From Leucothrix mucor DSM 2157 (GTDB lineage: Bacteria > Pseudomonadota > Gammaproteobacteria > Thiotrichales > Thiotrichaceae), in assembly GCF_000419525.1 (NCBI RefSeq), contig NZ_ATTE01000001.1, positions 3,631,501 to 3,695,500 on the forward strand: DNA of 64,000 nucleotides, given 5' to 3'. A model generated the notes under the pieces. The model saw nothing but the letters and a program-made list of their open reading frames with translations. It did not search any database and was not told where the DNA came from. This document shows, piece after piece, positions 1 through 64,000 of this stretch (positions are counted from its first letter, which is position 1; every line of letters starts with the position of its first letter). A program made the position numbers and the translations under genes.

Positions 1-307
1 TAATCACCGGATGGCCTAATTGTGCCAGCGCATGACCCACAAATTTATAATCCGTTTTGGTTCCGGTTCGCCAAGCGCCACCATACACAAACACCACCGG
101 CACTTTGCCTTGGTCAATTTTGGGCTTGTAAATATCCATTGATTGACGGGGTGAGTCTCCATACTTCACCGTAGTCATTGTGTAGCCATTGGTATCTAGC
201 ATCGAATTGATCTGCTCGGCAGGATTGATAGAACAGGCGCTAATCAGCACCGACGACAAACCTGTAAAAATCAGCAACAGACTTAAGCGAACCTTTTTAA
301 TACTCAT
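1..307 (-). CDS. Lipoprotein alpha/beta hydrolase (5' part only)
   Basis: Only the first 102 codons are present; the gene leaves the window at its left edge. The N-terminus is a lipoprotein signal with lipobox LISAC (Cys25), so the protein should be anchored in a membrane facing the periplasm. Residues 71-82 read VVFVYGGAWRTG, which matches the HGGxW-type oxyanion-hole strand of carboxylesterase/BD-FAE-like alpha/beta hydrolases; the nucleophile and catalytic triad lie outside the window. The start codon overlaps the stop of the upstream exporter gene by four bases (ATGA), so the two are translationally coupled. Substrate unknown; family assignment rests on one motif plus the strand before it. 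Confidence 0.7.
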   Translation of the reverse strand, partial: MSIKKVRLSLLLIFTGLSSVLISACSINPAEQINSMLDTNGYTMTTVKYGDSPRQSMDIYKPKIDQGKVPVVFVYGGAWRTGTKTDYKFVGHALAQLGHPVI

Positions 308-1557
308 AATGCTCCCATGCGTTGAGTTGTTAAACGTTCTACCGGCTTCTCCTGAATAGGCCAATGCAAAAGCGCCGCCACCAGAGACAAACCAATACCA
401 ATCCACCAAACTAAATCATAATTTCCGGTGCGCTCATACGTCCATCCACCGAGCCACACCCCACTAAAACTGCCTAACTGATGCCCTAAAAATACGAAGC
501 CGTAGAGCAACGACATATAACGGGTACCAAACATCATTGCCACCATGCCTGAGGTCGGCGGTACCGTTGCCAACCACAACAGGCCCATTGCAGCGCAAAA
601 GGCGAACACACTCACCAAGCTAATGGGTATCAGCATAAAGGCTGTAATCGCTACCGCTCGCAGCAGATAAATCCAAATCAACACAGAGCGGCGTTCGCGC
701 CTGCCGGAGATAATGCCTGACATATACGCACCAAACACATTAAACAGGCCAATGGTTGCTACACTCCAAGCCCCGATTTTGGCATCAAAGCCAAGATCTG
801 ACAAATATGCAGGTAGATGAGCGGTAATAAATGCCACGTGGAAACCGCAAACAAAGAAGCCTGCGACCAGCAATACGTAAGAACGGTGCCTAAAAGCTTC
901 ACTCAAGGCTTGGCGCATGGTTTGCGCAGGCACATTAGTTTCTGACTTCCCGCCACCGGCATAAGGCGCTAATGGCATGGCCAAGACAGCCATCGCAAAG
1001 GCGGAGAGGGCCAGAATATGCAAAGCATTCACCCAGCCCACATTATCAATTAAGCCTTGAGAGATCGGCACCACCAGAAACTGCCCCATTGAACCCGCTG
1101 CGGTTCCGACACCGAGTACCCACTGCCTGCGATCTTCACTCACAGCCCGCGCTAACGCCGGCAGCACAATGCCAAACGAGGTTCCGGCCACACCAGCACC
1201 GACCATCATTCCAGCCGTGCTGTGCAGCATCCAAGGTGCTGTCACATGTGGCATCAAGCCCATGCCCAATGCGTAAATCACCACACCTGAAATAATCACC
1301 CGAACATTGCCAAAGCGGTCAGCTAAACCACCAGCGAATACCGCGACTACGCCCCAGACTAGGTTTTGGATTGCCATTGAGAAGCCAATCACATCACGCC
1401 CCCAGCCATTCGCCTCGCTAATTGGCTTAACAAACAGGCCAAAACCTGAGCGATAACCAAAGGACAGCATTACCAGCAGGCAAGCAGAAATCAGTAACAA
1501 CCAAGTACTGGACGGAATTTTGGACAGAGGCTTATGGGTAGACATGGAGGGGCTCAT
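304..1557 (-). CDS. MFS transporter
   Basis: A 417-residue integral membrane protein with about 12 hydrophobic segments in two halves, typical major facilitator length. The loop after the second helix reads GGLADRFGN, the GxLaDrxG signature of MFS carriers, and a related RRERR-rich loop follows in the second half. It resembles MFS_1 members of the oxalate/formate or monocarboxylate antiporter type, but the substrate cannot be read from sequence. It is the first gene of a pair with the lipoprotein hydrolase, so it may import or export that enzyme's ester or product. Two in-frame ATGs (1557 and 1545) are possible; neither has a strong ribosome binding site. Confidence 0.85.
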   Translation of the reverse strand: MSPSMSTHKPLSKIPSSTWLLLISACLLVMLSFGYRSGFGLFVKPISEANGWGRDVIGFSMAIQNLVWGVVAVFAGGLADRFGNVRVIISGVVIYALGMGLMPHVTAPWMLHSTAGMMVGAGVAGTSFGIVLPALARAVSEDRRQWVLGVGTAAGSMGQFLVVPISQGLIDNVGWVNALHILALSAFAMAVLAMPLAPYAGGGKSETNVPAQTMRQALSEAFRHRSYVLLVAGFFVCGFHVAFITAHLPAYLSDLGFDAKIGAWSVATIGLFNVFGAYMSGIISGRRERRSVLIWIYLLRAVAITAFMLIPISLVSVFAFCAAMGLLWLATVPPTSGMVAMMFGTRYMSLLYGFVFLGHQLGSFSGVWLGGWTYERTGNYDLVWWIGIGLSLVAALLHWPIQEKPVERLTTQRMGAL

Positions 1558-1679
1558 ATTGGGGCCAAAGGGAGGGAGTCAAAAGTATAGCCTTCAACGC
1601 TCTCACCATAAACCACAACCATCGCATTCCTTAGCAATTGGCGTTAGTATCGCTGGCTCTTTAGTCCAACCCCAATGCT

Positions 1680-2609
1680 GTGACTGCTATGCAAACCAAC
1701 TTATTAGACCGGGCTTCACCCTATTTACTGCTGGTACTCACTACGTTGTTCTGGGCTGGCAATATCAATTTGGGTCGCGCCATTTCCGGCGAAGTCCCAC
1801 CGCTGGGCTTATCTTTCTGGCGTTGGATAGTGGCATTTGCCTGCCTGCTTCCTTTTGCCTACAAACCCATGCAACAGCAGTGGGCAACCCTGAAATCTCA
1901 CTTATGGTTGGTGTTAGCGCTATCGGCTACTGGCGTCGCGGGCTTTAATAGCTTTGTGTATCTCGGCTTGCAAAGTACCTCAGCGACCAATGGTGTTTTG
2001 ATGCAATCCATCTCGCCGGTGCTGATTATTCTGCTATCTACCCTGTTTTTTGCTGATAAGGCCAACCTGCAGCAATGGATTGGGGTGTTGGTGTCATTAG
2101 CAGGAGTCGGCGTCATTCTGATCCAAGGCGACATTCATACCTTACTGACATTGTCTTTCCAGACCGGTGATTTGTGGGTTATAAGTGCCGTTATTATTTG
2201 GGCAATATATACCGTATTGCTCCGCAAGCTCCCACCTGCGTTGAAAGGCTTACCGTTTTTAGGCTACTCCATGGTGTTTGGTACGCTGATGATTCTGCCA
2301 TTTTATTTGCTGGAATCATTTAACGGACGGCCTATGCCAATTACTACTACCTCAATAATGGCTGTGACCTATGTATCAATCTTTGCTTCTCTGCTAGCCT
2401 TTTTATTTTGGAATAACGCCACCTCACGGCTAGGAGCCAATCGCACGGGCCAATTCATTCACCTGCTACCAGTCTTTGGACTCACGATTGCGACTTTGAT
2501 CTTAGGTGAGCGCCTGCAAGGTTTTCATTATATCGGGATTATTTTAGTCGCTAGCGGGCTGGTCTTAGCCAACTTAACACGTCGTCAAGCATTGGTCGCT
2601 AAAGCATGA
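1680..2609 (+). CDS. EamA-family (DMT) transporter
   Basis: A 309-residue protein with ten predicted membrane helices formed by two EamA repeats (about residues 12-142 and 158-300). The first repeat has the typical WAGNINLGRAIS start and the second ends in a GERLQGFHYIGIILVASG pattern, both characteristic of RhaT/RhtA-like metabolite exporters. GTG at 1680 or ATG at 1689 may be the start. Its stop overlaps the next gene's ATG by four bases, so translation is coupled to the thermonuclease. It is divergent from the MFS gene. The substrate is unknown; relatives move amino acids, purines or other small metabolites out of the cell. Confidence 0.85.
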   Translation: MTAMQTNLLDRASPYLLLVLTTLFWAGNINLGRAISGEVPPLGLSFWRWIVAFACLLPFAYKPMQQQWATLKSHLWLVLALSATGVAGFNSFVYLGLQSTSATNGVLMQSISPVLIILLSTLFFADKANLQQWIGVLVSLAGVGVILIQGDIHTLLTLSFQTGDLWVISAVIIWAIYTVLLRKLPPALKGLPFLGYSMVFGTLMILPFYLLESFNGRPMPITTTSIMAVTYVSIFASLLAFLFWNNATSRLGANRTGQFIHLLPVFGLTIATLILGERLQGFHYIGIILVASGLVLANLTRRQALVAKA

Positions 2610-3133
2610 AAGCACTGAAGTACATGGGCTTTGTGCTCACGCTAAGTTTGCTGGCAGTGGTGTTACAGCACTTTAAAGCACCGCCTCCGTCCTCTCCGGA
2701 GTCCTGCAATCTAAGCGGTGAGATCACCAAAGTTACCGATGGCGATAGTGTTGAAATCACAGATGAGGAAGGCACTGTTCAACAGATTCGTTTAGCGGGT
2801 ATTGATGCGCCAGAGTACAACCAATCCTACGGGCGTGCGGCGAAGAATTTTTTAGCCGCGATCATTGATCAGCAGTCGCTGTGTATTGAGTGGGATAAAG
2901 CTGATCGTTATAAACGGCTAGTCGGTAAGATTTGGTATCAAGGTCAGGATGTGAACCTTCAGATTGTTGAAGCTGGACTGGCGTGGCACTACAAATACTA
3001 TGAAGATGAGCAAACAGCCGCCGATCGAAAGTTATATGCCCAAGCAGAGAAACAAGCCAAAGCCGCTAAAAAAGGACTCTGGCAAGGGAAGAAAGCGGTG
3101 GCTCCATGGGATTGGCGTAAAGGTGAGCGCTAG
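2606..3133 (+). CDS. Exported thermonuclease-family protein (SNase-like)
   Basis: A 175-residue protein with an N-terminal hydrophobic helix (about 5-22) followed by a staphylococcal-nuclease fold. The catalytic set of S. aureus nuclease is preserved: TDGDS at 44-48, RLAGIDAPE with Arg62, Asp67 and Glu70, and DRYKR with Arg104. It should therefore be an active calcium-dependent nuclease that acts in the periplasm or outside the cell, anchored or secreted through the N-terminal helix. It overlaps the EamA exporter by four bases. A Lys-rich C-terminus (about 150-175) may bind nucleic acid. Confidence 0.85.
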   Translation: MKALKYMGFVLTLSLLAVVLQHFKAPPPSSPESCNLSGEITKVTDGDSVEITDEEGTVQQIRLAGIDAPEYNQSYGRAAKNFLAAIIDQQSLCIEWDKADRYKRLVGKIWYQGQDVNLQIVEAGLAWHYKYYEDEQTAADRKLYAQAEKQAKAAKKGLWQGKKAVAPWDWRKGER

Positions 3134-3211
3134 GTTTTTAAACCTAATACATGGCCCACAAGCTGCCTAAGTTTAGCACTTGGGTTAGGTCATACTAAAC
3201 GTGACTCAAAC

Positions 3212-4249
3212 CTAATCAGGCATTTGCTCAAGCAATAACTGCCCAGCCTGTGCACCATATTGCTGAATCACAGAAGCAGAACTCAAGCTGCCCCATAAAA
3301 TCTGCGTCGCCAGATCTTTGCCATGCAATTTCGCAGAGATCAGCCCCACTGAAAATGCATCCCCCGCACCCAGACTATCCGTCACTTCCACATCAACCGG
3401 TGGCGCCCAATAATGATGTTCGCCATCAAAAATTTGCGCTCCACGACAGCCATCCGTAATACACACAATCTCAACGCCTGCTTTTAAAAAGGCATCCGCC
3501 AAGCGCCGCACATCGGTAATGCAAGTCACAGGTTTGGTCGTATAATCCCCAACCACCGGCTCACCATAATGCTCCGGCTTTGCCTCATCCACTGACAGCA
3601 CATCAAAAGCCAATCCCGTAAAATCACGCGCCTCTTCAGCATTTAGAATCAGCATATCAATCAGTGGAAATACATCGCGATATTCATCAAAGCCATGCTG
3701 AAATTGCGTTTTACCCGGATTCCAACCGATCAAGCGCTCTTCATCGGTATATTTCGCCGCTAAGGCATGCAGAATTTCATTGGCATTCTGTTGGAGATGG
3801 CCAATATAAAAGGCTTGGCTTTCGGGTAAGCCGTCAATAATCGCAGAGGTAAAATGTTCGCTCTTCAGGCGCTTATGAAGCACTGTGCGCCCGCCGGTCC
3901 AATCACTTAAGATCACTGATAAGCTACAGCTTTGGCCGGGTTCAACAATTAGGTAGTCGGTATTGATATGTTGCTGCTTAAGGATATCCAGCACGAAGTG
4001 AGAATTAACATCATCCCCAATCACGCCGACCGCAGCGGTCGAAAAGCCCAGCTTAGTAAACCCCGTTGCAGAGTTTGAAGCGCCACCACCGCAGAGCATT
4101 AAGGCATCCTGTATCGGAATCTTATCGCCCAGTGGCAAGGTCATGCTGGCTTCATTTTGAAACTCAGACAGGGTAATTGACTCCCCTGCCTGAAGCTTTA
4201 GCAAGACATCCAAAGTAATGGAGCCGAAGGTCAAAATATCAAATTTCAT
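3212..4249 (-). CDS. PfkB-family carbohydrate kinase
   Basis: A 345-residue ribokinase/PfkB-type sugar kinase. Both family signatures are present: the N-terminal GGGASNSATGFTKLG region that lines the sugar site and the C-terminal TDSLGAGDAFSVGL (about 290-303) with the GAGD anion hole and catalytic Asp297. An excellent ribosome binding site (GGAGGTGAGG) precedes ATG 4249. The protein should phosphorylate a sugar or nucleoside with ATP; the exact substrate (fructose, ribose, adenosine-like) cannot be told. The only neighbour on the same strand is the DUF2853 gene upstream, 31 bases away, which may share its transcript. Confidence 0.87.
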   Translation of the reverse strand: MKFDILTFGSITLDVLLKLQAGESITLSEFQNEASMTLPLGDKIPIQDALMLCGGGASNSATGFTKLGFSTAAVGVIGDDVNSHFVLDILKQQHINTDYLIVEPGQSCSLSVILSDWTGGRTVLHKRLKSEHFTSAIIDGLPESQAFYIGHLQQNANEILHALAAKYTDEERLIGWNPGKTQFQHGFDEYRDVFPLIDMLILNAEEARDFTGLAFDVLSVDEAKPEHYGEPVVGDYTTKPVTCITDVRRLADAFLKAGVEIVCITDGCRGAQIFDGEHHYWAPPVDVEVTDSLGAGDAFSVGLISAKLHGKDLATQILWGSLSSASVIQQYGAQAGQLLLEQMPD

Positions 4250-4280
4250 CGCCTCACCTCCCCACTTTGGGTGTTAAGTC

Positions 4281-4622
4281 TTAGGCGTAAATAGACTCTT
4301 TCTTAAAGTGCTTAGCCAACAAGTAGTACACCACGGCGCGCTGCTTGTTAGGATTTGATTTTCCGTATTGCTCTAGTACTGCAGCGATTGCAGAATCCAG
4401 CTCTGGGCCATCAGTTAAACCTAACTTCTTGATCAGAAAGTTGTTTTTAACGGTTTCCAGCTCTTTTTTATCGCTACCAGCCACTGACGCTGAGTCTTTA
4501 TTATAGATAGAAGGACCACAGCCAATCGTGACCTTAGTCAAGAAATCCATATCTGGCTCTACACCACATTTTTCTTTTAAGTCTACGGCATACTTGGCAA
4601 TTAAATCGTCTCTTTTACTCAT
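4281..4622 (-). CDS. DUF2853 family protein
   Basis: A 113-residue soluble protein that matches the conserved DUF2853 pattern throughout: the MSKRDDLIAKYAVDLKEK start, the TKVTIGCGPSIYNKDS centre, the NFLIKKLGLTDGPELD segment and the AVVYYLLAKHFKKE end. The family consists of small helical proteins of unknown function found in diverse bacteria. The start is set by an AGAGGATG ribosome binding site just upstream. It may be co-transcribed with the PfkB kinase that follows. No function can be given. Confidence 0.85.
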   Translation of the reverse strand: MSKRDDLIAKYAVDLKEKCGVEPDMDFLTKVTIGCGPSIYNKDSASVAGSDKKELETVKNNFLIKKLGLTDGPELDSAIAAVLEQYGKSNPNKQRAVVYYLLAKHFKKESIYA

Positions 4623-4762
4623 GACATCCTCTGTTTTAAATTAATTTGTCGCCCTACTGTACATTAGTAGGAGGTGACAGAACAGAGCATAAAAGGCCGA
4701 CAAATTCATATTTTTTTCATTTACACTATATCTCTGGCCCAGTGGATAAAAAGCAGCACCCT

Positions 4763-5698
4763 ATGAACTACGACATTATCGGCGATATTCACGGCTGTCA
4801 TGACTCTTTGACGGCCCTACTGCAAAAGCTCGACTATCAACTTATCGATGGCATTTACCAGCATCGTGACCGTAAAGCCGTATTTTTAGGCGATTTTGTC
4901 GATCGCGGGCCACACCAATTCGAAGTGATTGAAACTGCTCGTGCCATGATCGAAGCGGGCCATGCCTATGCGGTCATGGGTAATCATGAGTTTAATGCGA
5001 TTGCCTATGCCACGCCTGACCCAGAGGATAATGGTTTTTTACGCGCCCACACCGAGCGCAATACCCGTAATCATCAGGCATTTTTAGATGCCATGCTCGA
5101 TCATCCCGAGCGCTATGCCGATACCATTGACTGGTTCCGCACCCTGCCGCTCTGGTTGGATCTTGGCGATATCCGCATTATCCATGCTTGCTGGGACCGT
5201 GATGTGATTGCGCAAATCCAACAACATTACAGCGAAGATGGCCTGATCAATGAAACCCTGCTAAGGGCTGCAAGCAATCCGAAATGCTGGGAGCATGAAG
5301 CAATTGAAACCTTACTTAAAGGTAAAGAGATTCGCCTAAGCGATGGCGCCAGCTTTAAAGACTCCGGCGGCATCAAGCGCCATTACATGCGCATTCGCTG
5401 GTGGGATAGTAATGCCACGACTTATAAGAAAGCCTTTGTCGGGCCGCCAGCTGCGCTTAGTCATATAGAAGATGACCCAATTGAAGGCGATCACCTGATT
5501 GAATACGGACATCATGAAGTGCCGTTATTCATCGGCCACTACTGGATGCAAGGCACACCAACCCCATTAACTCAGAATATTGCCTGTGTGGATTACAGTA
5601 TTGCACGACGCGATGGCAAGCTCTGTGCCTACCGCTGGGATGGTGAGACGGATTTGGATACTAAAAAATACGTGTGCGTATCCCGGCTGGAGCCGTAA
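4763..5698 (+). CDS. Metallophosphoesterase (ApaH/PrpE-like)
   Basis: A 311-residue calcineurin-like phosphoesterase. The three metal-binding motifs are in order near the N-terminus: GDIHGCHDSL (about 6-15), FLGDFVDRGP and VMGNHEFNAIAY, followed later by IHACWD and FIGHYW histidine motifs. The arrangement resembles the ApaH/PrpE and serine/threonine phosphatase branch, so hydrolysis of diadenosine polyphosphates or phosphoproteins is plausible. I chose ATG 4763 because the domain begins four residues later; an in-frame extension back to 4646 looks like leader sequence. The gene stands alone, divergent from DUF2853. Confidence 0.85.
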   Translation: MNYDIIGDIHGCHDSLTALLQKLDYQLIDGIYQHRDRKAVFLGDFVDRGPHQFEVIETARAMIEAGHAYAVMGNHEFNAIAYATPDPEDNGFLRAHTERNTRNHQAFLDAMLDHPERYADTIDWFRTLPLWLDLGDIRIIHACWDRDVIAQIQQHYSEDGLINETLLRAASNPKCWEHEAIETLLKGKEIRLSDGASFKDSGGIKRHYMRIRWWDSNATTYKKAFVGPPAALSHIEDDPIEGDHLIEYGHHEVPLFIGHYWMQGTPTPLTQNIACVDYSIARRDGKLCAYRWDGETDLDTKKYVCVSRLEP

Positions 5699-5727
5699 TA
5701 ATGGCCCAGCCGAGAGGCGGTCACTGA

Positions 5728-6816
5728 TTAGAGTTTAGAGTCTTCGTTCAACGCTTTTAAACGATTTCTACGCTCCTTTATATCCAGCTCTTTAAGTGCT
5801 TTAACCTTGGCATAAAAGACAGTCCAGTCACCATTGGACTCTTCCAGCAACTGCTCAAAGGCATTCACAAAGCCATGGTAAGCGCCAAACAATACTAAGG
5901 AAGCATTATTCATCGGCTTCTTAAACCATCTGTCATAGCCTGTCGTACCGCCGCCTTTCTTTCTCAGCTCCAGATAGTCTGCACGTAAAGCATCAAAGCC
6001 TGCTTTTTTCGCCGCAGCCAATGCTTTGGTATCGGTCGCTGGAATCGCTTGATAGGCATTCTGGATTTTCTTGCGATGCTCCAGAATCAGCTTAACCACC
6101 TCAGCTTCCTTACCGCGCTGCTCCCAATGCTGAAGTACCTCTTTGCTGTATTCCCCGCCTTTGAACGTGGCCAGCCATTTTCGTACACCGACTCGCTCAA
6201 CCGTGGTGGCAAACGACTCATTAAAGGCGGCATCGCCTTCGGCATAGACTTCTTGATGCGCTAACTCATGAAAGATCAGGCCGACTAGTCCCAGATCACT
6301 GCGGCGTAACATCGTACTGAGGACCGGATCAGCAAACCAACCCAGCGTAGAATACGCCGGTGCGCCAATCACAATGACGTCATAGCCTTTATTACGTAAC
6401 TGCCGACCATAGGCTTCAGCAGCCGGCTTATTAAAGTAGCCACGGTACGGCACACAGCCGGCAACCGGGAAACAATGTTTGATTGGGCTAATTTCATAGG
6501 CCTTGGTAGCCACCACATTCCACACCACATACGGACGCTCAATGTCGACATACTGTAGATAGCTGCCATTGTTAGGAAGCTTCAATTCTTTAATACCAAA
6601 CACGCGGGCTTGCTCGACCAGCTTTAGCTTGTCGCTAACTTTTGGGTCGGTTTTGGGGTCATTCAATACATTGACAATCGGCTCTTGCTTGAGCATCACC
6701 TGGCTGTGCCCCGCAACACTTTGCGAGTAAAACTTCATCGACTCACAGGACGTCAAAGTCCCTGCGGTTGCCGTCAGCAACACTATCCAAGCCGCTTTCC
6801 TTAAGCCCTTCACCAT
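5728..6816 (-). CDS. Lipoprotein zinc aminopeptidase (PF10023 family)
   Basis: A 362-residue protein with a lipoprotein signal peptide (lipobox LTSC, Cys24). The zinc-protease motif HELAH is at 183-187 and the third ligand region FNESFATTVERVG follows at about 199, the spacing seen in the putative aminopeptidase family PF10023. The rest of the protein is helical and charged, as in that family. It should be a membrane-anchored periplasmic metallopeptidase. Substrate unknown. It is convergent with the phosphoesterase and divergent from the DUF3047 gene, with no operon partners. Confidence 0.83.
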   Translation of the reverse strand: MVKGLRKAAWIVLLTATAGTLTSCESMKFYSQSVAGHSQVMLKQEPIVNVLNDPKTDPKVSDKLKLVEQARVFGIKELKLPNNGSYLQYVDIERPYVVWNVVATKAYEISPIKHCFPVAGCVPYRGYFNKPAAEAYGRQLRNKGYDVIVIGAPAYSTLGWFADPVLSTMLRRSDLGLVGLIFHELAHQEVYAEGDAAFNESFATTVERVGVRKWLATFKGGEYSKEVLQHWEQRGKEAEVVKLILEHRKKIQNAYQAIPATDTKALAAAKKAGFDALRADYLELRKKGGGTTGYDRWFKKPMNNASLVLFGAYHGFVNAFEQLLEESNGDWTVFYAKVKALKELDIKERRNRLKALNEDSKL

Positions 6817-6950
6817 TCATTCGCTCCTACTGTTGTGACATCCGTACTGCTTATTCTTGCGTATATCAGTACTAAGTTTACGTCATTCTGAACTGCTGAC
6901 CGGTGAATGGTCAAACAATTAAGCATTCCTAATAAAAAGGTAACATAACG

Positions 6951-7601
6951 ATGAACAATAAGCTGATTGCAGGCTTGAGCCTGTTAATGATTTCCTCTGC
7001 CAGCCTCGCTGATAGTACCCGCATTAATATTGGGGAATTCTCCTCCGGATCGCTAAAAGGCTGGGAAAGTAAGTCATTTTCCGGCACTACCCAGTACAAA
7101 ATCGCCGCAGAAGGTGGCCGCAAAGTACTCAAGGCCAGCACTAATGCCGCCGCTTCAGGCCTTGGCCGTAAAATGCGTATTGATCTTAATAAGACGCCCT
7201 TCTTGAACTGGAGCTGGAAAGTCGACAAGCCGTTACCTCCTTTGAAAGAAGCAACGAAAGCCGGTGATGATTACGCTGCTCGCGTGTATGTAATTATTGA
7301 TGGTGGTGTGTTTATCTGGAAAACCCGCGCCCTAAACTACGTCTGGTCCAGCACGCCAAGTAAGGGCAATAAGTGGAACAATGCTTTCGCGCCGAAAAAT
7401 GCACGCATGCTATCGGTGCGTGACAGCCGCAATGGCCCCGGCCAATGGTTGAGTGAAAAGCAAAACGTCGCCGCTGACTTTAAAAACCTCTACGGTTTCC
7501 AGCCTCGATTTATCGATGGTATCGCGATTATGACGGATGCCGATAACAGCCGTGGCAGTACCGCTGCTACATATGGCGACATCTTTTTTACGGCCCAGTA
7601 A
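6951..7601 (+). CDS. Exported DUF3047 protein
   Basis: A 216-residue protein with a cleavable signal peptide (about 1-20, ending SLA). The remainder matches DUF3047: the LNWSWKVDKPLPP segment, DDYAARVYVIIDGG strand and the C-terminal DGIAIMTDADNSRGSTAATYGDIFF. The family is probably a periplasmic beta-sandwich of the concanavalin-like type; no activity is known. A hairpin at 7621-7650 downstream probably ends its transcript. Function unknown. Confidence 0.8.
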   Translation: MNNKLIAGLSLLMISSASLADSTRINIGEFSSGSLKGWESKSFSGTTQYKIAAEGGRKVLKASTNAAASGLGRKMRIDLNKTPFLNWSWKVDKPLPPLKEATKAGDDYAARVYVIIDGGVFIWKTRALNYVWSSTPSKGNKWNNAFAPKNARMLSVRDSRNGPGQWLSEKQNVAADFKNLYGFQPRFIDGIAIMTDADNSRGSTAATYGDIFFTAQ

Positions 7602-7620
7602 ACCGACCGACACCTGAATC

Positions 7621-7650
7621 TCAGGGGGAAAACAGAGAAAATCCCCCTGA
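7621..7650 (+). terminator. Probable terminator after the DUF3047 gene
   Basis: Perfect 9-bp inverted repeat TCAGGGGGA / TCCCCCTGA with a 12-base loop, 19 bases past the stop codon. The T tract is short (TTTG), so termination may be partial; because the stem is symmetric it could also be a processing or stabilising hairpin. Confidence 0.5.
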
Positions 7651-7692
7651 TTTGATACCGCTTATCTTTTGCTCAGTCAAAAATAACCACTT

Positions 7693-7773
7693 ATCCTGAC
7701 ACAGGATGCACGCTTATCGGTAGCAGCCTATCTTTCACTCAACAGCAACGAAGTGCTTCCCCCGACCACTTCG
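7693..7773. promoter_or_regulatory. Two inverted repeats in the sugar-transferase leader
   Basis: The 253-base gap before the sugar transferase holds a palindrome ATCCTG-ACA-CAGGAT at 7693-7707, shaped like a regulator operator, and a hairpin CGAAGTG / CACTTCG at 7749-7755 and 7767-7773 that would lie in the mRNA leader. No matching regulator is adjacent. Read directly from sequence; role is inference. Confidence 0.35.
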
Positions 7774-7854
7774 GCGTCACAGAACAAGACGCGGCAATAA
7801 CTAATAAAAATTATGTCAGAGGGCCGCCAAAGAGCGTGCTCCAGGAGAATAAAA

Positions 7855-8505
7855 ATGAGTGTCACAGTAAACCAGTTAAACCAGAACAACACTAAATCAA
7901 TCAACAGCGCTCTTGCTAGTAACTACCTGAACACTAAGCGTGTATTAGATGTTGTAACTATCATTGCGGTGTTACCGTTTGTAGCCGTATTAATGGCAGT
8001 GACTGCACTGGCTATCAAATTAGAGTCTTCAGGTTCCGTTTTCTTCTGGCAGAAACGTGTCGGCATGAACGGCAAGACATTCAACATGATGAAATTTCGC
8101 AGCATGACCTCTGATTCAGAGCAGCACGGCTCACAGTTTGCTCAAAGCAACGACATGCGTGTTACCCGTGTTGGTAAGTTCATCCGTAAATTCCGCATCG
8201 ACGAGACGCCACAGCTGTGGAACGTGATTAAAGGCGACATGAGCATCATCGGTCCACGTCCTGAGCAGGAAAGCTTTGTTAACGAGTTTAACCAAACAAT
8301 TCCTAACTACTCACTGCGCCACTTAGTTCGCCCTGGTATCACTGGCTTGGCACAGACTGAACAAGGCTATGTTGCAGATGCAGATGGCACGGTAACTAAG
8401 CTTAAGTATGACCTGTACTACATCAACAACCTGTCATTCATGACTGACTTACAGATCACACTAAAAACGATTTACACTATTCTGACGGGGTTTGGGGCTC
8501 GCTAA
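7855..8505 (+). CDS. Bacterial sugar transferase (exopolysaccharide initiation)
   Basis: A 216-residue polyprenyl-phosphate sugar-1-phosphate transferase (PF02397). Features in order: one membrane helix (about 28-52), the FFWQKRVGMNGKTFNMMKFRSM motif region split around residue 70, the KFIRKFRIDETPQLWNV catalytic segment with the Asp-Glu pair, and MSIIGPRPE. It should load the first sugar phosphate onto undecaprenyl phosphate at the inner membrane for a capsule or exopolysaccharide. ATG 7855 follows a good AGGAG site. Unlike most relatives it has no N-terminal four-helix domain and no polysaccharide genes beside it; it ends at its own strong terminator. Confidence 0.88.
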   Translation: MSVTVNQLNQNNTKSINSALASNYLNTKRVLDVVTIIAVLPFVAVLMAVTALAIKLESSGSVFFWQKRVGMNGKTFNMMKFRSMTSDSEQHGSQFAQSNDMRVTRVGKFIRKFRIDETPQLWNVIKGDMSIIGPRPEQESFVNEFNQTIPNYSLRHLVRPGITGLAQTEQGYVADADGTVTKLKYDLYYINNLSFMTDLQITLKTIYTILTGFGAR

Positions 8506-8533
8506 TTAGCGTGTTTTTCTCAGAGCAGTACTT

Positions 8534-8559
8534 GGGGCGATTTATTCGCCCCTTTTTTT
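8534..8559 (+). terminator. Rho-independent terminator of the sugar transferase
   Basis: Perfect 7-bp stem GGGGCGA / TCGCCCC with a 5-base loop followed by seven T residues, 28 bases after the stop codon. Confidence 0.9.
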
Positions 8560-8645
8560 GCTTTAAAATAAGCCGACTACTCACGTCATAGCGGCACTCC
8601 GGTTGCAACTCCGGAACCGGGCATGCATAAAAGCGAGGCTTAGCA

Positions 8646-9482
8646 ATGTCTAACGAACAAATTCTTCCCATTGATCAGCGTAAACTGCGGATGCTACTCA
8701 CACCCCGCTCCCGCGATGCACACAAAGGCTTATTTGGTCATGTGTTAGTGGTTGGTGGCGACTACGGCATGGCTGGCGCTGCGCTAATGGCTGCCGAGTC
8801 GGCCGCCAGAACCGGCGCAGGTAAAATCAGCGTCGCCACCCGAGTGGAGCACATTGCCGCCTTTGTTGCCCGAAGACCAGAAATCATGGTGCATGGCATT
8901 GATGCCACCAGTAATCTTAAAGCCCTGATCGAGTTAGCCAGTGTCGTGGTTATCGGCCCCGGCCTTGGCCAAACCCGCTGGTCAAAAACCCTAATGCAAG
9001 CTGCACTGGAAACCAAGCTACCATTAGTAGTCGATGCCGATGCGCTGAATTTGCTCGCGCATGATGAGATTCCGAAGCAACGCGATAACTGGGTTCTAAC
9101 CCCGCACCCCGGCGAAGCCTCCCGCCTACTAAAAACCAAGATTGAAACCATTGCCACTGACCGCCCACGATATGCTCGCGAGCTACAACGAAAACACGGC
9201 GGCATTGCCATCTTAAAAGGTATGGGCACGCTCATCGCCGACCCCGAACACATACACCAATGCTCCCACGGCAACCCCGGCATGGCCACTGGCGGCATGG
9301 GCGATATCTTAAGCGGCATCATTGGTGGCTTGCTGGCTCAGGGATTTTCACTGGAGGATGCCGCTTGTTTTGGGGTAGAGCTACACGCCGCTGCCGCAGA
9401 CATCGCAGCTAAAAAAGACGGCGAACGTGGACTAATGGCAACAGACTTATTACCCCCTCTGCGTAGCTTGTTAAACCCATGA
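8646..9482 (+). CDS. nnrD: ADP-dependent NAD(P)H-hydrate dehydratase
   Basis: A 278-residue ribokinase-fold carbohydrate kinase-like enzyme that dehydrates damaged NAD(P)HX back to NAD(P)H using ADP. Diagnostic motifs: GDYGMAGAALMAAESAARTG, VIGPGLGQ, VVDADALNLLA, LTPHPGEASRLL, ILKGMGTLI and GNPGMATGGMGDILSG, the last holding the catalytic Asp. It corresponds only to the C-terminal half of the usual bifunctional Nnr protein; the YjeF N-terminal epimerase domain is absent here and no separate epimerase gene is beside it. It sits ahead of the AMP nucleosidase gene by 37 bases, and both act on nucleotide repair or salvage. Confidence 0.92.
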   Translation: MSNEQILPIDQRKLRMLLTPRSRDAHKGLFGHVLVVGGDYGMAGAALMAAESAARTGAGKISVATRVEHIAAFVARRPEIMVHGIDATSNLKALIELASVVVIGPGLGQTRWSKTLMQAALETKLPLVVDADALNLLAHDEIPKQRDNWVLTPHPGEASRLLKTKIETIATDRPRYARELQRKHGGIAILKGMGTLIADPEHIHQCSHGNPGMATGGMGDILSGIIGGLLAQGFSLEDAACFGVELHAAAADIAAKKDGERGLMATDLLPPLRSLLNP

Positions 9483-9519
9483 AGTGTTAAGCTAGGCGGT
9501 CACACACGAGGATAATAAT

Positions 9520-10290
9520 ATGAAAACAAAACAAGAAATCGTAGATAACTGGCTGCCCCGTTACACTGGCCTGAAGCTTGAAGAAATTGGTTCCTACATT
9601 CTGCTGGTTAATTTCAACAGCTATGTAAACCTGTTTGCCGAGTGGAATAATGTGCCGGTTAAAGGCGGCAACCGCAATATGATCAGCGCCACGGCGAATG
9701 ACATTACCATTATCAATTTTGGTATGGGTAGCGCTAATGCGGCCACCATTATGGATTTGCTAATGGCCATCAAGCCGAAAGCCTGTCTGTTTTTGGGAAA
9801 ATGTGGCGGTCTAAAGCAAAAGAACAAACTTGGCGATCTGATTATTCCAATCGCAGCGATTCGTGGTGAAGGTACATCAAACGACTACTTCCCGCCTGAA
9901 GTCCCTGCTATGCCAGCGTTTAGCTTGCAAAAGGCTGTTTCTTCAACGATTTGCGAATACAGCTGCGACTACTGGACAGGCACCGTGTACACCACCAACC
10001 GACGGGTTTGGGAGCACGATGACAAATTCAAAGATCACCTGCGCCGCCTACGTTGCATGGGAATCGATATGGAAACCGCGACCATCTTTATTGCCGGTTT
10101 CCACAATGAAATCCCAACGGGCGCGCTATTGCTCGTCTCCGATCAACCAATGATTCCGGATGGCGTAAAAACCGAAGCCAGCGATGAAGTAGTTACTGAA
10201 AAGTATGCACATCGTCACCTGAGAATCGGTATAGACTCTCTGAACGAATTGAAAAACCAAGGTGTTTCCGTAAAACATCTCCGCTTCTAG
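9520..10290 (+). CDS. amn: AMP nucleosidase, short form
   Basis: A 256-residue nucleoside-phosphorylase-fold enzyme expected to split AMP into adenine and ribose 5-phosphate in the cytoplasm. Visible signatures are FGMGSANAATIMDLL, CLFLGKCGGLK (phosphate/ribose site), GEGTSNDYFPPEVPAMPAF and the GIDMETATIF segment with the catalytic Met-Glu pair, then LLVSDQPM with the Asp that contacts the base. It is about half the length of E. coli Amn, lacking the N-terminal regulatory domain, and resembles the short type common in Bacteroidetes. It lies between nnrD and an FAD oxidase on the same strand with small gaps, so these may be co-transcribed. Confidence 0.82.
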   Translation: MKTKQEIVDNWLPRYTGLKLEEIGSYILLVNFNSYVNLFAEWNNVPVKGGNRNMISATANDITIINFGMGSANAATIMDLLMAIKPKACLFLGKCGGLKQKNKLGDLIIPIAAIRGEGTSNDYFPPEVPAMPAFSLQKAVSSTICEYSCDYWTGTVYTTNRRVWEHDDKFKDHLRRLRCMGIDMETATIFIAGFHNEIPTGALLLVSDQPMIPDGVKTEASDEVVTEKYAHRHLRIGIDSLNELKNQGVSVKHLRF

Positions 10291-10299
10291 GAACCCCAT

Positions 10300-11673
10300 A
10301 TGCAACAGCACATCACGGCACTTACCGAACTACTTGGCGCAGCCCAGCTATTAACTGGAGCCGACGTTAGCCAGAAGTATCAGGCGGATTGGAGTAATGA
10401 AAATCCGCAGCTGCCAGAGATCGTGGTTCGACCGCGAGATACGGCAGATGTAAGCGCCCTGCTGAGCTATTGCAATACTCATCACTTACCGGTGGTCACT
10501 CAAGGTGGCCTGACCGGGTTAGCCGGTGGTGCAACACCCAAAGCTGGCGAGATTGCTTTGTCGATGGAGCGCTTGAGCGGTATTACCGAGCTGGATCATC
10601 AGTCGATGACCATCACGGCAAAGTCCGGCACACCGCTGCAAGTGATTCACCAAGCGGCTGAAGCGGCTGGCTTTCGTTTACCGCTGGATTTAGGCTCGCG
10701 CGGCTCCTGCAATATTGGCGGCAATGTATCGACCAATGCCGGTGGCAATCAAGTACTGAGCTTTGGCATGACGCGGGCCTTAGTGCTCGGTTTGGAAGCC
10801 GTACAAGCGGATGGCACGATCATCCCCGCCTACAATAAAATGCTGAAAAATAATGCCGGATATGACCTCAAGCAATTGTTTATCGGCAGTGAAGGTACGC
10901 TCGGCGTAGTGACTGAAGTCGTCTTACGCCTATTTCCACAGCCACGCAGCAAGCACACGGCACTGGTTGCACTCAATAGCCTGACTGATGTAATTGATGT
11001 GATGCAAACCTGCCAAGCTGAATTTTCCAGACTCACCGCTTTTGAAGTGATGTGGGATGACTATTTCAGCGTTGCACTGGCGGAAAATGCCAACGTAAGT
11101 AACCCCTTCGGCGAGCACCACCTATTTTATATTCTACTGGAATCTGAAAATGACACGCTAGAGCGCTTTCAGCAGGTGTTATTTGAACAATTGGAAAAAG
11201 GCAAATTAGTCGATGCAGTGATTGCCCAAGCTGGTAAAGATACCGAAATGTTCTGGGCTATTCGCGACTCTGCGGGTGAGATACTATCGAAAATTCCTGA
11301 CTTGGCTAACTTCGATATCGGGCTACCCATTAGCCAGATGCAGGCCTTTTTAGAAAAGGCACACCACGCGCTACAAGATAACTTTGAGAACCTGACGACC
11401 CTTACGTTTGGACATTTGGCTGATGGCAATATCCATATGATTGCCTGGACTAACGGCGAGAAAAGCAGTGAAGCCATTTACAAAATGATCTATAAAATGC
11501 TGAAAGAATATGGCGGCACCGTCACCGCAGAACATGGCATTGGCGCGATCAAAGCGGATTACTTAAAACTCTGTCGCAGTGAGGCGGAAATCGCCTTAAT
11601 GCGCACGCTAAAACAGGCCATGGACCCGAATAACATTCTCAACCCCGGTCGGGTTTTATCAGCGGACGTGTAA
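10300..11673 (+). CDS. FAD-linked oxidase (D-2-hydroxyacid dehydrogenase type)
   Basis: A 457-residue flavoprotein with the PCMH-type FAD-binding domain (about 40-220: VTQGGLTGLAGG, GSRGSCNIGGNVSTNAGG, GSEGTLGVVTEVVLR) and the FAD-oxidase C domain (about 225-455). The C-terminal half has FGHLADGNIH, the metal-binding histidines, and TVTAEHGIGAIK, both typical of the GlcD/D-2-hydroxyglutarate dehydrogenase/D-lactate dehydrogenase group. It should oxidise a D-2-hydroxyacid and pass electrons to a quinone or ETF. No GlcE/GlcF partners are near, favouring a single-subunit D-2-hydroxyglutarate or D-lactate dehydrogenase. Its stop overlaps the next start by one base. Confidence 0.85.
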   Translation: MQQHITALTELLGAAQLLTGADVSQKYQADWSNENPQLPEIVVRPRDTADVSALLSYCNTHHLPVVTQGGLTGLAGGATPKAGEIALSMERLSGITELDHQSMTITAKSGTPLQVIHQAAEAAGFRLPLDLGSRGSCNIGGNVSTNAGGNQVLSFGMTRALVLGLEAVQADGTIIPAYNKMLKNNAGYDLKQLFIGSEGTLGVVTEVVLRLFPQPRSKHTALVALNSLTDVIDVMQTCQAEFSRLTAFEVMWDDYFSVALAENANVSNPFGEHHLFYILLESENDTLERFQQVLFEQLEKGKLVDAVIAQAGKDTEMFWAIRDSAGEILSKIPDLANFDIGLPISQMQAFLEKAHHALQDNFENLTTLTFGHLADGNIHMIAWTNGEKSSEAIYKMIYKMLKEYGGTVTAEHGIGAIKADYLKLCRSEAEIALMRTLKQAMDPNNILNPGRVLSADV

Positions 11674-12350
11674 TGCAGGCTGATTCCCGCGAGATTTACA
11701 GTAATCAAACTGGCGTGCATGACAATCTTGAGCAGGTGGTGTTAAAGCACCTGCGTCATCCGTTTTTAAAGCCGCCTGCTGAGCATACCCGCCAAGCATT
11801 TGCTGCAGTGAGTGAGCGCATTAGTGCTGCTCCTGCGCCATTGATTTTGGATTCCTGCTGTGGTACTGGCGTTAGTAGCCGCCAGATTGCGCTACAGCAT
11901 CCGGATAACTGGGTGATTGGTTTAGACCGCTCAGCCAAGCGACTGGATAAGGAATACGAAGATGCGCTGCCGGATAACCTACTCATGGTGCAGGCCGATT
12001 GCGTGGACTTCTGGAAACTGGCGGTCGAGGCTGGCTGGCAGCTGCAAAAGCATTATCTGCTATACCCCAACCCCTACCCTAAGTCAGTGCAATTAAAATA
12101 CCGCTGGCATGGCCATCCGGCGTTTGCAGATTTATTACGCTTAGGTGGGCTATTGGAAGTGCGCAGTAACTGGCAGTTGTATATTGAGGAGTTTAGTCAG
12201 GCACTAAAGCTGGCCGAACAAGCCACTGAGGGCTGTGAAGTAATTGACCCCGCCGGACAGTATCTTACGCTGTTTGAACGTAAGTACTGCCAAAGCGGGC
12301 AAACGGTGTATCGTTGTTTAAGCGCTCTCAGCTTCGGAAACGCCAGCTGA
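11673..12350 (+). CDS. TrmB-like SAM-dependent methyltransferase
   Basis: A 225-residue Rossmann methyltransferase. LDSCCGTGVSSRQIA is the SAM motif I, VIGLDRSAKRLD motif II, and LLMVQADCVDFW motif III. HYLLYPNPYPKSVQLKYRWHGHPAF replaces the DPWPKxRHxKRR loop of tRNA (guanine-N7)-methyltransferase TrmB, which places it in the TrmB superfamily but with an altered tRNA-contacting loop. It is probably a paralogue and its substrate may differ from G46 of tRNA. Translation is coupled to the FAD oxidase by a one-base overlap. The last 33 bases overlap the 3' end of cobT on the opposite strand. Confidence 0.75.
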   Translation: MQADSREIYSNQTGVHDNLEQVVLKHLRHPFLKPPAEHTRQAFAAVSERISAAPAPLILDSCCGTGVSSRQIALQHPDNWVIGLDRSAKRLDKEYEDALPDNLLMVQADCVDFWKLAVEAGWQLQKHYLLYPNPYPKSVQLKYRWHGHPAFADLLRLGGLLEVRSNWQLYIEEFSQALKLAEQATEGCEVIDPAGQYLTLFERKYCQSGQTVYRCLSALSFGNAS

Positions 12351-13343
12351 TTCAAAGCTCGCCATACCGTTTAGAAACGCTACGGCACTTTTGATCAAGG
12401 GATAAGCCACAGCACAACCGGTGCCCTCACCTAAGCGCATACCCAAATTAACCAATGGCTTCACTTTTAAGTGATCCAGCATCAGGCGATGGCCATTCTC
12501 ATCCGAGACATGACAGAAAATCGCATGTTCGCGCAGCGCAGGGTTCAGTTCAACGGCCACTAAATAGGCAGCAGTCGCGATAAAACCATCTACCATCACA
12601 ACCATGCCGTGCTGCTGAGCGGCCATCATCGCACCGCAAATCTGTGCAATCTCAAAGCCACCGTAAGTGCTTAACACTTGGCTAGGATTTTTAAACTTGC
12701 CATGCAGTGCCTTGGCTTCAGCCAATAGCTCAACTTTACGCTGCAAGCCAGCATCATCCAGACCCGTTCCACGACCCACACAGCGCTCAATCGGTAACTC
12801 ACACAGCTCGCTCATGATCAGGCTGGCAGAGGCCGTATTACCGATCCCCATCTCACCAAAGCCGATAACATTACAGCCAGTCGCTGCCACATCCGCCACA
12901 ATCGCAGACGCTTTATCAAAGCACTCCTGCAGCTGATCAGCACTCATGGCTGGCTCAGTCAGGTAGTTCGCGGTGCCTGCGGCTATCTTGGCATTGATCA
13001 GTGCGGGTGAGGCTTCAAAGTCGAAGTTAACACCGGCATCAACTACTTTCAGAGCGATCTCATTCTGCTGGCAAAACACATTAATCGCGGCGCCGCCATT
13101 TAGAAAATTCATCACCATCTGGAAAGTGACTTCCTGAGGGTAAGCGCTCACACCGGCGTTAGCTGCGCCATGATCACCGGCAAAGGTCAGAATCGTTGGC
13201 TGCTTAAGGCTTGGCGTCAATGTTTGCTGAATCTTAGCTACCTGAAAGGCAACCGATTCCAACATTCCTAAAGCACCCAGCGGCTTAGTTTTAGTATCAA
13301 TTTTATGCTGGATTTGCTGTTCGAAGCTTAGTGGAGATTGCAT
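12318..13343 (-). CDS. cobT: Nicotinate-nucleotide-dimethylbenzimidazole phosphoribosyltransferase
   Basis: A 341-residue CobT that activates the lower ligand of cobalamin, making alpha-ribazole phosphate from dimethylbenzimidazole and nicotinate mononucleotide. Motifs: KPLGALGMLE near the N-terminus, FAGDHGAANAGVSAYPQEVT (split here at 20), GEMGIGNTASAS, GGFEIAQICGAMMAAQ, and GMRLGEGTGCAVA with the catalytic Glu. Length is normal. It is translated directly after the ferredoxin gene (stop and start share one base), so the two form an operon. No other cobalamin genes and no visible B12 riboswitch are present in the window. Confidence 0.95.
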   Translation of the reverse strand: MQSPLSFEQQIQHKIDTKTKPLGALGMLESVAFQVAKIQQTLTPSLKQPTILTFAGDHGAANAGVSAYPQEVTFQMVMNFLNGGAAINVFCQQNEIALKVVDAGVNFDFEASPALINAKIAAGTANYLTEPAMSADQLQECFDKASAIVADVAATGCNVIGFGEMGIGNTASASLIMSELCELPIERCVGRGTGLDDAGLQRKVELLAEAKALHGKFKNPSQVLSTYGGFEIAQICGAMMAAQQHGMVVMVDGFIATAAYLVAVELNPALREHAIFCHVSDENGHRLMLDHLKVKPLVNLGMRLGEGTGCAVAYPLIKSAVAFLNGMASFESAGVSEAESA

Positions 13344-13663
13344 CAGAACTGTGACTCTGGCAAATGTACGATCAGTCCTTCCATGGCATCGTTCACATGG
13401 ATCTGGCAGCTCAAGCGGCTGTTGGCTTTTGGCTCGTTAACCACTTCCAGCATGTCGACTTCCATTTCGCTGGCAGGCTCAACTTTTTCGACCCACGCTT
13501 CGTCCACATACACATGGCAAGTTGCACAACTCAATGCTCCACCACACTCCGCCAGAATGCCGTCGATGCCGTTATTCACTGCACCTTCCATTACCGTGTT
13601 GCCGTTTGGTACATCTGCTTCAAACTGCGCGCCATCGTGTCGAACATAAAAAATCAAAGCCAT
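13343..13663 (-). CDS. [2Fe-2S] ferredoxin, adrenodoxin type
   Basis: A 106-residue ferredoxin. The cluster ligands are in [15 protein letters not shown] (C-x5-C-x2-C) with the fourth Cys in RLSCQIHV, the spacing of vertebrate-type/putidaredoxin-like [2Fe-2S] ferredoxins. The start at 13663 follows a GGAGA ribosome binding site and begins the beta-grasp fold immediately ([14 protein letters not shown]). Such ferredoxins donate electrons to cytochromes P450, iron-sulfur assembly or oxygenases; none is encoded nearby. The tight coupling to cobT is unusual and suggests an electron need in cobalamin lower-ligand metabolism, but that is inference. Confidence 0.9.
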
Positions 13664-13801
13664 TGGGGTCTCCAGATCGTTATAGTGAATACGCGGCGTA
13701 GTGTAACAAGCTTTCATCCTGCGGGACAAAAGACTATTTAGTCCAAAGGGCTTGCTTTAATATACTGTGGCATAACTTTAGCCATTTCAGACCATACTGC
13801 C

Positions 13802-16006
13802 ATGATTACTCAGACTCTGTCCCGACTCTTGCTACTGTGTGTGCTGCTTTGCACCAGCAGCGTATTTGCCGACACCCAACGCCCCAAAATTGGCCTCGTG
13901 CTTGGAGGCGGTGGCGCAGCCGGAACGGCCCACGTTGGCGTGCTGAAAGTGCTGGAGGAAAACCAGATTCCGATTGATATGATTGCCGGTACCAGTATGG
14001 GCGCAATCGTCGGTAGCCTGTATGCCTCGGGTTTAAAAGCGACTGAAATCGAAAAAATTGTCAACACGCTGGACTGGGCGGAGCTCTTTAATGATCAGGT
14101 TTCACGCCGCGATCAGAGCTTTCACCGCAAACAAGAGATGTCGAGCTTCTTTGACAGCTTCACAGTGGGCGCAAATCGCAACGGCGTTCAACTGCCACGC
14201 GGTGCGGTAAAAGGCCAAAAGCTAACCTTTGAATTACGCCGTCTGCTTGATCATGTCAGCCATATTCAAAACTTTGATCAGCTGCCAATCCCCTTTCGGG
14301 CTGTAGCAACTGATATCGAAAATGGTCAGGCCGTCGTGTTGAGTCAAGGCAACTTACCAACCTCTGTGCGAGCCAGTATGTCGATTCCCGGCCTGTTTCC
14401 TCCCGTTGAAATCAATGGCCGTTTACTGGTCGATGGCTTTGTTGCCAATAATATTCCAGTGAATATTGCACAGCAAATGGGCGCGGATATTCTGATTGTG
14501 GTTGGCATCCCGACTGAATATAAAAACAAGCAAGAACTTGGCTCAGCGCTCGATATCGCATTGCAATCCATGCGTTTAATGATGGCAAAAAGCAGCACCC
14601 CACAGCTGCAAAATATTTCACAACCACACATTATTATTCAGCCGAATATGGATGGCATTGGCTCGCTGGACTTTGACCGGGTGAAAGATGCAATGACTTT
14701 GGGCGAAAAACAAGCCCGCGCACAAGAGCCAGAACTACTCAAGCTCACGGAAGGTTTACGCGGTAAAGTCCAACAACAAACCGCCACCGCGCCAACTCGG
14801 GAATCGTTTAAAGGTGTGATTGATAGCATCAAACTCGAAAACAGCTCAGTACTAAAAGATGAGATTTTGACTAAGCGCTTAGGCTTAAAAGCCGGTGATG
14901 TGTTGTCACTCAAGAAACTACAAGAAGGACTGGATGCGATTTATGCATTGGGGTATTTCGAAGTAGTCGACTATCAGCTCATCCCCACCAAAGACAACCA
15001 TTTCCAACTGATTGTGAATGCCCAAAAAGACCCGATTGGTGACCGTACTTTACGCGGCGGCTTCTCCTTATCCGATGACTTTGATGGCAATGCCACTTAT
15101 CAAGCCGGTTTAGAGTATTCCATGAAAGGCTTGAATCCTTTAGGTGGCGAAGCCAAAGCCAGCGTGATTATCGGAGACTCAACCGCACTGAGCGCCGAGT
15201 TTTTCCAACCGCTCAATAAGTACAGTGGCTCCTTCTGGAATCTCACGACCAACTACCAAGAATCGGATGTATTTATTTATGAAGATGGCAGCAGTGTGCG
15301 CACCGCCGAGGCTCGCTTAGCAGAAAGTGGCGTCCATCTGGACTTTGGTCGTGAGTTTGATAATACCTCCGAGGCACGGATTGGTCTGTTTTACCGCAAC
15401 CTTGATGCCACACTTAAAACCGGCTCGATAGAGTTTCCATCAGACAGCTTTAATCTGGCTGGACTATCTTTTGAATACCATGAAGATACTCTAAACGACC
15501 GGAACTTCCCCGATGAAGGTCTCTGGAAAGACGTCACGCTAGACCTTGGCCTAAGCGCACTGGGTTCAGATGATGACTACCAACGTTTAGATATCCAAAT
15601 GGGTAAAGCCTGGAAAAAGGACAAGCACCACTTTATTGCCTCGGCCTCTGCCGGCACCACCTTTGCTGACGATACGATTATCACCGAGCGCTTTGAATTA
15701 GGTGGCTTTGCCCGCATGTCTGGTCTTGAAGATGGACAGCTTCGAGGTAATCACTATGCGCATGGTGTCGTTTCGTATTACTACGATGTGATCGGGCTGA
15801 GCAAGATTGCCAATGTGAATGCGGGTGTTTTGTTAGAAGCAGGTAATACCTGGATTGAAGCCGGTGATATTGACCCGAGTGATTTAAAACTCTCTGGCGC
15901 CGCATTCCTTGGTGCGAATACATTGATCGGACCGGCGTATCTGGGAGTGGGTATGACAGAGGGCTATAACCAGCGCTACTTCTTGCAGTTTGGGCGGGCT
16001 TTCTAA
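13802..16006 (+). CDS. plpD: Patatin-like phospholipase with POTRA and outer-membrane barrel (PlpD type, type Vd secretion)
   Basis: A 734-residue outer-membrane protein. Order: signal peptide (1-23), patatin domain (about 28-225) with oxyanion loop GGGGAAG at 35-41, nucleophile Ser65 in GTSMG and catalytic Asp211 in DGF, then a POTRA-like domain (about 315-395) and a BamA/Omp85-type beta barrel (about 400-734) ending in Phe. This is the architecture of Pseudomonas PlpD, a type Vd autotransporter that displays or releases a lipase. All catalytic residues are present, so it should be active. It is a single-gene unit ended by the terminator at 16040-16066. Confidence 0.93.
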   Translation: MITQTLSRLLLLCVLLCTSSVFADTQRPKIGLVLGGGGAAGTAHVGVLKVLEENQIPIDMIAGTSMGAIVGSLYASGLKATEIEKIVNTLDWAELFNDQVSRRDQSFHRKQEMSSFFDSFTVGANRNGVQLPRGAVKGQKLTFELRRLLDHVSHIQNFDQLPIPFRAVATDIENGQAVVLSQGNLPTSVRASMSIPGLFPPVEINGRLLVDGFVANNIPVNIAQQMGADILIVVGIPTEYKNKQELGSALDIALQSMRLMMAKSSTPQLQNISQPHIIIQPNMDGIGSLDFDRVKDAMTLGEKQARAQEPELLKLTEGLRGKVQQQTATAPTRESFKGVIDSIKLENSSVLKDEILTKRLGLKAGDVLSLKKLQEGLDAIYALGYFEVVDYQLIPTKDNHFQLIVNAQKDPIGDRTLRGGFSLSDDFDGNATYQAGLEYSMKGLNPLGGEAKASVIIGDSTALSAEFFQPLNKYSGSFWNLTTNYQESDVFIYEDGSSVRTAEARLAESGVHLDFGREFDNTSEARIGLFYRNLDATLKTGSIEFPSDSFNLAGLSFEYHEDTLNDRNFPDEGLWKDVTLDLGLSALGSDDDYQRLDIQMGKAWKKDKHHFIASASAGTTFADDTIITERFELGGFARMSGLEDGQLRGNHYAHGVVSYYYDVIGLSKIANVNAGVLLEAGNTWIEAGDIDPSDLKLSGAAFLGANTLIGPAYLGVGMTEGYNQRYFLQFGRAF

Positions 16007-16039
16007 AGGCGTTCAGAACGAACGCTTTGGTTAACTTGA

Positions 16040-16066
16040 AACGGGCTTATTAATAGCCCGTTTTTT
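16040..16066 (+). terminator. Rho-independent terminator of the PlpD-type gene
   Basis: Stem AACGGGCT / AGCCCGTT with a 7-base AT loop and a run of six T residues, 34 bases past the stop codon. It also lies just beyond the 3' end of the convergent thioesterase gene. Confidence 0.9.
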
Positions 16067-16072
16067 ATGCGA

Positions 16073-16489
16073 TTAACGTGGATATAAAATCATCTGCGTA
16101 CAGCTAAAACGCGCAATAATTTTGCCGGTATCGACATGCTTCACAATCGACTCCCAAACCTGCGTGGTACGCCCGGCATGCACACAACTGGCGTCGCACA
16201 CCAACATACCCTCACGCGCCGTACCCAACATATTGCTCTTAAGCTCAATGGTGGTAAAACTGCTCGCGCCTTCCGGCAAGCTTGCCATGCAGCCATAGCC
16301 CGCCGCAGTATCGGCCAATGAAATCACCGAGCCTGCATGCAAAAAGCCATTCGGTGCCATTAACTCAGGGCGCACGGCCATTTCCATTTTCGCACGGCCA
16401 GATTCGATTTCCAACATGTGCAAGCCAAGCAGCGCAGGCAAATTTTGTGTGCCCTGATTATTGATCACGTCGGGGGTTAACTGAGTCAT
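16073..16489 (-). CDS. PaaI-family hotdog thioesterase
   Basis: A 138-residue single hotdog domain. The active-site helix region reads PNGFLHAGSVISLADTAAGYG, the GxxHGG/A-x-x-x-D-like pattern of PaaI/YiiD-type acyl-CoA thioesterases, followed by TTIELKSNML and the strand VCDASCVHAGRTTQVWE. It should hydrolyse an acyl- or aryl-CoA in the cytoplasm as a tetramer. Its ATG overlaps the stop of the GntR regulator by four bases, so it is the second gene of a regulator-thioesterase operon. Confidence 0.87.
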   Translation of the reverse strand: MTQLTPDVINNQGTQNLPALLGLHMLEIESGRAKMEMAVRPELMAPNGFLHAGSVISLADTAAGYGCMASLPEGASSFTTIELKSNMLGTAREGMLVCDASCVHAGRTTQVWESIVKHVDTGKIIARFSCTQMILYPR

Positions 16490-17187
16490 CTTATCTCCAA
16501 ATCCTGATAAATCTTATCCAGATCCTGAATTGTGTGTAAGCCATCGCGCACATCCGCTTCAATGGCTGCACGCAAGGCCACGCTATCTCGCTGGCGAATG
16601 GCATCAAGCGCTTCATGGTGGCGGTCGTGTTGGTAGTAGCCGTCTAACTTACTTAAACCAATTCGCACAAAGGGGCCAAGCTGCAGCCATAGGCTTTCGA
16701 TCATGGGCAAGCAGACCTGCACCGGGTTTTGTGCATAGAGGTAACGGTGAAAGGCTTGATTCGCCAAGGTCCCTGCTCCGGCATGGCCTTTTTCAAACTC
16801 TTCATCAATCGCCAGATCCAACGCGGCTAATTCATTGATTTGAGTTTCAGCGAAAAATGGCAGCGCGGTTTCCGCCGCATGGGTTTCTAATAACACCCGC
16901 AAGGAATACAGCTCTCTGAATTTATCTCGTGAGATCACGGGTACTGAAATTCGGCGATTATTTTTAACTTCAATCGCCTCCTCGCTGGCCAGCTTTTGCA
17001 GCGCCTCGCGAACCGGCATCGGGCTAACGTCCAACTTCTCAGCCAAGCCTCGAATCGTCAACGCCACGCCCGGACGAATTTCACCGCACAGAATACTCTG
17101 GCGCAGCGTTTGATAAACCCATTGATTGACATTGAGTTGTTCGGTCTTTTCGACCAGTATCAGTGAGTAGACATCTTTCGTCGCCAT
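16486..17187 (-). CDS. GntR-family regulator with FCD domain
   Basis: A 233-residue FadR-subfamily repressor. N-terminal winged helix-turn-helix (about 10-75) contains LTIRGLAEKLDVSPMPVREAL, here quoted only in part by position, followed by an all-helical FCD effector domain (about 85-215) with its metal/ligand-site residues in ANQAFHRYLY and HHEALDAI. ATG 17187 follows GGCGGAAGA. It is divergent from the PuuB-like oxidase gene, and a pair of palindromes sits in the shared 231-base gap, so it probably represses that gene and itself. Its ligand may be an acid or amine connected with polyamine breakdown. Confidence 0.88.
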   Translation of the reverse strand: MATKDVYSLILVEKTEQLNVNQWVYQTLRQSILCGEIRPGVALTIRGLAEKLDVSPMPVREALQKLASEEAIEVKNNRRISVPVISRDKFRELYSLRVLLETHAAETALPFFAETQINELAALDLAIDEEFEKGHAGAGTLANQAFHRYLYAQNPVQVCLPMIESLWLQLGPFVRIGLSKLDGYYQHDRHHEALDAIRQRDSVALRAAIEADVRDGLHTIQDLDKIYQDLEIR

Positions 17188-17321
17188 TCTTCCGCCAAGA
17201 CATATAAAATAGTAAAGATACAATCAGCCGACTTTACACGGTTAAAATTGTTTACTCAATCTGACAGCGCACCAGAATGGGCTGTCCAGCGGCAATGCTC
17301 GCGGAATAGATTGACAGAAAT

Positions 17322-17355
17322 ATTGTGATCACATTAAAATCATCGTGATCACAAT
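17322..17355. promoter_or_regulatory. Paired palindromic operator between GntR regulator and PuuB-like oxidase
   Basis: An exact 11-bp inverted repeat, ATTGTGATCAC at 17322-17332 and its complement at 17345-17355, 12 bases apart. Each arm carries the palindrome GTGATCAC, and the two palindrome centres are 20 bp apart, two helical turns, as expected for cooperative binding by a dimeric GntR protein. The site is 64 bases before the oxidase start and is the obvious operator in this gap. Confidence 0.7.
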
Positions 17356-17418
17356 GAATATCAATTATCGCTGTGAGGCTTGCCGAATTTCTGCTGAACC
17401 TATTCCCGAGAATGTTTA

Positions 17419-18726
17419 ATGAGTAACAGTAATTACTACACGAAGAGTGTCAATTACCCTGATAGCTACTATGCTGCGTCTGCCAATGCTGCGCCTGAAC
17501 GCCCTGCACTGGATGGCAAACTGGAAACTGAGATTTGCGTCGTGGGCGCGGGTTACAGTGGTCTATCAACCGCATTACATCTAACTGAAAAAGGTTACTC
17601 GGTCACGGTGATTGAAGGCGCACACGTGGGCTGGGGAGCCTCTGGTCGCAACGGCGGACAAGTGGTTAATGGCTTAAACGCCAGCTTAGAAACCATTCAA
17701 AATCGCTATGGTGACGAGACTGCTGCGTTTGTTGGTGGCTTATTGCAGGAAGGCGCACAGGTTATCTATGGCAATATCGAAAAATACGCCATTGAGTGCG
17801 ACCTGAAGCCAAAAAATATCTACGCGGCTTACACAGCCAAGCACTTAAAAATGCTGGAAGAGAAGCAGGCACTTTGGCGCAAGCATGGCATGGATGACCA
17901 TGAGATGCTGGATAAAAACCAGATGCATCAACACGTAGCAAGTGATGCCTATTGCGGCGGCATGATCGACCACTCTGGTGCACACCTACACCCACTCAAT
18001 CTGGCATTGGGCGAAGCGGCGGCGATTGAACAAAACGGCGGCAAGATTTTCGAACAAACCAGCCTGCTAACTATCGATAAGCAAAACGATGGCCGCTTGC
18101 TGCTCACCACTGAAAAGGGTGAGATTTTATGTAAGAAAGTCGTGCTTTGCGGTAATGCTTACATTGGTAAAGCCATTCCGGAATTAGTGAATCGCGTGAT
18201 GCCGGTTTCCACACAAGTTTTGGCGACTAAGCCACTGGGCGATCTGGCGGATGAGCTAATGCCGACGGATGTGTGTATTGAAGACGTGCGTTACATTCTC
18301 GATTATTTCCGTCTCTCTGCTGACAAGCGCATGCTGTTTGGTGGTGGTACGGTTTACGGCGGTACTGACCCTTCAGACATTCGTAAAAAGCTAATTCCGA
18401 ATATGGAGAAAGTATTCCCGCAGCTTAAAGGCATTGAAATCGATTATGCCTGGAGCGGTAACTTTGCGCTGTCGTTCTCTCGCGTTCCGCAAATGGGTAT
18501 GCTGCAAGACAATGTGTACTTCGCGCATGGCTACAGTGGTCACGGTGTAACGGGTTCGCATCTGTTTGGGCGCATTCTGTCTGAAGCGATTGATGGCGAT
18601 ACCACACGCTTTGATGTGTTTGCTAAATTGCCGTGGATTCCGTTTCCGGGTGGCCGCACGTTCCGTGCACCTTACTCAACGGTTGGCTCTTGGTGGTATG
18701 CACTGCGTGATGCAGTTGGAATGTAA
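17419..18726 (+). CDS. puuB: Gamma-glutamylputrescine oxidase-like flavoprotein
   Basis: A 435-residue DAO-family FAD enzyme. The Rossmann motif ICVVGAGYSGLSTALHL is at about residue 36, followed by GWGASGRNGGQVVNG. Segments DHSGAHLHPLNLALGEA, MLFGGGTVYGG and the C-terminal PFPGGRTFRAPY closely follow E. coli PuuB along its whole length. It should oxidatively deaminate gamma-glutamylputrescine or a similar amine, giving an aldehyde, ammonia and hydrogen peroxide. The rest of the Puu pathway is not beside it, although a GABA aminotransferase and catalase-peroxidase occur at 40-45 kb. Expression is probably controlled by the divergent GntR regulator. Confidence 0.8.
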   Translation: MSNSNYYTKSVNYPDSYYAASANAAPERPALDGKLETEICVVGAGYSGLSTALHLTEKGYSVTVIEGAHVGWGASGRNGGQVVNGLNASLETIQNRYGDETAAFVGGLLQEGAQVIYGNIEKYAIECDLKPKNIYAAYTAKHLKMLEEKQALWRKHGMDDHEMLDKNQMHQHVASDAYCGGMIDHSGAHLHPLNLALGEAAAIEQNGGKIFEQTSLLTIDKQNDGRLLLTTEKGEILCKKVVLCGNAYIGKAIPELVNRVMPVSTQVLATKPLGDLADELMPTDVCIEDVRYILDYFRLSADKRMLFGGGTVYGGTDPSDIRKKLIPNMEKVFPQLKGIEIDYAWSGNFALSFSRVPQMGMLQDNVYFAHGYSGHGVTGSHLFGRILSEAIDGDTTRFDVFAKLPWIPFPGGRTFRAPYSTVGSWWYALRDAVGM

Positions 18727-18784
18727 GCCGGTAAGACTACGCATAGCATAAGGCCCTTGTGATTAAGGGCTTATGATGACTGAC

Positions 18785-18812
18785 AAAGCCCTAGCTCAAA
18801 GCCGGGGCTTTT
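18785..18812. terminator. Bidirectional terminator
   Basis: Stem AAAGCCC / GGGCTTT with a 13-base loop and TTTT on the plus side, between the convergent oxidase and AraC-regulator genes. A second hairpin with GCCCTT / AAGGGC arms lies just upstream at about 18747-18774. Confidence 0.7.
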
Positions 18813-18817
18813 CATCA

Positions 18818-19729
18818 TTAGAACTGTGATAACAGTTTGCTTTTATATTCGGTTGGCGTGCAACCGTACATATTTTTAAATCGACGACAGAAGTGACTGG
18901 GGCTACTAAAGCCAAGGTCATAACAAATATTAGTAATCACCTCGCCTCGCTTTAATCTCTTGCCTGCTTCTTTTAATCGAATCTGCTGCTGCAGCTCCAT
19001 TGGGGAGCAATCTAAACGCAGCTTAAACTCCGCATACAAGCGACTACGGCTCATGCAAGATTCACGACACAGTTTATCGATATCCAATGGCTCACTGAGG
19101 TGATCACGAATCCACTTCAGGGCAACCGTTAAACTACTGTAGTCCGGTGTTTGCAAGCTATGGCTCAGCAGAAAGCCTCGCTCCTGATCGCGCAACATAC
19201 GGATCAATAACTCAGAAATATTGAAATCAATCAACATATCCCGATCGGGGTGATTTTCGGTAAACAGATTAACAATACGGGCTAACAGCCGTTGGGTCGC
19301 TGCGCAGTGATGGGTGTGTAGAACAGCACCAGACTTGCTCCAGGTATCTTCCGAAGATAGCTTAATCGCGCCTTTGTCGAAAAGCCTCTCAGTCACATCC
19401 AGCACTTTTTCTCTGGAGATTTCGACGGTTAAACAGGTTGTGGGATTGCCTATTTCAGCTTCAGGAAAGTCAATATGGACGGCTTCCCCAGGCGCTAAAA
19501 CGTAGGATTCGTGGGGTAAAAATACTTGGTCCGACATCAGTGGAGAGTGCATGACTTTTTTGCCACTCACCATGCCACAATACATTAGTTGATCAGCATC
19601 TAAACGCACTAAACTCTCTGGCAAATAAGTATCATAAACACTTACGACAGACTCCGGGCCAACGAAGCTTGTGCGGTTCTCGACGAGATTTTTAGGTCTC
19701 CTCATTTCTTGAATATGAGATAATTCCAT
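18818..19729 (-). CDS. AraC-family regulator
   Basis: A 303-residue regulator. The C-terminal 100 residues carry the two AraC helix-turn-helices (LDIDKLCRESCMSRSRLY and EVITNICYDLGFSSPSHF) and the RRFKNMYGCTPTEY signature. The N-terminal two thirds is a probable cupin-type sensor (SPLMSDQVFLPHESYVLAPG). An AGGAGG site is seven bases before ATG 19729. It is the gene immediately downstream of the PQQ dehydrogenase on the same strand, so it is a candidate regulator of alcohol oxidation, as AraC-type proteins are in other quinoprotein systems. Confidence 0.88.
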   Translation of the reverse strand: MELSHIQEMRRPKNLVENRTSFVGPESVVSVYDTYLPESLVRLDADQLMYCGMVSGKKVMHSPLMSDQVFLPHESYVLAPGEAVHIDFPEAEIGNPTTCLTVEISREKVLDVTERLFDKGAIKLSSEDTWSKSGAVLHTHHCAATQRLLARIVNLFTENHPDRDMLIDFNISELLIRMLRDQERGFLLSHSLQTPDYSSLTVALKWIRDHLSEPLDIDKLCRESCMSRSRLYAEFKLRLDCSPMELQQQIRLKEAGKRLKRGEVITNICYDLGFSSPSHFCRRFKNMYGCTPTEYKSKLLSQF

Positions 19730-19922
19730 CCACCATCCTCCTTTTTAATATCTGCTGCGTGTATATCGGCGCAGATACCTTATTAATATCATCAGATACG
19801 GCAAAAAGTCAAAGTTTACATGAGGATAGGGCCCAATATAAAAGTACCGCCGGGAGGATGAGCACGGAGGAATGCTCTCCACCCTAGCGGCCTTATTTTT
19901 AAGAACAGAATTGAATCACTTG

Positions 19923-21686
19923 TTACTTAGAAGACATCATCTGTGGGATTTTGAATACCCAAACCGAACCACCTTGGTTCAGATGACTAACACGTTTTGC
20001 CACTTCACCACCCCAAAGCGGTACAGCACCACCCCAGCCTGAAGCTACTGCCACATATTGCTCACCGTCTTGATCCCAAGTAATCGGCTGACCCACCACA
20101 CCAGAACCGGTTTGGAATTTCCAAAGCTCTTTACCTGTCTTCGCATCAAAGGCTTTTAGGTAACCTTCAGGTGTACCGGTAAAGACTAGGTCTCCGGCAG
20201 TTGCCATCACACCTGCCCAAAGTGGCGCATCGTTCTTATATTCCCAAACTGTCTTACCAGTATTTGGGTCGATCGCTTTAAGAGAACCGATGTAGTCATC
20301 AAAGATTGGCTTAATGGTAAATCCAGAACCCAGATACGCCGCACCTTCTTTATAGCTAACCGGCTCGTTCCAGATATCCATGCCCCATTCGTTGGAAGGC
20401 ACATAAAACAGACCGGTGTCAGGGCTGTGCGCCATTGGCATCCAGTTCTTACCACCTAAGAATGAAGGCACGGAGAATACAACCTTACCTTTACCGCCAT
20501 CTGCTGCGTCGGCAGGGTTACCCGGGCGATTCTCTTCGTTATAGATTGGGCGACCGGTTTTAGGATCAATTCCTTTAGCCCAGTTGATTTGCTTAACAAA
20601 TGGAGAGGCTGAAACAAATCCACCATCTTTACGATCGAGTACGTAGAAGAAGCCGTTTCTATCCGCCGTGGCATAACGCTTGTTACCGTCTTTATCCACA
20701 AACGGTACGACTTCGTTTACACCATCAAAATCCCAACCTTCACGAGGGGTAGTTTGATAGTGCCATTTGATTTCGCCATTTTCAGGGTCGATACCAATGC
20801 GTGACGCCGCATATAAGTTATCACCAGAACCATCCGTTTTATCGCCACCACGTAACCAAGAGTTCCATGGCGCAGGGTTTCCGGCACCAAACACCAGCAT
20901 ATTGGTATCAGAGTCGTAAGAGCCACCTAGCCACGTCGCACCACCACCGTTTTTCCATAAATCACCCGGCCACGTTGCATTGAGCTTACCGGTCATGGTG
21001 CTCTCTTTGCCATTGAGCGTACCCATATGGCCTTCGATAACCGGACGTGTCCAAACCAGTTCGCCAGTCTCAGCCTTACGAGCCTGCACTTCTCCGACCA
21101 CACCAAACTCACCACCCGAGTTACCGGTAATAACCAAGCCATTCACAACCAGTGGCGCGGCGGTGTAGGAGTAACCCGCCTTATAGTTTGCAATTTTATC
21201 TTTCCAGACAACATCACCGGTTTTGCGGTTGAGTCCCACAAGGCGTGCATCCAGCGTACCGAAAATAACGATGTCGCCGTAGATTGCCGCACCACGGTTG
21301 ATTACGTCACAGCAAGGCAAAATCCCTTCCGGTAAACGTGCGTCGTACTGCCAAATTTCCTCACCCGTTTTTACATCAATCGCATATAAGCGAGAGTAAG
21401 AACCAGTGATATACATAATGCCATCATAGACTAACGGCTGTGCTTCATTGCCTCGCTGCTTCTCTCCACCCATTGAGAAAGACCACGCAGGCACAAGGTA
21501 CTTAACATTGTCTTTATTGATACTTTTCAGGGGGCTAAAGCGTTGCAGGTGACGCCCCATGCCGTTGGTGACGACCTGCGAGGTAATAGTACCGTCGTTG
21601 GCGATATCCTCTTCAGTCACGCCAGCCGCATAAGCCGATGTGGAAGCCAGCATGCACACTGCCGAGGCTAATAATAATCGTTTCAT
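19923..21686 (-). CDS. PQQ-dependent alcohol dehydrogenase, lanthanide type (XoxF/ExaF-like)
   Basis: A 587-residue periplasmic quinoprotein with signal peptide 1-20 (AYA). It has the eight-bladed PQQ propeller with tryptophan-docking repeats. Active-site residues: vicinal Cys125-Cys126, metal ligands Glu193 (GGEFGV) and Asn270 (GAGNPAPW), catalytic Asp319 in GWDFDG, and Asp321 two residues later. That extra Asp is the known marker of lanthanide-dependent enzymes; calcium enzymes have Ala or Ser there. It should oxidise methanol, ethanol or other primary alcohols and pass electrons to a cytochrome c, likely the PedF-like protein at 36.5 kb. An AGAGAGGAG site precedes the start. The split between XoxF and ExaF/PedH types cannot be settled by eye. 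Confidence 0.93.
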
Positions 21687-21983
21687 CTAGATCTCCTCTC
21701 TGATTGAATTCAACACTTCACGTTGCAATTGACACACCAAAACTAAGCCACTCAATTCAGGTATATCGACAATTTCAACATAGCATAGGACCCCACCATG
21801 ATTAACAGCCTACAGGCAGCTGTGGATTCTGAGCTTACAGATACGGACTGCTGGTTTAGTAAGTTGCAAGGTGGACTGAGAATATCGGGTTATTGACTAA
21901 CCTAAAGGCGAATTGGGTATCGGTAACGTCAAGCACTGTGGCCTGACTCATATTTGGGACCACACAACTAAAAGGAGAGAGAA

Positions 21984-22940
21984 ATGATCAGAAGCCTGTT
22001 TATTGCGGCAGCGTTGTTATTGAGTTCGGCAAGCTGGAGCGCTGAGCTACCCACCATCCGCCTCGGTGCACTGGCCTACGGCACAGTAAACTGGGAACTC
22101 GATACCATTAAGAACAACAAGTTGGATGAGAAATACGGCTTTAAGCTAGACGTGATTCCCATGGGTGGCGGCAGTGCCTCTGACATTGCCTTTCTGGGCG
22201 GCGAGATCGATGTGATGGTTTCCGACTTTATCTGGGCTGCTGCGCAACGTGCCGAAGGCCGCGACCTCAAATTTATCCCCTACTCCACCGCCGTCGGTGG
22301 GATTATGGTGAAAGCCGACAGTGGCATTAATTCATTAAAAGACCTTGCCGGAAAGCGCATTGGCGTCGCTGGTGGACCGCTTGATAAATCCTGGCTAATC
22401 CTGCAAGCCTATGCCAAACAGGAAGGACTGCTTGATCTCAAAGCCGATACTAAACAAGAGTACGGCGCACCACCGATTATGTTTAAAGCGGCCATGAGTG
22501 GCGATATTGATGGCGTAATCAATTTCTGGCACTTCCAGGCTAAAGCTAAAGCCGCCGGGCTCAAAGAAATTATCTCGGTACAGGATGCTGCTAAATCCTT
22601 AGGACTTGATCCTTCCGTGCCACTGCTGGGTTACATCGTAAACGGCAAAATGGATACCAAATTATCCCAAGGTTTATTCGCGGCTTCGCGAGATGCCAAA
22701 GCAATGCTGAGCAATGACGATGCTGCCTTTGATGCCGTCAGAACGCGCATGAAGCCTAAAAATGAGGCGGAATTTGAAGCCCTGAAAGCAGGCTTTAGAG
22801 CCGGCATTCCCACTGGCACCACAGTCGATGAAGCCGCCGTTGATAACACCCTGCAAATGATGGCAAAACTCGGTGGCCCCGATTTAGTTGGTAAAGCGAC
22901 CACGCTCCCCAAAGACCTTTTTATCTCACTAGACAACTAA
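21984..22940 (+). CDS. ABC transporter substrate-binding protein (NitT/TauT type)
   Basis: A 318-residue periplasmic binding protein with signal peptide 1-19 (WSA). The fold pattern follows the NMT1/SsuA/TauA family: LGALAYGTVNWELDTIK, the SASDIAFLGGEIDVMVSDF hinge region and LAGKRIGVAGGPLDKSW. First gene of a tightly packed nine-gene operon reading away from the PQQ dehydrogenase across a 297-base gap. An AAGGAGAG ribosome site precedes it. Relatives bind sulfonates, nitrate, thiamine precursors or aromatic acids; linkage to the dehydrogenase suggests the ligand is related to alcohol oxidation or its cofactors. Confidence 0.85.
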   Translation: MIRSLFIAAALLLSSASWSAELPTIRLGALAYGTVNWELDTIKNNKLDEKYGFKLDVIPMGGGSASDIAFLGGEIDVMVSDFIWAAAQRAEGRDLKFIPYSTAVGGIMVKADSGINSLKDLAGKRIGVAGGPLDKSWLILQAYAKQEGLLDLKADTKQEYGAPPIMFKAAMSGDIDGVINFWHFQAKAKAAGLKEIISVQDAAKSLGLDPSVPLLGYIVNGKMDTKLSQGLFAASRDAKAMLSNDDAAFDAVRTRMKPKNEAEFEALKAGFRAGIPTGTTVDEAAVDNTLQMMAKLGGPDLVGKATTLPKDLFISLDN

Positions 22941-22944
22941 CTCA

Positions 22945-23697
22945 ATGCGCAACGAGCATTTAATTCGTCTGGTTTCACTGGGGATACTCCTCCTCTCCTG
23001 GAGTATCCTTTCAGTGGTGATGGCTGACCCTCAGGTGCTGCCATCGCCCCTGATTGTCGGGCAAAAGATGGCTGAGCTTTGGGCCACTGGCGACCTTCAA
23101 CTGCACCTGATTGACACCACTGTCCGGATCATCTGGGCATTTTCGCTTGCCATGATACTCGGTGGCATACTCGGCTATTTGATGGGCCGCTACCCGCTAT
23201 TAAATGCCTGGCTTGATCCGTGGCTGATCGTGTTTCTAAACCTTCCTGCGCTGGTGTTAATCGTTCTGTGCTATCTGTGGATTGGCCTAAATGAAACCGC
23301 CGCCATCCTCGCCGTTACGCTGAATAAACTGCCGCTGGTAATGACGCTAATCCGCGAAGGCGCACGCAATGCCTCATCCGAGCTTCGCGATTTAGCCCAA
23401 GTCTTCAAGCTCTCGCCACTGGATAAATTCCGACACATTATTCTGCCAGAGCTACTGCCCCATGTCGTTGCAGCGGCGCGTACCGGTTTATCGGTGATTT
23501 GGAAGATTGTGCTGGTGGTTGAGTTCCTTGGTCGCAGTACCGGCATTGGCCGACAAATCCACACCCAATTCTCACTGTTTAATATTACAGGGGTATTGGC
23601 TTATGCACTGAGCTTTGTGGTGTTCATTCTGCTCATAGAGTTCCTGATTATGCAGCCCTTAGAACGGTATGCCACACGCTGGAGGCAACATGATTGA
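22945..23697 (+). CDS. ABC transporter permease (SsuC/TauC type)
   Basis: A 250-residue inner-membrane permease with six helices. The EAA loop that contacts the ATPase is visible as LRDLAQVFKLSPLDKFRHIILPELLP (positions about 145-170), in the BPD_transp_1 arrangement of NitT/TauT/SsuC importers. It starts five bases after the binding-protein stop and its own stop overlaps the ATPase start by eight bases. Works with the proteins on either side. Confidence 0.9.
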   Translation: MRNEHLIRLVSLGILLLSWSILSVVMADPQVLPSPLIVGQKMAELWATGDLQLHLIDTTVRIIWAFSLAMILGGILGYLMGRYPLLNAWLDPWLIVFLNLPALVLIVLCYLWIGLNETAAILAVTLNKLPLVMTLIREGARNASSELRDLAQVFKLSPLDKFRHIILPELLPHVVAAARTGLSVIWKIVLVVEFLGRSTGIGRQIHTQFSLFNITGVLAYALSFVVFILLIEFLIMQPLERYATRWRQHD

Positions 23698-24286
23698 TGT
23701 TGATGTATCGGGTAAAACCTTTGGTAAGCAGCAGATATTAGGTAGCTGCAAGCTGAGCTTAAACGCAGGATCACGGGTCAGCCTACTCGGGCCTTCAGGC
23801 ATTGGTAAGTCGACCTTATTGCGCATTATCGCAGGGCTGGATACCCGCTATGAAGGCAAAGTGAATCGCCCTAAAAAGATCGCTTATATGTTTCAGGGGC
23901 CAAACTTATTAGAGTGGCGAAACTGCTACCAGAACCTGATGATTTTTCATCCCGATGCCACTCAGTCAGATGCTGAGGAAGCGTTGAAACAAGTGGGGCT
24001 GGGGGATAAAGGCATGCACTTTCCGAGGCAACTTTCGCTGGGCCAACAGCGCCGACTCGCACTGGCCAGAACCTTTCTCAGCAAGGCGGATCTTGTGCTG
24101 TTGGATGAGCCATTCACCTCTCTCGACCCGCAGCTGAAAGCCGATATGCTCAGCCTAACCCGCAACCTGCTGGACCAATCAGATGCGACACTTATCCATG
24201 TAACCCACGATGCGACGGAGGCGAACACGCTTGGAGCAAAGGCTATTCAAATGCAAGGCACGCCGGCAACCCTGCAATCACCCTAA
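23690..24286 (+). CDS. ABC transporter ATP-binding protein
   Basis: A 198-residue ATPase, short for the family (usually 240-260). Walker A is LLGPSGIGKSTLL, the signature is LSLGQQRRLALART (a Gly-to-Leu change in LSGGQ form) and Walker B is ADLVLLDEPFTSLD, followed by the His switch LIHVTHD. The start at 23690 has a GGAGG site six bases upstream. It energises the permease encoded just before it. The C-terminus is truncated relative to SsuB but all catalytic motifs are kept. Confidence 0.9.
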   Translation: MIDVDVSGKTFGKQQILGSCKLSLNAGSRVSLLGPSGIGKSTLLRIIAGLDTRYEGKVNRPKKIAYMFQGPNLLEWRNCYQNLMIFHPDATQSDAEEALKQVGLGDKGMHFPRQLSLGQQRRLALARTFLSKADLVLLDEPFTSLDPQLKADMLSLTRNLLDQSDATLIHVTHDATEANTLGAKAIQMQGTPATLQSP

Positions 24287-24293
24287 GTGGCCT

Positions 24294-24965
24294 GTGGCGC
24301 TGGGCTTGTTAATCGCTTGCCTGCTGCTGGCGCCTGCCACTTGGGCGCATGGCGTTGCCGGTGGTGATGCCGACTATTTGCAGCAAGTCAGCGGTGTGCA
24401 AATCATTCCCTTTATCTATCTGGGCGCTAAACACATGGTCACCGGCTATGACCATTTACTGTTCCTATTAGGTGTGATCTTTTTTCTCTACCGCATGAAG
24501 GACGTTGCACTGTATGTCACGTTGTTTGCGGTCGGCCATAGCATCACTTTGCTGTATGGCGTGCTTAGCGGCCTGCATGTGAATGCCTATTGGGTGGATG
24601 CCATTATCGGCTTATCGATTGTGTATAAAGCGCTGGATAACTTAGGCGCCTACAAACGCTGGTTTGATTGGCAGCCGGATACTCGTTGGGCAGTGCTGAT
24701 TTTTGGCTTGGTGCATGGCTTTGGCTTGGCCAGTAAATTGCAGGATTTCGCCCTTGGCGAAGATGGCTTAGTGATGAATATTCTGGCCTTTAATCTCGGC
24801 GTTGAATTTGGCCAACTACTGGCACTGGCCGTTATTTTAATCGTCATGAATCTATGGCGACGCTCCTCTCATTTTCTCCAACAGGCGTATACCGCCAATG
24901 TTGTGTTGATGACATTGGGATTCATTTTGACCGGCTACCAGCTAACGGGCTATTGGCTCACCTAA
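24294..24965 (+). CDS. HupE/UreJ-family membrane protein
   Basis: A protein of about 223 residues with a signal-like N-terminus ending in ATWAHG and six or so membrane helices. LGAKHMVTGYDHLLFLLGVIFFL is the diagnostic HupE/UreJ_2 segment (quoted at its length limit below 20 for each half), with His, Asp and His residues placed in helices; VGHSITL and LVHGFGLA are further conserved His motifs. The family is thought to import nickel or other divalent metals, or to support metalloenzymes. GTG 24294 is the likely start because it gives a clean signal peptide; an in-frame extension overlaps the ATPase gene. Here the metal need would be that of the PQQ dehydrogenase, which is inference. Confidence 0.8.
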   Translation: MALGLLIACLLLAPATWAHGVAGGDADYLQQVSGVQIIPFIYLGAKHMVTGYDHLLFLLGVIFFLYRMKDVALYVTLFAVGHSITLLYGVLSGLHVNAYWVDAIIGLSIVYKALDNLGAYKRWFDWQPDTRWAVLIFGLVHGFGLASKLQDFALGEDGLVMNILAFNLGVEFGQLLALAVILIVMNLWRRSSHFLQQAYTANVVLMTLGFILTGYQLTGYWLT

Positions 24966-24977
24966 AAGGGGAACGCT

Positions 24978-25652
24978 ATGCGAGATATCTCTGATATGAA
25001 TAGACAGGCATTGCCCTCTGGTAAGCAACTATTGCTATCCATGCTTATTGCGCTGGTGGTGGCTGCCGTCGTGTTGATAACGGCTGTTTTGCCGGCTGAA
25101 TATGGCATTGACCCTAGCGGTTTGGGTAAGCGAATCGGCCTCATACAACTGTACCAAGCTGATAACAGCATCAACAAAGCCACCGCCCCAACAGCTCAGA
25201 ATAGCGCCGAGTCGGGACAAGTTTTGGGTGACTCAATAAACAAGTCATCCGGCCAAGCTTTAGACGAATCACTAAGCAAGACAACAGACGAAGTGGTGGA
25301 TAAGGTGTTACAAAAGCACCCTGCAAAATGGCTCTCCGATAACATCAAACTCACTCTGCTCCCCAAGCAAGGCATGGAAGTTAAAGCCCACATAGAGCAA
25401 GGCAATAAAATGCTATTCCACTGGGAAGTTAGCGAGGGCACCGTGAGTTTTGATATGCATGGCAATGTCATTAACGCCGCCGAGAATGACTTCACCAGCT
25501 ACTGGCTAAGCAAGGGTGAAACCCAATCTGCCGGAACCTTTACCGCGCCCTTCTCAGGCTTGCATGGCTGGTATTGGGAGAATGAAACCGACCTACCCAT
25601 CACCATTAAGCTGACAACAGAAGGCTATTATCAGGGGTTGGTGACACATTGA
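24978..25652 (+). CDS. Single-helix transmembrane anchor protein
   Basis: A 224-residue protein with one N-terminal membrane helix (about 17-41), a Ser/Gln/Lys-rich linker (about 55-110) and a C-terminal beta-rich periplasmic domain (about 118-224) containing FHWEVSEGTVSFDMHG and GLHGWYWENETD, a pattern that recalls the GOLD/p24-type sandwich. I do not recognise an experimentally characterised member. Its position between the HupE/UreJ gene and the ExbB-like channel suggests it links the membrane motor to periplasmic partners. The stop is overlapped by the next gene's TTG start. Confidence 0.75.
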   Translation: MRDISDMNRQALPSGKQLLLSMLIALVVAAVVLITAVLPAEYGIDPSGLGKRIGLIQLYQADNSINKATAPTAQNSAESGQVLGDSINKSSGQALDESLSKTTDEVVDKVLQKHPAKWLSDNIKLTLLPKQGMEVKAHIEQGNKMLFHWEVSEGTVSFDMHGNVINAAENDFTSYWLSKGETQSAGTFTAPFSGLHGWYWENETDLPITIKLTTEGYYQGLVTH

Positions 25653-26377
25653 AGAAACAGCAAACCAACAGCAAAAGTGCCAACACCTTAGCCGCCCCTC
25701 ACACGCTAATCAGCTGGCTATGGCTGGCCGGACTATTGTTATTTATGGTGATGGTCACTTGGGATATTGGCCTGCTGCCTGCGGTACTTTCTGCTGACCA
25801 AACTCGTATTAGTCTGGTGTTACTTCTCCTCACCGCGCTGACTAGCCTGCACTGTGCCTACCGCAGTTACCAGCTATCCCGGCTGGAATCAGAACTACTA
25901 TATTGGCAACGCGACTTCATTAGCGATAATGGCAATCAGCAGAAATCAAGCAAGACCATCCTCAGTATTTATCTGCCGCTAATGATAAGCGATGGCACAC
26001 AAAAACAGCCCGACAACCTATCCCTCAATGGCGAGTTGCTAGCTGAACATTTTCACTATCAACATGCTTTTGGTTGGTTTACCGCCGGAGCCATGATCAA
26101 GCTCGGATTACTCGGAACCGTGATTGGTTTTATCATGATGCTAACCTCCATTGGTGGGTTGGATTCATTGGATATCGAGCAAGTGCAACGGCTAATGCAG
26201 CAGATGACCCAAGGCATGATGGTGGCACTGAATACCACCCTACTAGGCTTGGTCGGTAGCATGATATTGGGCATTCAATATTTGTTGCTTGATCACTGTG
26301 CGGATCGCTTGCTAGTGCGCACCCTAACGTGGGTGCAGCAAACAGCACAAGAACCTAGCTTGGAGAGCCGTAGCTAA
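25649..26377 (+). CDS. MotA/TolQ/ExbB-family proton channel subunit
   Basis: A 242-residue protein with three or four membrane helices. The C-terminal part has the family core: KLGLLGTVIGFIMML and MTQGMMVALNTTLLGLVGS, where the Thr residues line the proton path. A cytoplasmic segment of about 90 residues separates the first two helices from the core, as in ExbB. It begins at TTG 25649 inside the preceding gene's stop (TTGA), an uncommon start that enforces coupled translation. With the following ExbD-like protein it should form a proton-driven motor in the inner membrane. Confidence 0.85.
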   Translation: MKKQQTNSKSANTLAAPHTLISWLWLAGLLLFMVMVTWDIGLLPAVLSADQTRISLVLLLLTALTSLHCAYRSYQLSRLESELLYWQRDFISDNGNQQKSSKTILSIYLPLMISDGTQKQPDNLSLNGELLAEHFHYQHAFGWFTAGAMIKLGLLGTVIGFIMMLTSIGGLDSLDIEQVQRLMQQMTQGMMVALNTTLLGLVGSMILGIQYLLLDHCADRLLVRTLTWVQQTAQEPSLESRS

Positions 26378-26991
26378 TGGCTATGTTCCGCTCACGCCAG
26401 CGCATGAGTGACTCCGGTAGCGACCCGTTTACCGATTTGCTATTTAACGCCCTACTGACCTTTACCTTTCTATTCCTAATCTCCTTACTGCTAATCAACC
26501 CACCAGCAAAAAGCGGCATCATTAACCCAAAGGCGGAGTTTCTAATCACTGTCAGCTGGGAAGACGGCAATGCCAACGATATTGATACCTGGGTACAGGG
26601 GCCGCAAAACACGCGAGTCTGGTTCAAGCAAACACAAAATGGCCTGATGCATTTGGATAGGGATGACCGTGGCCTCACCAATGACACCCAGCAAGTAGAT
26701 GGGCAGGAAATTGTGAACCCGCTAAACCAGGAGGTGGTGACGATTCGTGGCCGCCCTCCCGGCGAATTTATCGTCAATGTTCACTACTACAAAAGCACGG
26801 ATCAACTGGAAGTCCCTGTTACGATTTATGTGGCCGAAGTAAACCCCACTCTCAAGGTATTGTACTACGCCACGCTCAGCCTAAAACAGGAAGGCGAAGA
26901 GAAAACAGCGGTGCGCTTTACGCTGAATGCTCAAGGCAAGGTCGAAAACATCAATACCCTACAAACCTCACTGGTTGGTGATCGCAAATGA
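26377..26991 (+). CDS. ExbD/TolR-like subunit with acidic periplasmic domain
   Basis: A 204-residue protein. Residues about 15-45 (SDPFTDLLFNALLTFTFLF) have the ExbD/TolR/MotB arrangement: a Pro, then an Asp at the head of a single membrane helix, the expected proton-carrying residue. The periplasmic part is not the usual ExbD domain; it has a DIDTWVQGP motif and HLDRDDRGL, resembling the DUF2135/YfaP-type beta domain with clustered acidic residues that could hold a metal ion. It begins one base inside the ExbB-like gene's stop. I infer it couples proton flow to a periplasmic or outer-membrane partner. Confidence 0.7.
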   Translation: MAMFRSRQRMSDSGSDPFTDLLFNALLTFTFLFLISLLLINPPAKSGIINPKAEFLITVSWEDGNANDIDTWVQGPQNTRVWFKQTQNGLMHLDRDDRGLTNDTQQVDGQEIVNPLNQEVVTIRGRPPGEFIVNVHYYKSTDQLEVPVTIYVAEVNPTLKVLYYATLSLKQEGEEKTAVRFTLNAQGKVENINTLQTSLVGDRK

Positions 26992-27497
26992 ATGAATCTA
27001 TCCTGCTACTTGTTGCTGTTAATGTCGTGGTGTTGGCCCTGTTAGCGCTGGTGCTGATTTACAGTCACCTGCATTGGGTATTACGCCTGCTGCTGGTACT
27101 CATGGTCAGTGGCAGTTACTGGATAGCCTATCAGGGCTGGGATCGTGCTCAAGGTTGGCCGAGTAGCAATCCAGTGCCGGAAAAATTCCTACTGCACGGC
27201 GCTGTCATTGAAGAGCCGGATAAAGAAAACGGCGTGACTGGCACGATACACCTGTGGCTAACTGACCTCTCCACCCATCAGCCCGCAGAGCAGCCACGCG
27301 CGCATGTACTGCCCTACTCCAAACAATTGCATAGCAAAGCTCAGGAAGCCTTGCGGAATATGCGTAACGGTGAACTACAGCTCGGCACGCTTCAATTAGA
27401 AGCTGGTAATAAACAAGCTGCGGGCGGTTATGCAGGGGAAAATCCACAAGTCATCGAATTCTCCGACTTACCCAAGCAAGCCCTACCGGAGAAATAA
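26988..27497 (+). CDS. Hypothetical inner-membrane protein
   Basis: A 169-residue protein with two closely spaced hydrophobic helices (about 4-24 and 29-48) and a C-terminal soluble domain of about 115 residues, probably periplasmic, containing GVTGTIHLWLTDLSTHQP and a Gln/Ala-rich segment. No family recognised. Its ATG overlaps the preceding stop by four bases and the lipoprotein gene follows after two bases, so it belongs to the nine-gene operon. Confidence 0.7.
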   Translation: MNESILLLVAVNVVVLALLALVLIYSHLHWVLRLLLVLMVSGSYWIAYQGWDRAQGWPSSNPVPEKFLLHGAVIEEPDKENGVTGTIHLWLTDLSTHQPAEQPRAHVLPYSKQLHSKAQEALRNMRNGELQLGTLQLEAGNKQAAGGYAGENPQVIEFSDLPKQALPEK

Positions 27498-27499
27498 CC

Positions 27500-28204
27500 A
27501 TGTGGCGGAGCATACTCATCATGCTAATCGCCTCGGTGGGGTTGATTGGTTGTAGCGACAAACCGAAATCAAACGATTACTTCCCATTGCAGGAAGGCTT
27601 GAGCTGGCAATACCGTTATCAACTCACCACCTCAGCCAAGCAGGAACAAGGGCTTTATACAGTAACGAATCTGGGAACGACTAAAGTTGGAAACGAAACG
27701 CTAACCATACGCCGTACCAGTACCGACCGGGACTATTATCTGCTGCAAAAGCCGGATGGTATTTATCGCTATGCTAGCCGAACACTATTTGAAACGCATC
27801 CGGTAGTTGATGAACCGGCGCGTCTGGTGCTGCCGACGCCTTACCTTGGCAGTTCCGAGCGGACTTGGTCATCCACAACTACCAGTTATGTCATCCATCG
27901 AACCGGCCCTTCGACCATCGCCAGTGCCAACGCGACGAAAGATTTTGTGATGAATTACCGCATTGCTTCGCAGGATGAAACGGTAGTTGTTCCGGCGGGG
28001 AAATTTGAACATTGCTTGCTGGTAGAAGGTGACGCCACCTTGACCATTTTTGCTGATCCGATGACGGGTTATACGGATGTGCCGGTTAAAACGCGGGAGT
28101 GGTATGCCCCTGGTGTTGGGATGGTTAAATTAGAGCGGACTGAACCGCTGGAAACGAGCGTTTACAAGGGCGGGCGCTATGTTTTTGAATTGATTTCTAA
28201 CTAA
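27500..28204 (+). CDS. Lipoprotein, unknown function
   Basis: A 234-residue protein with a lipobox (LIGC, Cys18) after a short hydrophobic signal, so it is a membrane-anchored periplasmic lipoprotein; the residue after Cys is Ser, which favours the outer membrane. The body begins DYFPLQEGLSWQYRY, a pattern seen in many lipoproteins with a beta-barrel-like lipocalin/DUF-type fold, and holds VVVPAGKFEHCLLVEG. Last gene of the nine-gene operon. It might be the outer-membrane partner of the ExbB/ExbD-like motor, which is inference. Confidence 0.75.
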   Translation: MWRSILIMLIASVGLIGCSDKPKSNDYFPLQEGLSWQYRYQLTTSAKQEQGLYTVTNLGTTKVGNETLTIRRTSTDRDYYLLQKPDGIYRYASRTLFETHPVVDEPARLVLPTPYLGSSERTWSSTTTSYVIHRTGPSTIASANATKDFVMNYRIASQDETVVVPAGKFEHCLLVEGDATLTIFADPMTGYTDVPVKTREWYAPGVGMVKLERTEPLETSVYKGGRYVFELISN

Positions 28205-28355
28205 ATAAAAAACGGTAATAAATAAAAGTAAAAAAACACTTGATAAATTCTGGGAAAGTTCTATTGTATAAGTCGTAGGCAGGTAATTAGTTTCTTAGGT
28301 TACGCTAGCTTACAGTGTATATTTCTTTTAATTGCTTAGTTTAGGAGGATTTATT

Positions 28356-28412
28356 ACGAAAAAGATAATTAACTCTCTCTTTGTTGCAGCAATCTTTTCT
28401 TTAACCATTTAA
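28356..28412 (+). pseudogene. Remnant of a small exported-protein gene
   Basis: A strong ribosome site (TTAGGAGG, 28341-28348) is followed seven bases later by ACG instead of ATG, then codons for KKIINSLFVAAIFSLTI and TAA. A Lys-Lys start followed by a hydrophobic run is a typical signal peptide beginning. The lost start codon and early stop suggest a decayed gene; translation from ACG or the preceding ATT codon of an 18-residue peptide is the alternative. Confidence 0.4.
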
Positions 28413-28619
28413 ATGTTTTGTAGTACGTAAAATATAAAAAGCATTATTATTTTTGGACGATTAAAAATTTAATGCCTATCTTAAAAACTGCGACTAGAGA
28501 AACCACAGTAATATGTTTTTTAATTATTGTGATCGTTTAAAAAGTAAAACGTTACATATCAACTGCTCATTTCAAGTGAGCGGTTAAATCTAGCAAGACT
28601 AGCTTAAATGAATAAGGAA

Positions 28620-28642
28620 AAGCTGTGGCTCAGCCGCAGCTT
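28620..28642 (+). terminator. Hairpin, possible terminator
   Basis: Stem AAGCTGTGGC / GCCGCAGCTT (10 bp with one G-T pair), 3-base loop, followed by TATCCTTTC. The stem is strong but the T tract is interrupted. Confidence 0.45.
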
Positions 28643-28754
28643 TATCCTTTCTAGCTTTAGATCTCTTCGTGACACCCTTTGACTATTCTGTTGATTAGCT
28701 TATAATCTGCACTACTCTTCCCAATAATCAGACGCTCAAAATACTAGTTAATAT

Positions 28755-29918
28755 TTAAGGCTCAAATACGCTTGCGATCTGATCATAAGGAATAGCGATC
28801 ACATCATCACTAAACTCAATACGCTCCCCACTGTAAGCAATTACTGATCGATAAAGCGATGAGTTCTTCTCAGAAAAGTGTACCAAGCCTTTCTTAAAAC
28901 GATGGTGCCATGTCGATGCCGCTTTGATTTCAACACCAATAAGGTCTCTGCCGGACTTAAACAATAGGTCGACTTCATTGCCAGCCGAATCTCGGAAGAA
29001 ATAGAGATTCGATGTGAGCCCTTGGTTATAGCGCGTTTTTAACGCTTCCAACGCCACAAGGTTTTCGAACATATTACCGATCAATGGATCGCGTCGTACC
29101 TGCTTAACGTTTTCAATATCCAATAAATAGCAAAGCAAGCCTGTATCGGTGAAATAGTATTTCGGTGACTTTATGACACGCTTACCAAAATTCTCAAAGT
29201 ACGGCGGGAGCTTAAACACCACAAACGAGGCTTCCAGAATTGATAGCCAGTGTTTGATCGTTTTGCTATCTACGCCAACATCATTAGCCAGCGACTGATA
29301 GTTAACCAACTGCCCTACTCGCCCAGCCAATAGCTTGATGAACTTTTCAAACAACGTGACATCTTTCAAGTTGATCAACTGCCTGACATCGCGCTCCAAA
29401 TAGGTTTGATAGTAGTTGGCGTACGCAGTATGTGGTCGTTGCTGCTGGTCATACACTCGTGGCATAAAGCCATTAAATAGATAATCCTCAAACTCATCGA
29501 ACTGAATACCAGCTGCGCTTAACTCAGAAATGGTTAGCGGTAGCAGGTGTAAAATCCCCGTTCTTCCCGCCAGAGACTGAGTAATCGCCGCTCGCAATTC
29601 CAGCTGATGCGAACCTGTTAAAACAAATTGTCCGTTTTCAGCACGCTCATCCACCATGCCTTGCAAATAGCTCAGCAGATGCGGTGCGCGCTGGATTTCA
29701 TCAAAGATTACCTTATTTGAGTAGCGCTTTAGAAAAGCCTTTGGATCCTCGGTGGCAATCTCTCTGTTTTCAGGATGCTCAAGGCTCACGTACTCATAAT
29801 CTTGCAGAACTGCACGAGTCAGCGTTGTTTTTCCAGACTGGCGCGGACCAAGTACGGTGACAATAGGGTACTCTTTGAGCTGAGTGAGGAGTTCGGAGGT
29901 AAGGTTACGTGGGATCAT
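28755..29918 (-). CDS. AAA ATPase with DUF4143 domain
   Basis: A 387-residue protein of the AAA_14-DUF4143 family. Walker A is VLGPRQSGKTTLTRAVL (about 21-37), Walker B is VIFDEIQRAPHLL, and sensor region FVLTGSHQLEL follows. The DUF4143 part (about 170-340) has the YYFTDTGLLCYLL segment and ends in a PD-(D/E)xK-like motif GNEVDLLF...GVEIKAA. Members are common single-gene accessory ATPases of unknown role in bacteria and archaea. It is divergent from the ATPase/TOPRIM pair and shares with it a gap containing a 10-bp inverted repeat. Confidence 0.85.
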   Translation of the reverse strand: MIPRNLTSELLTQLKEYPIVTVLGPRQSGKTTLTRAVLQDYEYVSLEHPENREIATEDPKAFLKRYSNKVIFDEIQRAPHLLSYLQGMVDERAENGQFVLTGSHQLELRAAITQSLAGRTGILHLLPLTISELSAAGIQFDEFEDYLFNGFMPRVYDQQQRPHTAYANYYQTYLERDVRQLINLKDVTLFEKFIKLLAGRVGQLVNYQSLANDVGVDSKTIKHWLSILEASFVVFKLPPYFENFGKRVIKSPKYYFTDTGLLCYLLDIENVKQVRRDPLIGNMFENLVALEALKTRYNQGLTSNLYFFRDSAGNEVDLLFKSGRDLIGVEIKAASTWHHRFKKGLVHFSEKNSSLYRSVIAYSGERIEFSDDVIAIPYDQIASVFEP

Positions 29919-29933
29919 AGGCTCAGACTATTT

Positions 29934-29968
29934 CATGTAAATCTGGAGTTCAAGTCCTGATTTACATG
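29934..29968. promoter_or_regulatory. Inverted repeat between divergent accessory genes
   Basis: Perfect 10-bp inverted repeat, CATGTAAATC at 29934-29943 and GATTTACATG at 29959-29968, spacer 15 bases. It begins 16 bases before the DUF4143 ATPase start codon, so it would overlap that promoter or leader and could serve as an operator or a leader hairpin. Confidence 0.5.
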
Positions 29969-30092
29969 CGCAAGATACGGAACTACACTTTGCAAAACAA
30001 GCTATACCAATTAACGAGCAGTAACTCATAAATACCTGTAAAATCAAGCTTATGAATACAACCCTTACAGAGAAGCACTCAGGACCCAAAGC

Positions 30093-31283
30093 ATGATCGT
30101 TCACTTCCATATTGATAACTTCAAATCACTGGTTGATTTTAATATTGAATTATCAAAGTTTTCATGTCTAATCGGACTGAATGGTGCAGGAAAAAGTAGC
30201 GTGCTCCAAGCCCTCGACTTCACTAGTGCGTTGATGTCAGGCAGTGTCACAGAGTGGTTGAATAAGCGAAATTGGGACGTAAAAGATTTAAACTCAAAAT
30301 TAGTTAATAGAAGTAATATAAAAATTGGACTTGGCTTAAAAATTAATGGGCAGAATTATTTGTGGTTCGGTGCATTTAATCGTACAAAATTATCCTTAAC
30401 ACATGAGAGCATTATTCATATTGACCTCAATGCTAAAGCAGACAAAGTTCACACTACTCTGTTCGAAGTAGCAAAGGGACATTACACAGTTCGTGGTGAA
30501 GAAGCAGAACCCATAAACTTTCGTTACGAAGGCTCTGTTCTATCCCAACTAAAATCATCAGCACTGAGCCCAGAAATTGAAATGATTAAGAAAGAGATCT
30601 GCGATATACGATCACTTGATTTATTGTCACCACAATCGTTAAGGCTTAGAGCTAGAAAAAGTGATAAGAGTGAAATTGGTATAGGAGGAGAGCAACTACC
30701 GGTGTTTATTCATCAACTTAAGGATGATCAAAAAAAACAACTCGTAGAGCAATTGCAAACTTACTACCCGCAGGTAAAAGATATATACACAAAAACATTA
30801 CGCTCAGGTTGGTTACAGCTAGAGTTGGCTGAAAATTATGTCGATGGATCAGGAAAAGGACAAGTACTTACAACTGAACCAAAGCATATCAACGATGGCA
30901 CGCTTCGTTTGCTCGTAATATTAGCGCAGCAATTCAGCCCGCTAAAAACGGTACTATTTGATGAAATCGAAAACGGTATCAACCCCGAAGTTACCGAGCA
31001 GATTGTTGATGCTTTAGTGGCCTCACCTAAGCAAATTATTGTTACCACTCATAGTCCTATGATCTTAAATTACATGGATGATGAAACAGCAAAAAAATCG
31101 GTCATACTAATCTACAAACGTGATGACGGACAAACCCATGCTACTCGCTTCTTTGATGTTCCCTCCGCCGCTGAAAAACTAGAGAGCCTTGCACCTGGCG
31201 ACGCGATGCTAGATGTGTACTTGAGAGATATTGCTAAAGAAGCTGAGTCTCAACGTCAAAAAACTGTACAGCAGGAAGTCTGA
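30093..31283 (+). CDS. ABC/RecF-like AAA ATPase (putative defence gene)
   Basis: A 396-residue ATPase of the AAA_21/OLD-like type. It opens with the characteristic IDNFKSLVDFNIELSKFSCLIGLNGAGKSSVLQ (Walker A at about 27-34); the signature-like HINDGTLRLLVILAQQ precedes Walker B TVLFDEIENGINPEV and the His switch IVTTHSPMILNYMD. It has no TOPRIM domain of its own; the next gene, three bases downstream, supplies a probable one. Such pairs resemble the split OLD/PARIS-type antiphage systems in layout. Codon use is more AT-rich than the surrounding metabolic genes, consistent with transfer. Confidence 0.85.
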   Translation: MIVHFHIDNFKSLVDFNIELSKFSCLIGLNGAGKSSVLQALDFTSALMSGSVTEWLNKRNWDVKDLNSKLVNRSNIKIGLGLKINGQNYLWFGAFNRTKLSLTHESIIHIDLNAKADKVHTTLFEVAKGHYTVRGEEAEPINFRYEGSVLSQLKSSALSPEIEMIKKEICDIRSLDLLSPQSLRLRARKSDKSEIGIGGEQLPVFIHQLKDDQKKQLVEQLQTYYPQVKDIYTKTLRSGWLQLELAENYVDGSGKGQVLTTEPKHINDGTLRLLVILAQQFSPLKTVLFDEIENGINPEVTEQIVDALVASPKQIIVTTHSPMILNYMDDETAKKSVILIYKRDDGQTHATRFFDVPSAAEKLESLAPGDAMLDVYLRDIAKEAESQRQKTVQQEV

Positions 31284-31286
31284 ACC

Positions 31287-32051
31287 GTGCTGCAAAAAAT
31301 CGTAATGACGGGGGAAGGCCCTACAGACATGGGGACCTGCAATAATAGCCAAGCCATATGTACTGATAATCAATTAGATGTTGGGCCGGTTGCACTGCTC
31401 ATGTTCAAAACTATCCAACAATATTTGCCTAATTGGAATATCGACAACCTAGAGCAAGAAAATGTCGCATCCCATCTGACCTTGATAGATGAAACGTGGC
31501 TAATATCCAAATGTAAAGAAAAGAAGCGCGGCCTTATTCGCCCGAGCAAAGCTGTAGCCAAAGGAATGACTGTACACGCTCAACGAGCACAGGTATTAGC
31601 TGAGTATGCGCAATCCAACAACCACCAAATGGCAGCCTATTTCCATGATACCGATGGTACAAGAAGTCAGCTTGAAGATATGCCTGACCGCCAAGAAAAA
31701 TTAACTCAGGCTATAAAGGCGGGGTTTCGTGCGGCAAAATTCGAAAACCAAGGCTTAGCAATCGTGCCAAAACCAACATCGGAGGCTTGGCTAATTTGCG
31801 GCGTAAAAGAGTCCCCATATCAACACTGTGGTTTGCTGGAGACCAACCTTTCTGGCAATGACAACTCACCAAATCGAGCACCTAAAGCCGTGCTAGGAGA
31901 AATACTCGGGAACTCAAAATACACTCGGTCCGATTTAAATGACTTAGTTGATCAGCTGGACCCGGAAAAAATTGATATGCCCAGCTTTAATGATCTATGC
32001 CACCAGATTAAAACTGCAATTCGGGCTATCTGTGGTGAAGTTGCAAGCTAA
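31287..32051 (+). CDS. TOPRIM-like partner protein (DUF4276-like)
   Basis: A 254-residue protein starting at GTG 31287, three bases after the ATPase stop. MTGEGPTDMG at about 7-16 fits TOPRIM motif I (conserved Glu followed by Asp), AYFHDTDGTR at about 115 fits the DxD motif, and IVPKPTSEAWLICG recalls the DUF4276 family. I infer a nuclease or nucleotidyl-transfer activity governed by the upstream ATPase. The family call is from motifs only, and the rest of the sequence shows no familiar domain. It ends 14 bases from the convergent PedC-type permease gene. Confidence 0.6.
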   Translation: MLQKIVMTGEGPTDMGTCNNSQAICTDNQLDVGPVALLMFKTIQQYLPNWNIDNLEQENVASHLTLIDETWLISKCKEKKRGLIRPSKAVAKGMTVHAQRAQVLAEYAQSNNHQMAAYFHDTDGTRSQLEDMPDRQEKLTQAIKAGFRAAKFENQGLAIVPKPTSEAWLICGVKESPYQHCGLLETNLSGNDNSPNRAPKAVLGEILGNSKYTRSDLNDLVDQLDPEKIDMPSFNDLCHQIKTAIRAICGEVAS

Positions 32052-32065
32052 GCTCCAGCCCAACC

Positions 32066-32848
32066 TCACCTAAACTTCCTCTTAAGCACCCCCCGCTTAG
32101 ACTGATACCCCCAAAGCGCCAGCCCAAAAAACAGCCCCAAGCAGCCAACCACAACCACCAAATTAACCCATTCCAATTTCCCATACAGCGTAAACCGAAT
32201 CAGCTCCACCCCATGGCTAAACGGATTAAACTCCACCACTCTAGCCAACCAAGGCGCGTTTTCCTGAATTCGCCACAGCGGATACAACGCGGTCGAGGCA
32301 AAAAACATCGGGAAGATCACAAAATTCATCACTCCCGCAAAGTTCTGCAATTTAGTAATCAGCGTTGAAATCGCCAAGCCCAGCGCCCCCAACATCAGAG
32401 CAGTTAGAAAAATCGCCGGAGTCGCCAGTAGATAGCCCATCGGCTCGACCCGTATTCCTACAAAGTAGGCGATCAGCAGAAACGTCCACACCTGCAGCAA
32501 GCCCACTGACGCACTGGCAATCAACTTTGAAAACAGCATCCACTGGCGCGAGATCGGCGCAACCAACAACAGCTTCATCGAGCCCATTTCACGATCATAA
32601 ACAATACTCAGCGCGGACTGCATGCCATTAAACAGCACGATAATCCCGCACAGCCCAGGCACGATATAGGTTTCGTAGCGGATGTAGGTGTCATAAGGCG
32701 GATAGATCGCCAGCCCTAGTGCTGCACGAAAGCCAGCCCCGAAGATCAGCAGCCACACCAAAGGACGCACCAACGCCGCAACAAAGCGCTCACGCTGATG
32801 TAAAAACCGCAGTAATTCCCGCCAGATAATCGCTCGCATCGCACTCAT
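32066..32848 (-). CDS. ABC-2 type permease of PQQ alcohol system (PedC-like)
   Basis: A 260-residue inner-membrane protein with six helices in the ABC-2 exporter arrangement: an N-terminal amphipathic segment (IIWRELLRFLHQRERF), the VPGLCGIIVLFNGMQSAL and MGSMKLLLVAPISRQ core and PMFFASTALYPLW. It is the permease that accompanies the PQQ-dependent alcohol dehydrogenase ABC system. The start overlaps the ATPase stop by four bases. What the transporter moves is not known; proposals for the Ped system range from substrate tolerance to cofactor or metal handling. Confidence 0.85.
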   Translation of the reverse strand: MSAMRAIIWRELLRFLHQRERFVAALVRPLVWLLIFGAGFRAALGLAIYPPYDTYIRYETYIVPGLCGIIVLFNGMQSALSIVYDREMGSMKLLLVAPISRQWMLFSKLIASASVGLLQVWTFLLIAYFVGIRVEPMGYLLATPAIFLTALMLGALGLAISTLITKLQNFAGVMNFVIFPMFFASTALYPLWRIQENAPWLARVVEFNPFSHGVELIRFTLYGKLEWVNLVVVVGCLGLFFGLALWGYQSKRGVLKRKFR

Positions 32849-33558
32849 AATTGTAACAACTCTTCTTTAGCCACAAATTTGGATTTGATTCCCTGCGCTC
32901 CGCCCAGCTCGGCAAAGGTGCCCTGCTCTTTTATCTGGCCTTTTTCCAATAGAATCACTTGGTCGTGTTCCTCGATTTCATCCAGTAGATGCGTAATCCA
33001 AACCACGTTGACGCCCTGCTTGGCTAGTGCGTGAACTTGATTAGAAATCTCTTGGCGGATGGTCGGGTCAAGCCCGCTGGTTGGCTCATCCAGAATGAGG
33101 ATTTCCGGATTTGGTAACAGCGCTCGCACGATTTCCAAGCGCCTGCGATGCCCACCATTCAGGCTAGCGGCTTTATCAGCACGTTGCGCCCAAAGTCCAA
33201 ACTCTTTTAGCAATGCTTCCGAGCGAGCCTGATAGTGTTTAAGCCCGTACAACCCGGCAAAGTAACGAATGTTCTGCTGGACTGACAGTTCAAGGTCTAA
33301 GGTGTTTTCTTGAAACACAAAGCCCATATTGGCAGTGTGGCGCTGCATACGATCATGCGCATCCACACCGCCAATCCTTACCCTACCGCGATCTGGCGTC
33401 AGTATTCCAGAGATCAAGTTAAACGTGGTTGACTTACCCGCGCCATTTGCACCTAACAATGCGGTAAAGCCTTCCCCTTTTATGCTCAGTGAAAAGTCTT
33501 TCAGCACCACTTTTTTCCCATAGGAAAAATCAACATTCTCTAGAATAATTTCTGCCAC
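32845..33558 (-). CDS. ABC ATPase of PQQ alcohol system (PedA/PedB-like)
   Basis: A 237-residue ATPase. Walker A is LLGANGAGKSTTFN, the signature is LNGGHRRRLEIVRAL (G-H in place of G-Q), Walker B ILILDEPTSGLDP and the switch VVWITHLLDE. The G-H-R-R-R variant is a feature I associate with the PQQ-alcohol ABC ATPase group. It starts at GTG 33558, one base inside the stop of the small periplasmic protein gene. It drives the ABC-2 permease encoded after it. Confidence 0.88.
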   Translation of the reverse strand: MAEIILENVDFSYGKKVVLKDFSLSIKGEGFTALLGANGAGKSTTFNLISGILTPDRGRVRIGGVDAHDRMQRHTANMGFVFQENTLDLELSVQQNIRYFAGLYGLKHYQARSEALLKEFGLWAQRADKAASLNGGHRRRLEIVRALLPNPEILILDEPTSGLDPTIRQEISNQVHALAKQGVNVVWITHLLDEIEEHDQVILLEKGQIKEQGTFAELGGAQGIKSKFVAKEELLQL

Positions 33559-33998
33559 TATTTAATCTCGATATCCAGTTTTTGGGTTTTTCCGGTACTA
33601 CCGGGAATACTGATGGCGTACTTGCCGGGCTTGATGGCGACAAAGCCAATTTCCATGGTGCCGGCATCATCAAACTCGACCGACTCAATGCCATAAGGGC
33701 GAATCTCCAGCCCCTCGATGACGATCTCATCAATCCATATTGCCCGTGAGAAGGAGGCAAAGTCTAGTCCGATCTCGCCCGAGCCATCCGCCGTAATTTC
33801 CACTTCATAATAAGTCCCCGACTTCAGCTCCCAAGGGCCACCCAACGGCTCGCCAACCGATAAGGTCACCTCAGGTAAATCGACTTTATTTGATCCGGAT
33901 AACAAGCCCGCCATGCCCAACGGTTTGTTATCGTCATCATCGGCAATTGCCACGCCGGTGAATGCTAAACACGCTGCTAACAACCATGCACTTTTCAT
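33558..33998 (-). CDS. Small periplasmic protein of the PQQ alcohol cluster
   Basis: A 146-residue protein with signal peptide 1-19 (AIA) and an acidic start to the mature chain (DDDDNKPLG). The rest is predicted beta-rich, with VTLSVGEPLGGPWELKSGTYYEVEI and a C-terminal FVAIKPGKYAISIPGSTGK, reminiscent of cupredoxin-like sandwiches but with no clear copper ligands. No catalytic motif seen. It sits between the ABC genes and the beta-propeller gene in one operon, so it likely serves the alcohol oxidation system. Function unknown. Confidence 0.7.
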   Translation of the reverse strand: MKSAWLLAACLAFTGVAIADDDDNKPLGMAGLLSGSNKVDLPEVTLSVGEPLGGPWELKSGTYYEVEITADGSGEIGLDFASFSRAIWIDEIVIEGLEIRPYGIESVEFDDAGTMEIGFVAIKPGKYAISIPGSTGKTQKLDIEIK

Positions 33999-34041
33999 TT
34001 TTTCCTCTCCTGTTTAAAAATCGATGCGATCTGTTATAGGG

Positions 34042-35016
34042 TCAATTACTCGTAGGTCGCGCTGCGATCCCCCAAGGGAAGCGCCCAACTTTGATCGCTT
34101 TAATGGCTTCCAACTTGTCTAAATCAATCACACTCACATCACCCGAGACTCCATTGGTGGAGAACAGGTATTTGTAATCGGGTGAAAACGCCATGTGCCA
34201 TACCCGCTTGCCAACCAGTATGTATTTCACGACTTCATAGCTGGTGGTATCGACAACGGCAAGGTGGTTGGCAGGCCCCAAAGCAACAAAGGCAAGGCTG
34301 TTATCTTTATTCAGCTCAACGCCAACCGGTTGGATTTTATCCCGATGCACACCGGGGATTTCGAAGCTGATTTTGGCCAGCTCGCTTTGGCCATCGGTTT
34401 TAAATACCGTGACAGTACCGCCGATTTCAGAGCTCACCCACAGGCGTTTGCCATCTTCGGTAAACTCCGCATGTCGGGGGCGCGCATCAACCAGCGAATT
34501 GGCGAAAATCTTATGGGTTTCCGTATCAATCCAATGCGCCATATTGGTGGTTTCAGAGGTGGTAATCGAAACCTTGCCATCAGGGCTAACGGCCATGCCT
34601 TCCGGCTCGACACCCACATTGATTTGCGTCACCACGCGACGAGTTTCAGTATCGACTACCGTAGTAATCGCGTCATCTTCATTGGCGATATAAAGCAGGC
34701 GACCATTGGGATGTAAAGCGAATTGCTCTGGGTCTTCCCCCGATGGCAAGTCATAGAGTATTTCTCCCGATGCCACATCCATGACCTGCACTGCATCAGA
34801 GTCCGATGCGCAGATATACAGCGTATTGTAGTCCTTGGAAAAAACAATCCCGCGCGGGCGGTCACCGACTTTGTACTCGCGTACCTTCTCCATCGTATCC
34901 ACATCAATCACGGATACCGTGTCCGACTTTTCATTGGATACCCAAATCTCATCTGCCACCGCAGTGCCAGCCAACATGGATAAACATGTGAATGTAAAAA
35001 GACATCCCCTCTTCAT
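34042..35016 (-). CDS. PQQ-dependent catabolism-associated beta-propeller protein
   Basis: A 324-residue periplasmic protein with a signal peptide (ending AVA) followed by seven YVTN-type beta-propeller repeats; recurring blocks such as SVIDVDTMEKV, TVVDTETRRVV, WIDTETHKI and VVDTTSYEVV mark the blades. The sequence fits the beta-propeller family that accompanies PQQ-dependent alcohol dehydrogenases. ATG 35016 has a GGAG site and gives a complete signal peptide; a longer reading frame overlaps the upstream gene and was not used. It probably binds a partner protein in the alcohol-oxidising chain. Confidence 0.88.
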   Translation of the reverse strand: MKRGCLFTFTCLSMLAGTAVADEIWVSNEKSDTVSVIDVDTMEKVREYKVGDRPRGIVFSKDYNTLYICASDSDAVQVMDVASGEILYDLPSGEDPEQFALHPNGRLLYIANEDDAITTVVDTETRRVVTQINVGVEPEGMAVSPDGKVSITTSETTNMAHWIDTETHKIFANSLVDARPRHAEFTEDGKRLWVSSEIGGTVTVFKTDGQSELAKISFEIPGVHRDKIQPVGVELNKDNSLAFVALGPANHLAVVDTTSYEVVKYILVGKRVWHMAFSPDYKYLFSTNGVSGDVSVIDLDKLEAIKAIKVGRFPWGIAARPTSN

Positions 35017-35020
35017 AATC

Positions 35021-36199
35021 TCACTCCTTAAATGCGTTACAGTCTGATTCGCCTTTGTCGTATCCCAATCCATCCAACTCGTTACGTGAATGTAAAAAAC
35101 CGTCCAGTGGTGCCATCGCCACCAAGGCACTCTGGTGCGCTAAACCAATGGGCTGGCGTAACTGGCCATTCCAGTCACGAAAAGACAGTGGACGTCCTTT
35201 AAACCCAGCCAGCTCAGCGTCATTCAGTAAATAGGTTCTCTGCTCTGATAGCGGGGCAAATTTGGTTTTGAGATTTACTTCATCAATCGCCCGCAGTGCA
35301 ATCCAAGCGGCGTAGTCTTCGCTTTGCATGGCGCGGTCGGCCAGCGATTTAAAGCGGCTTTGCAACTGAGCAGAGCCCCATTGTTCAAACACCTCAGACC
35401 AGCCCATTGAGCGTAGCCCGTCGCCACCAAAGATGGGTCTTGGCTTCCAGGTGTTGTAGCGAATGTAACGGGCAAAATCATTCCACTCATCCGCCACAAA
35501 CAAGACATCGTAGTCACCAAATTTCTGCGTGAGTAAGGAGACTTCGGAAGCCGCATGACGGCGTAGATCGCCATCGAGTAACCACTTCGAATCTTGCTGA
35601 AACTCCAGCTGATATTTCTTGGCCGAGCGGCGCAGTGCTTGGGCAAATAACGCATCCTCTTCGCTATTGCCTTCCAGCAAATGCAGCGTGTTCCACTTCT
35701 TTTGAATGAGGAATTGCATAAAAGCATCGGCGCGCATGGCATAGCTTGGCAGCGTGTGTAGCAGATTGGCACGACACGCTTCATTGCGCAGCGAGACATC
35801 ATAAGCACGTACATTAAAGAATAGCTTTTGCTCGCTCCCCGCCTCATCAATCACTGCCAATTGTTGTTTGGCATTCATATCCAGCAGTACGTAGTCCGCA
35901 TCGCTGTTTTTGATTGCGGCTTTAACCGATGCCAGCCCCTCTTCGCTATCCGCCTCATCAAATTCCTGAATATCCAGTTGGAATGTGTAGCCCAAAAAGC
36001 TGCCGGTTGTGTTGTTGTCCTTCATGCCTAACTCCGCGCCTTTTAATCCAAGGTCATCAGGAATCGGGTCAAGGTTTGACAGGGTTGGGCGCTCTGCCTG
36101 CTGTATTTTCAGATACAACACATCAACCGATCTTGGCTCCTCCGCCAGTAGCGGATTGAGCAAACAAACAAAAAGCACGACGGTAGTAAGCCACTTCAT
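35021..36199 (-). CDS. Periplasmic ABC binding-protein-like protein of PQQ alcohol system
   Basis: A 392-residue exported protein (signal peptide about 1-19) with the type I periplasmic-binding-protein fold: SVDVLYLKI at the start, DADYVLLDMNA, the NLLHTLPSYAMRADAF segment and WNTLHLLEGNS. This matches the binding-protein-like member of the PQQ alcohol ABC system, related to leucine-binding proteins. ATG 36199 has AAAGG seven bases upstream; GTG 36205 is an alternative. First gene of a five-gene operon running to 32066, divergent from the cytochrome gene. It is odd that an importer-type binding protein is paired with an ABC-2 exporter-type permease. Confidence 0.85.
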   Translation of the reverse strand: MKWLTTVVLFVCLLNPLLAEEPRSVDVLYLKIQQAERPTLSNLDPIPDDLGLKGAELGMKDNNTTGSFLGYTFQLDIQEFDEADSEEGLASVKAAIKNSDADYVLLDMNAKQQLAVIDEAGSEQKLFFNVRAYDVSLRNEACRANLLHTLPSYAMRADAFMQFLIQKKWNTLHLLEGNSEEDALFAQALRRSAKKYQLEFQQDSKWLLDGDLRRHAASEVSLLTQKFGDYDVLFVADEWNDFARYIRYNTWKPRPIFGGDGLRSMGWSEVFEQWGSAQLQSRFKSLADRAMQSEDYAAWIALRAIDEVNLKTKFAPLSEQRTYLLNDAELAGFKGRPLSFRDWNGQLRQPIGLAHQSALVAMAPLDGFLHSRNELDGLGYDKGESDCNAFKE

Positions 36200-36479
36200 A
36201 AACACGCCTTTAAATGATTGATTAACGACCTCGATAATCTCAGTGAACTCGGCCCGCGACTAAACCAGCAGTCCTTATCAATAACCTCAGAATCCAATGC
36301 CGCGCTCTGGCCCTTAGCAAAGCCAAATCTTGGGGTATATTACAGTCCGTTGTCGATCAACTTAGGATGTGGCCCTAGTGCTTAAGCGGTTTCGACGATA
36401 CAGGTTAAACCGCGAGCGAATTGCTTTTGCGTCCTGAAAAACACTTAGATTTGTTGTAAAAAATTGGAGGAGAAACCCA

Positions 36480-37187
36480 ATGAAGTCATCACTACTTTTA
36501 TCTATCCCGCTATCCATGTTCATCTACACCAACGCAACGGCTCATGGCAACGTGACCCCACAAGCGATGGATACTTCCAACCTTCCCGAGCTGGGCGAAG
36601 AGTGGCTTGAGGAAAACCCTTGGCGTGACCCAAGCAACGAAAACTGGCAGAAAGCTGTCAACATCGGTTCCTCTGGCTATAACGAAAACTGCGCGCGCTG
36701 CCACGGCCTTGAAGTGGTTTCCGGTGGCATAGCCCCTGATCTACGATTACTCAGTGCCGACTCCGATGGTGATGAGTGGTACATCGAACGCTTCCGCCAT
36801 GGCGCAACCCAAAATGGCATTACCAAGATGCCGGGCTTTGAGAGCATCCTCGGCCAGCAAGCGGCTTGGGCGATTCGCACCTATGTTGAAACCCGTCCTG
36901 CGGATGATGCCTTTAAGGATAACCAAGAGACCCTGTTCGCGATTCGCGACAAACTCAAAGTACTCGGCGGTGCGATCGAAGCCGGTAGCAATCCCGCAGA
37001 CTATGCCCAGCTGGCGACAGAGGCTCAAAAAGAGTTGGCGGATATCGGCGCGACGGCTAAAACAGCCTCTGGCGCACCACTGGCGGAGTCAGCAGTCTCG
37101 CGTGCAGCCTTGGCATTAGATGGCTCTCCAACCAGCTTTGCCAAAGCAGCCGAAATACTAACCATCGGTTTGAGTGCATCCAAATAA
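36480..37187 (+). CDS. pedF: Cytochrome c-550 (PedF-like)
   Basis: A 235-residue periplasmic cytochrome c with signal peptide about 1-21. One haem site, CARCH at 71-75, with a probable axial Met in GITKMPGF downstream. The N-terminal motif HGNVTPQAMDTSNLPELGEEW fits PedF-type c-550, the electron acceptor for PQQ alcohol dehydrogenases. A C-terminal extension of about 80 residues is Ala-rich and helical and goes beyond the usual domain. It starts an operon with the XoxJ-like and NosR-like genes. Confidence 0.9.
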   Translation: MKSSLLLSIPLSMFIYTNATAHGNVTPQAMDTSNLPELGEEWLEENPWRDPSNENWQKAVNIGSSGYNENCARCHGLEVVSGGIAPDLRLLSADSDGDEWYIERFRHGATQNGITKMPGFESILGQQAAWAIRTYVETRPADDAFKDNQETLFAIRDKLKVLGGAIEAGSNPADYAQLATEAQKELADIGATAKTASGAPLAESAVSRAALALDGSPTSFAKAAEILTIGLSASK

Positions 37188-37209
37188 TCCTAAATAGCGG
37201 GAATAATTA

Positions 37210-38121
37210 ATGTATCGATTCTGTTTGAGCATCTGGCTGGTAGCCGTGAGTGGATTGGCGTTTGCCAATTGTGAGGATTTAGCTAAAGGCTTTGGCGATG
37301 TAGTGCCTAAGCGCGCTGATACGATAAATATTGTTGGGCAAGATTTCGATACGATTCTTGAACGCGGGTATTTAACGTTTGCCGTTTATGAAGACTTTGC
37401 CCCTTACTCCTGGAAGTCTGGAACAGAAGCCAAAGGAATTGATATCGATATTGCCAAAGTAATTGCGGAAGAAATCGGCGTTGCAGCAAGGTTTAACTTT
37501 TTTGCCTCCGATGAAAATGTAGACGCCGATTTCCGCAACCAAGTTTGGCGAGGAGGCTTAATCAATGGCGCAGTCTCCAATATTATGATGCATGCCCCGT
37601 ACAATAAGGATCTCCAGTGCCGCAATGAGTTTGTGGTACTGGGCGGTCAGTACTTCAATGAAACCTTAGCCACTGCCTACTGGAAGGATGCCTTTCCGGA
37701 TGGCGCACCGACCACACCATACTACCGTTTTCACAAAGTCGGCGTTGAGAACGACACCGTTTCAGACTTCTACCTTGGCAACTTTAATGGCGGCATGTTA
37801 CGCAAAAACGTGATCCATTATGACGACCACAAGCAAGCTTTTGATGGCCTGCTCAAGCGTGAAGTCGATGCCGTTATGGGCGTTAAGGGCAAGCTTGAAT
37901 ACCTTGATAAAACCGACGACCAAGCCGAGAAGGTTGCCGTCGACACTCCCCCACTGGTTAATTTTGCACTCAACGAGTGGACCATTGGCATTGCCGTCAA
38001 CTTCCGTTATCGGGAAGTGTTCTACACCGCCGACGGCATTATTGAAGATATGGTGAAAGATGGCCGCATGCAGACAATTTTCGAGAAATACGACGTCAGT
38101 TATGCGCAGCCTGATTACTAA
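37210..38121 (+). CDS. Quinoprotein-associated binding protein (MxaJ/XoxJ-like)
   Basis: A 303-residue exported family-3 solute-binding-like protein (signal peptide 1-19). LTFAVYEDFAPYSW and AKGIDIDIAKVIAEEIGV show the fold, and the QVWRGGLINGAVSNIMMH region with MMHAPYNKDL is typical of the MxaJ/XoxJ group. XoxJ is thought to help mature or activate the lanthanide methanol dehydrogenase. It lies 22 bases after the cytochrome gene, the usual XoxG-XoxJ order. It is not an obvious transporter component since no permease belongs to it. Confidence 0.88.
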   Translation: MYRFCLSIWLVAVSGLAFANCEDLAKGFGDVVPKRADTINIVGQDFDTILERGYLTFAVYEDFAPYSWKSGTEAKGIDIDIAKVIAEEIGVAARFNFFASDENVDADFRNQVWRGGLINGAVSNIMMHAPYNKDLQCRNEFVVLGGQYFNETLATAYWKDAFPDGAPTTPYYRFHKVGVENDTVSDFYLGNFNGGMLRKNVIHYDDHKQAFDGLLKREVDAVMGVKGKLEYLDKTDDQAEKVAVDTPPLVNFALNEWTIGIAVNFRYREVFYTADGIIEDMVKDGRMQTIFEKYDVSYAQPDY

Positions 38122-38219
38122 TTGGCGGCAGACATAGCGCCGGCTGCCAGCAAGCGGTTCGCTGTACCGTTAGAACAAGGCGCAAGTTAGATTTCTGACC
38201 GAGGGAGGATATTCAACTA

Positions 38220-40349
38220 ATGAAAATACGTCACACGCTACAGGTTTGTGCGCTCTTTTTTATTGGCCTATTACTGGCCACTACCCTCTCCGCAGAACCG
38301 GTCACCGAAGAGCGCATTCGCGCTGAAGTTATTGCCCCGTACAGTTTGGGCGAGAAAACAGAAACCCAAGGCGTTTGGGAGCTTTTAAATGGCGGTGGCG
38401 CACGTGGCGGCTATGTAATTGAAAGCGAGTGGATTAAACCGCTCCCCGGCTTCGCTGGCGCACCCATTAATCTGATTATTCTCATCGACCTTGATGGCAT
38501 CATTATTGATGTAAAACTCCTCAACCATAACGAACCCATTTTTGTATCCGGCCTTGGTGAAGCGCCGTTTCGGGCCTTTATCGAGCAATACCGTGGTCAC
38601 TCGATTAATAGCGCGATTACTGTCGGCTCAGGCTATGGCAAACAAAGCTCCAGCGGCTCACTGATCTATTTTGATGGCGTGACCAAAGCCACTGCCTCGG
38701 TACGCATTGCGCATGAAAGCATTTTGTCTTCGGCTCGGGAAGTGGCCAAAAGCATGCTCAATGGCTTCTCAATGGTTCAGGAGAAAGTCTCGCTAAAAGG
38801 CGATGAGGGTAAAGAATTCACGTGGGATGAATTGGTCGCGCAGGGGCTGGCCAAACACGTCACCGCCACTCACGGCGAAGTTCGCGCCCTGTTCTCAGAC
38901 TCTCAGTGGCGCTCAGATGACCCGTTTCCCGACGCGGCGGATGATGATTTATTTGTCGATCTCTGGATTGTGGATGTCACTCATCCTCATGTCGCGCGCT
39001 CAGTCATGGGCAAGCGCATGTTGCGGGATTGGGAGAGCTTTAACCGAATTGCACCCGACGATGAAACCATCCTGCTCATTGAGCAAGGGGTTCACGGCCT
39101 TATCGATGATGAGTTTGTACGCAATACCGCACCACCGCTGATTACCGCCAACCAAGATAAATTCCCGCTCTCCATTCGCGATGCTGACTTACTGATTGAC
39201 CTGAAAGAAGGTGTACCCGATGACGGTACGGCGATCGTGGTTAGACTGGACCGGCGACAAGGCTTTAGCCCGGTTAGAGCTTGGGATTTGGGATTAATCG
39301 CTACTCGCCAGCGCGGCATTCTAAAGCCTGAAATTGGTGAAGTGAAACTCAGCTGGAGCTATCAGGCGGACAAACAGTTTTTTAATATCGAAAAGCCAGT
39401 GCAACCACCCACGCCATTTGAAGCCGCCGTTTTCAGCCGCATGACCGACCTAATGATACTGGCAGGCCTGCTCACATTGATTTGCTTGGTTGTATTGTTT
39501 AACCGCAAGTTTGTACACATGAAATCGTGGCCTTATCAAAGAGCGGCCTTGCTGATCGCGGTACTCGGATTTATTGGCTGGTGGGGACAAGGGCAGCTTT
39601 CCATCGTCACGCCGCTGGCAGCCTTGGTTGCTGCGGTGAGCGGTAAGCCATTGGATTTCTTATTGTACGATCCGTTTTCACTATTAATCTGGCTCGTGGT
39701 GATTGTTAGCTTTTTTATTGTTGGCAGAGCATTGTTTTGCGGTTGGCTTTGCCCGTTTGGTGCCTTGCAGGAACTCGTTGCCAAGGTCGCCAAAGTGCTG
39801 TCTATTCCTCAGCTTAAAATTAGTGACAAGCTAGATAGCCGCCTAAAGTCAATCAAATACATTGCGCTACTGGGGCTGGTTGCAGTGGCGTTCTTTATAC
39901 CGCGCCAGCTCGATACGGCGGTAGAGGTTGAACCGTTCAAGACCGCGATCTCGGTCTTCTTTGTTCGTGAATGGTATTTCGCGGCTTATGCACTGCTGTG
40001 TTTATTGGTCTCGCTGGTCGTGTTTAAAGGCTACTGCCGCTACCTCTGCCCACTTGGCGCGTTTATGGCCATTGGTGGTTTCTTGCGGCTTAGTAAATGG
40101 ATTAAACGGCGGGAAGACTGCGGCTCACCCTGCCAGCTGTGCAAGGTGCGCTGTGATTATCAGGCCATTAAAAAAACTGGCGAGATTAGTTATACGGAGT
40201 GTTTTGGCTGTCTGGACTGTGTGGATATCTATGAGGATAAAACGCAATGCGTTCCACTGATTCTGCAAGAGAAAGGCAAGCTCAAGGGCTCAATACACGC
40301 TCGTAATGCCGCACAACCGATACACTTTAAACCACAGACACAAGCGTAG
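38220..40349 (+). CDS. NosR/NirI-like FMN-binding iron-sulfur membrane protein
   Basis: A 709-residue protein. Order: N-terminal signal/helix (1-25), periplasmic FMN-binding domain (about 70-195) with the DGVTKATASV stretch where a flavin may be attached to Thr, a linker, then about six membrane helices (from about 410) with CGWLCPFGALQEL and YCRYLCPLGAFMA, and a C-terminal two-cluster ferredoxin region holding CGSPCQLCKVRC and CFGCLDC. This is the NosR/NirI architecture, which moves electrons from the quinone pool to the periplasm. No nitrous oxide or nitrite reductase is nearby, so here it probably serves the alcohol-oxidising system. Confidence 0.88.
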   Translation: MKIRHTLQVCALFFIGLLLATTLSAEPVTEERIRAEVIAPYSLGEKTETQGVWELLNGGGARGGYVIESEWIKPLPGFAGAPINLIILIDLDGIIIDVKLLNHNEPIFVSGLGEAPFRAFIEQYRGHSINSAITVGSGYGKQSSSGSLIYFDGVTKATASVRIAHESILSSAREVAKSMLNGFSMVQEKVSLKGDEGKEFTWDELVAQGLAKHVTATHGEVRALFSDSQWRSDDPFPDAADDDLFVDLWIVDVTHPHVARSVMGKRMLRDWESFNRIAPDDETILLIEQGVHGLIDDEFVRNTAPPLITANQDKFPLSIRDADLLIDLKEGVPDDGTAIVVRLDRRQGFSPVRAWDLGLIATRQRGILKPEIGEVKLSWSYQADKQFFNIEKPVQPPTPFEAAVFSRMTDLMILAGLLTLICLVVLFNRKFVHMKSWPYQRAALLIAVLGFIGWWGQGQLSIVTPLAALVAAVSGKPLDFLLYDPFSLLIWLVVIVSFFIVGRALFCGWLCPFGALQELVAKVAKVLSIPQLKISDKLDSRLKSIKYIALLGLVAVAFFIPRQLDTAVEVEPFKTAISVFFVREWYFAAYALLCLLVSLVVFKGYCRYLCPLGAFMAIGGFLRLSKWIKRREDCGSPCQLCKVRCDYQAIKKTGEISYTECFGCLDCVDIYEDKTQCVPLILQEKGKLKGSIHARNAAQPIHFKPQTQA

Positions 40350-40362
40350 AATATTGCCCAAT

Positions 40363-40389
40363 AAAAAACCCCGACTCAAAGCCGGGGTT
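40363..40389 (-). terminator. Rho-independent terminator of gabT
   Basis: Stem AACCCCG / CGGGGTT with a 9-base loop. The A run at 40363-40368 becomes a T tail for transcripts on the minus strand, that is, for gabT. It may also stop the NosR-like transcript on the plus strand, though its T tail there is poor. Confidence 0.85.
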
Positions 40390-40421
40390 CATTATCAATC
40401 TAAGGCTTAAATACTTAAGCG

Positions 40422-41702
40422 TTAAACCAGTTCTTCAAAGCACTCGGCAACCAACGTCAGGCCTTCAGTCATAATCGCATCTGGAATAGTCAGTGCTGGT
40501 AGGAAACGAATCACGTTACCGTACAAACCACAAGACAACAGAATCAGACCTTTTTCCTGAGCAGCGGCAACCATGGCTTTACACAGCTCAGCATCTGGCT
40601 CATCAGGGTTGCCATTCTTAACCAGCTCCATCGCAATCATCGCGCCGCGATTACGGATTTCACCGATGCGGTCAGGATGTGCACGTTGCAGTGCGCCCAA
40701 GCTTTCCATAAACACTGCACCAACGTGATTAGCACGCTCGACCAGCTTCTCTTCTTCAATCGCTTCGATAACGGCCAGCGCTGCTGCGCAACCGATTGGC
40801 GAACCACCGTAAGTTCCACCTAAGCCACCTGGCATTGGTGCATCCATGATGTGGGCTTTACCAACGACAGCTGCTAGTGGGAAACCACCGGCCATACCTT
40901 TAGCCGTTGTCATCAAATCAGGCTCAACACCGGAGTATTCAGTGCAAAAGAATTTACCGGTACGTGCAAAGCCGGTTTGGATTTCATCTGAAATCATCAC
41001 GATGCCGTGCTTGTCGCATAAGGCACGTAGCGCCTGCATAAACTCAGGTGGTGCAATGTAGAATCCACCCTCACCCTGAATCGGCTCAACGATAATCGCG
41101 GCAACATCTTCCGGTGCAATATCCACTTTAAACATCATTTCCAACGCTTTCATGGAGTCTTCAGTGGTTACGCCATGGTAGCTATTTGGATACGGTGCGT
41201 GATAGATCTCGGCAGGGAACGGGCCGAACTTGCTCTTATAAGGAGCCACTTTACCGGTCAGTGCCATGGTCATATTAGTACGACCGTGGAAACCGCCGTT
41301 AAATGCGATCAGGCCGCGACGACCCGTATGTGCACGAGCGATCTTTACACAGTTTTCAACCGCTTCTGCACCGGTGGTGACATAAATGGTTTTCTTCGGG
41401 CTATCGCCAGGCGCTAATTCATTCAGCTTCTCAGCCAGCATCACGGCGGAGTCATACGGCGTGACCATCACGCAGGTATGGCTGAACTTATCCATCTGCT
41501 CCAGCACTGCCTGCTTTACTTTCGGGTGCATGTGGCCCGTATTGGTTACCGCAATACCCGCACCAAAGTCGATATAACGATTGCCTTCTACATCCCACAT
41601 TTCTGCGTTTTCAGCACGCTCCACATAGATCGGAGCCATATTGCCCTGTCCACGTGCCATTGCGTGTTCTTTTCTTGCTTGCCATTCTGCGTTCGTTGTC
41701 AT
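40422..41702 (-). CDS. gabT: 4-aminobutyrate aminotransferase
   Basis: A 426-residue class III PLP aminotransferase. The PLP-binding Lys is in DLMTTAKGMAGGFP; SDEIQTGFARTGKFF and the ATGAEAVENCVKIARA-type phosphate loop (TTGAEAVENCVKIAR) are present. The N-terminus MTTNAEWQARKEHAMARG and the overall length match GabT, which converts GABA and 2-oxoglutarate to succinate semialdehyde and glutamate. ATG 41702 chosen by homology; five residues upstream are unlikely. It is divergent from a LysR regulator that probably controls it. No succinate semialdehyde dehydrogenase gene is adjacent. Confidence 0.9.
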   Translation of the reverse strand: MTTNAEWQARKEHAMARGQGNMAPIYVERAENAEMWDVEGNRYIDFGAGIAVTNTGHMHPKVKQAVLEQMDKFSHTCVMVTPYDSAVMLAEKLNELAPGDSPKKTIYVTTGAEAVENCVKIARAHTGRRGLIAFNGGFHGRTNMTMALTGKVAPYKSKFGPFPAEIYHAPYPNSYHGVTTEDSMKALEMMFKVDIAPEDVAAIIVEPIQGEGGFYIAPPEFMQALRALCDKHGIVMISDEIQTGFARTGKFFCTEYSGVEPDLMTTAKGMAGGFPLAAVVGKAHIMDAPMPGGLGGTYGGSPIGCAAALAVIEAIEEEKLVERANHVGAVFMESLGALQRAHPDRIGEIRNRGAMIAMELVKNGNPDEPDAELCKAMVAAAQEKGLILLSCGLYGNVIRFLPALTIPDAIMTEGLTLVAECFEELV

Positions 41703-41785
41703 CGTTCTGTACCACAAATAAGTTTCTATGCACTCAGTATACGAAGCAACAATAATTCACAGCAATTGAAATATTTTGATAAGCT

Positions 41786-41804
41786 CTGTGAGAAATACTC
41801 ACAG
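41786..41804. promoter_or_regulatory. Inverted repeat, probable LysR site
   Basis: Perfect CTGTGAG / CTCACAG repeat with a 5-base AAATA spacer, 12 bases upstream of the LysR start and 84 bases from gabT. It contains the T-rich/A-rich dyad type preferred by LysR regulators and is the only strong dyad in the 114-base gap. Confidence 0.6.
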
Positions 41805-41816
41805 CTAGGATTTCCC

Positions 41817-42701
41817 ATGCTAGATCGACGCACCCTGCCACTCTCTGCCCTGCGCGCTTTTGAACGCACTGGCCACCACCTAAACATGGGCAAAGCAGGT
41901 GATGACTTGGGCGTAACGCATGGCGCAATTAGCCACCAAGTGCGCGCCTTGGAAAAGGAGCTTGGGGTTAAACTGTTTATTCGCGCTAACAATCGTTTAC
42001 AGCTGACCGACTCCGGACTGCGTTTATTAAAAGCGGTGAGCGAGGGATTTGACCGGATTTTGGATGGTACACAGTACTTAGACCCTGATAGCTTATCCGG
42101 CAATTTGGTCATCGGCTGTACTCAAACCGCGGGCGCAAACTGGCTGGCGCAAATCATTGGCAATTTTCATCAGGAATATCCGCAAATCACTATCCGCACC
42201 GTCGAGATCAAACCCGAGCAACGGGAGATTCCGCGCGAGATTGATGTAGCGATTTGCTATGGCGAGCCAATGGCGGATGATCGGCGGGTGGAGAAGCTGA
42301 TTTCCCAACAGATCTTCCCGGTGTGTAGCCCGCGCATGTTGCACGGTGCAGAAGCCTCGGTGACCAAACCGGAAGATCTAACGCAGTTTCCACTGCTGCA
42401 TGAAGGGCTGGATAATTGGGCGCGTTGGTTTACTGCCATGAAAATTAGCATGCCGGAACACACCAAGACCATTCTGTTTTTCAGCACTAATCTGGCACTT
42501 AGCGCGGCGCGCCATGGCTTTGGTGTCGCGCTCTGTAATCGCTATGAAGCGCAACAGGATCTACTGGAAGGCCGCTTGATTCGACTACTCGATACCGCCA
42601 TTCCCGAGCGTAATAGTTACTTCTTGCTGGCGGCTCAAACCGATGGCCAATCGCTGCGCGCCAGACTGTTCGAGGAATGGCTAAAGGATGCTTTTAAGTA
42701 A
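41817..42701 (+). CDS. LysR-family regulator (GcvA type)
   Basis: A 294-residue regulator with the N-terminal winged helix-turn-helix (LSALRAFERTGHHLNMGKAGDDLG and TLG-like HGAISHQVRALEKELG, positions about 8-50) and a C-terminal LysR substrate domain. The sequence ALRAFERTGHHLNM plus the AISHQ-VRALE recognition helix are typical of GcvA/AmpR relatives. ATG 41817 fits the domain and has an AGGA site; a longer in-frame extension runs into gabT and is unlikely. It likely activates gabT divergently. Confidence 0.87.
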   Translation: MLDRRTLPLSALRAFERTGHHLNMGKAGDDLGVTHGAISHQVRALEKELGVKLFIRANNRLQLTDSGLRLLKAVSEGFDRILDGTQYLDPDSLSGNLVIGCTQTAGANWLAQIIGNFHQEYPQITIRTVEIKPEQREIPREIDVAICYGEPMADDRRVEKLISQQIFPVCSPRMLHGAEASVTKPEDLTQFPLLHEGLDNWARWFTAMKISMPEHTKTILFFSTNLALSAARHGFGVALCNRYEAQQDLLEGRLIRLLDTAIPERNSYFLLAAQTDGQSLRARLFEEWLKDAFK

Positions 42702-42834
42702 CTAAAACCAGCACTATCTGCTTAGATGCAACGATTTGTCTATCGTAACGATTGATGAAAGCGACTGGCCGCAAACCACTCGTGGCCGTTACATTGAGTC
42801 ACATAAGTTAGCCCGCAAAACACAACACACTTAA

Positions 42835-45024
<2,190 letters not shown>

Positions 45025-45068
45025 TCCAACCCTCTCAACCGATCCCTTCCAACCGATCCTGTAAGACT

Positions 45069-45103
45069 ACCCTCGCCGCCATTCTTGGTTGCGAGGGTTT
45101 TTT
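45069..45103 (+). terminator. Rho-independent terminator of katG
   Basis: Stem ACCCTCGC / GCGAGGGT with a 14-base loop and a run of six T residues, 45 bases after the stop. Confidence 0.9.
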
Positions 45104-45111
45104 ATTGATGA

Positions 45112-46314
45112 TTAAAATCCAGCAATGACCTCTTCAATCACCTGCGCAATCACCTCGATATCCGCAGGACCAAAAGTCAGCGGCAAGCGCATATCCAAAG
45201 TGTTAGACAAAATCGCCAGCGTTTGCGGCAGCTTCGGCGCTTCACCCAAATAACGCCAGCTATCAAAGCGGCTGGTAAAGCCTTGCGGATCGGCACTGCC
45301 AAACCACTTTAACTCAACCCCTTGTGCGGCACAGGCGGCAACAAACTCCGGAATCTGTTCATGGCTTAGCCCGATCGGACGGAACTGAATCGAGCTACCG
45401 ACATAAAATTCCTGCTCAGGGCGCACCGGCAACTGAATACCGGGAATGCGGCTAAACAGCATTTCGGCGGCTCGATATAAATCATTCCAACGTTTGCAGT
45501 TAGCTTCGAAAAGCGGCAACTGCGCCCGTAAAATAGCCGCGCGTAAGTTATCCATGCGACCGCTGTAATTGGGCGTATCTAAACGGATATCGTTAAACAC
45601 CTCTGCCGCTGGCGCTGCGCCATGTCGCTCGTACAACATGTAAGAGCCGGAATGCATGACTGCACGCGCCATAATTTCTGCATCGTCGGTGGTTAGTAAG
45701 CCACCTTCACCGGAATTAATGTGTTTATAAGTCTGTGTACTAAAGCAGGCAATCTTGCCGAAAGTGCCGGAGGCTTTGCCATTCCAGCTAGCGCCCATGG
45801 TGTGCGCGCAATCTTCGATTAGCATAACGCCGTGTTTTTCGCACAGTGCAACGATGGCATCCATATCCGCCAAGTGCCCGCGCATGTGTGAAATCATAAA
45901 AAAGCGACTGCCGCTTTCTTGCATCATCTTTTCCAGATGAGCTAGATCGACACAGTAATTTTCATCGATTTCGACCAGTACCACCGTGCCACCGGCATTG
46001 TTAATGGCGCCAGGAACGGGCGCTAAGGTGAAGGCATTGGTTAGTACTGGCTCGCCGTTTTTGATGCCAGCAGCTTTGAGGGCAATGTGGAGTGCGTAGC
46101 CGCCGGAGGCGCAGGCTAGGCAATATGGTACGCCTAGGTATTTGGCATATTCTTTCTCTAATAACTCAGCCTCGGAGAGTTCACCCGGTAGTGTGTTGTA
46201 GCGGTGTAAGCGGCCTGAACGGAGAATTGCTACCGCGCGCTCAATACCCGCTTCGGGGATTGGTTCTTGCTGGGTAAATGACTTGCTGAAATAGTGCTGG
46301 GGTGACTGTGGCAT
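45112..46314 (-). CDS. DegT/DnrJ/EryC1/StrS-family aminotransferase
   Basis: A 400-residue PLP enzyme of the sugar aminotransferase family. The catalytic Lys is in FSTQTYKHINSGEGG, with the Asp of VMLIEDCAHTMGA binding the pyridine nitrogen and TNAFTLAPVPGAINNAGG upstream. These enzymes usually make aminosugars from keto-sugar nucleotides, but relatives also act on other keto substrates. It is on the same strand as the phosphatase and LacI genes but separated by 253 bases, so it may be a separate unit. No sugar-nucleotide genes are near, which leaves the substrate open. Confidence 0.87.
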   Translation of the reverse strand: MPQSPQHYFSKSFTQQEPIPEAGIERAVAILRSGRLHRYNTLPGELSEAELLEKEYAKYLGVPYCLACASGGYALHIALKAAGIKNGEPVLTNAFTLAPVPGAINNAGGTVVLVEIDENYCVDLAHLEKMMQESGSRFFMISHMRGHLADMDAIVALCEKHGVMLIEDCAHTMGASWNGKASGTFGKIACFSTQTYKHINSGEGGLLTTDDAEIMARAVMHSGSYMLYERHGAAPAAEVFNDIRLDTPNYSGRMDNLRAAILRAQLPLFEANCKRWNDLYRAAEMLFSRIPGIQLPVRPEQEFYVGSSIQFRPIGLSHEQIPEFVAACAAQGVELKWFGSADPQGFTSRFDSWRYLGEAPKLPQTLAILSNTLDMRLPLTFGPADIEVIAQVIEEVIAGF

Positions 46315-46433
46315 GATTTCTCCAGTGGTTGTGGCGCGTAAGATTATTAGAGTTTATCCCCAAGCTTGCTTTAGAGTATAGGGGCCAGCAGCGACCTAAT
46401 GATTGCCCCACTAGGCTGTTATCACCCTGAAAT

Positions 46434-46558
46434 AAAGCGGACAAAGAACCGGACACAACGGTTACTTACGTGAGCGCACAAACCTATTTAAACTATTGAT
46501 AATTAAATTCTTTTAGGTAAGCCAACACCCGTCATTGAAGTGGCCATAAAAGCGGACA
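46434..46558. repeat. Short direct repeats upstream of the aminotransferase
   Basis: AAAGCGGACA occurs at 46434-46443 and again at 46549-46558, with a related CCGGACA at about 46449-46455 between them. They lie in the 253-base leader of the DegT gene. They may be regulator sites or debris of an old insertion sequence end; no reading frame remnant is seen. Confidence 0.35.
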
Positions 46559-46567
46559 TCTCAGCAT

Positions 46568-47341
46568 TTACAATTTGTCTTTGAGGTCTTCCCACAACCT
46601 AGGCGTTGCCGCCCACATAAGACTCCCCTCCAGTAAACCGTTATTCCTCAGAAAATCTGAAACACAGCCACCCGCTTCCTCAATCAATAAAATACCCGCC
46701 AATGCATCCCAGCTATTTAAATGCGCTTCGTAATAGCCGTGCACTTGCCCTGAAGCCACATGCGCCAGCATTAATGCACCTGCGCCAAAGCGACGGTACT
46801 CAATATCGTGCTCATCCAACATGACCAATACATCTAAATAGTTTTGCAGCGGTCGGCGATTCGAACGGCCTAATCCTAAAATAGCCTGCCCCGCTTCCGG
46901 CTCTTGAACCGCTAAACGAACACCATTTAAACAAGCCCCTTCGCCGCGCTTAGCACTGAAAAACTCATCGCGATCTGGTGCATAGATAAAGCCCAACTCC
47001 AGCACGCCCTGCTTTACGTAGGCGACTGATACACACCAGTAGTCCATATTTTGCAGGTAGTTGGTGGTGCCATCTATAGGATCAATCACCCAAATACCTG
47101 CGTCCTCGGCTAGCTCATTATCGCCACTTAAGCCGCCCTCCTCACCCAAAAACGCATCTCCCGGATGCAATGCATTAATCACTTCCCGAAGCTCGTTCTC
47201 CACCAATACATCGGCTTCTGATACAAAATCCTGACGCCCTTTTACCGTGACCGACAAGCCTTCCTTCCGAAACTGTTGCGCACGTTTTCCAGCGCGGCGA
47301 ATGGCCTCTTCTAAGGCTTGGTATTGCTGCTGATTACTCAT
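46568..47341 (-). CDS. Inositol monophosphatase-family phosphatase
   Basis: A 257-residue lithium-sensitive-type phosphatase. Metal sites are complete: GEEGG (about 72), WVIDPIDGTTNYL (about 88) and the C-terminal HLNSWDALAGILLIEEAGG. It should remove phosphate from a polyol or sugar phosphate such as inositol, histidinol or glycerol phosphates. It follows the LacI repressor by 27 bases on the same strand, so it is likely repressed together with the divergent ABC importer, whose imported solute may be its substrate. Confidence 0.88.
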   Translation of the reverse strand: MSNQQQYQALEEAIRRAGKRAQQFRKEGLSVTVKGRQDFVSEADVLVENELREVINALHPGDAFLGEEGGLSGDNELAEDAGIWVIDPIDGTTNYLQNMDYWCVSVAYVKQGVLELGFIYAPDRDEFFSAKRGEGACLNGVRLAVQEPEAGQAILGLGRSNRRPLQNYLDVLVMLDEHDIEYRRFGAGALMLAHVASGQVHGYYEAHLNSWDALAGILLIEEAGGCVSDFLRNNGLLEGSLMWAATPRLWEDLKDKL

Positions 47342-47368
47342 AATGATTCACTTTTAATGGATTAATAA

Positions 47369-48397
47369 TTAGAGATTTAAGGATGGCGAGGTATGACGCA
47401 GCACTAACGAAACCGGCACAATTTCCATACGCTGCGCCAGCTCCGCATTATTGCCACGACTAGCCAGACACCAGAGCGCCCGTCGAGCAACCGCGACCGC
47501 ATCTTGCCTGATGGTGGATAAGCGATAACTGTATTGCGCGGCTTGCGGGACATCATCAAAGCCGATTAGCTGGAAGTCTTTCGGTGCATCTAAACCCTGC
47601 TCCCGCATGCCATCCAGAAAACCGCAGGCCAACAAGTCATTCGCACAAAACACACCATCGACCACTTGCTGGCTCTGGCACAGCTCATGCGCCGCTAAGC
47701 GCCCGCCTTCATAGCCATCGCTCTTTGCCCAAATCGGCAATAAGGATTTAAATAACTCAGGCGCACGGCCTTGCAAGCTTTCAAAAAAGGCTTCACCGCG
47801 ATTCACTCCTCCCCAGGTTGAGTTGGGAAAATTTAGCCAACCGGGACGCTGACAACCACTATCGATCAATTGCTGTGCGGCTAATTCGGCCCCTGCCACA
47901 TTATCTGAACACACAAAATCCACACTCGGGATTTCGGAATAACGATTGATACCCACCACCGGAATATTGAACTGAATGCATTCCTTAATCAGTTCGGTGG
48001 GTGGCTGACCTGAGGTCACGATCACACCCGATACCCGAAACTGAGTAAAGCGGCGAATGGTGGCTTCCAGCTCCTGCGCACTGCCTACTTCAGTAACTAG
48101 CGCCTGATAGCCTTTGGCTTGTATCTCATTGATTAAGCTCTCCAGCAAGCGACTACGAAAGGGATCGCTCAGCCGCGCCACCACCACACCAATCAATAAG
48201 CTACGTTTGCGATTTAAACCCTGCGCCAAGAAATTCACCTGATAACCTAGCTGCTTAGCGGCCTTCTCAACTTTTGCTCTAGTGTCTGGTGACACGCTGC
48301 CATTATTGGTTAATGTTCGAGAAACTGCCGCTCGCGAGACGCCTGCCAGATCGGCCACATCCTGCGCCGTTACCGTGCCTTGTTTAGACTTTGGCAT
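47369..48397 (-). CDS. LacI-family repressor
   Basis: A 342-residue repressor. The N-terminal helix-turn-helix TAQDVADLAGVSRAAVSRTL is followed by the hinge helix near residue 55 (AAKQLGYQVN) and a sugar-binding type I periplasmic fold (LLIGVVVARLSDPF, FRVSGVIVTSG, DGVFCANDLLACGFLDGM). The effector is probably a sugar or polyol. It sits in the middle of a three-gene unit with a metallo-beta-lactamase-fold enzyme and a phosphatase, and a likely operator is at 49331-49344 before the ABC operon. Confidence 0.9.
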   Translation of the reverse strand: MPKSKQGTVTAQDVADLAGVSRAAVSRTLTNNGSVSPDTRAKVEKAAKQLGYQVNFLAQGLNRKRSLLIGVVVARLSDPFRSRLLESLINEIQAKGYQALVTEVGSAQELEATIRRFTQFRVSGVIVTSGQPPTELIKECIQFNIPVVGINRYSEIPSVDFVCSDNVAGAELAAQQLIDSGCQRPGWLNFPNSTWGGVNRGEAFFESLQGRAPELFKSLLPIWAKSDGYEGGRLAAHELCQSQQVVDGVFCANDLLACGFLDGMREQGLDAPKDFQLIGFDDVPQAAQYSYRLSTIRQDAVAVARRALWCLASRGNNAELAQRMEIVPVSLVLRHTSPSLNL

Positions 48398-48420
48398 AAT
48401 CGTAATACCTATGCGGTTTG

Positions 48421-49224
48421 CTAGCTTTCATCTAAACCGGATATTGGTGATGTCACCTCACCTAAATCAAACCCTCCTAGCTTTATCTCAGCTAAGTTAA
48501 AGCTCATGCCATCACGGCTTAAAAACAGCTTGGCCACATCACGCGCGGCCACTTCAATCTCCGGAATATATTCATCAAAGCAGTGATAAACCCCGAGCGC
48601 TTTCACTTGGGTGCTACTCAGTAGGTTTACACAATCAGGAAAATCCCCATGCGAGGAGTCCGGAGCTAAAGCCTGAAACGAGGCACATTCCTGAAAGGCT
48701 AAATCAGCCCCAAACATCAGCTGGCGCGTGGCTTCGGTAGGCCTTCCATCACCACTGTAAAACAAAACCTGATCATCGATCTCTAAACGCAGCGAACGGT
48801 TATTCACTTCATGCACCGTCTCCGCGGTTTGCAGCTGCCAATGCTTCCAGCTAAAAGCATCGGTAATCTCATGCCACTGGATTTCAAAGCAAATCGTGGT
48901 AGCCGGCCAAATGGCCAAAGCCACTAATTGCTCTAAGACTTCCTGTTGATCTGCCTGACAAAAAATATCCAATGGCTCGCTGCGTTTAAAGCTTTTCCAC
49001 TGATTCAGCAGCGCTGGCAAACCCGAACAATGGTCCGGGTGAATGTGCGTGAAATAAATTGCGTTCACTTCATTTATTCCAACACCTTGTGCCCAAATCG
49101 CTCTTGGAACGGTTGGCCCGCAATCGATAAGCCATTGATTTTGCGTGTCATCCTTAATCATTATCGACGACGTATTATTAAGCGTTGAGAACGCGCTACC
49201 ACTTCCAATTACCTTCACTTTCAT
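48421..49224 (-). CDS. Metallo-beta-lactamase-fold hydrolase
   Basis: A 267-residue enzyme of the RNase Z/PhnP branch. FTHIHPDHCSGLPALL is the HxHxDH metal motif, with VLFYSGDGRPT and the later FQECASF strand in place of the third metal region. No RNase Z exosite is visible. In this setting it is likely a phosphodiesterase that opens a cyclic or diester form of the imported solute ahead of the phosphatase encoded downstream. That role is inference. ATG 49224 is chosen because the domain starts there (MKVKVIGSGSAF). Confidence 0.8.
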   Translation of the reverse strand: MKVKVIGSGSAFSTLNNTSSIMIKDDTQNQWLIDCGPTVPRAIWAQGVGINEVNAIYFTHIHPDHCSGLPALLNQWKSFKRSEPLDIFCQADQQEVLEQLVALAIWPATTICFEIQWHEITDAFSWKHWQLQTAETVHEVNNRSLRLEIDDQVLFYSGDGRPTEATRQLMFGADLAFQECASFQALAPDSSHGDFPDCVNLLSSTQVKALGVYHCFDEYIPEIEVAARDVAKLFLSRDGMSFNLAEIKLGGFDLGEVTSPISGLDES

Positions 49225-49330
49225 CTCGTTACACCAAATTGTCATGCTCGTTTAATCAAACTGTCATAAAGATACGACACAGTAGGTACCCATAATGTCA
49301 GCTACAGGTTGCATTTTTATGACAATCGAG

Positions 49331-49344
49331 TGAACACGTGTTCA
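49331..49344. promoter_or_regulatory. LacI-type operator
   Basis: Perfect 14-bp palindrome TGAACACGTGTTCA with the central CG dinucleotide usual for LacI-family operators, 57 bases before the ABC operon's ATG. A further inverted repeat, TGTCATAAA at 49262-49270 and its complement at 49316-49324, lies beside it in the same divergent gap. Confidence 0.65.
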
Positions 49345-49401
49345 TTTCTTAAAAAAAGTTCTAAAAATGCCGTAGCGCCTTTGATCAGTACCGGGATAAC
49401 T

Positions 49402-50457
49402 ATGACACATTTGCGCATCGAGAATTTACAGGCCAGCTACGGCAAAAAGTTAATTCTGAACGACATCAACCTTGCCGTAGATCAAGGCGAGATGATTGCC
49501 CTACTGGGGCCATCGGGCTGTGGCAAGACAACCTTGCTCAATGCGCTGTGTGGTTTTATGCCGGTGGCTCAAGGTGATATTTTCGTTGGCGGGCGCACGA
49601 TTACTAAGCTGGCAGCCGAGAAGCGCAATATCACTATGGTGTTTCAAAGCTATGCGTTGTGGCCGCACATGACGGTTGGCCAAAATATTGGTTATGGCCT
49701 GAAGGTACAAAAAGTGAAGCCGCTGGAAATTCAAAAGCGCATTCGTGAGCTATTAAGCATTGTGAATCTGGAAGGCTTGCAGGATGAGAAAGTCACGGCA
49801 CTCTCCGGCGGCCAACGCCAGCGAGTGGCTTTAGCGCGGGCCTTAGCGATTCGCCCCGATGTGTTAGTGATGGATGAGCCGCTCTCTAATTTGGATGCCA
49901 AGGTTCGGCTCAGCGTGCGCCACGAGATTAAAGCCCTGCAACAACAACTTGGCTTCACCTCACTGATAGTGACGCATGATCAGGAGGAAGCACTGGTGAT
50001 GGCCGATCGCATTGCGGTGTTAAATAATGGCCAAATTGAGCAACTGGGCACACCAGAGCAAATCTATCACCAGCCTGCGACCGCCTTTGTCGCTGACTTT
50101 ATGGGTGCGGATAACAAACTGACATTTGACTCCGAAGATGAGCTTAAGGATAGCCTCTCAGCTAATAGCCCAGCCTTAGCCAGACTCCCTGAAAAATTAC
50201 TAACTAAGCCTTCGGGTCGCCGCCAGATTTTGTTTCGCAGCGAGCATGTTGCCGTGCATAGCGACACAACTTCAAACCTTCTTAGCGACTCGCTGCAGCT
50301 CTCTGGCCTTATCCAACAAAGTGCCTTTTTAGGCAACAGTTATCGAATGAGTGTGCGCTGCGGGATGCACACCCTTCAGGCAGATCATGCCATAAATCTG
50401 CCAGCCAATACTCCCGTGACCTTATCTGTTCCAGCCGATGCCTTGCACGTTTTCTAG
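49402..50457 (+). CDS. ABC transporter ATP-binding protein (UgpC/PotA type)
   Basis: A 351-residue ATPase. Walker A LLGPSGCGKTTLL, Q-loop VFQSYALWPHM, signature LSGGQRQRVALARAL, Walker B DVLVMDEPLSNLD and switch IVTHDQEEA are all present, followed by a C-terminal TOBE-type domain (about 240-350). Length is typical of importers of sugars, polyamines, iron or phosphorylated solutes. ATG 49402 fits the start of the ATPase fold. First gene of the four-gene importer operon 49402-53469. Confidence 0.9.
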   Translation: MTHLRIENLQASYGKKLILNDINLAVDQGEMIALLGPSGCGKTTLLNALCGFMPVAQGDIFVGGRTITKLAAEKRNITMVFQSYALWPHMTVGQNIGYGLKVQKVKPLEIQKRIRELLSIVNLEGLQDEKVTALSGGQRQRVALARALAIRPDVLVMDEPLSNLDAKVRLSVRHEIKALQQQLGFTSLIVTHDQEEALVMADRIAVLNNGQIEQLGTPEQIYHQPATAFVADFMGADNKLTFDSEDELKDSLSANSPALARLPEKLLTKPSGRRQILFRSEHVAVHSDTTSNLLSDSLQLSGLIQQSAFLGNSYRMSVRCGMHTLQADHAINLPANTPVTLSVPADALHVF

Positions 50458-50524
50458 CGCTACGCATCACCTTAAAACTTGTTGTTAATTTAAAACCTCT
50501 ACGTTTAATGAATAAGGAAGAATC

Positions 50525-51673
50525 ATGTTAAGTAAATTCAAGATCCTTGCACTGGCGTCACTCAGCCTAACTCAGCTTGCCGGAAACGCTTACGCCGATA
50601 CCACGCTAAATGTGGTGTCTGCCGGTGGCCAGAATATGGTCGACTACGTAAAAACTTATCTGGCACCAAAGTTTGAAGCGGCTCACCCCGGCGTTAAAGT
50701 GAATATCGTCGGCACCGGTCCAGGCGACGCTGGTTCTCATAAGATTTTAGAAAAACTGGCCGCGCAGAAAAACAGTGGCCTTGAAAACTGGGATGTTGAT
50801 GTGGCCGTGGTTCATCAAAAGATTGGTGGCGAGATGGTCGAAAGTGGCTTGCTGGCCAACTACCGCAGCGACATTAAAACCGGCAAACTGGTCTCTCGCG
50901 ACAGCGCTGAGAATGCTTTAGGTGTGGATGTTAGCGGCTATGTTATGCCGATGTTCCACAGCCAAACCGCCATCGCCTACAACAGCGACTTAGTTAAAAA
51001 CCCACCAAAATCTTACGATGAATTGGTGAAGTGGACACAGGAAAACCCTAGAGCCTTCGGCTATAACGGCATCAAAAATGGCATGTCTGGCGTGAGCTTT
51101 GTGACTGGTTGGATTTACGCTTATGGCACCGATGCGGCAAGATTATCCAGCGCACCGTACAGCAAAGAAGTCGGAGCGGGCTGGGAAAAAGCATTCGCCG
51201 ATCTAAAAGCATTTAACAAAAACATCACCTTCACTCCGGGCAATGCCGGCACCTTGGATATGCTGAATCGCGGTGAGATTTTCATGGGGCCAGTCTGGGT
51301 CGATATGTTTTACAGCTGGAAAGATCAGGGCAAGATTCCTCCATCCATGAAGCTATCGCTGATTGCGCCGGGAATGCCAGGGCAGCCGATGTATTACGTG
51401 ACTCCGGCTAAAGCCACCAATGCTAAATTGGCACGTGAATTCATCGAGTTGGCAACCAGCGCCGAGGTACAGGCTGAAGGCATTGTTAAACGTTTTAACT
51501 GGTATCCGGGGATTGATGCACAGCACGTAAAAGGCAATTTAGACTCTGCAACGTGGGAGAAGTTGTTCGCTGAAATAACACCGGATGATTTATCCAAATA
51601 CGGTAAAAGCTTCCCGATTGCGCCGTTCTTTGATGATATCAAAGAAGGTTACGAGCGTCAGGTAGCAAACTAA
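50525..51673 (+). CDS. ABC transporter substrate-binding protein
   Basis: A 382-residue periplasmic binding protein with signal peptide 1-24 (AYA). TTLNVVSAGGQNMVDYVKTYL and HPGVKVNIVGTGPGD open the two lobes, with MLNRGEIFMGPVWVDMF later; the overall plan is that of type 2 extracellular solute-binding proteins. Ligand unknown; nearby phosphatase and phosphodiesterase genes suggest a phosphorylated organic solute. A strong hairpin follows the stop codon and probably raises the level of this protein relative to the permeases, as is common for binding-protein genes. Confidence 0.85.
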   Translation: MLSKFKILALASLSLTQLAGNAYADTTLNVVSAGGQNMVDYVKTYLAPKFEAAHPGVKVNIVGTGPGDAGSHKILEKLAAQKNSGLENWDVDVAVVHQKIGGEMVESGLLANYRSDIKTGKLVSRDSAENALGVDVSGYVMPMFHSQTAIAYNSDLVKNPPKSYDELVKWTQENPRAFGYNGIKNGMSGVSFVTGWIYAYGTDAARLSSAPYSKEVGAGWEKAFADLKAFNKNITFTPGNAGTLDMLNRGEIFMGPVWVDMFYSWKDQGKIPPSMKLSLIAPGMPGQPMYYVTPAKATNAKLAREFIELATSAEVQAEGIVKRFNWYPGIDAQHVKGNLDSATWEKLFAEITPDDLSKYGKSFPIAPFFDDIKEGYERQVAN

Positions 51674-51686
51674 TCGAGCAAAGTAC

Positions 51687-51716
51687 GCCCTGAGCGCACT
51701 CCTTCGCGCTCAGGGC
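51687..51716 (+). other. Intercistronic hairpin after the binding-protein gene
   Basis: Perfect 11-bp stem GCCCTGAGCGC / GCGCTCAGGGC with an 8-base loop, no T tract. Placed between binding-protein and permease genes, it likely protects the upstream mRNA from 3' exonucleases or attenuates read-through. Confidence 0.75.
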
Positions 51717-51740
51717 TGTATTAATTTTCAGGATAATTTC

Positions 51741-52571
51741 ATGCGCCATCCCACACATTCCAACCTATGGTTAATTGCTCCCGCTGCTTTAATGGTGGGG
51801 CTGTTCTTTCTGTATCCGCTGTTCTTTTCGCTGTACTCGGCGGTCACGCTTGATGGCGTATTAACGCTGGCGCACTTGCAGAAAGCCTTTGAGCTTTACT
51901 CCAATGACATGCTGTTTACGGTCATTATTGTATTAATTAGCGTGGCTATTCTAGCCGTGTTATCGGTAACCATTGCGGCGCTGATTACACTCTCACCGTT
52001 TCGCTCGCTGGTTGGCATTCTGGGATTTATCTACCGTATTCCACTGTTTATTCCGTTCATTGTCACCGCGCAAATGATGCGCACCTTTCTGGCTAAAAAT
52101 GGCTTAATGAATAATGCCTTTGTGGCCTCCGGTGCCATGACGCCAATGGAGACTATCTCCTTTCTAGGCTGGAGCGGCATCATTATTGTATTTGTCTGGA
52201 AGCAATTAGCCTTTTGTACCCTACTGATTACTGGCGCGATGGCGGCTTTGGATGAGTCGCAGATCAGAGCTGCCCGTAACTTGGGCGCATCACGCATTCG
52301 TATTTTATTTCAAATTATTCTGCCACAAATTGGCCCAACGCTGGGCGTGGCAATGGTGTTATCAACAGTCACGATTATGTCGGTGTTATCCGTTCCGCTA
52401 ATGATCGGCACCGGCACGCCAACCATGATGACCACCGACATGGCATTCCGCATTAACTCTTATGGCGACTACCATGTGGCCAATGCATTGAGCTTAGTCT
52501 CCTACCTGATTTGCGCCGGACTGGCTTGGTTCTATCTACGCCAAAGCTTAAAAGATAAAGGAGCTCTGTAA
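51741..52571 (+). CDS. ABC transporter permease 1
   Basis: A 276-residue permease with six membrane helices of the BPD_transp_1 family. The EAA loop reads ALDESQIRAARNLGASRIRI (about 170-190) and contacts the ATPase. It is followed after one base by the second permease gene with an AAGGAG site inside its own end, so the two are coupled. Forms the membrane channel with permease 2. Confidence 0.9.
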   Translation: MRHPTHSNLWLIAPAALMVGLFFLYPLFFSLYSAVTLDGVLTLAHLQKAFELYSNDMLFTVIIVLISVAILAVLSVTIAALITLSPFRSLVGILGFIYRIPLFIPFIVTAQMMRTFLAKNGLMNNAFVASGAMTPMETISFLGWSGIIIVFVWKQLAFCTLLITGAMAALDESQIRAARNLGASRIRILFQIILPQIGPTLGVAMVLSTVTIMSVLSVPLMIGTGTPTMMTTDMAFRINSYGDYHVANALSLVSYLICAGLAWFYLRQSLKDKGAL

Positions 52572-52572
52572 T

Positions 52573-53469
52573 ATGTCCATCGCTAAACACAGTGTTCAAA
52601 CCAGCGCACAAACCAGTACTTACACAAGCCATCAACGCTCGCTTTACGAAGTGCTGCACTTAGACAAACTGCGCACCAGTTTCTGGCTGCAATGCCTGTT
52701 CATTTTAGCCTTCGCGCTAATTCTATTCGGGCCAATTGCCAACCTGCTGATCTGGACAGTTGCCGAAACATGGTATTTCCCACATGCGCTACCTTCGGAG
52801 TGGGGATTCAAGTATTGGCATCAGGTATTTAACCCTTACAGCGATGTGTCGGGCTCTTTGCTGACCAGTGTTTTAATTGCAGTACTCACTGTGATTGTCT
52901 GTTTGCTGGTCTCGGTTCCGGCAGGCTATGCGCTCTCCAAACGCAGCATGCCATTCCGTGCTTTTTGGATGCTGTTGTTTTTGATTCCGCAGGCATTTCC
53001 CAATCTCACGGTGTATATCAATATCGCTCGTATTTTTTACGACTTCGGGCTCAATGGCACACTGCTCGGTGTCGTGCTGGTGCATAGCGTGCACGGCTTA
53101 ATGTTTTCCGTATGGATTAGTGTGGCAGCGTTTTCAACAACTGACCCGATGCTGGAGCGTGCCTCACGCAACTTAGGCGCTGGGCCGGTGTATACCTTCT
53201 TTCATATCGTATTGCCGCAAGCCATACCGGGGATTATTGCCAGCTGCATTTTTGTGTTTTTAGAATCGCTGGATGAGTTTACCGGGACATTCTTTGTCGG
53301 TGCTCCGGATATCACCACCCTGCCGTTGCTGCTGTATACCGCGAGCATGGAGGGTAACTATCAGATTGCATCAATTACGGCGTTGATTTTACTGGTGCCG
53401 TCGATTGGCTTTATGGTGATTATCAATAAGTTTATGAAACCGGAAATGCTATCCAAACTGGGGAAATAA
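52573..53469 (+). CDS. ABC transporter permease 2
   Basis: A 298-residue permease of the same family. It has a longer N-terminal cytoplasmic tail (about 1-35, Thr/Ser/Gln-rich) before six membrane helices; the EAA loop is MLERASRNLGAGPVYTF at about 195. Last gene of the importer operon; a hairpin at 53472-53500 ends it. Confidence 0.9.
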   Translation: MSIAKHSVQTSAQTSTYTSHQRSLYEVLHLDKLRTSFWLQCLFILAFALILFGPIANLLIWTVAETWYFPHALPSEWGFKYWHQVFNPYSDVSGSLLTSVLIAVLTVIVCLLVSVPAGYALSKRSMPFRAFWMLLFLIPQAFPNLTVYINIARIFYDFGLNGTLLGVVLVHSVHGLMFSVWISVAAFSTTDPMLERASRNLGAGPVYTFFHIVLPQAIPGIIASCIFVFLESLDEFTGTFFVGAPDITTLPLLLYTASMEGNYQIASITALILLVPSIGFMVIINKFMKPEMLSKLGK

Positions 53470-53471
53470 AC

Positions 53472-53500
53472 GGGCTTACCCTGAAACATCAGGTAAGCCC
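53472..53500. terminator. Hairpin between convergent genes
   Basis: Stem GGGCTTACC / GGTAAGCCC with an 11-base loop that itself can pair (CCTGA / TCAGG with a bulge). No T tract, but it is the only strong hairpin between the ABC operon and the convergent mutarotase gene. Confidence 0.65.
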
Positions 53501-53516
53501 CTGCCCTCGCATAACA

Positions 53517-53846
53517 TTAATCCAGATGAAACACCTCTTCCATCCCCGCCCACCATTCGCCAGCGTCCCGAGTTTCTAAGGGTCGCTGCATTGGGCCGCA
53601 TACTTTCCACCATTCCTGTGTCACAGGATCAGCGGCAATACTCGCATTATCCGCTTCAAAATCATCCCCCACATATTCCCAATAGCTAAACATCAGGTTT
53701 TCAGGCTGGCGTAAAAAGATAGAATAATTGGTAATATTCGACTGGCTCAGCCGTGCCAATACCTCAGGCCAAACCGCGCTGTGGACCTTTTTATATTCTT
53801 CGATGTGCTCGGGCGCAATACCAATAACCATGGACATACGTTGCAT
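53517..53846 (-). CDS. L-rhamnose/L-fucose mutarotase-family protein
   Basis: A 109-residue dimeric ferredoxin-like-fold epimerase (RhaM/DUF718 family) that flips the anomers of a deoxy or L-sugar. Conserved parts: EHIEEYKKVHSAVWPEVL with the catalytic His, ITNYSIFLRQPENLMFSYWEYVG, and DPVTQEWWKVCGPMQ. ATG 53846 follows a GAGG site. It is the second gene after the lactonase, 31 bases away. The pairing with a lactonase points to a non-phosphorylating L-sugar route. Confidence 0.88.
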   Translation of the reverse strand: MQRMSMVIGIAPEHIEEYKKVHSAVWPEVLARLSQSNITNYSIFLRQPENLMFSYWEYVGDDFEADNASIAADPVTQEWWKVCGPMQRPLETRDAGEWWAGMEEVFHLD

Positions 53847-53877
53847 AAGTGATTCCTCAAGGTGTTTGTAAATTATA

Positions 53878-54714
53878 TTAATTAAGTCGATAAAAACGGC
53901 TGGCCGTGCCAGAAAATAGTGCTTGGCGCTCGGCCTCACTACAGTGTTGTGTCATGGTTTTGGCAGCTTGTAGCCAGTCTCCATACTCACCCACCAACTC
54001 CAATACCGGCCAATCACTCCCCCACATCACGCGCTCTGCACCAAAGCATTCCAGTACACATTGTGCGATGGGCGAGAGGCTATCGGCGCTCCAACCATTG
54101 CCATATTCATTAGCTAAACCAGAGAGCTTGCAATAAATTTGCGGATGCTCCGCTAACTGGCGTATGCCTTTATGCCAGTCGTCACTGGCGGCATTGCCAG
54201 CAGCAATCACCGGCTTGGCGCAATGATCAATAACCATTGGCAGCTCAGGTATTTCATTGGCGAGTTGATTGATAATATCGAGGTGTCGGGGCGTAATTAA
54301 CGCATCCATACTCAAGCCTAGTTTGGCCAGTTGCTTCAGGTTTTCCATGACTACCGGCTGGAGAATCCAATGGCTGTCTTCAATATCCTGCAGCATCGGG
54401 CGAATGCCTTTGAAGTGCGGGTCGCGCGCCAGCGTCGCCAAAGTTTCAGGGGTAGATTCCAAGGTTAAATCAACCCAGCCAACCACGCCTTGTATCCAAT
54501 TGTGCTGCTTGGCAAGACTTAATAAGAACTCGGTTTCCTCAACCGTGGCGGCCGCTTGAACCACAACCGTTGCCGTCACACCCAGCGGTGGCGCGATCGC
54601 TTGCAAGTCTGGCGGTAGAATATCGCGACGAATAGCCGCAACAGAATCATCCATCCAGAAATAGTCACCCCGGTCGATTTTCCAGAAATGCTGATGCGCA
54701 TCTATTACTTGCAT
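53878..54714 (-). CDS. L-fucono/galactonolactonase-like amidohydrolase
   Basis: A 278-residue TIM-barrel hydrolase of the amidohydrolase 2 family (COG3618). The N-terminus MQVIDAHQHFWKID supplies the HxH metal site; later conserved parts are VIDHCAKPVI and MWGSDWPVLEL. The group hydrolyses sugar lactones such as L-fucono-1,5-lactone and L-galactonolactone to the open acids. It is first in a two-gene unit with the mutarotase and divergent from the UxaB-like reductase gene. Confidence 0.87.
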   Translation of the reverse strand: MQVIDAHQHFWKIDRGDYFWMDDSVAAIRRDILPPDLQAIAPPLGVTATVVVQAAATVEETEFLLSLAKQHNWIQGVVGWVDLTLESTPETLATLARDPHFKGIRPMLQDIEDSHWILQPVVMENLKQLAKLGLSMDALITPRHLDIINQLANEIPELPMVIDHCAKPVIAAGNAASDDWHKGIRQLAEHPQIYCKLSGLANEYGNGWSADSLSPIAQCVLECFGAERVMWGSDWPVLELVGEYGDWLQAAKTMTQHCSEAERQALFSGTASRFYRLN

Positions 54715-54815
54715 TACTTCCCGCTCCTATGGTTTATTATAATAAAATACAATACAGACTCTGAAACCACAAGCGCTACAGAGTGACTGTTTAACCTTTC
54801 AACGGATTAGCACTC

Positions 54816-55928
54816 ATGATTTCAACTCCAATACTCCAGTTCGGCACTAGCCGCTTCCTGCAAGCACACGCAGATTTATTTGTTTCAGAAGCGCTGGCCG
54901 CTGGCAAAGCCGTCGGTAAAATCACCATTGTGCAAAGCTCTGGCAGCGCGGATCGAGCCGGGCGTTTGGCGGCATTGGCAGATGAAGCCGGTTACCCCGT
55001 GCAAGTGCGCGGCGTATCCGCTAGGCAAGTAGTGGACTATGAAACCCGCGTTCACAGCGTGGCGCGTACCCTACCCACCCAAACTGACTGGGATGAAATT
55101 CAACGCATTGCCGTGGAGGAGGCGCAGTTTGTTTTATCCAACACCAGCGACACAGGCTTTCAGCCCTCCCCTTCCGATAGCGAGCTGAGCTTTGTGCAAT
55201 CCATGTCGTATCCTGCGAAATTATTGCAGCTGTTGATTGCACGCTTTCAGGCTGGCGCAGGTGGCATTCAGGTCATGCCAATGGAGTTGATTGTGGATAA
55301 TGGCCAAGCGCTGCGCGATCGTGTGCTTGAGATTGCCGAAGTGCATCCACAAGCTGGGCTGATCGACTACCTGAAAAATGACGTGGTTTGGGTTAACTCA
55401 CTGGTTGATCGCATTGTATCGGAGCCGATTGAACCGGCTGGCGCAGTGGCCGAGCCCTATGCGCTCTGGGCGATTGAGAATCAGGCCGGGCTTCAGCTGC
55501 CCTGTGAGCACCCCTCTGTGCAAGTCGTGGATAGCCTTGAAATCACTGAATCGCTCAAGCTGTTTATCCTAAACCTCGGGCATACCTATTTGGTTGATCG
55601 CTGGCAACAGGCGGGTGCTAAGCCACATGAGTTTGTGCGTGAGCTATTGGAAGATGCGGACTATAACAAGGCGCTCAAGTCGCTGTATGAAACAGAAGTA
55701 ATTCCGGGCTTTAAAGCCGCCGGTTTACAGCAAGCGGCGAAGGACTATGTGCTCGCTACGATGGACCGCTTTTCCAATCCATTCCTTGATCACAAGCTGG
55801 CGGATATTGCCCAAAATCATACTGAAAAAGTAGAGCGACGTATCAAAGCGTTTCTAACGTGGGCGGCTGACCATGGGGATGAGTCTGCAAAACCACAGCT
55901 GGCAGCAATTGTTGCCAGCCAAGTCTAG
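54816..55928 (+). CDS. Mannitol-dehydrogenase-family reductase (UxaB-like)
   Basis: A 370-residue NAD-dependent polyol/sugar-acid dehydrogenase. ILQFGTSRFLQAHADLF opens the Rossmann domain in the manner of UxaB/MtlD, and the C-terminal mannitol dehydrogenase domain holds KLFILNLGHTYLVDRW. It is shorter than E. coli UxaB (about 480) and may act on tagaturonate or another keto-acid. Its TAG stop is duplicated by the insertion sequence immediately downstream, but the coding region is intact. With UxaA at 62.2 kb it would convert tagaturonate to altronate and on to KDG. Confidence 0.8.
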   Translation: MISTPILQFGTSRFLQAHADLFVSEALAAGKAVGKITIVQSSGSADRAGRLAALADEAGYPVQVRGVSARQVVDYETRVHSVARTLPTQTDWDEIQRIAVEEAQFVLSNTSDTGFQPSPSDSELSFVQSMSYPAKLLQLLIARFQAGAGGIQVMPMELIVDNGQALRDRVLEIAEVHPQAGLIDYLKNDVVWVNSLVDRIVSEPIEPAGAVAEPYALWAIENQAGLQLPCEHPSVQVVDSLEITESLKLFILNLGHTYLVDRWQQAGAKPHEFVRELLEDADYNKALKSLYETEVIPGFKAAGLQQAAKDYVLATMDRFSNPFLDHKLADIAQNHTEKVERRIKAFLTWAADHGDESAKPQLAAIVASQV

Positions 55929-57159
55929 CTGGCAGGGCAAACGCATGAACATAAATCAAACAATCAGTCCCAGAATATGGCATAAGTACTTCTCACTCCA
56001 GCCACAGCCTTTCCGTTTATTTTTGATGCCTAGCTTAATCGTCGTATCTTGTTTAAGTAAATTCAACGCAATTTGTCGGGCAGTGGCCAGGTTCTTAGCG
56101 GCAAATCCCTGCCGAGCGCGGGATTGATCCTCATTGAAAGCAACATCCAACACCCAATGCAGATTATTCTCCACCTGCCAGTGCTGGCGACTGGCGATCA
56201 GTACCGCCTCGGCGGACATCACCCGGCTACTCACAAAGTAACGAATATCACTGGTTTTCTTTTCGCCTACCTCCCGATCATACTGAATTGCGGCAACCGT
56301 TTTAGCCCCCCAGCTCTTGAGTGCCGGCCACCCGGAAGCGTCTTGCACCGAACAACGGCGATACTCCTGACGGTGGTGTTTCGCATCCGTCATCACACTG
56401 AACGCTGGATCAGTCGGTGAGTCCTCCGGATGCTGTGCCCAATAACCCATAAAGTGAGTATCGATGGCGTTATACAGACTCCGTTGGTTCTTTTTAACCG
56501 CTAATAGGTAATCCGCTTGCTGCTTCACAATTTGACTCGCAATCTTCTTTTGACAGCTCATTGCATCCGCCGTCACTAAGCACCCTTTAATCGCCAGCTT
56601 TTCCAGCAAGGTAGGGACTGCCGTGATTTCGTTTGACTTGTCATTTACCGTCTCCTGACCTAAACAAATACCCAGCTCAGTGGACCAGGCATTGACGGTA
56701 TGACTGGTGGGGGCAGAGTGACCGCGGGAGCCACGTTGCGTTTTCCCATCAACCGCAATGACACCCGCTAACTCCGTTTGTACTAATGTGTCCTGTACCC
56801 ATTCGATAAAAATATCATGAAAATGCGCCGGATCCAGCAATGAAAACAAGCGGTTAAAGGTATCATGAGACGGAACACCGCCAGGGAGTTTCAGATAGCG
56901 ACGAAACCAATCTTCACGGGTTTTTGCGTATAATTCGATGCTATTCCAGTCATCAGCACCACACAAAATACCGCAGACCGCCATAAAAATGGCTTCACTA
57001 AAGCGGTGGCTGCATTTGTTAGACTGACGAGGGTCGGGGAGTTGTTCGATGTATTCTAAGAGTGAGCGCTGACTCATGAAGAAAAATCTTCATTTTATAG
57101 GATACCTGGCCCTGAAATTGATTATTTTATGTTCATGCGTTTGCCCTGAGTCTAGCTGG
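55922..57159. mobile_element. ISAs1-family insertion sequence with 11-bp target duplication
   Basis: The element spans 55933-57148 (1216 bp) with perfect 23-bp terminal inverted repeats beginning CAGGGCAAACGCATG. It is flanked by the direct repeat AGTCTAGCTGG at 55922-55932 and 57149-57159. The left copy contains the TAG stop of the UxaB-like gene. One intact transposase fills the element. The family commonly makes 8-10 bp duplications, so 11 includes perhaps one chance match. Because both ends and the duplication are perfect, insertion was recent. Confidence 0.95.
55956..57077 (-). CDS. ISAs1-family DDE transposase
   Basis: A 373-residue transposase. The N-terminal DDE_Tnp_1-associated domain includes LPDPRQSNKCSHRFSEAIFM (about 10-30) and PSHDTFNRLFSLLDP. 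The catalytic residues are in GVIAVDGKTQRGS (Asp), LVTADAMSCQK (Asp) and HWQVENNLHWVLDVAF (Glu). The reading frame is full length with no frameshift, so it should be active. It covers nearly all of the element, from right after the left repeat to 50 bases before the right one. Confidence 0.95.
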   Translation of the reverse strand: MSQRSLLEYIEQLPDPRQSNKCSHRFSEAIFMAVCGILCGADDWNSIELYAKTREDWFRRYLKLPGGVPSHDTFNRLFSLLDPAHFHDIFIEWVQDTLVQTELAGVIAVDGKTQRGSRGHSAPTSHTVNAWSTELGICLGQETVNDKSNEITAVPTLLEKLAIKGCLVTADAMSCQKKIASQIVKQQADYLLAVKKNQRSLYNAIDTHFMGYWAQHPEDSPTDPAFSVMTDAKHHRQEYRRCSVQDASGWPALKSWGAKTVAAIQYDREVGEKKTSDIRYFVSSRVMSAEAVLIASRQHWQVENNLHWVLDVAFNEDQSRARQGFAAKNLATARQIALNLLKQDTTIKLGIKNKRKGCGWSEKYLCHILGLIV

Positions 57160-57177
57160 CTAGCTAACTGGCAATCT

Positions 57178-58080
57178 TTACACCAAATTATTCACTCGCA
57201 GCGATGACAGCAAGGTCTCCTGCGAGGTCTTCATATGTTTATTAACGGTTTGTTCCACCAACGTCTCATCGCCGCCTTCCAACACTTCAATCCAGCTTAA
57301 GTGCTCTCTTACCGCCACTTCATTACGCTGGCGCTCGCCATCCTTATTCCATTGATAGTGGTAATGGAAAATCAACGCGATGACTTTTTGAAAATCCACC
57401 ACAAAACGGTTTTTAACCACGCTATTAATGGTGCGGTGAAACTTCTCATCCAAGCGCGAGAACTCATGATAGTTCGTGTCGATATTTTCCAGCAGTGTCG
57501 TATGCTCAACCCGCAACTTAGCCAAGTCCTTCCACACAGGATTATCCTTAGGCAAACGCACGAAGGTCTTCATCGCGTTTAATTCCAACAAGGTACGAAA
57601 CTCGGATAGCTCCATGGCATAGTCCAGCGTAAAGCCCAGCAATATCCAACCACCACGCGGCTTACGCTCCACCAAACCAAAGCGACTCAAGCTGGCTAAA
57701 AACTCTTGCAAAGTATGCGGGGCAACTTCGAACTCTTTGGAGAGTTGCGCCACATTTAACGCGGTATTTGGCGGCACATCAAAGCGCGCCACCCAGCCTA
57801 AAAAGCGGCTTTGCAGCGATTCGATACTGGTATTCTTACGTTCTATTTTGATGCGGTCTTTAGCGAGCGGCTTGCGAATCAGCGTTTTCTGGCGACCGTC
57901 CCACAGAATGATTTTTTCATCATGCAGGCGTTGCAATGCATTGCGCACCACGGTCCGGCTCACACCCACTTCTTTAGCCAATGCCATCTCCGACGCCAGC
58001 TTATCGTCGAGCGCCAGCGCGCCACAAATATCAAGCAACTTGTTATACGCCTCTCGATAGCGTGCATCAGGTCTCGCCAT
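57178..58080 (-). CDS. GntR-family regulator with two winged helices
   Basis: A 300-residue FadR-type repressor. The first winged helix-turn-helix (about 10-70) contains MALAKEVGVSRTVVRNALQ, and a second one follows (about 95-150: LNVAQLSKEFEVAPHTLQEF). The C-terminal FCD domain (about 160-290) has DEKFHRTINSVV and VREHLSWIEVLEGGD. ATG 58080 is preferred; 20 more residues upstream are possible. It is divergent from the ribose-type ABC operon, and a 12-bp direct repeat in the shared gap is a likely binding site. Its effector is probably a sugar acid of the pathway. Confidence 0.85.
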   Translation of the reverse strand: MARPDARYREAYNKLLDICGALALDDKLASEMALAKEVGVSRTVVRNALQRLHDEKIILWDGRQKTLIRKPLAKDRIKIERKNTSIESLQSRFLGWVARFDVPPNTALNVAQLSKEFEVAPHTLQEFLASLSRFGLVERKPRGGWILLGFTLDYAMELSEFRTLLELNAMKTFVRLPKDNPVWKDLAKLRVEHTTLLENIDTNYHEFSRLDEKFHRTINSVVKNRFVVDFQKVIALIFHYHYQWNKDGERQRNEVAVREHLSWIEVLEGGDETLVEQTVNKHMKTSQETLLSSLRVNNLV

Positions 58081-58091
58081 TCCATATCCAC

Positions 58092-58134
58092 CTTTTGTCG
58101 ATTGTTGCCTCATTCTAGCAAGCTTTTGTCTATT
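58092..58134. promoter_or_regulatory. Direct repeat in the GntR/ABC divergent promoter
   Basis: CTTTTGTCGATT at 58092-58103 and CTTTTGTCTATT at 58123-58134, one mismatch, 31 bp apart, about three helical turns. They lie between the divergent GntR gene and the ABC operon and probably bind that regulator. Confidence 0.6.
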
Positions 58135-58229
58135 AATCATAAAAAACCATTGACTTGGATTTCAACCTACTTCATTATGTTTTTTATTATTAAATACTTA
58201 ATTCATTTAAGTCTTTGGGAGAGGAAATT

Positions 58230-59249
58230 TTGGCACTTATCAAACGCAATGAGGCGGGGAAACTTCGTCTGGCGATTTCAGCCGGCATGTTTCACAAGCT
58301 ATCCGCACTACTCACACTGTTAATTCTGATTATCATTTTCTCTTTTGGTAATTCCGCTTTCCTATCCGTTAATAACGGCCTCACCATCCTGCTGCAAACC
58401 GCGATTATTGGCCTGCTCGGTATCGGCATGACCATGGTCATTATTACCGGCGGTATCGATCTGAGTGTTGGTTCGGTACTGGCACTGTCCGGCACCATTA
58501 CCGGCTTAATGATTAAAGCAGGGATGCCAGTGGTTCCGGCGATGTTTTTCGGGGTTGTCACCGGTGCATTGTGCGGGCTATTTAATGGCTTCGTCATTAC
58601 CAAAATGCGCATCACCCCCTTTGTCGCCACCCTTGGAATGATGTTGATTGCCCGTGGTGTCGCCCTACAACTCACCGGCGCAGCCCCAATCTCACAACTG
58701 GGTGAAGGCTTTGGTGTATTAGGTAATGGCGCACTGTTTAGAGTGGTTGAAATGGGCAGCAATGGCTTCCCGAAAGTGATTTTCCCCGGTATTCCCTACC
58801 CTGCCATCCTATTGATCTTTATGGCAGTTTGCGTCGCCTATGTATTAAATCGCCGTCAGATTGGTCGTCATATTTATTCGGTTGGCTCTAATGAAGAAGC
58901 GGCTCGCTTATCTGGTGTGAAGGTTCACAGAACCAAGATGATCGCTTACACATTTTCCGGTGCACTAGCAGGTTTATCCGGCGTCGTGCTGATGTCTCGC
59001 TTGATCACCGTGCAGCCTAATGAAGGTGTGATGTACGAGCTGGATGCGATTGCAGCCGCGGTTATCGGCGGCGCCTCACTGATGGGTGGCGTGGGTAATA
59101 TTTCCGGCACCATGATCGGTGCATTCATTATCGGTGTGCTGAGAAACGGCTTAAACATGGCCGGCACCTCATCATTCATTCAACAAATTGTGATTGGTTT
59201 CGTCGTCATTCTGGCGGTGTATATCGATCAAGTCAGAAACCGGCGCTAA
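58230..59249 (+). CDS. Ribose-type ABC transporter permease
   Basis: A 339-residue permease of the RbsC/BPD_transp_2 family, about nine membrane helices. GIDLSVGSVLALSGTITGLM is the conserved entry segment, followed by GLFNGFVITKMRITPFVATLGMM, SVGSNEEAARLSGVKV and a VIGGASLMGGVGNISGT loop. The TTG at 58230 has a GAGG site five bases upstream and is the probable start; an earlier TTG at 58215 sits on that site. First gene of the operon that also holds the binding protein, ATPase and catabolic enzymes. Confidence 0.88.
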   Translation: MALIKRNEAGKLRLAISAGMFHKLSALLTLLILIIIFSFGNSAFLSVNNGLTILLQTAIIGLLGIGMTMVIITGGIDLSVGSVLALSGTITGLMIKAGMPVVPAMFFGVVTGALCGLFNGFVITKMRITPFVATLGMMLIARGVALQLTGAAPISQLGEGFGVLGNGALFRVVEMGSNGFPKVIFPGIPYPAILLIFMAVCVAYVLNRRQIGRHIYSVGSNEEAARLSGVKVHRTKMIAYTFSGALAGLSGVVLMSRLITVQPNEGVMYELDAIAAAVIGGASLMGGVGNISGTMIGAFIIGVLRNGLNMAGTSSFIQQIVIGFVVILAVYIDQVRNRR

Positions 59250-59304
59250 GGCCCGGCTAAAAGTACCGTCGCAAGACGTCTGTTTTTTACAAGGAGAAGG
59301 AAGC

Positions 59305-60246
59305 ATGAACAAGGTTATTACAACACTGATGGTTGCAGGCTCATTACTGGTTGGCCCACTGTCAGCAACTGCTGGTGAAATTGCCGTTATCGTAAAAACG
59401 ACCAATTCAAACTTTTGGCAAAATGTAAACAAAGGTGCCAACGCTGCAATCGCAGGGCAAAAAGAGCACACCATTACGTTCAACGGCCCAGCTTCCGAGT
59501 CTGCTGTCGCAGATCAGGTCAATCTGGTTGAAAACGCGATCAACCGTGGTGTATCCGCGATTGTATTAGCGCCATCCGATCCTGATGCATTGAGCCCCGT
59601 GGTTAAGCGTGCTTATGAGTCGGGTATTCCGGTTGCGATTATTGATTCGGCTTTAGGCGAAGGCGCTAAGGGTACTTACCAAACGTTTTTATCAACCGAT
59701 AACAAAGCTGCTGGCGAAACAGCCGCTAAGTTGATGATTGATAGCGTTGGCCAAACCGGCAAAGTGGCTGTGATGTCTTATGTGGCGGGTGTGGGTTCTG
59801 AAATCGGTCGTGTAGGTGGCTTTATCGACTACCTGAAAGCAAACTCAAAACTGGAAGTGGTTGGTCCTTTCTACTCGCAATCTCAAATGGCGATGGCGCT
59901 TAACCAAACCACCGATATTCTGGCAGCGAATACTGACCTGGTAGGTATTTATGGCGCAAACGAGCCAACCGCTGTAGGCATGGGCCGCGCATTGGTACAA
60001 GCCGGTAAAGCAGGCAGCTTAACGGCGATTGGCTTTGATGGAAATCAAGATCTTCAAGCCTTTGTTCGCGATGGCACATTGAAGGCAACCGCAGTTCAGG
60101 GTTCATTCCAAATGGGTGAGCTGGGCGTACAAGCAATGCTGGATATGCTGGATGACAAGAAAATCGAATCATTCATTGATACCGGCGTTGTGATGGTTAC
60201 TAAAGAAAACATCGACTCTGATGTCGCGAAAAACGTTCTGTACTAA
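59305..60246 (+). CDS. Ribose-type ABC sugar-binding protein
   Basis: A 313-residue periplasmic binding protein (signal peptide 1-23, ending TAG or ATA). AVIVKTTNSNFWQNVNKGAN and GVSAIVLAPSDPDALSPVVKRA are typical of RbsB/peripla_BP_4 proteins, with DSALGEGAKGTYQTFLSTDN and GIYGANEPTAVGMGRAL later. ATG 59305 follows a strong AAGGAGAAGG site. The ligand is likely the L-sugar or sugar acid catabolised by the linked enzymes. A hairpin at 60297-60329 follows, as is common after binding-protein genes. Confidence 0.92.
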   Translation: MNKVITTLMVAGSLLVGPLSATAGEIAVIVKTTNSNFWQNVNKGANAAIAGQKEHTITFNGPASESAVADQVNLVENAINRGVSAIVLAPSDPDALSPVVKRAYESGIPVAIIDSALGEGAKGTYQTFLSTDNKAAGETAAKLMIDSVGQTGKVAVMSYVAGVGSEIGRVGGFIDYLKANSKLEVVGPFYSQSQMAMALNQTTDILAANTDLVGIYGANEPTAVGMGRALVQAGKAGSLTAIGFDGNQDLQAFVRDGTLKATAVQGSFQMGELGVQAMLDMLDDKKIESFIDTGVVMVTKENIDSDVAKNVLY

Positions 60247-60296
60247 GCAACACCGAAAAAAGCAATGCCGAAAACGATAAGCAACACGCAGTGAAC

Positions 60297-60329
60297 GCTT
60301 GCCGGCGGATCTCCTCCCCGTCGGTAAGC
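60297..60329 (+). other. Intercistronic hairpin after the binding-protein gene
   Basis: Arms GCTTGCCGGCGG / CCGTCGGTAAGC pair over 12 positions with two G-T or mismatched pairs and a 9-base loop, no T tract. It probably stabilises the upstream message or lowers ATPase expression. Confidence 0.6.
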
Positions 60330-60356
60330 ATTTAAACTCAACACAGGAGTCATAAG

Positions 60357-61148
60357 ATGACCGGCCAAAACCAAACCGCCTCCCCGCTAGTCGAGATGCT
60401 CGACATAAAAAAACGCTTTGGTGGAGTCGAGGCAATTCGGGGCGTATCGCTCGATTTACACCCCGGTGAAGTCGTCGGCGTGCTGGGGCACAACGGTGCC
60501 GGAAAGTCCTGCCTGATGCGTATTCTCTCTGGCGCAATGGACGCCACAGAAGGCCATATTAAAGTGCGCGGCGAAGCCAAAAAACTGAGCACGCCACAAG
60601 ATGCCCGCGCCTGCGGCATCGAAACTATTTATCAAACACTGGCACTGGCGGATCACTTAGATGCGCCCTCCAACCTATTTCTGGGACGTGAGTTAAAAAC
60701 CCGTTTCGGCAACCTTGATGACAAACGTATGATGGAAGAGGCTCGCAAAGCCCTGCATCGTTTGAATCCCAATTTCAAAAACCTCAGCGATCCGGTTTCC
60801 AGCCTGTCCGGTGGACAGCGCCAGGTGATCGCCATAGCCCGCGCCATCTATTTCAATGTCAAAATTTTGATTATGGATGAGCCCACCGCGGCACTAGGCC
60901 CCTCAGAAACGGCGATGGTCGCTGAGATCATTAAAAAGCTACAAGCCGAAGGCATTGGCATCTTCCTGGTCAGCCACGATATGCACGATGTGTTTGAGCT
61001 ATGCGATCGTATTATGGTGATGAACAAAGGCCAGAATGTCGGCTCCCATGCTATCGATGAAGTGACTAAAGACGATGTGCTAAGCCTAATCATCAAAGGC
61101 TCGCTGCCCGATGACTGGACACCCCGCAACGCGCAAACCCTAAACTAA
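60357..61148 (+). CDS. ABC transporter ATP-binding protein (single-domain, FrcA type)
   Basis: A 263-residue ATPase with one nucleotide-binding domain, unlike the double-domain RbsA. Walker A LGHNGAGKSCLMR, signature LSGGQRQVIAIARAI, Walker B ILIMDEPTAALG, switch LVSHDMHDV. The Walker A Cys after Ser replaces Thr, which is tolerated in this group. Works with the permease and binding protein encoded before it. Confidence 0.92.
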   Translation: MTGQNQTASPLVEMLDIKKRFGGVEAIRGVSLDLHPGEVVGVLGHNGAGKSCLMRILSGAMDATEGHIKVRGEAKKLSTPQDARACGIETIYQTLALADHLDAPSNLFLGRELKTRFGNLDDKRMMEEARKALHRLNPNFKNLSDPVSSLSGGQRQVIAIARAIYFNVKILIMDEPTAALGPSETAMVAEIIKKLQAEGIGIFLVSHDMHDVFELCDRIMVMNKGQNVGSHAIDEVTKDDVLSLIIKGSLPDDWTPRNAQTLN

Positions 61149-61162
61149 TTAACGAGGCTGAT

Positions 61163-62182
61163 GTGAATAAAGCAGACACACAAACCATGCAATGCGGCAC
61201 CTGTATTTCACCGGGTGATTTCCAACTGGTCGAGCGCGAGATGCCACAAACAGCACCGGAAGGCTGGGTACTGTTGGATGTTTCAAGCATCGGACTGTGC
61301 GGTACCGACTTTCATATTTTTGAAGGCAAGCACCCGTTCCTAAACTATCCCCGCGTAATCGGTCATGAGATTGGTGCAGTGGTTGCCGAATCTGCCGCTG
61401 GCTGGAATAAGGGCGATACCGTGGTGGTAAACCCATATCTATATTGCGGCGAGTGCCGTGCCTGCCAACGTGGCAAACCAAACTGTTGCTCGAATATCGA
61501 AGTACTTGGTGTACACCGCGATGGTGGTATGTGTGGGCGCTTAGCCGTTCCAGCCACCAACCTGTACTCTGCTGAAGGCCTGACGCTGACCGAAGCGGCT
61601 ATGGTTGAATTCTTAAGTATTGGTGCACATGCAGTACGTCGCTCTGAAGTGACTAAAGGCGACCGCGTGTTAGTAGTCGGCGTTGGCCCAATTGGGATTG
61701 GTGCCGCCCTATTCGCTCAGCTTGAAGGTGCCGATGTGCACTTGATGGATTTGAGTGAAACCCGCATGGCCGGCGCTCAAAAAGCCTTTGGTTTTGACAA
61801 GCTACATAAAGTTGGCTCCGATATTTTAAGCGGTGATTTGGCGGATGGCTTTGATGTGGTGTTTGATGCTACCGGCAATAAGCAATCTATCGAAGGTGGC
61901 TTTCCATTGTTGGCGCACGGCGGAACCTATGCCCTGGTCAGCGTGGTAAAAGACGACATCACCTTTTCAGATCCTGAATTTCACAAGCGTGAAATGCGTT
62001 TGATCGGTAGTCGTAACGCCCTAAAAGAAGACTTCGATCACGTGATTGATACGCTGCGTAACAAGCGCATCGACAGCAGTAAACTCTGCTCAGAAGTGGT
62101 GCCCATGGAAAATATTGAGTCGCGCTTATCAGCACTGGTCGATGACCGAGACAACCTGATTAAAGTCGTTGTAAAAATCTAA
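61163..62182 (+). CDS. Zinc-dependent dehydrogenase, L-galactonate 5-dehydrogenase-like
   Basis: A 339-residue medium-chain dehydrogenase. Catalytic zinc Cys in SIGLCGTDFHIFEGKHPF, His in VIGHEIGAVV, structural-zinc cysteines in CGECRACQRGKPNCC, and the NAD site VLVVGVGPIGIGAAL. The EVLGVHRDGGMCGRLAVPA segment closely follows the L-galactonate/L-gulonate 5-dehydrogenase and RspB group (LgoD). It would oxidise L-galactonate to D-tagaturonate, feeding the UxaB-like and UxaA enzymes. GTG start with a GAGG site. Confidence 0.83.
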   Translation: MNKADTQTMQCGTCISPGDFQLVEREMPQTAPEGWVLLDVSSIGLCGTDFHIFEGKHPFLNYPRVIGHEIGAVVAESAAGWNKGDTVVVNPYLYCGECRACQRGKPNCCSNIEVLGVHRDGGMCGRLAVPATNLYSAEGLTLTEAAMVEFLSIGAHAVRRSEVTKGDRVLVVGVGPIGIGAALFAQLEGADVHLMDLSETRMAGAQKAFGFDKLHKVGSDILSGDLADGFDVVFDATGNKQSIEGGFPLLAHGGTYALVSVVKDDITFSDPEFHKREMRLIGSRNALKEDFDHVIDTLRNKRIDSSKLCSEVVPMENIESRLSALVDDRDNLIKVVVKI

Positions 62183-62196
62183 GCCCGAGGCCAATT

Positions 62197-63723
62197 ATGA
62201 CTGAGCAAACCGCCAAAGCCCTGCAATTACATGCCTCAGACAATGTCGTCATTGCCTTAAGTGATCTTGTTGCCGGAGAGCAGATTCCACCCAATGCCAC
62301 CACGCTATTACAGCCAGTGCCATCGGGCCATAAAATCTGCATTGCCGATATCAAGCAAGGTGAGCGAGTCCTGAAATACGGGCAATCCATTGGTCAGGCA
62401 ACCGCCGATATTAAAGCTGGCGAGCATGTGCATACTCATAACTTAGGCATGGGCGAACATCAGCAGGACTATGGCTTTAGTAGTGAATATGTCCCCTTGC
62501 CCGCTCCTGATCGTGAGTACACCTTTGAGGGCTTTCAGCGCGCCAATGGCAAAGTCGGCACCCGTAACTACATCGGTATTATCACCTCGGTGAACTGCGC
62601 AGGCTCGGTGGCGAAGTTTATTGGCGAAGCGGTTGAGCGCGAAGGCTTGTTGGATGCCTTCCCGAACATTGATGGCATCGTACCTATCGTGCATGGCACC
62701 GGCTGCGGCATGTCATCCAAAGGTGAAGGCTTCGAGACGCTGCATCGTACCCTCAACGGCTATGCGCACAATCCAAATTTCGGCGCAATTTTGCTAATCG
62801 GTTTAGGCTGCGAAGTGATGCAAGTCTCCGGATTGGTGAATCAACCATTATTTGAAGACACCACCCGCTACCGCTATATGAACATTCAACAAGTGGGTGG
62901 AACGCGCCAAGCCATTGAACAAGGCAAAGCAGTGATTCGGGAATTGGCGAAAGTCGTTAATCAGGATAAACGCAGCACCACACCCGCCTCTTCGCTGGTG
63001 ATTGGAATGCAGTGCGGCGGCTCGGATGGTTACTCCGGCATTACCGCCAACCCGGCACTGGGCGCAGCATCCGATTTAGTGATTCGTCAAGGCGGCACCA
63101 TGCTGCTCTCTGAAACCTCCGAAGTGTATGGCGCAGAGCATTTGCTCACCCGACGCGCCGTTAGCCCGGAAGTGGGGCAGCGCTTAATCAACCGTATTCA
63201 TTGGTGGGAAGACTATTGCGCGCGCAATAGCGGCGAGATGGACAACAACCCTTCGCCCGGCAATAAACTTGGCGGCTTAACCACTATTTTGGAGAAATCC
63301 CTAGGGGCTGCAGCCAAAGGTGGCACCGCGCCCATGAGCGATGTGATCAAATATGCCGAACCGCTAAACGCATCCGGCCTCGTGTTTATGGATAGCCCTG
63401 GCTACGACCCTTGCTCGGTAACCGGCCAAGTAGCGACCGGCGCGAATATGATTATCTTCACCACTGGCCGTGGCTCGGTATCCGGCTTTAAGCCGTCGCC
63501 CTGCATCAAAATGGCCTCCAATACCGATATGTACCAACGCTTGATTGAAGACATGGATATCAACTGCGGCGACATTATCGGAGGCGATGTGAGCATTGCC
63601 GACAAGGGAGAGCAGATCTTTCAGTTAATCCTTGAAATTGCCTCAGGCAAAGAAACCAAAAGTGAGACCTTAGGATTTGGCAGTACAGAGTTTGTGCCGT
63701 GGCAAATTGGCGCGGTGATGTAA
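62197..63723 (+). CDS. uxaA: Altronate dehydratase
   Basis: A 508-residue UxaA. The N-terminal SAF domain (about 10-95) has the LHASDNVVIALSDLVAGE and CGH-like KAGEHVHTHNLGMGE motifs; the large domain (about 110-508) has GTRNYIGIITSVNCAGSVA, PIVHGTGCGMSS, GLGCEVMQVSG, GMQCGGSDGYSGITANPALG and the C-terminal VTGQVATGANMIIFTTGRGS. It dehydrates D-altronate to 2-keto-3-deoxygluconate and needs iron or manganese. Length equals E. coli UxaA. The related L-fuconate-type dehydratases cannot be excluded. Confidence 0.9.
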   Translation: MTEQTAKALQLHASDNVVIALSDLVAGEQIPPNATTLLQPVPSGHKICIADIKQGERVLKYGQSIGQATADIKAGEHVHTHNLGMGEHQQDYGFSSEYVPLPAPDREYTFEGFQRANGKVGTRNYIGIITSVNCAGSVAKFIGEAVEREGLLDAFPNIDGIVPIVHGTGCGMSSKGEGFETLHRTLNGYAHNPNFGAILLIGLGCEVMQVSGLVNQPLFEDTTRYRYMNIQQVGGTRQAIEQGKAVIRELAKVVNQDKRSTTPASSLVIGMQCGGSDGYSGITANPALGAASDLVIRQGGTMLLSETSEVYGAEHLLTRRAVSPEVGQRLINRIHWWEDYCARNSGEMDNNPSPGNKLGGLTTILEKSLGAAAKGGTAPMSDVIKYAEPLNASGLVFMDSPGYDPCSVTGQVATGANMIIFTTGRGSVSGFKPSPCIKMASNTDMYQRLIEDMDINCGDIIGGDVSIADKGEQIFQLILEIASGKETKSETLGFGSTEFVPWQIGAVM

Positions 63724-63753
63724 TGAAATCAGTATTTTTATGGAGCAGTCACA

Positions 63754-64000
63754 ATGAGTAACAAAACCGGAAGGCTTGAAGGCAAAATCGCATTAATTAC
63801 TGCCGCAGGCCAAGGTATTGGTCGGGCAACAGTCGAAGCCTATGTACGTGAAGGCGCAACAGTCTACGCCTGTGATATTAACGATGACTCAATCGCCGAG
63901 CTTAATTTAATCGATGGCGTGAGTGCATTTCACCTTGATGTCACCGATGCAGAAGCCGTGGAAGCAGCCGTCGCCAAACTACCGACGCTTGATGTGCTGT
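63754..64000 (+). CDS. Short-chain dehydrogenase/reductase (3' end outside window)
   Basis: The first 82 codons of an SDR. GKIALITAAGQGIGRATVEA is the NAD(H)-binding TGxxxGIG region in the TAAGQGIG form seen in DHRS6-like, KDF dehydrogenase and sugar dehydrogenase members; CDIND gives the cofactor Asp and FHLDVTD the adenine pocket. In this operon it is the best candidate for the initial oxidation of the L-aldose, or for 2-keto-3-deoxy-L-fuconate dehydrogenation. It continues past the right edge. Confidence 0.85.
   Translation, partial: MSNKTGRLEGKIALITAAGQGIGRATVEAYVREGATVYACDINDDSIAELNLIDGVSAFHLDVTDAEAVEAAVAKLPTLDVL

What the first reader, a model, noticed from the sequence alone, without database searches (positions are those of the whole stretch)
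21984..28204. Nine-gene membrane operon divergent from a lanthanide-type alcohol dehydrogenase
Seen: nine genes on one strand with overlaps or gaps of up to 15 bases: ABC binding protein, permease, short ATPase, HupE/UreJ protein, single-helix anchor, ExbB-like channel, ExbD-like subunit, two-helix protein, lipoprotein. Known: HupE/UreJ proteins are linked to metal uptake, ExbB/ExbD to proton-driven work across the envelope. Inference: a combined ABC plus proton-motor system dedicated to importing or sensing the metal, cofactor or alcohol used by the divergent PQQ enzyme. I know of no described system with this set.
Basis: partly seen in the sequence, partly recalled or inferred. Interest (0 to 1): 0.85.

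Follow-up and report, generated by a model that had tools for sequence, protein, structure and literature searches.

The report
Partner genes of a lanthanide-type alcohol oxidizer
The nine genes are not one machine but a stack of three gene sets, two of which travel with alcohol-oxidizing enzymes of the rare-earth-metal type, one being an apparently undescribed proton-driven envelope device that may help supply or load the metal.

Summary
The nine genes are real, co-directional and tightly packed, but they are a composite of three modules.
(1) A-B-C, an NMT1/SsuABC-type ABC importer. Its binding protein occurs in 19 of 369 class genomes; all 19 have a PQQ alcohol dehydrogenase hit. It lies with ped/quinoprotein genes in 13 of 17 further loci.
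(2) D-E, a HupE/UreJ-anchor pair found on its own elsewhere and absent from the three closest sister operons: probably an insertion.
(3) F-G-H-I: ExbB-family channel, ExbD-like protein, two-helix protein, lipoprotein. G's periplasmic domain has a TerD-like fold (Z 9.2-11.5; no sequence homology found). G (200 bits or more) is in 26 of 369 genomes; 24 have a PQQ dehydrogenase over cut-off, against 36 of the other 343 (p=3e-19). Weaker G relatives show no link (2 of 14). Most linked enzymes are D-x-D (lanthanide) type.
Homologs of the known lanthanide transporter PedA1A2BC lie 4 kb downstream. I propose that FGHI is a proton-driven periplasmic metal-handling or maturation device: association well supported, mechanism inferred.

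The parts
21984..22940 (+). A: NMT1/SsuA-type periplasmic binding protein of an ABC importer
   Evidence: PF09084 1.4e-11; at E<=1e-25 in 19 of 369 class genomes, all with a PQQ dehydrogenase hit at E<=1e-100
22945..23697 (+). B: ABC importer permease (SsuC/TauC-like)
   Evidence: PF00528 1.1e-21
23669..24286 (+). C: short ABC ATPase (SsuB-like)
   Evidence: PF00005 1.6e-27
24210..24965 (+). D: HupE/UreJ_2 membrane protein (possible start GTG 24294); one half of an inserted pair
   Evidence: PF13795 3.4e-58; absent between C and F in L052, L053, L054
24978..25652 (+). E: single-helix anchor, partner of D (in one ORF with HupE in some genomes)
   Evidence: match in 14 of 144 relatives, some partial; a HupE match lies beside it in all but three (L317, L325, L327) of the 18 partly overlapping loci read
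25649..26377 (+). F: MotA/TolQ/ExbB-family proton channel
   Evidence: PF01618 in 18 of 18 family members; invariant GLLGT and TT
26377..26991 (+). G: ExbD-like protein, one TM helix with invariant Asp20 plus periplasmic beta domain of TerD-like fold
   Evidence: alignment; model pLDDT 83; fold match Z 9.2-11.5
26988..27497 (+). H: two TM helices plus small, possibly OB-like domain, conserved C-terminus
   Evidence: alignment; model pLDDT 76; weak OB-fold rows, Z 6.2 or less
27500..28204 (+). I: lipoprotein, DUF3108-like, invariant lipobox Cys18
   Evidence: PF21347 in 19 of 19 members; alignment
19923..21686 (-). divergent PQQ alcohol dehydrogenase, D-x-D (lanthanide) type, the only one over cut-off in the genome
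32066..36205 (-). PedC, PedB, PedA2 (beta-propeller) and PedA1 homologs = relatives of the lanthanide transporter PedA1A2BC
   Evidence: TIGR03861, 03866, 03863 over cut-off; TIGR03864 best hit but under its cut-off
28619..28643 (+). terminator-like hairpin after the operon
   Evidence: pattern scan; 11 sites found, 7.6 expected

Best explanation
The operon stacks three independently distributed modules beside a lanthanide-type PQQ alcohol dehydrogenase. A-B-C is an accessory ABC importer of the ped lanthanide cluster. F-G-H-I is a proton-motive-force device of the ExbB/ExbD kind: F and the helix of G form the proton-driven core (Asp20 as the proton-carrying residue), H is its membrane partner and I a lipoprotein, probably in the outer membrane. 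Proton flow would move the TerD-like periplasmic domain of G, which presents an invariant acidic cluster (D68, D70, R95, D96, D97, D103), to deliver or load Ln3+ (or Ca2+) into the periplasmic PQQ enzyme or an associated carrier. D-E is a separate HupE-anchor pair inserted into this operon. Shown: gene content, modularity, co-occurrence, family membership of F, invariant residues, fold match of G. Inferred: proton drive, metal binding by G, action on the dehydrogenase, outer-membrane site of I.
For: Co-occurrence in an evenly drawn class sample: G (200 bits or more) 24 of 26 with the enzyme over cut-off against 36 of 343 others, p=3e-19; within the window's own family 8 of 8 against 11 of 55, p=2e-5; named genomes 67 of 75 over cut-off. 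Weaker G matches give 2 of 14, so it is not a property of every relative. The binding protein A: 19 of 19 with a hit; 13 of 17 loci with ped/quinoprotein genes. D-x-D enzyme: 55 of 60 best hits of named G+ genomes fetched and typed. G in 22 of 42 lanthanide-type genomes against 3 of 19 others, p=0.01; A 17 of 42 against 1 of 19, p=0.006. F is over the PF01618 cut-off and 18 of 18 family members match that family. Invariant D16-P17-x-x-D20 in 20 of 20 G proteins. TerD-like fold; a TerD protein binds Ca2+ (passage in PMC8123226). One branch of the family has a vWA/FHA-like protein after H (13 loci), and vWA proteins belong to the mxa maturation operon (recalled).
Against: About half of lanthanide-type genomes lack G (20 of 42), so it is not obligatory. 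HMM-HMM comparison of G with TerD finds nothing (shallow alignments) and TerD is not among the Pfam hits of G; metal binding is unproven. Foldseek alone gave no match at E<=0.001. The acidic residues are also conserved in the 43-47% paralogs, which do not track PQQ enzymes. Eight of 75 named G genomes have no PQQ dehydrogenase over cut-off, five of them no hit at E<=1e-60, four of those five being small genomes of 1.2-1.4 Mb. Linkage on the contig is a minority (23 of 80). G profiles also touch TonB C-terminal models, below cut-off.
Confidence: 0.45

Rival explanations
1. FGHI energizes transport across the outer membrane (a TonB-ExbB-ExbD analogue) for a lanthanide chelate or PQQ, with H or I in TonB's role.
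For: F is of the ExbB family; membrane proteins plus a lipoprotein; TonB-dependent receptors are known in lanthanide uptake (passage in PMC6839425); a receptor-like ORF (named by eye) lies directly upstream of A in L103; weak, below-cut-off TonB C-terminal hits of G.
Against: No TonB family over cut-off in F-I; G's periplasmic part is a TerD-like fold; I noticed no receptor among the neighbour clusters printed (most were named by eye only).
Confidence: 0.25
2. The correlation is indirect: FGHI and A-B-C serve some other trait of alcohol-oxidizing Gammaproteobacteria (envelope stress, aldehyde or solvent tolerance).
For: Linkage is a minority; about half of lanthanide-type genomes lack G; phylogeny was only partly controlled.
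Against: Association holds within the window's family (8 of 8 against 11 of 55), A-B-C is embedded in ped operons, and weaker G relatives lack the link.
Confidence: 0.2
3. One reading: the nine proteins form one combined ABC plus proton-motor machine for importing or sensing the metal, cofactor or alcohol.
For: Overlapping genes; A-B-C and FGHI both follow the PQQ enzyme.
Against: Among the loci read, A-B-C and FGHI are contiguous only in four genomes, with D-E between them in one; A and G occur together in only 7 genomes of the class sample (19 and 26 have each).
Confidence: 0.07
4. A ZorAB-like anti-phage motor.
For: F matches ZorA profiles weakly, best E 2.1e-4.
Against: G, H and I match no PADLOC family at E<=0.1; strong PQQ link.
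Confidence: 0.02

Closest known systems
ExbB/ExbD, TolQ/TolR, MotA/MotB proton-driven inner-membrane motors
   Same: F belongs to the MotA_ExbB family; G has one N-terminal helix with an invariant Asp in a D-P-x-x-D context (likeness to ExbD recalled)
   Different: G has a TerD-like fold in the periplasm and no ExbD family match; H and I matched no TonB or Tol-Pal family over cut-off; linked to PQQ enzymes
PedA1A2BC / LutAEF lanthanide transporter
   Same: Same functional neighbourhood; its homologs lie at 32066-36205 and surround A-B-C in other genomes
   Different: A-B-C is an NMT1/SsuABC-type importer, PedBC an ABC-2-type pair; I saw no counterpart of FGHI in the passages read
Mxa maturation genes (mxaRSACKLD) for calcium insertion in MxaFI
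   Same: Accessory proteins serving metal loading of a PQQ enzyme (passage in PMC10171618); one branch of the FGH operon carries a vWA-like protein, as mxa does (recalled)
   Different: No MoxR-type ATPase among the nine; the drive would be proton flow; enzymes are mostly D-x-D type
TerD (tellurite resistance, calcium-binding)
   Same: Fold of G's periplasmic domain, Z 9.2-11.5, rmsd 3.3-3.7 over 124-135 residues
   Different: 11-19% identity, no HMM-level homology; the ExbD-like helix is not part of TerD (recalled)
ZorAB (Zorya)
   Same: MotA/ExbB-like channel with weak ZorA profile match
   Different: No PADLOC match for G, H or I

Membership tests
MotA/TolQ/ExbB proton channel (F) | PF01618 over curated cut-off | tested here: met
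   39.7 bits against 22.9 for the window protein; 18 of 18 members match the family at E<=0.01
ExbD/TolR (G) | Match to the ExbD/TolR domain family | tested here: not met
   No such family among hits of G (E<=0.1, 20 members, E<=10)
ExbD/TolR (G) | Single N-terminal TM helix with the proton-carrying Asp | tested here: met
   Helix 17-40; D20 invariant in 20 of 20; its equivalence to the ExbD Asp is recalled
TerD | PF02342 sequence match | tested here: not met
   No TerD among Pfam hits of the 20 members; hhalign probability 0.4% with shallow alignments
TerD | TerD beta-sandwich fold | tested here: met
   3ibz Z 11.5, 2qng 10.6, 2qz7 10.3, 2kxt 9.2; other rows under 7 apart from 7jtk 10.5; not ranked high by Foldseek alone
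TerD | Calcium binding | not testable with these tools
   Needs protein; no residue-level superposition was available
Lanthanide-type PQQ dehydrogenase | TIGR03075 and second Asp (D-x-D) | tested here: met
   770 bits; WDFD
Lanthanide-type PQQ dehydrogenase | Activity with Ln3+ | not testable with these tools
   No enzyme assay
PedA1A2BC transporter (window 32066-36205) | The ped family is the best NCBIfam hit of each of the four genes | tested here: met
   Three over cut-off; PedB TIGR03864 is the best hit but below its cut-off, 253.5 against 302.25 bits
PedA1A2BC transporter (A-B-C) | PedA1 and PedC family match (TIGR03863, TIGR03861) | tested here: not met
   Neither among the 7 families of A or the 12 of B; for the ATPase C only the best 25 of 195 families were shown
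TonB energizing complex | TonB protein with the ExbB/ExbD pair | tested here: not met
   No TonB family over cut-off in F-I; G has a TonB C-terminal hit of 14.3 bits, cut-off 27.1
Zorya | ZorA plus ZorB | tested here: not met
   Only weak ZorA hits for F, none for G

The most novel reading that the evidence does not exclude
FGHI is a proton-motive-force-driven metallation machine: an ExbB/ExbD-type motor whose moving periplasmic head is a TerD-like metal-binding domain that loads lanthanides into PQQ alcohol dehydrogenases, to my knowledge the first motor-driven metal insertase.
Probability: 0.2. Interest if true: 0.92.

Novelty: new variant of a known kind. Interest (0 to 1): 0.7.

Why it matters
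How lanthanides are handled in the periplasm and inserted into PQQ enzymes is, to my knowledge, an open question. This work gives two gene modules that track those enzymes across many families of Gammaproteobacteria; the full-text searches made here did not find them described in this context. FGHI can be deleted in cultured genera that carry it (Thiothrix, Neptuniibacter, Oceanospirillum, Limnobacter). If FGHI acts on the enzyme, proton-driven stators would gain a new kind of job: metal loading.

Tried and rejected
One nine-part machine: rejected on distribution. HupE as a metal importer for the enzyme: only a weak link (E in 6 of 14 genomes with PQQ dehydrogenase against 22 of 130, p=0.03). 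PQQ import because the cell cannot make PQQ: a pqqC gene is present. Zorya-like defence: rejected. TerD family membership: not met by sequence. Solved relatives by sequence: none convincing for G, H or F; for I two putative exported proteins at E 0.002 (4fvs, 3fzx), not followed. Fold of H: only weak OB-like rows, Z 6.2 or less. Foldseek alone gave no match at E<=0.001 for G; TerD came up only in the VIA-align second look. TerD genes themselves do not track PQQ dehydrogenases: 1 of 10 TerD genomes (G011) is in the dehydrogenase list. PMC7391723, PMC12997753, PMC12482762 and PMC6839425 were searched for terms only (passages seen); ExbB has no hit in any of them, HupE none in the three where it was asked.

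Limits: co-occurrence p values ignore phylogeny except for the within-family test. Lists of genome handles were typed from the tables. Only one to three of the best dehydrogenases per genome were typed for D-x-D; in the class sample G300 and G447 were not typed; of the 70 named genomes with a hit, 60 were fetched had been fetched under other handles and 2 (G214, G217) were not typed. Treating three odd D-x-D variants (G070, G296, G449) as lanthanide type gives G 23 of 45 against 2 of 16 (p=0.008) and A 17 of 45 against 1 of 16 (p=0.024). The G threshold (200 bits) was set after seeing the table. In one search, L085, L087 and L092 were left out because L068, L072 and L083 come from the same genomes; L080 was not held, so not searched. 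The search for related loci kept 80 of 279 confirmed stretches. Many neighbour genes were named by eye.
Full report
What is there. The nine ORFs lie at the stated place on one strand with gaps from -77 to +12 bases; the -77 overlap goes if D starts at GTG 24294. Pfam confirms A, B, C, D, F and I; E and H match no family over cut-off and G none at E<=0.1. The divergent gene is a PQQ alcohol dehydrogenase (770 bits, cut-off 480), the only one over cut-off in this 5.19 Mb genome, with the D-x-D motif of lanthanide enzymes (the meaning of the motif is recalled). A pqqC gene lies about 17 kb beyond the window. Homologs of the lanthanide transporter PedA1A2BC, the cytochrome PedF and a NosR-like protein follow at 32-40 kb. 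PedA1A2BC is needed for growth at low lanthanide in Pseudomonas putida (PMC6839425, passages). The nearest named relative is Leucothrix pacifica: G003, told as same genus, has a contig of the same length and the same match as L052.

The set is a composite. A pattern scan of the genome-contig collection with a G alignment confirmed 279 stretches, of which the best 80 were kept. F, G and H stay together: ORF clusters, all on the same strand, in 67, 65 and 70 of 80 loci, and I in 47 (the counts are lowered by ORF picking and contig ends). A-B-C lies in the stretch of 7 of 80 (all three genes) and D-E in 1 of 80 (L055). In the three closest operons (L052 Leucothrix pacifica, L053, L054) the order is A-B-C-F-G-H-I beside the dehydrogenase, and D-E is absent between C and F. 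E matches in 14 of 144 relatives, some matches being partial; in the 18 partly overlapping loci read, a HupE match lies beside it in all but L317, L325 and L327. So D-E is best read as an inserted pair.

FGHI follows PQQ dehydrogenases genome-wide. In a class sample drawn evenly by the tool (369 genomes), 40 had a G match; 26 of these score at least 200 bits. Of the 26, 24 have a PQQ dehydrogenase over cut-off; of the other 343, 36 do (Fisher p=3e-19). The exceptions are G070 (441.6 bits, below the cut-off) and G336 (64% complete). The 14 weaker G matches show 2 of 14, no enrichment. In the first sample of 144 relatives it is 12 of 13 against 16 of 131. Inside the window's own family it is 8 of 8 against 11 of 55, while genomes with only the 39-46% paralogs give 3 of 13. 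In the genomes of the named loci, 48 of 49 and 20 of 27 are over cut-off, one genome being in both calls: 67 of 75 distinct. Those without: G171 (weak hit only), G194, G203, G207, G211, G218 (no hit at E<=1e-60), G210 and G214 (below cut-off). Linkage on the contig is much rarer: 23 of 80 loci show a ped or quinoprotein marker. A midpoint-rooted tree of 111 G proteins puts the window in a clade of 58 (support 0.99), with paralogs at 43-48% identity in a separate clade of 16.

Which enzyme type. Of 60 best dehydrogenases fetched from named G-positive genomes, 55 are D-x-D. In the class sample, typed genomes split 42 lanthanide-type and 19 not; G is in 22 of 42 and 3 of 19 (p=0.01), A in 17 of 42 and 1 of 19 (p=0.006), G or A in 33 of 42 and 3 of 19 (p=8e-6). 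So both modules lean to the lanthanide type, but 9 of 42 lanthanide genomes have neither.

A-B-C. The binding protein A occurs in 19 of 369 genomes at E<=1e-25. All 19 are among the 63 with a dehydrogenase hit at E<=1e-100 (p=2e-16), 17 of them over cut-off. In 13 of 17 further loci it lies with ped, quinoprotein or PQQ dehydrogenase genes, often in one run such as PedA-YVTN-PedB-PedC-A-B-C (L355) or PedB-C-B-A-PedC (L353); L363, L365, L366 and L367 lack such neighbours. Its ligand is unknown.

What FGHI may do. F is a MotA/ExbB/TolQ channel (18 of 18 members match PF01618) with invariant GLLGT and TT segments. G has one helix with an invariant Asp20 and a periplasmic domain with invariant D68, D70, R95, D96, D97 and D103 in 20 of 20 proteins, the distant paralogs included. 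The model (pLDDT 83) matches TerD structures with Z 9.2 to 11.5, rmsd 3.3-3.7 over 124-135 residues; apart from 7jtk (Z 10.5), other rows are below 7. Foldseek alone did not rank TerD high, and profile comparison finds no homology, so this is fold likeness, not membership. DUF2135 matches 6 of 20 members weakly (best E 0.0013). TerD of Klebsiella binds calcium (passage in PMC8123226 citing Pan 2011). H has two helices and a small, perhaps OB-like, domain, and I is a lipoprotein with an invariant Cys. One branch of the family has a vWA/FHA-like protein after H (13 loci; profile hits below cut-off for the one tested). From this I infer a proton-driven envelope device that handles a Ca/Ln-like ion for the periplasmic enzyme. 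The association is strong; the mechanism is a proposal.

Literature. Full-text searches for HupE with ExbB, ExbD, PQQ and ABC transporter, HupE UreJ with lanthanide, TolQ ExbB proton channel with PQQ and NMT1 with lanthanide returned no paper; ExbB, ExbD, quinoprotein and lanthanide returned one, on a siderophore (PMC9301485, listing only). A 2026 paper on the ped cluster has no ExbB, MotA, TolQ or HupE in its main text (PMC12997753, passages). The library holds open-licence papers only.

Noticed in passing
13 loci among L097-L129 (e.g. L101:11304-12824): In a sister branch of the FGH operon the gene after H encodes a vWA-like domain plus an FHA-like domain; L,D-transpeptidase-like and lipoprotein-like genes often precede F, with tilS- and accA-like genes on the opposite strand (mostly named by eye).
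   Followed up: partly
L103:3298-6694: In a Glaciecola MAG a TonB-dependent-receptor-like ORF (by eye) sits directly upstream of the A binding protein, suggesting that the A-B-C substrate crosses the outer membrane by TonB.
   Followed up: no
L030:3822-4910, L320, L324: HupE and the anchor E are read in one ORF in some genomes; in L030 (same contig as L055) it lies near MerR- and cation-efflux-like genes (by eye) and also near a ped cluster.
   Followed up: partly
window 26988-27497 and family: H ends in a conserved C-terminal motif (LPDPALPEK or similar; P167 and K169 invariant in 25 proteins), perhaps a docking tail.
   Followed up: no
window 38220-40349: NosR-like membrane protein (442 bits, below the NosR cut-off of 1000) right after PedF and a binding protein, where some other genomes have SoxYZ/metallohydrolase genes; possibly a different electron outlet.
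   Followed up: no
G003:C35, G001, G005 and other family members (L045): Paralogous FGH set at about 43-47% identity, mostly in genomes without a PQQ dehydrogenase; function unknown.
   Followed up: partly
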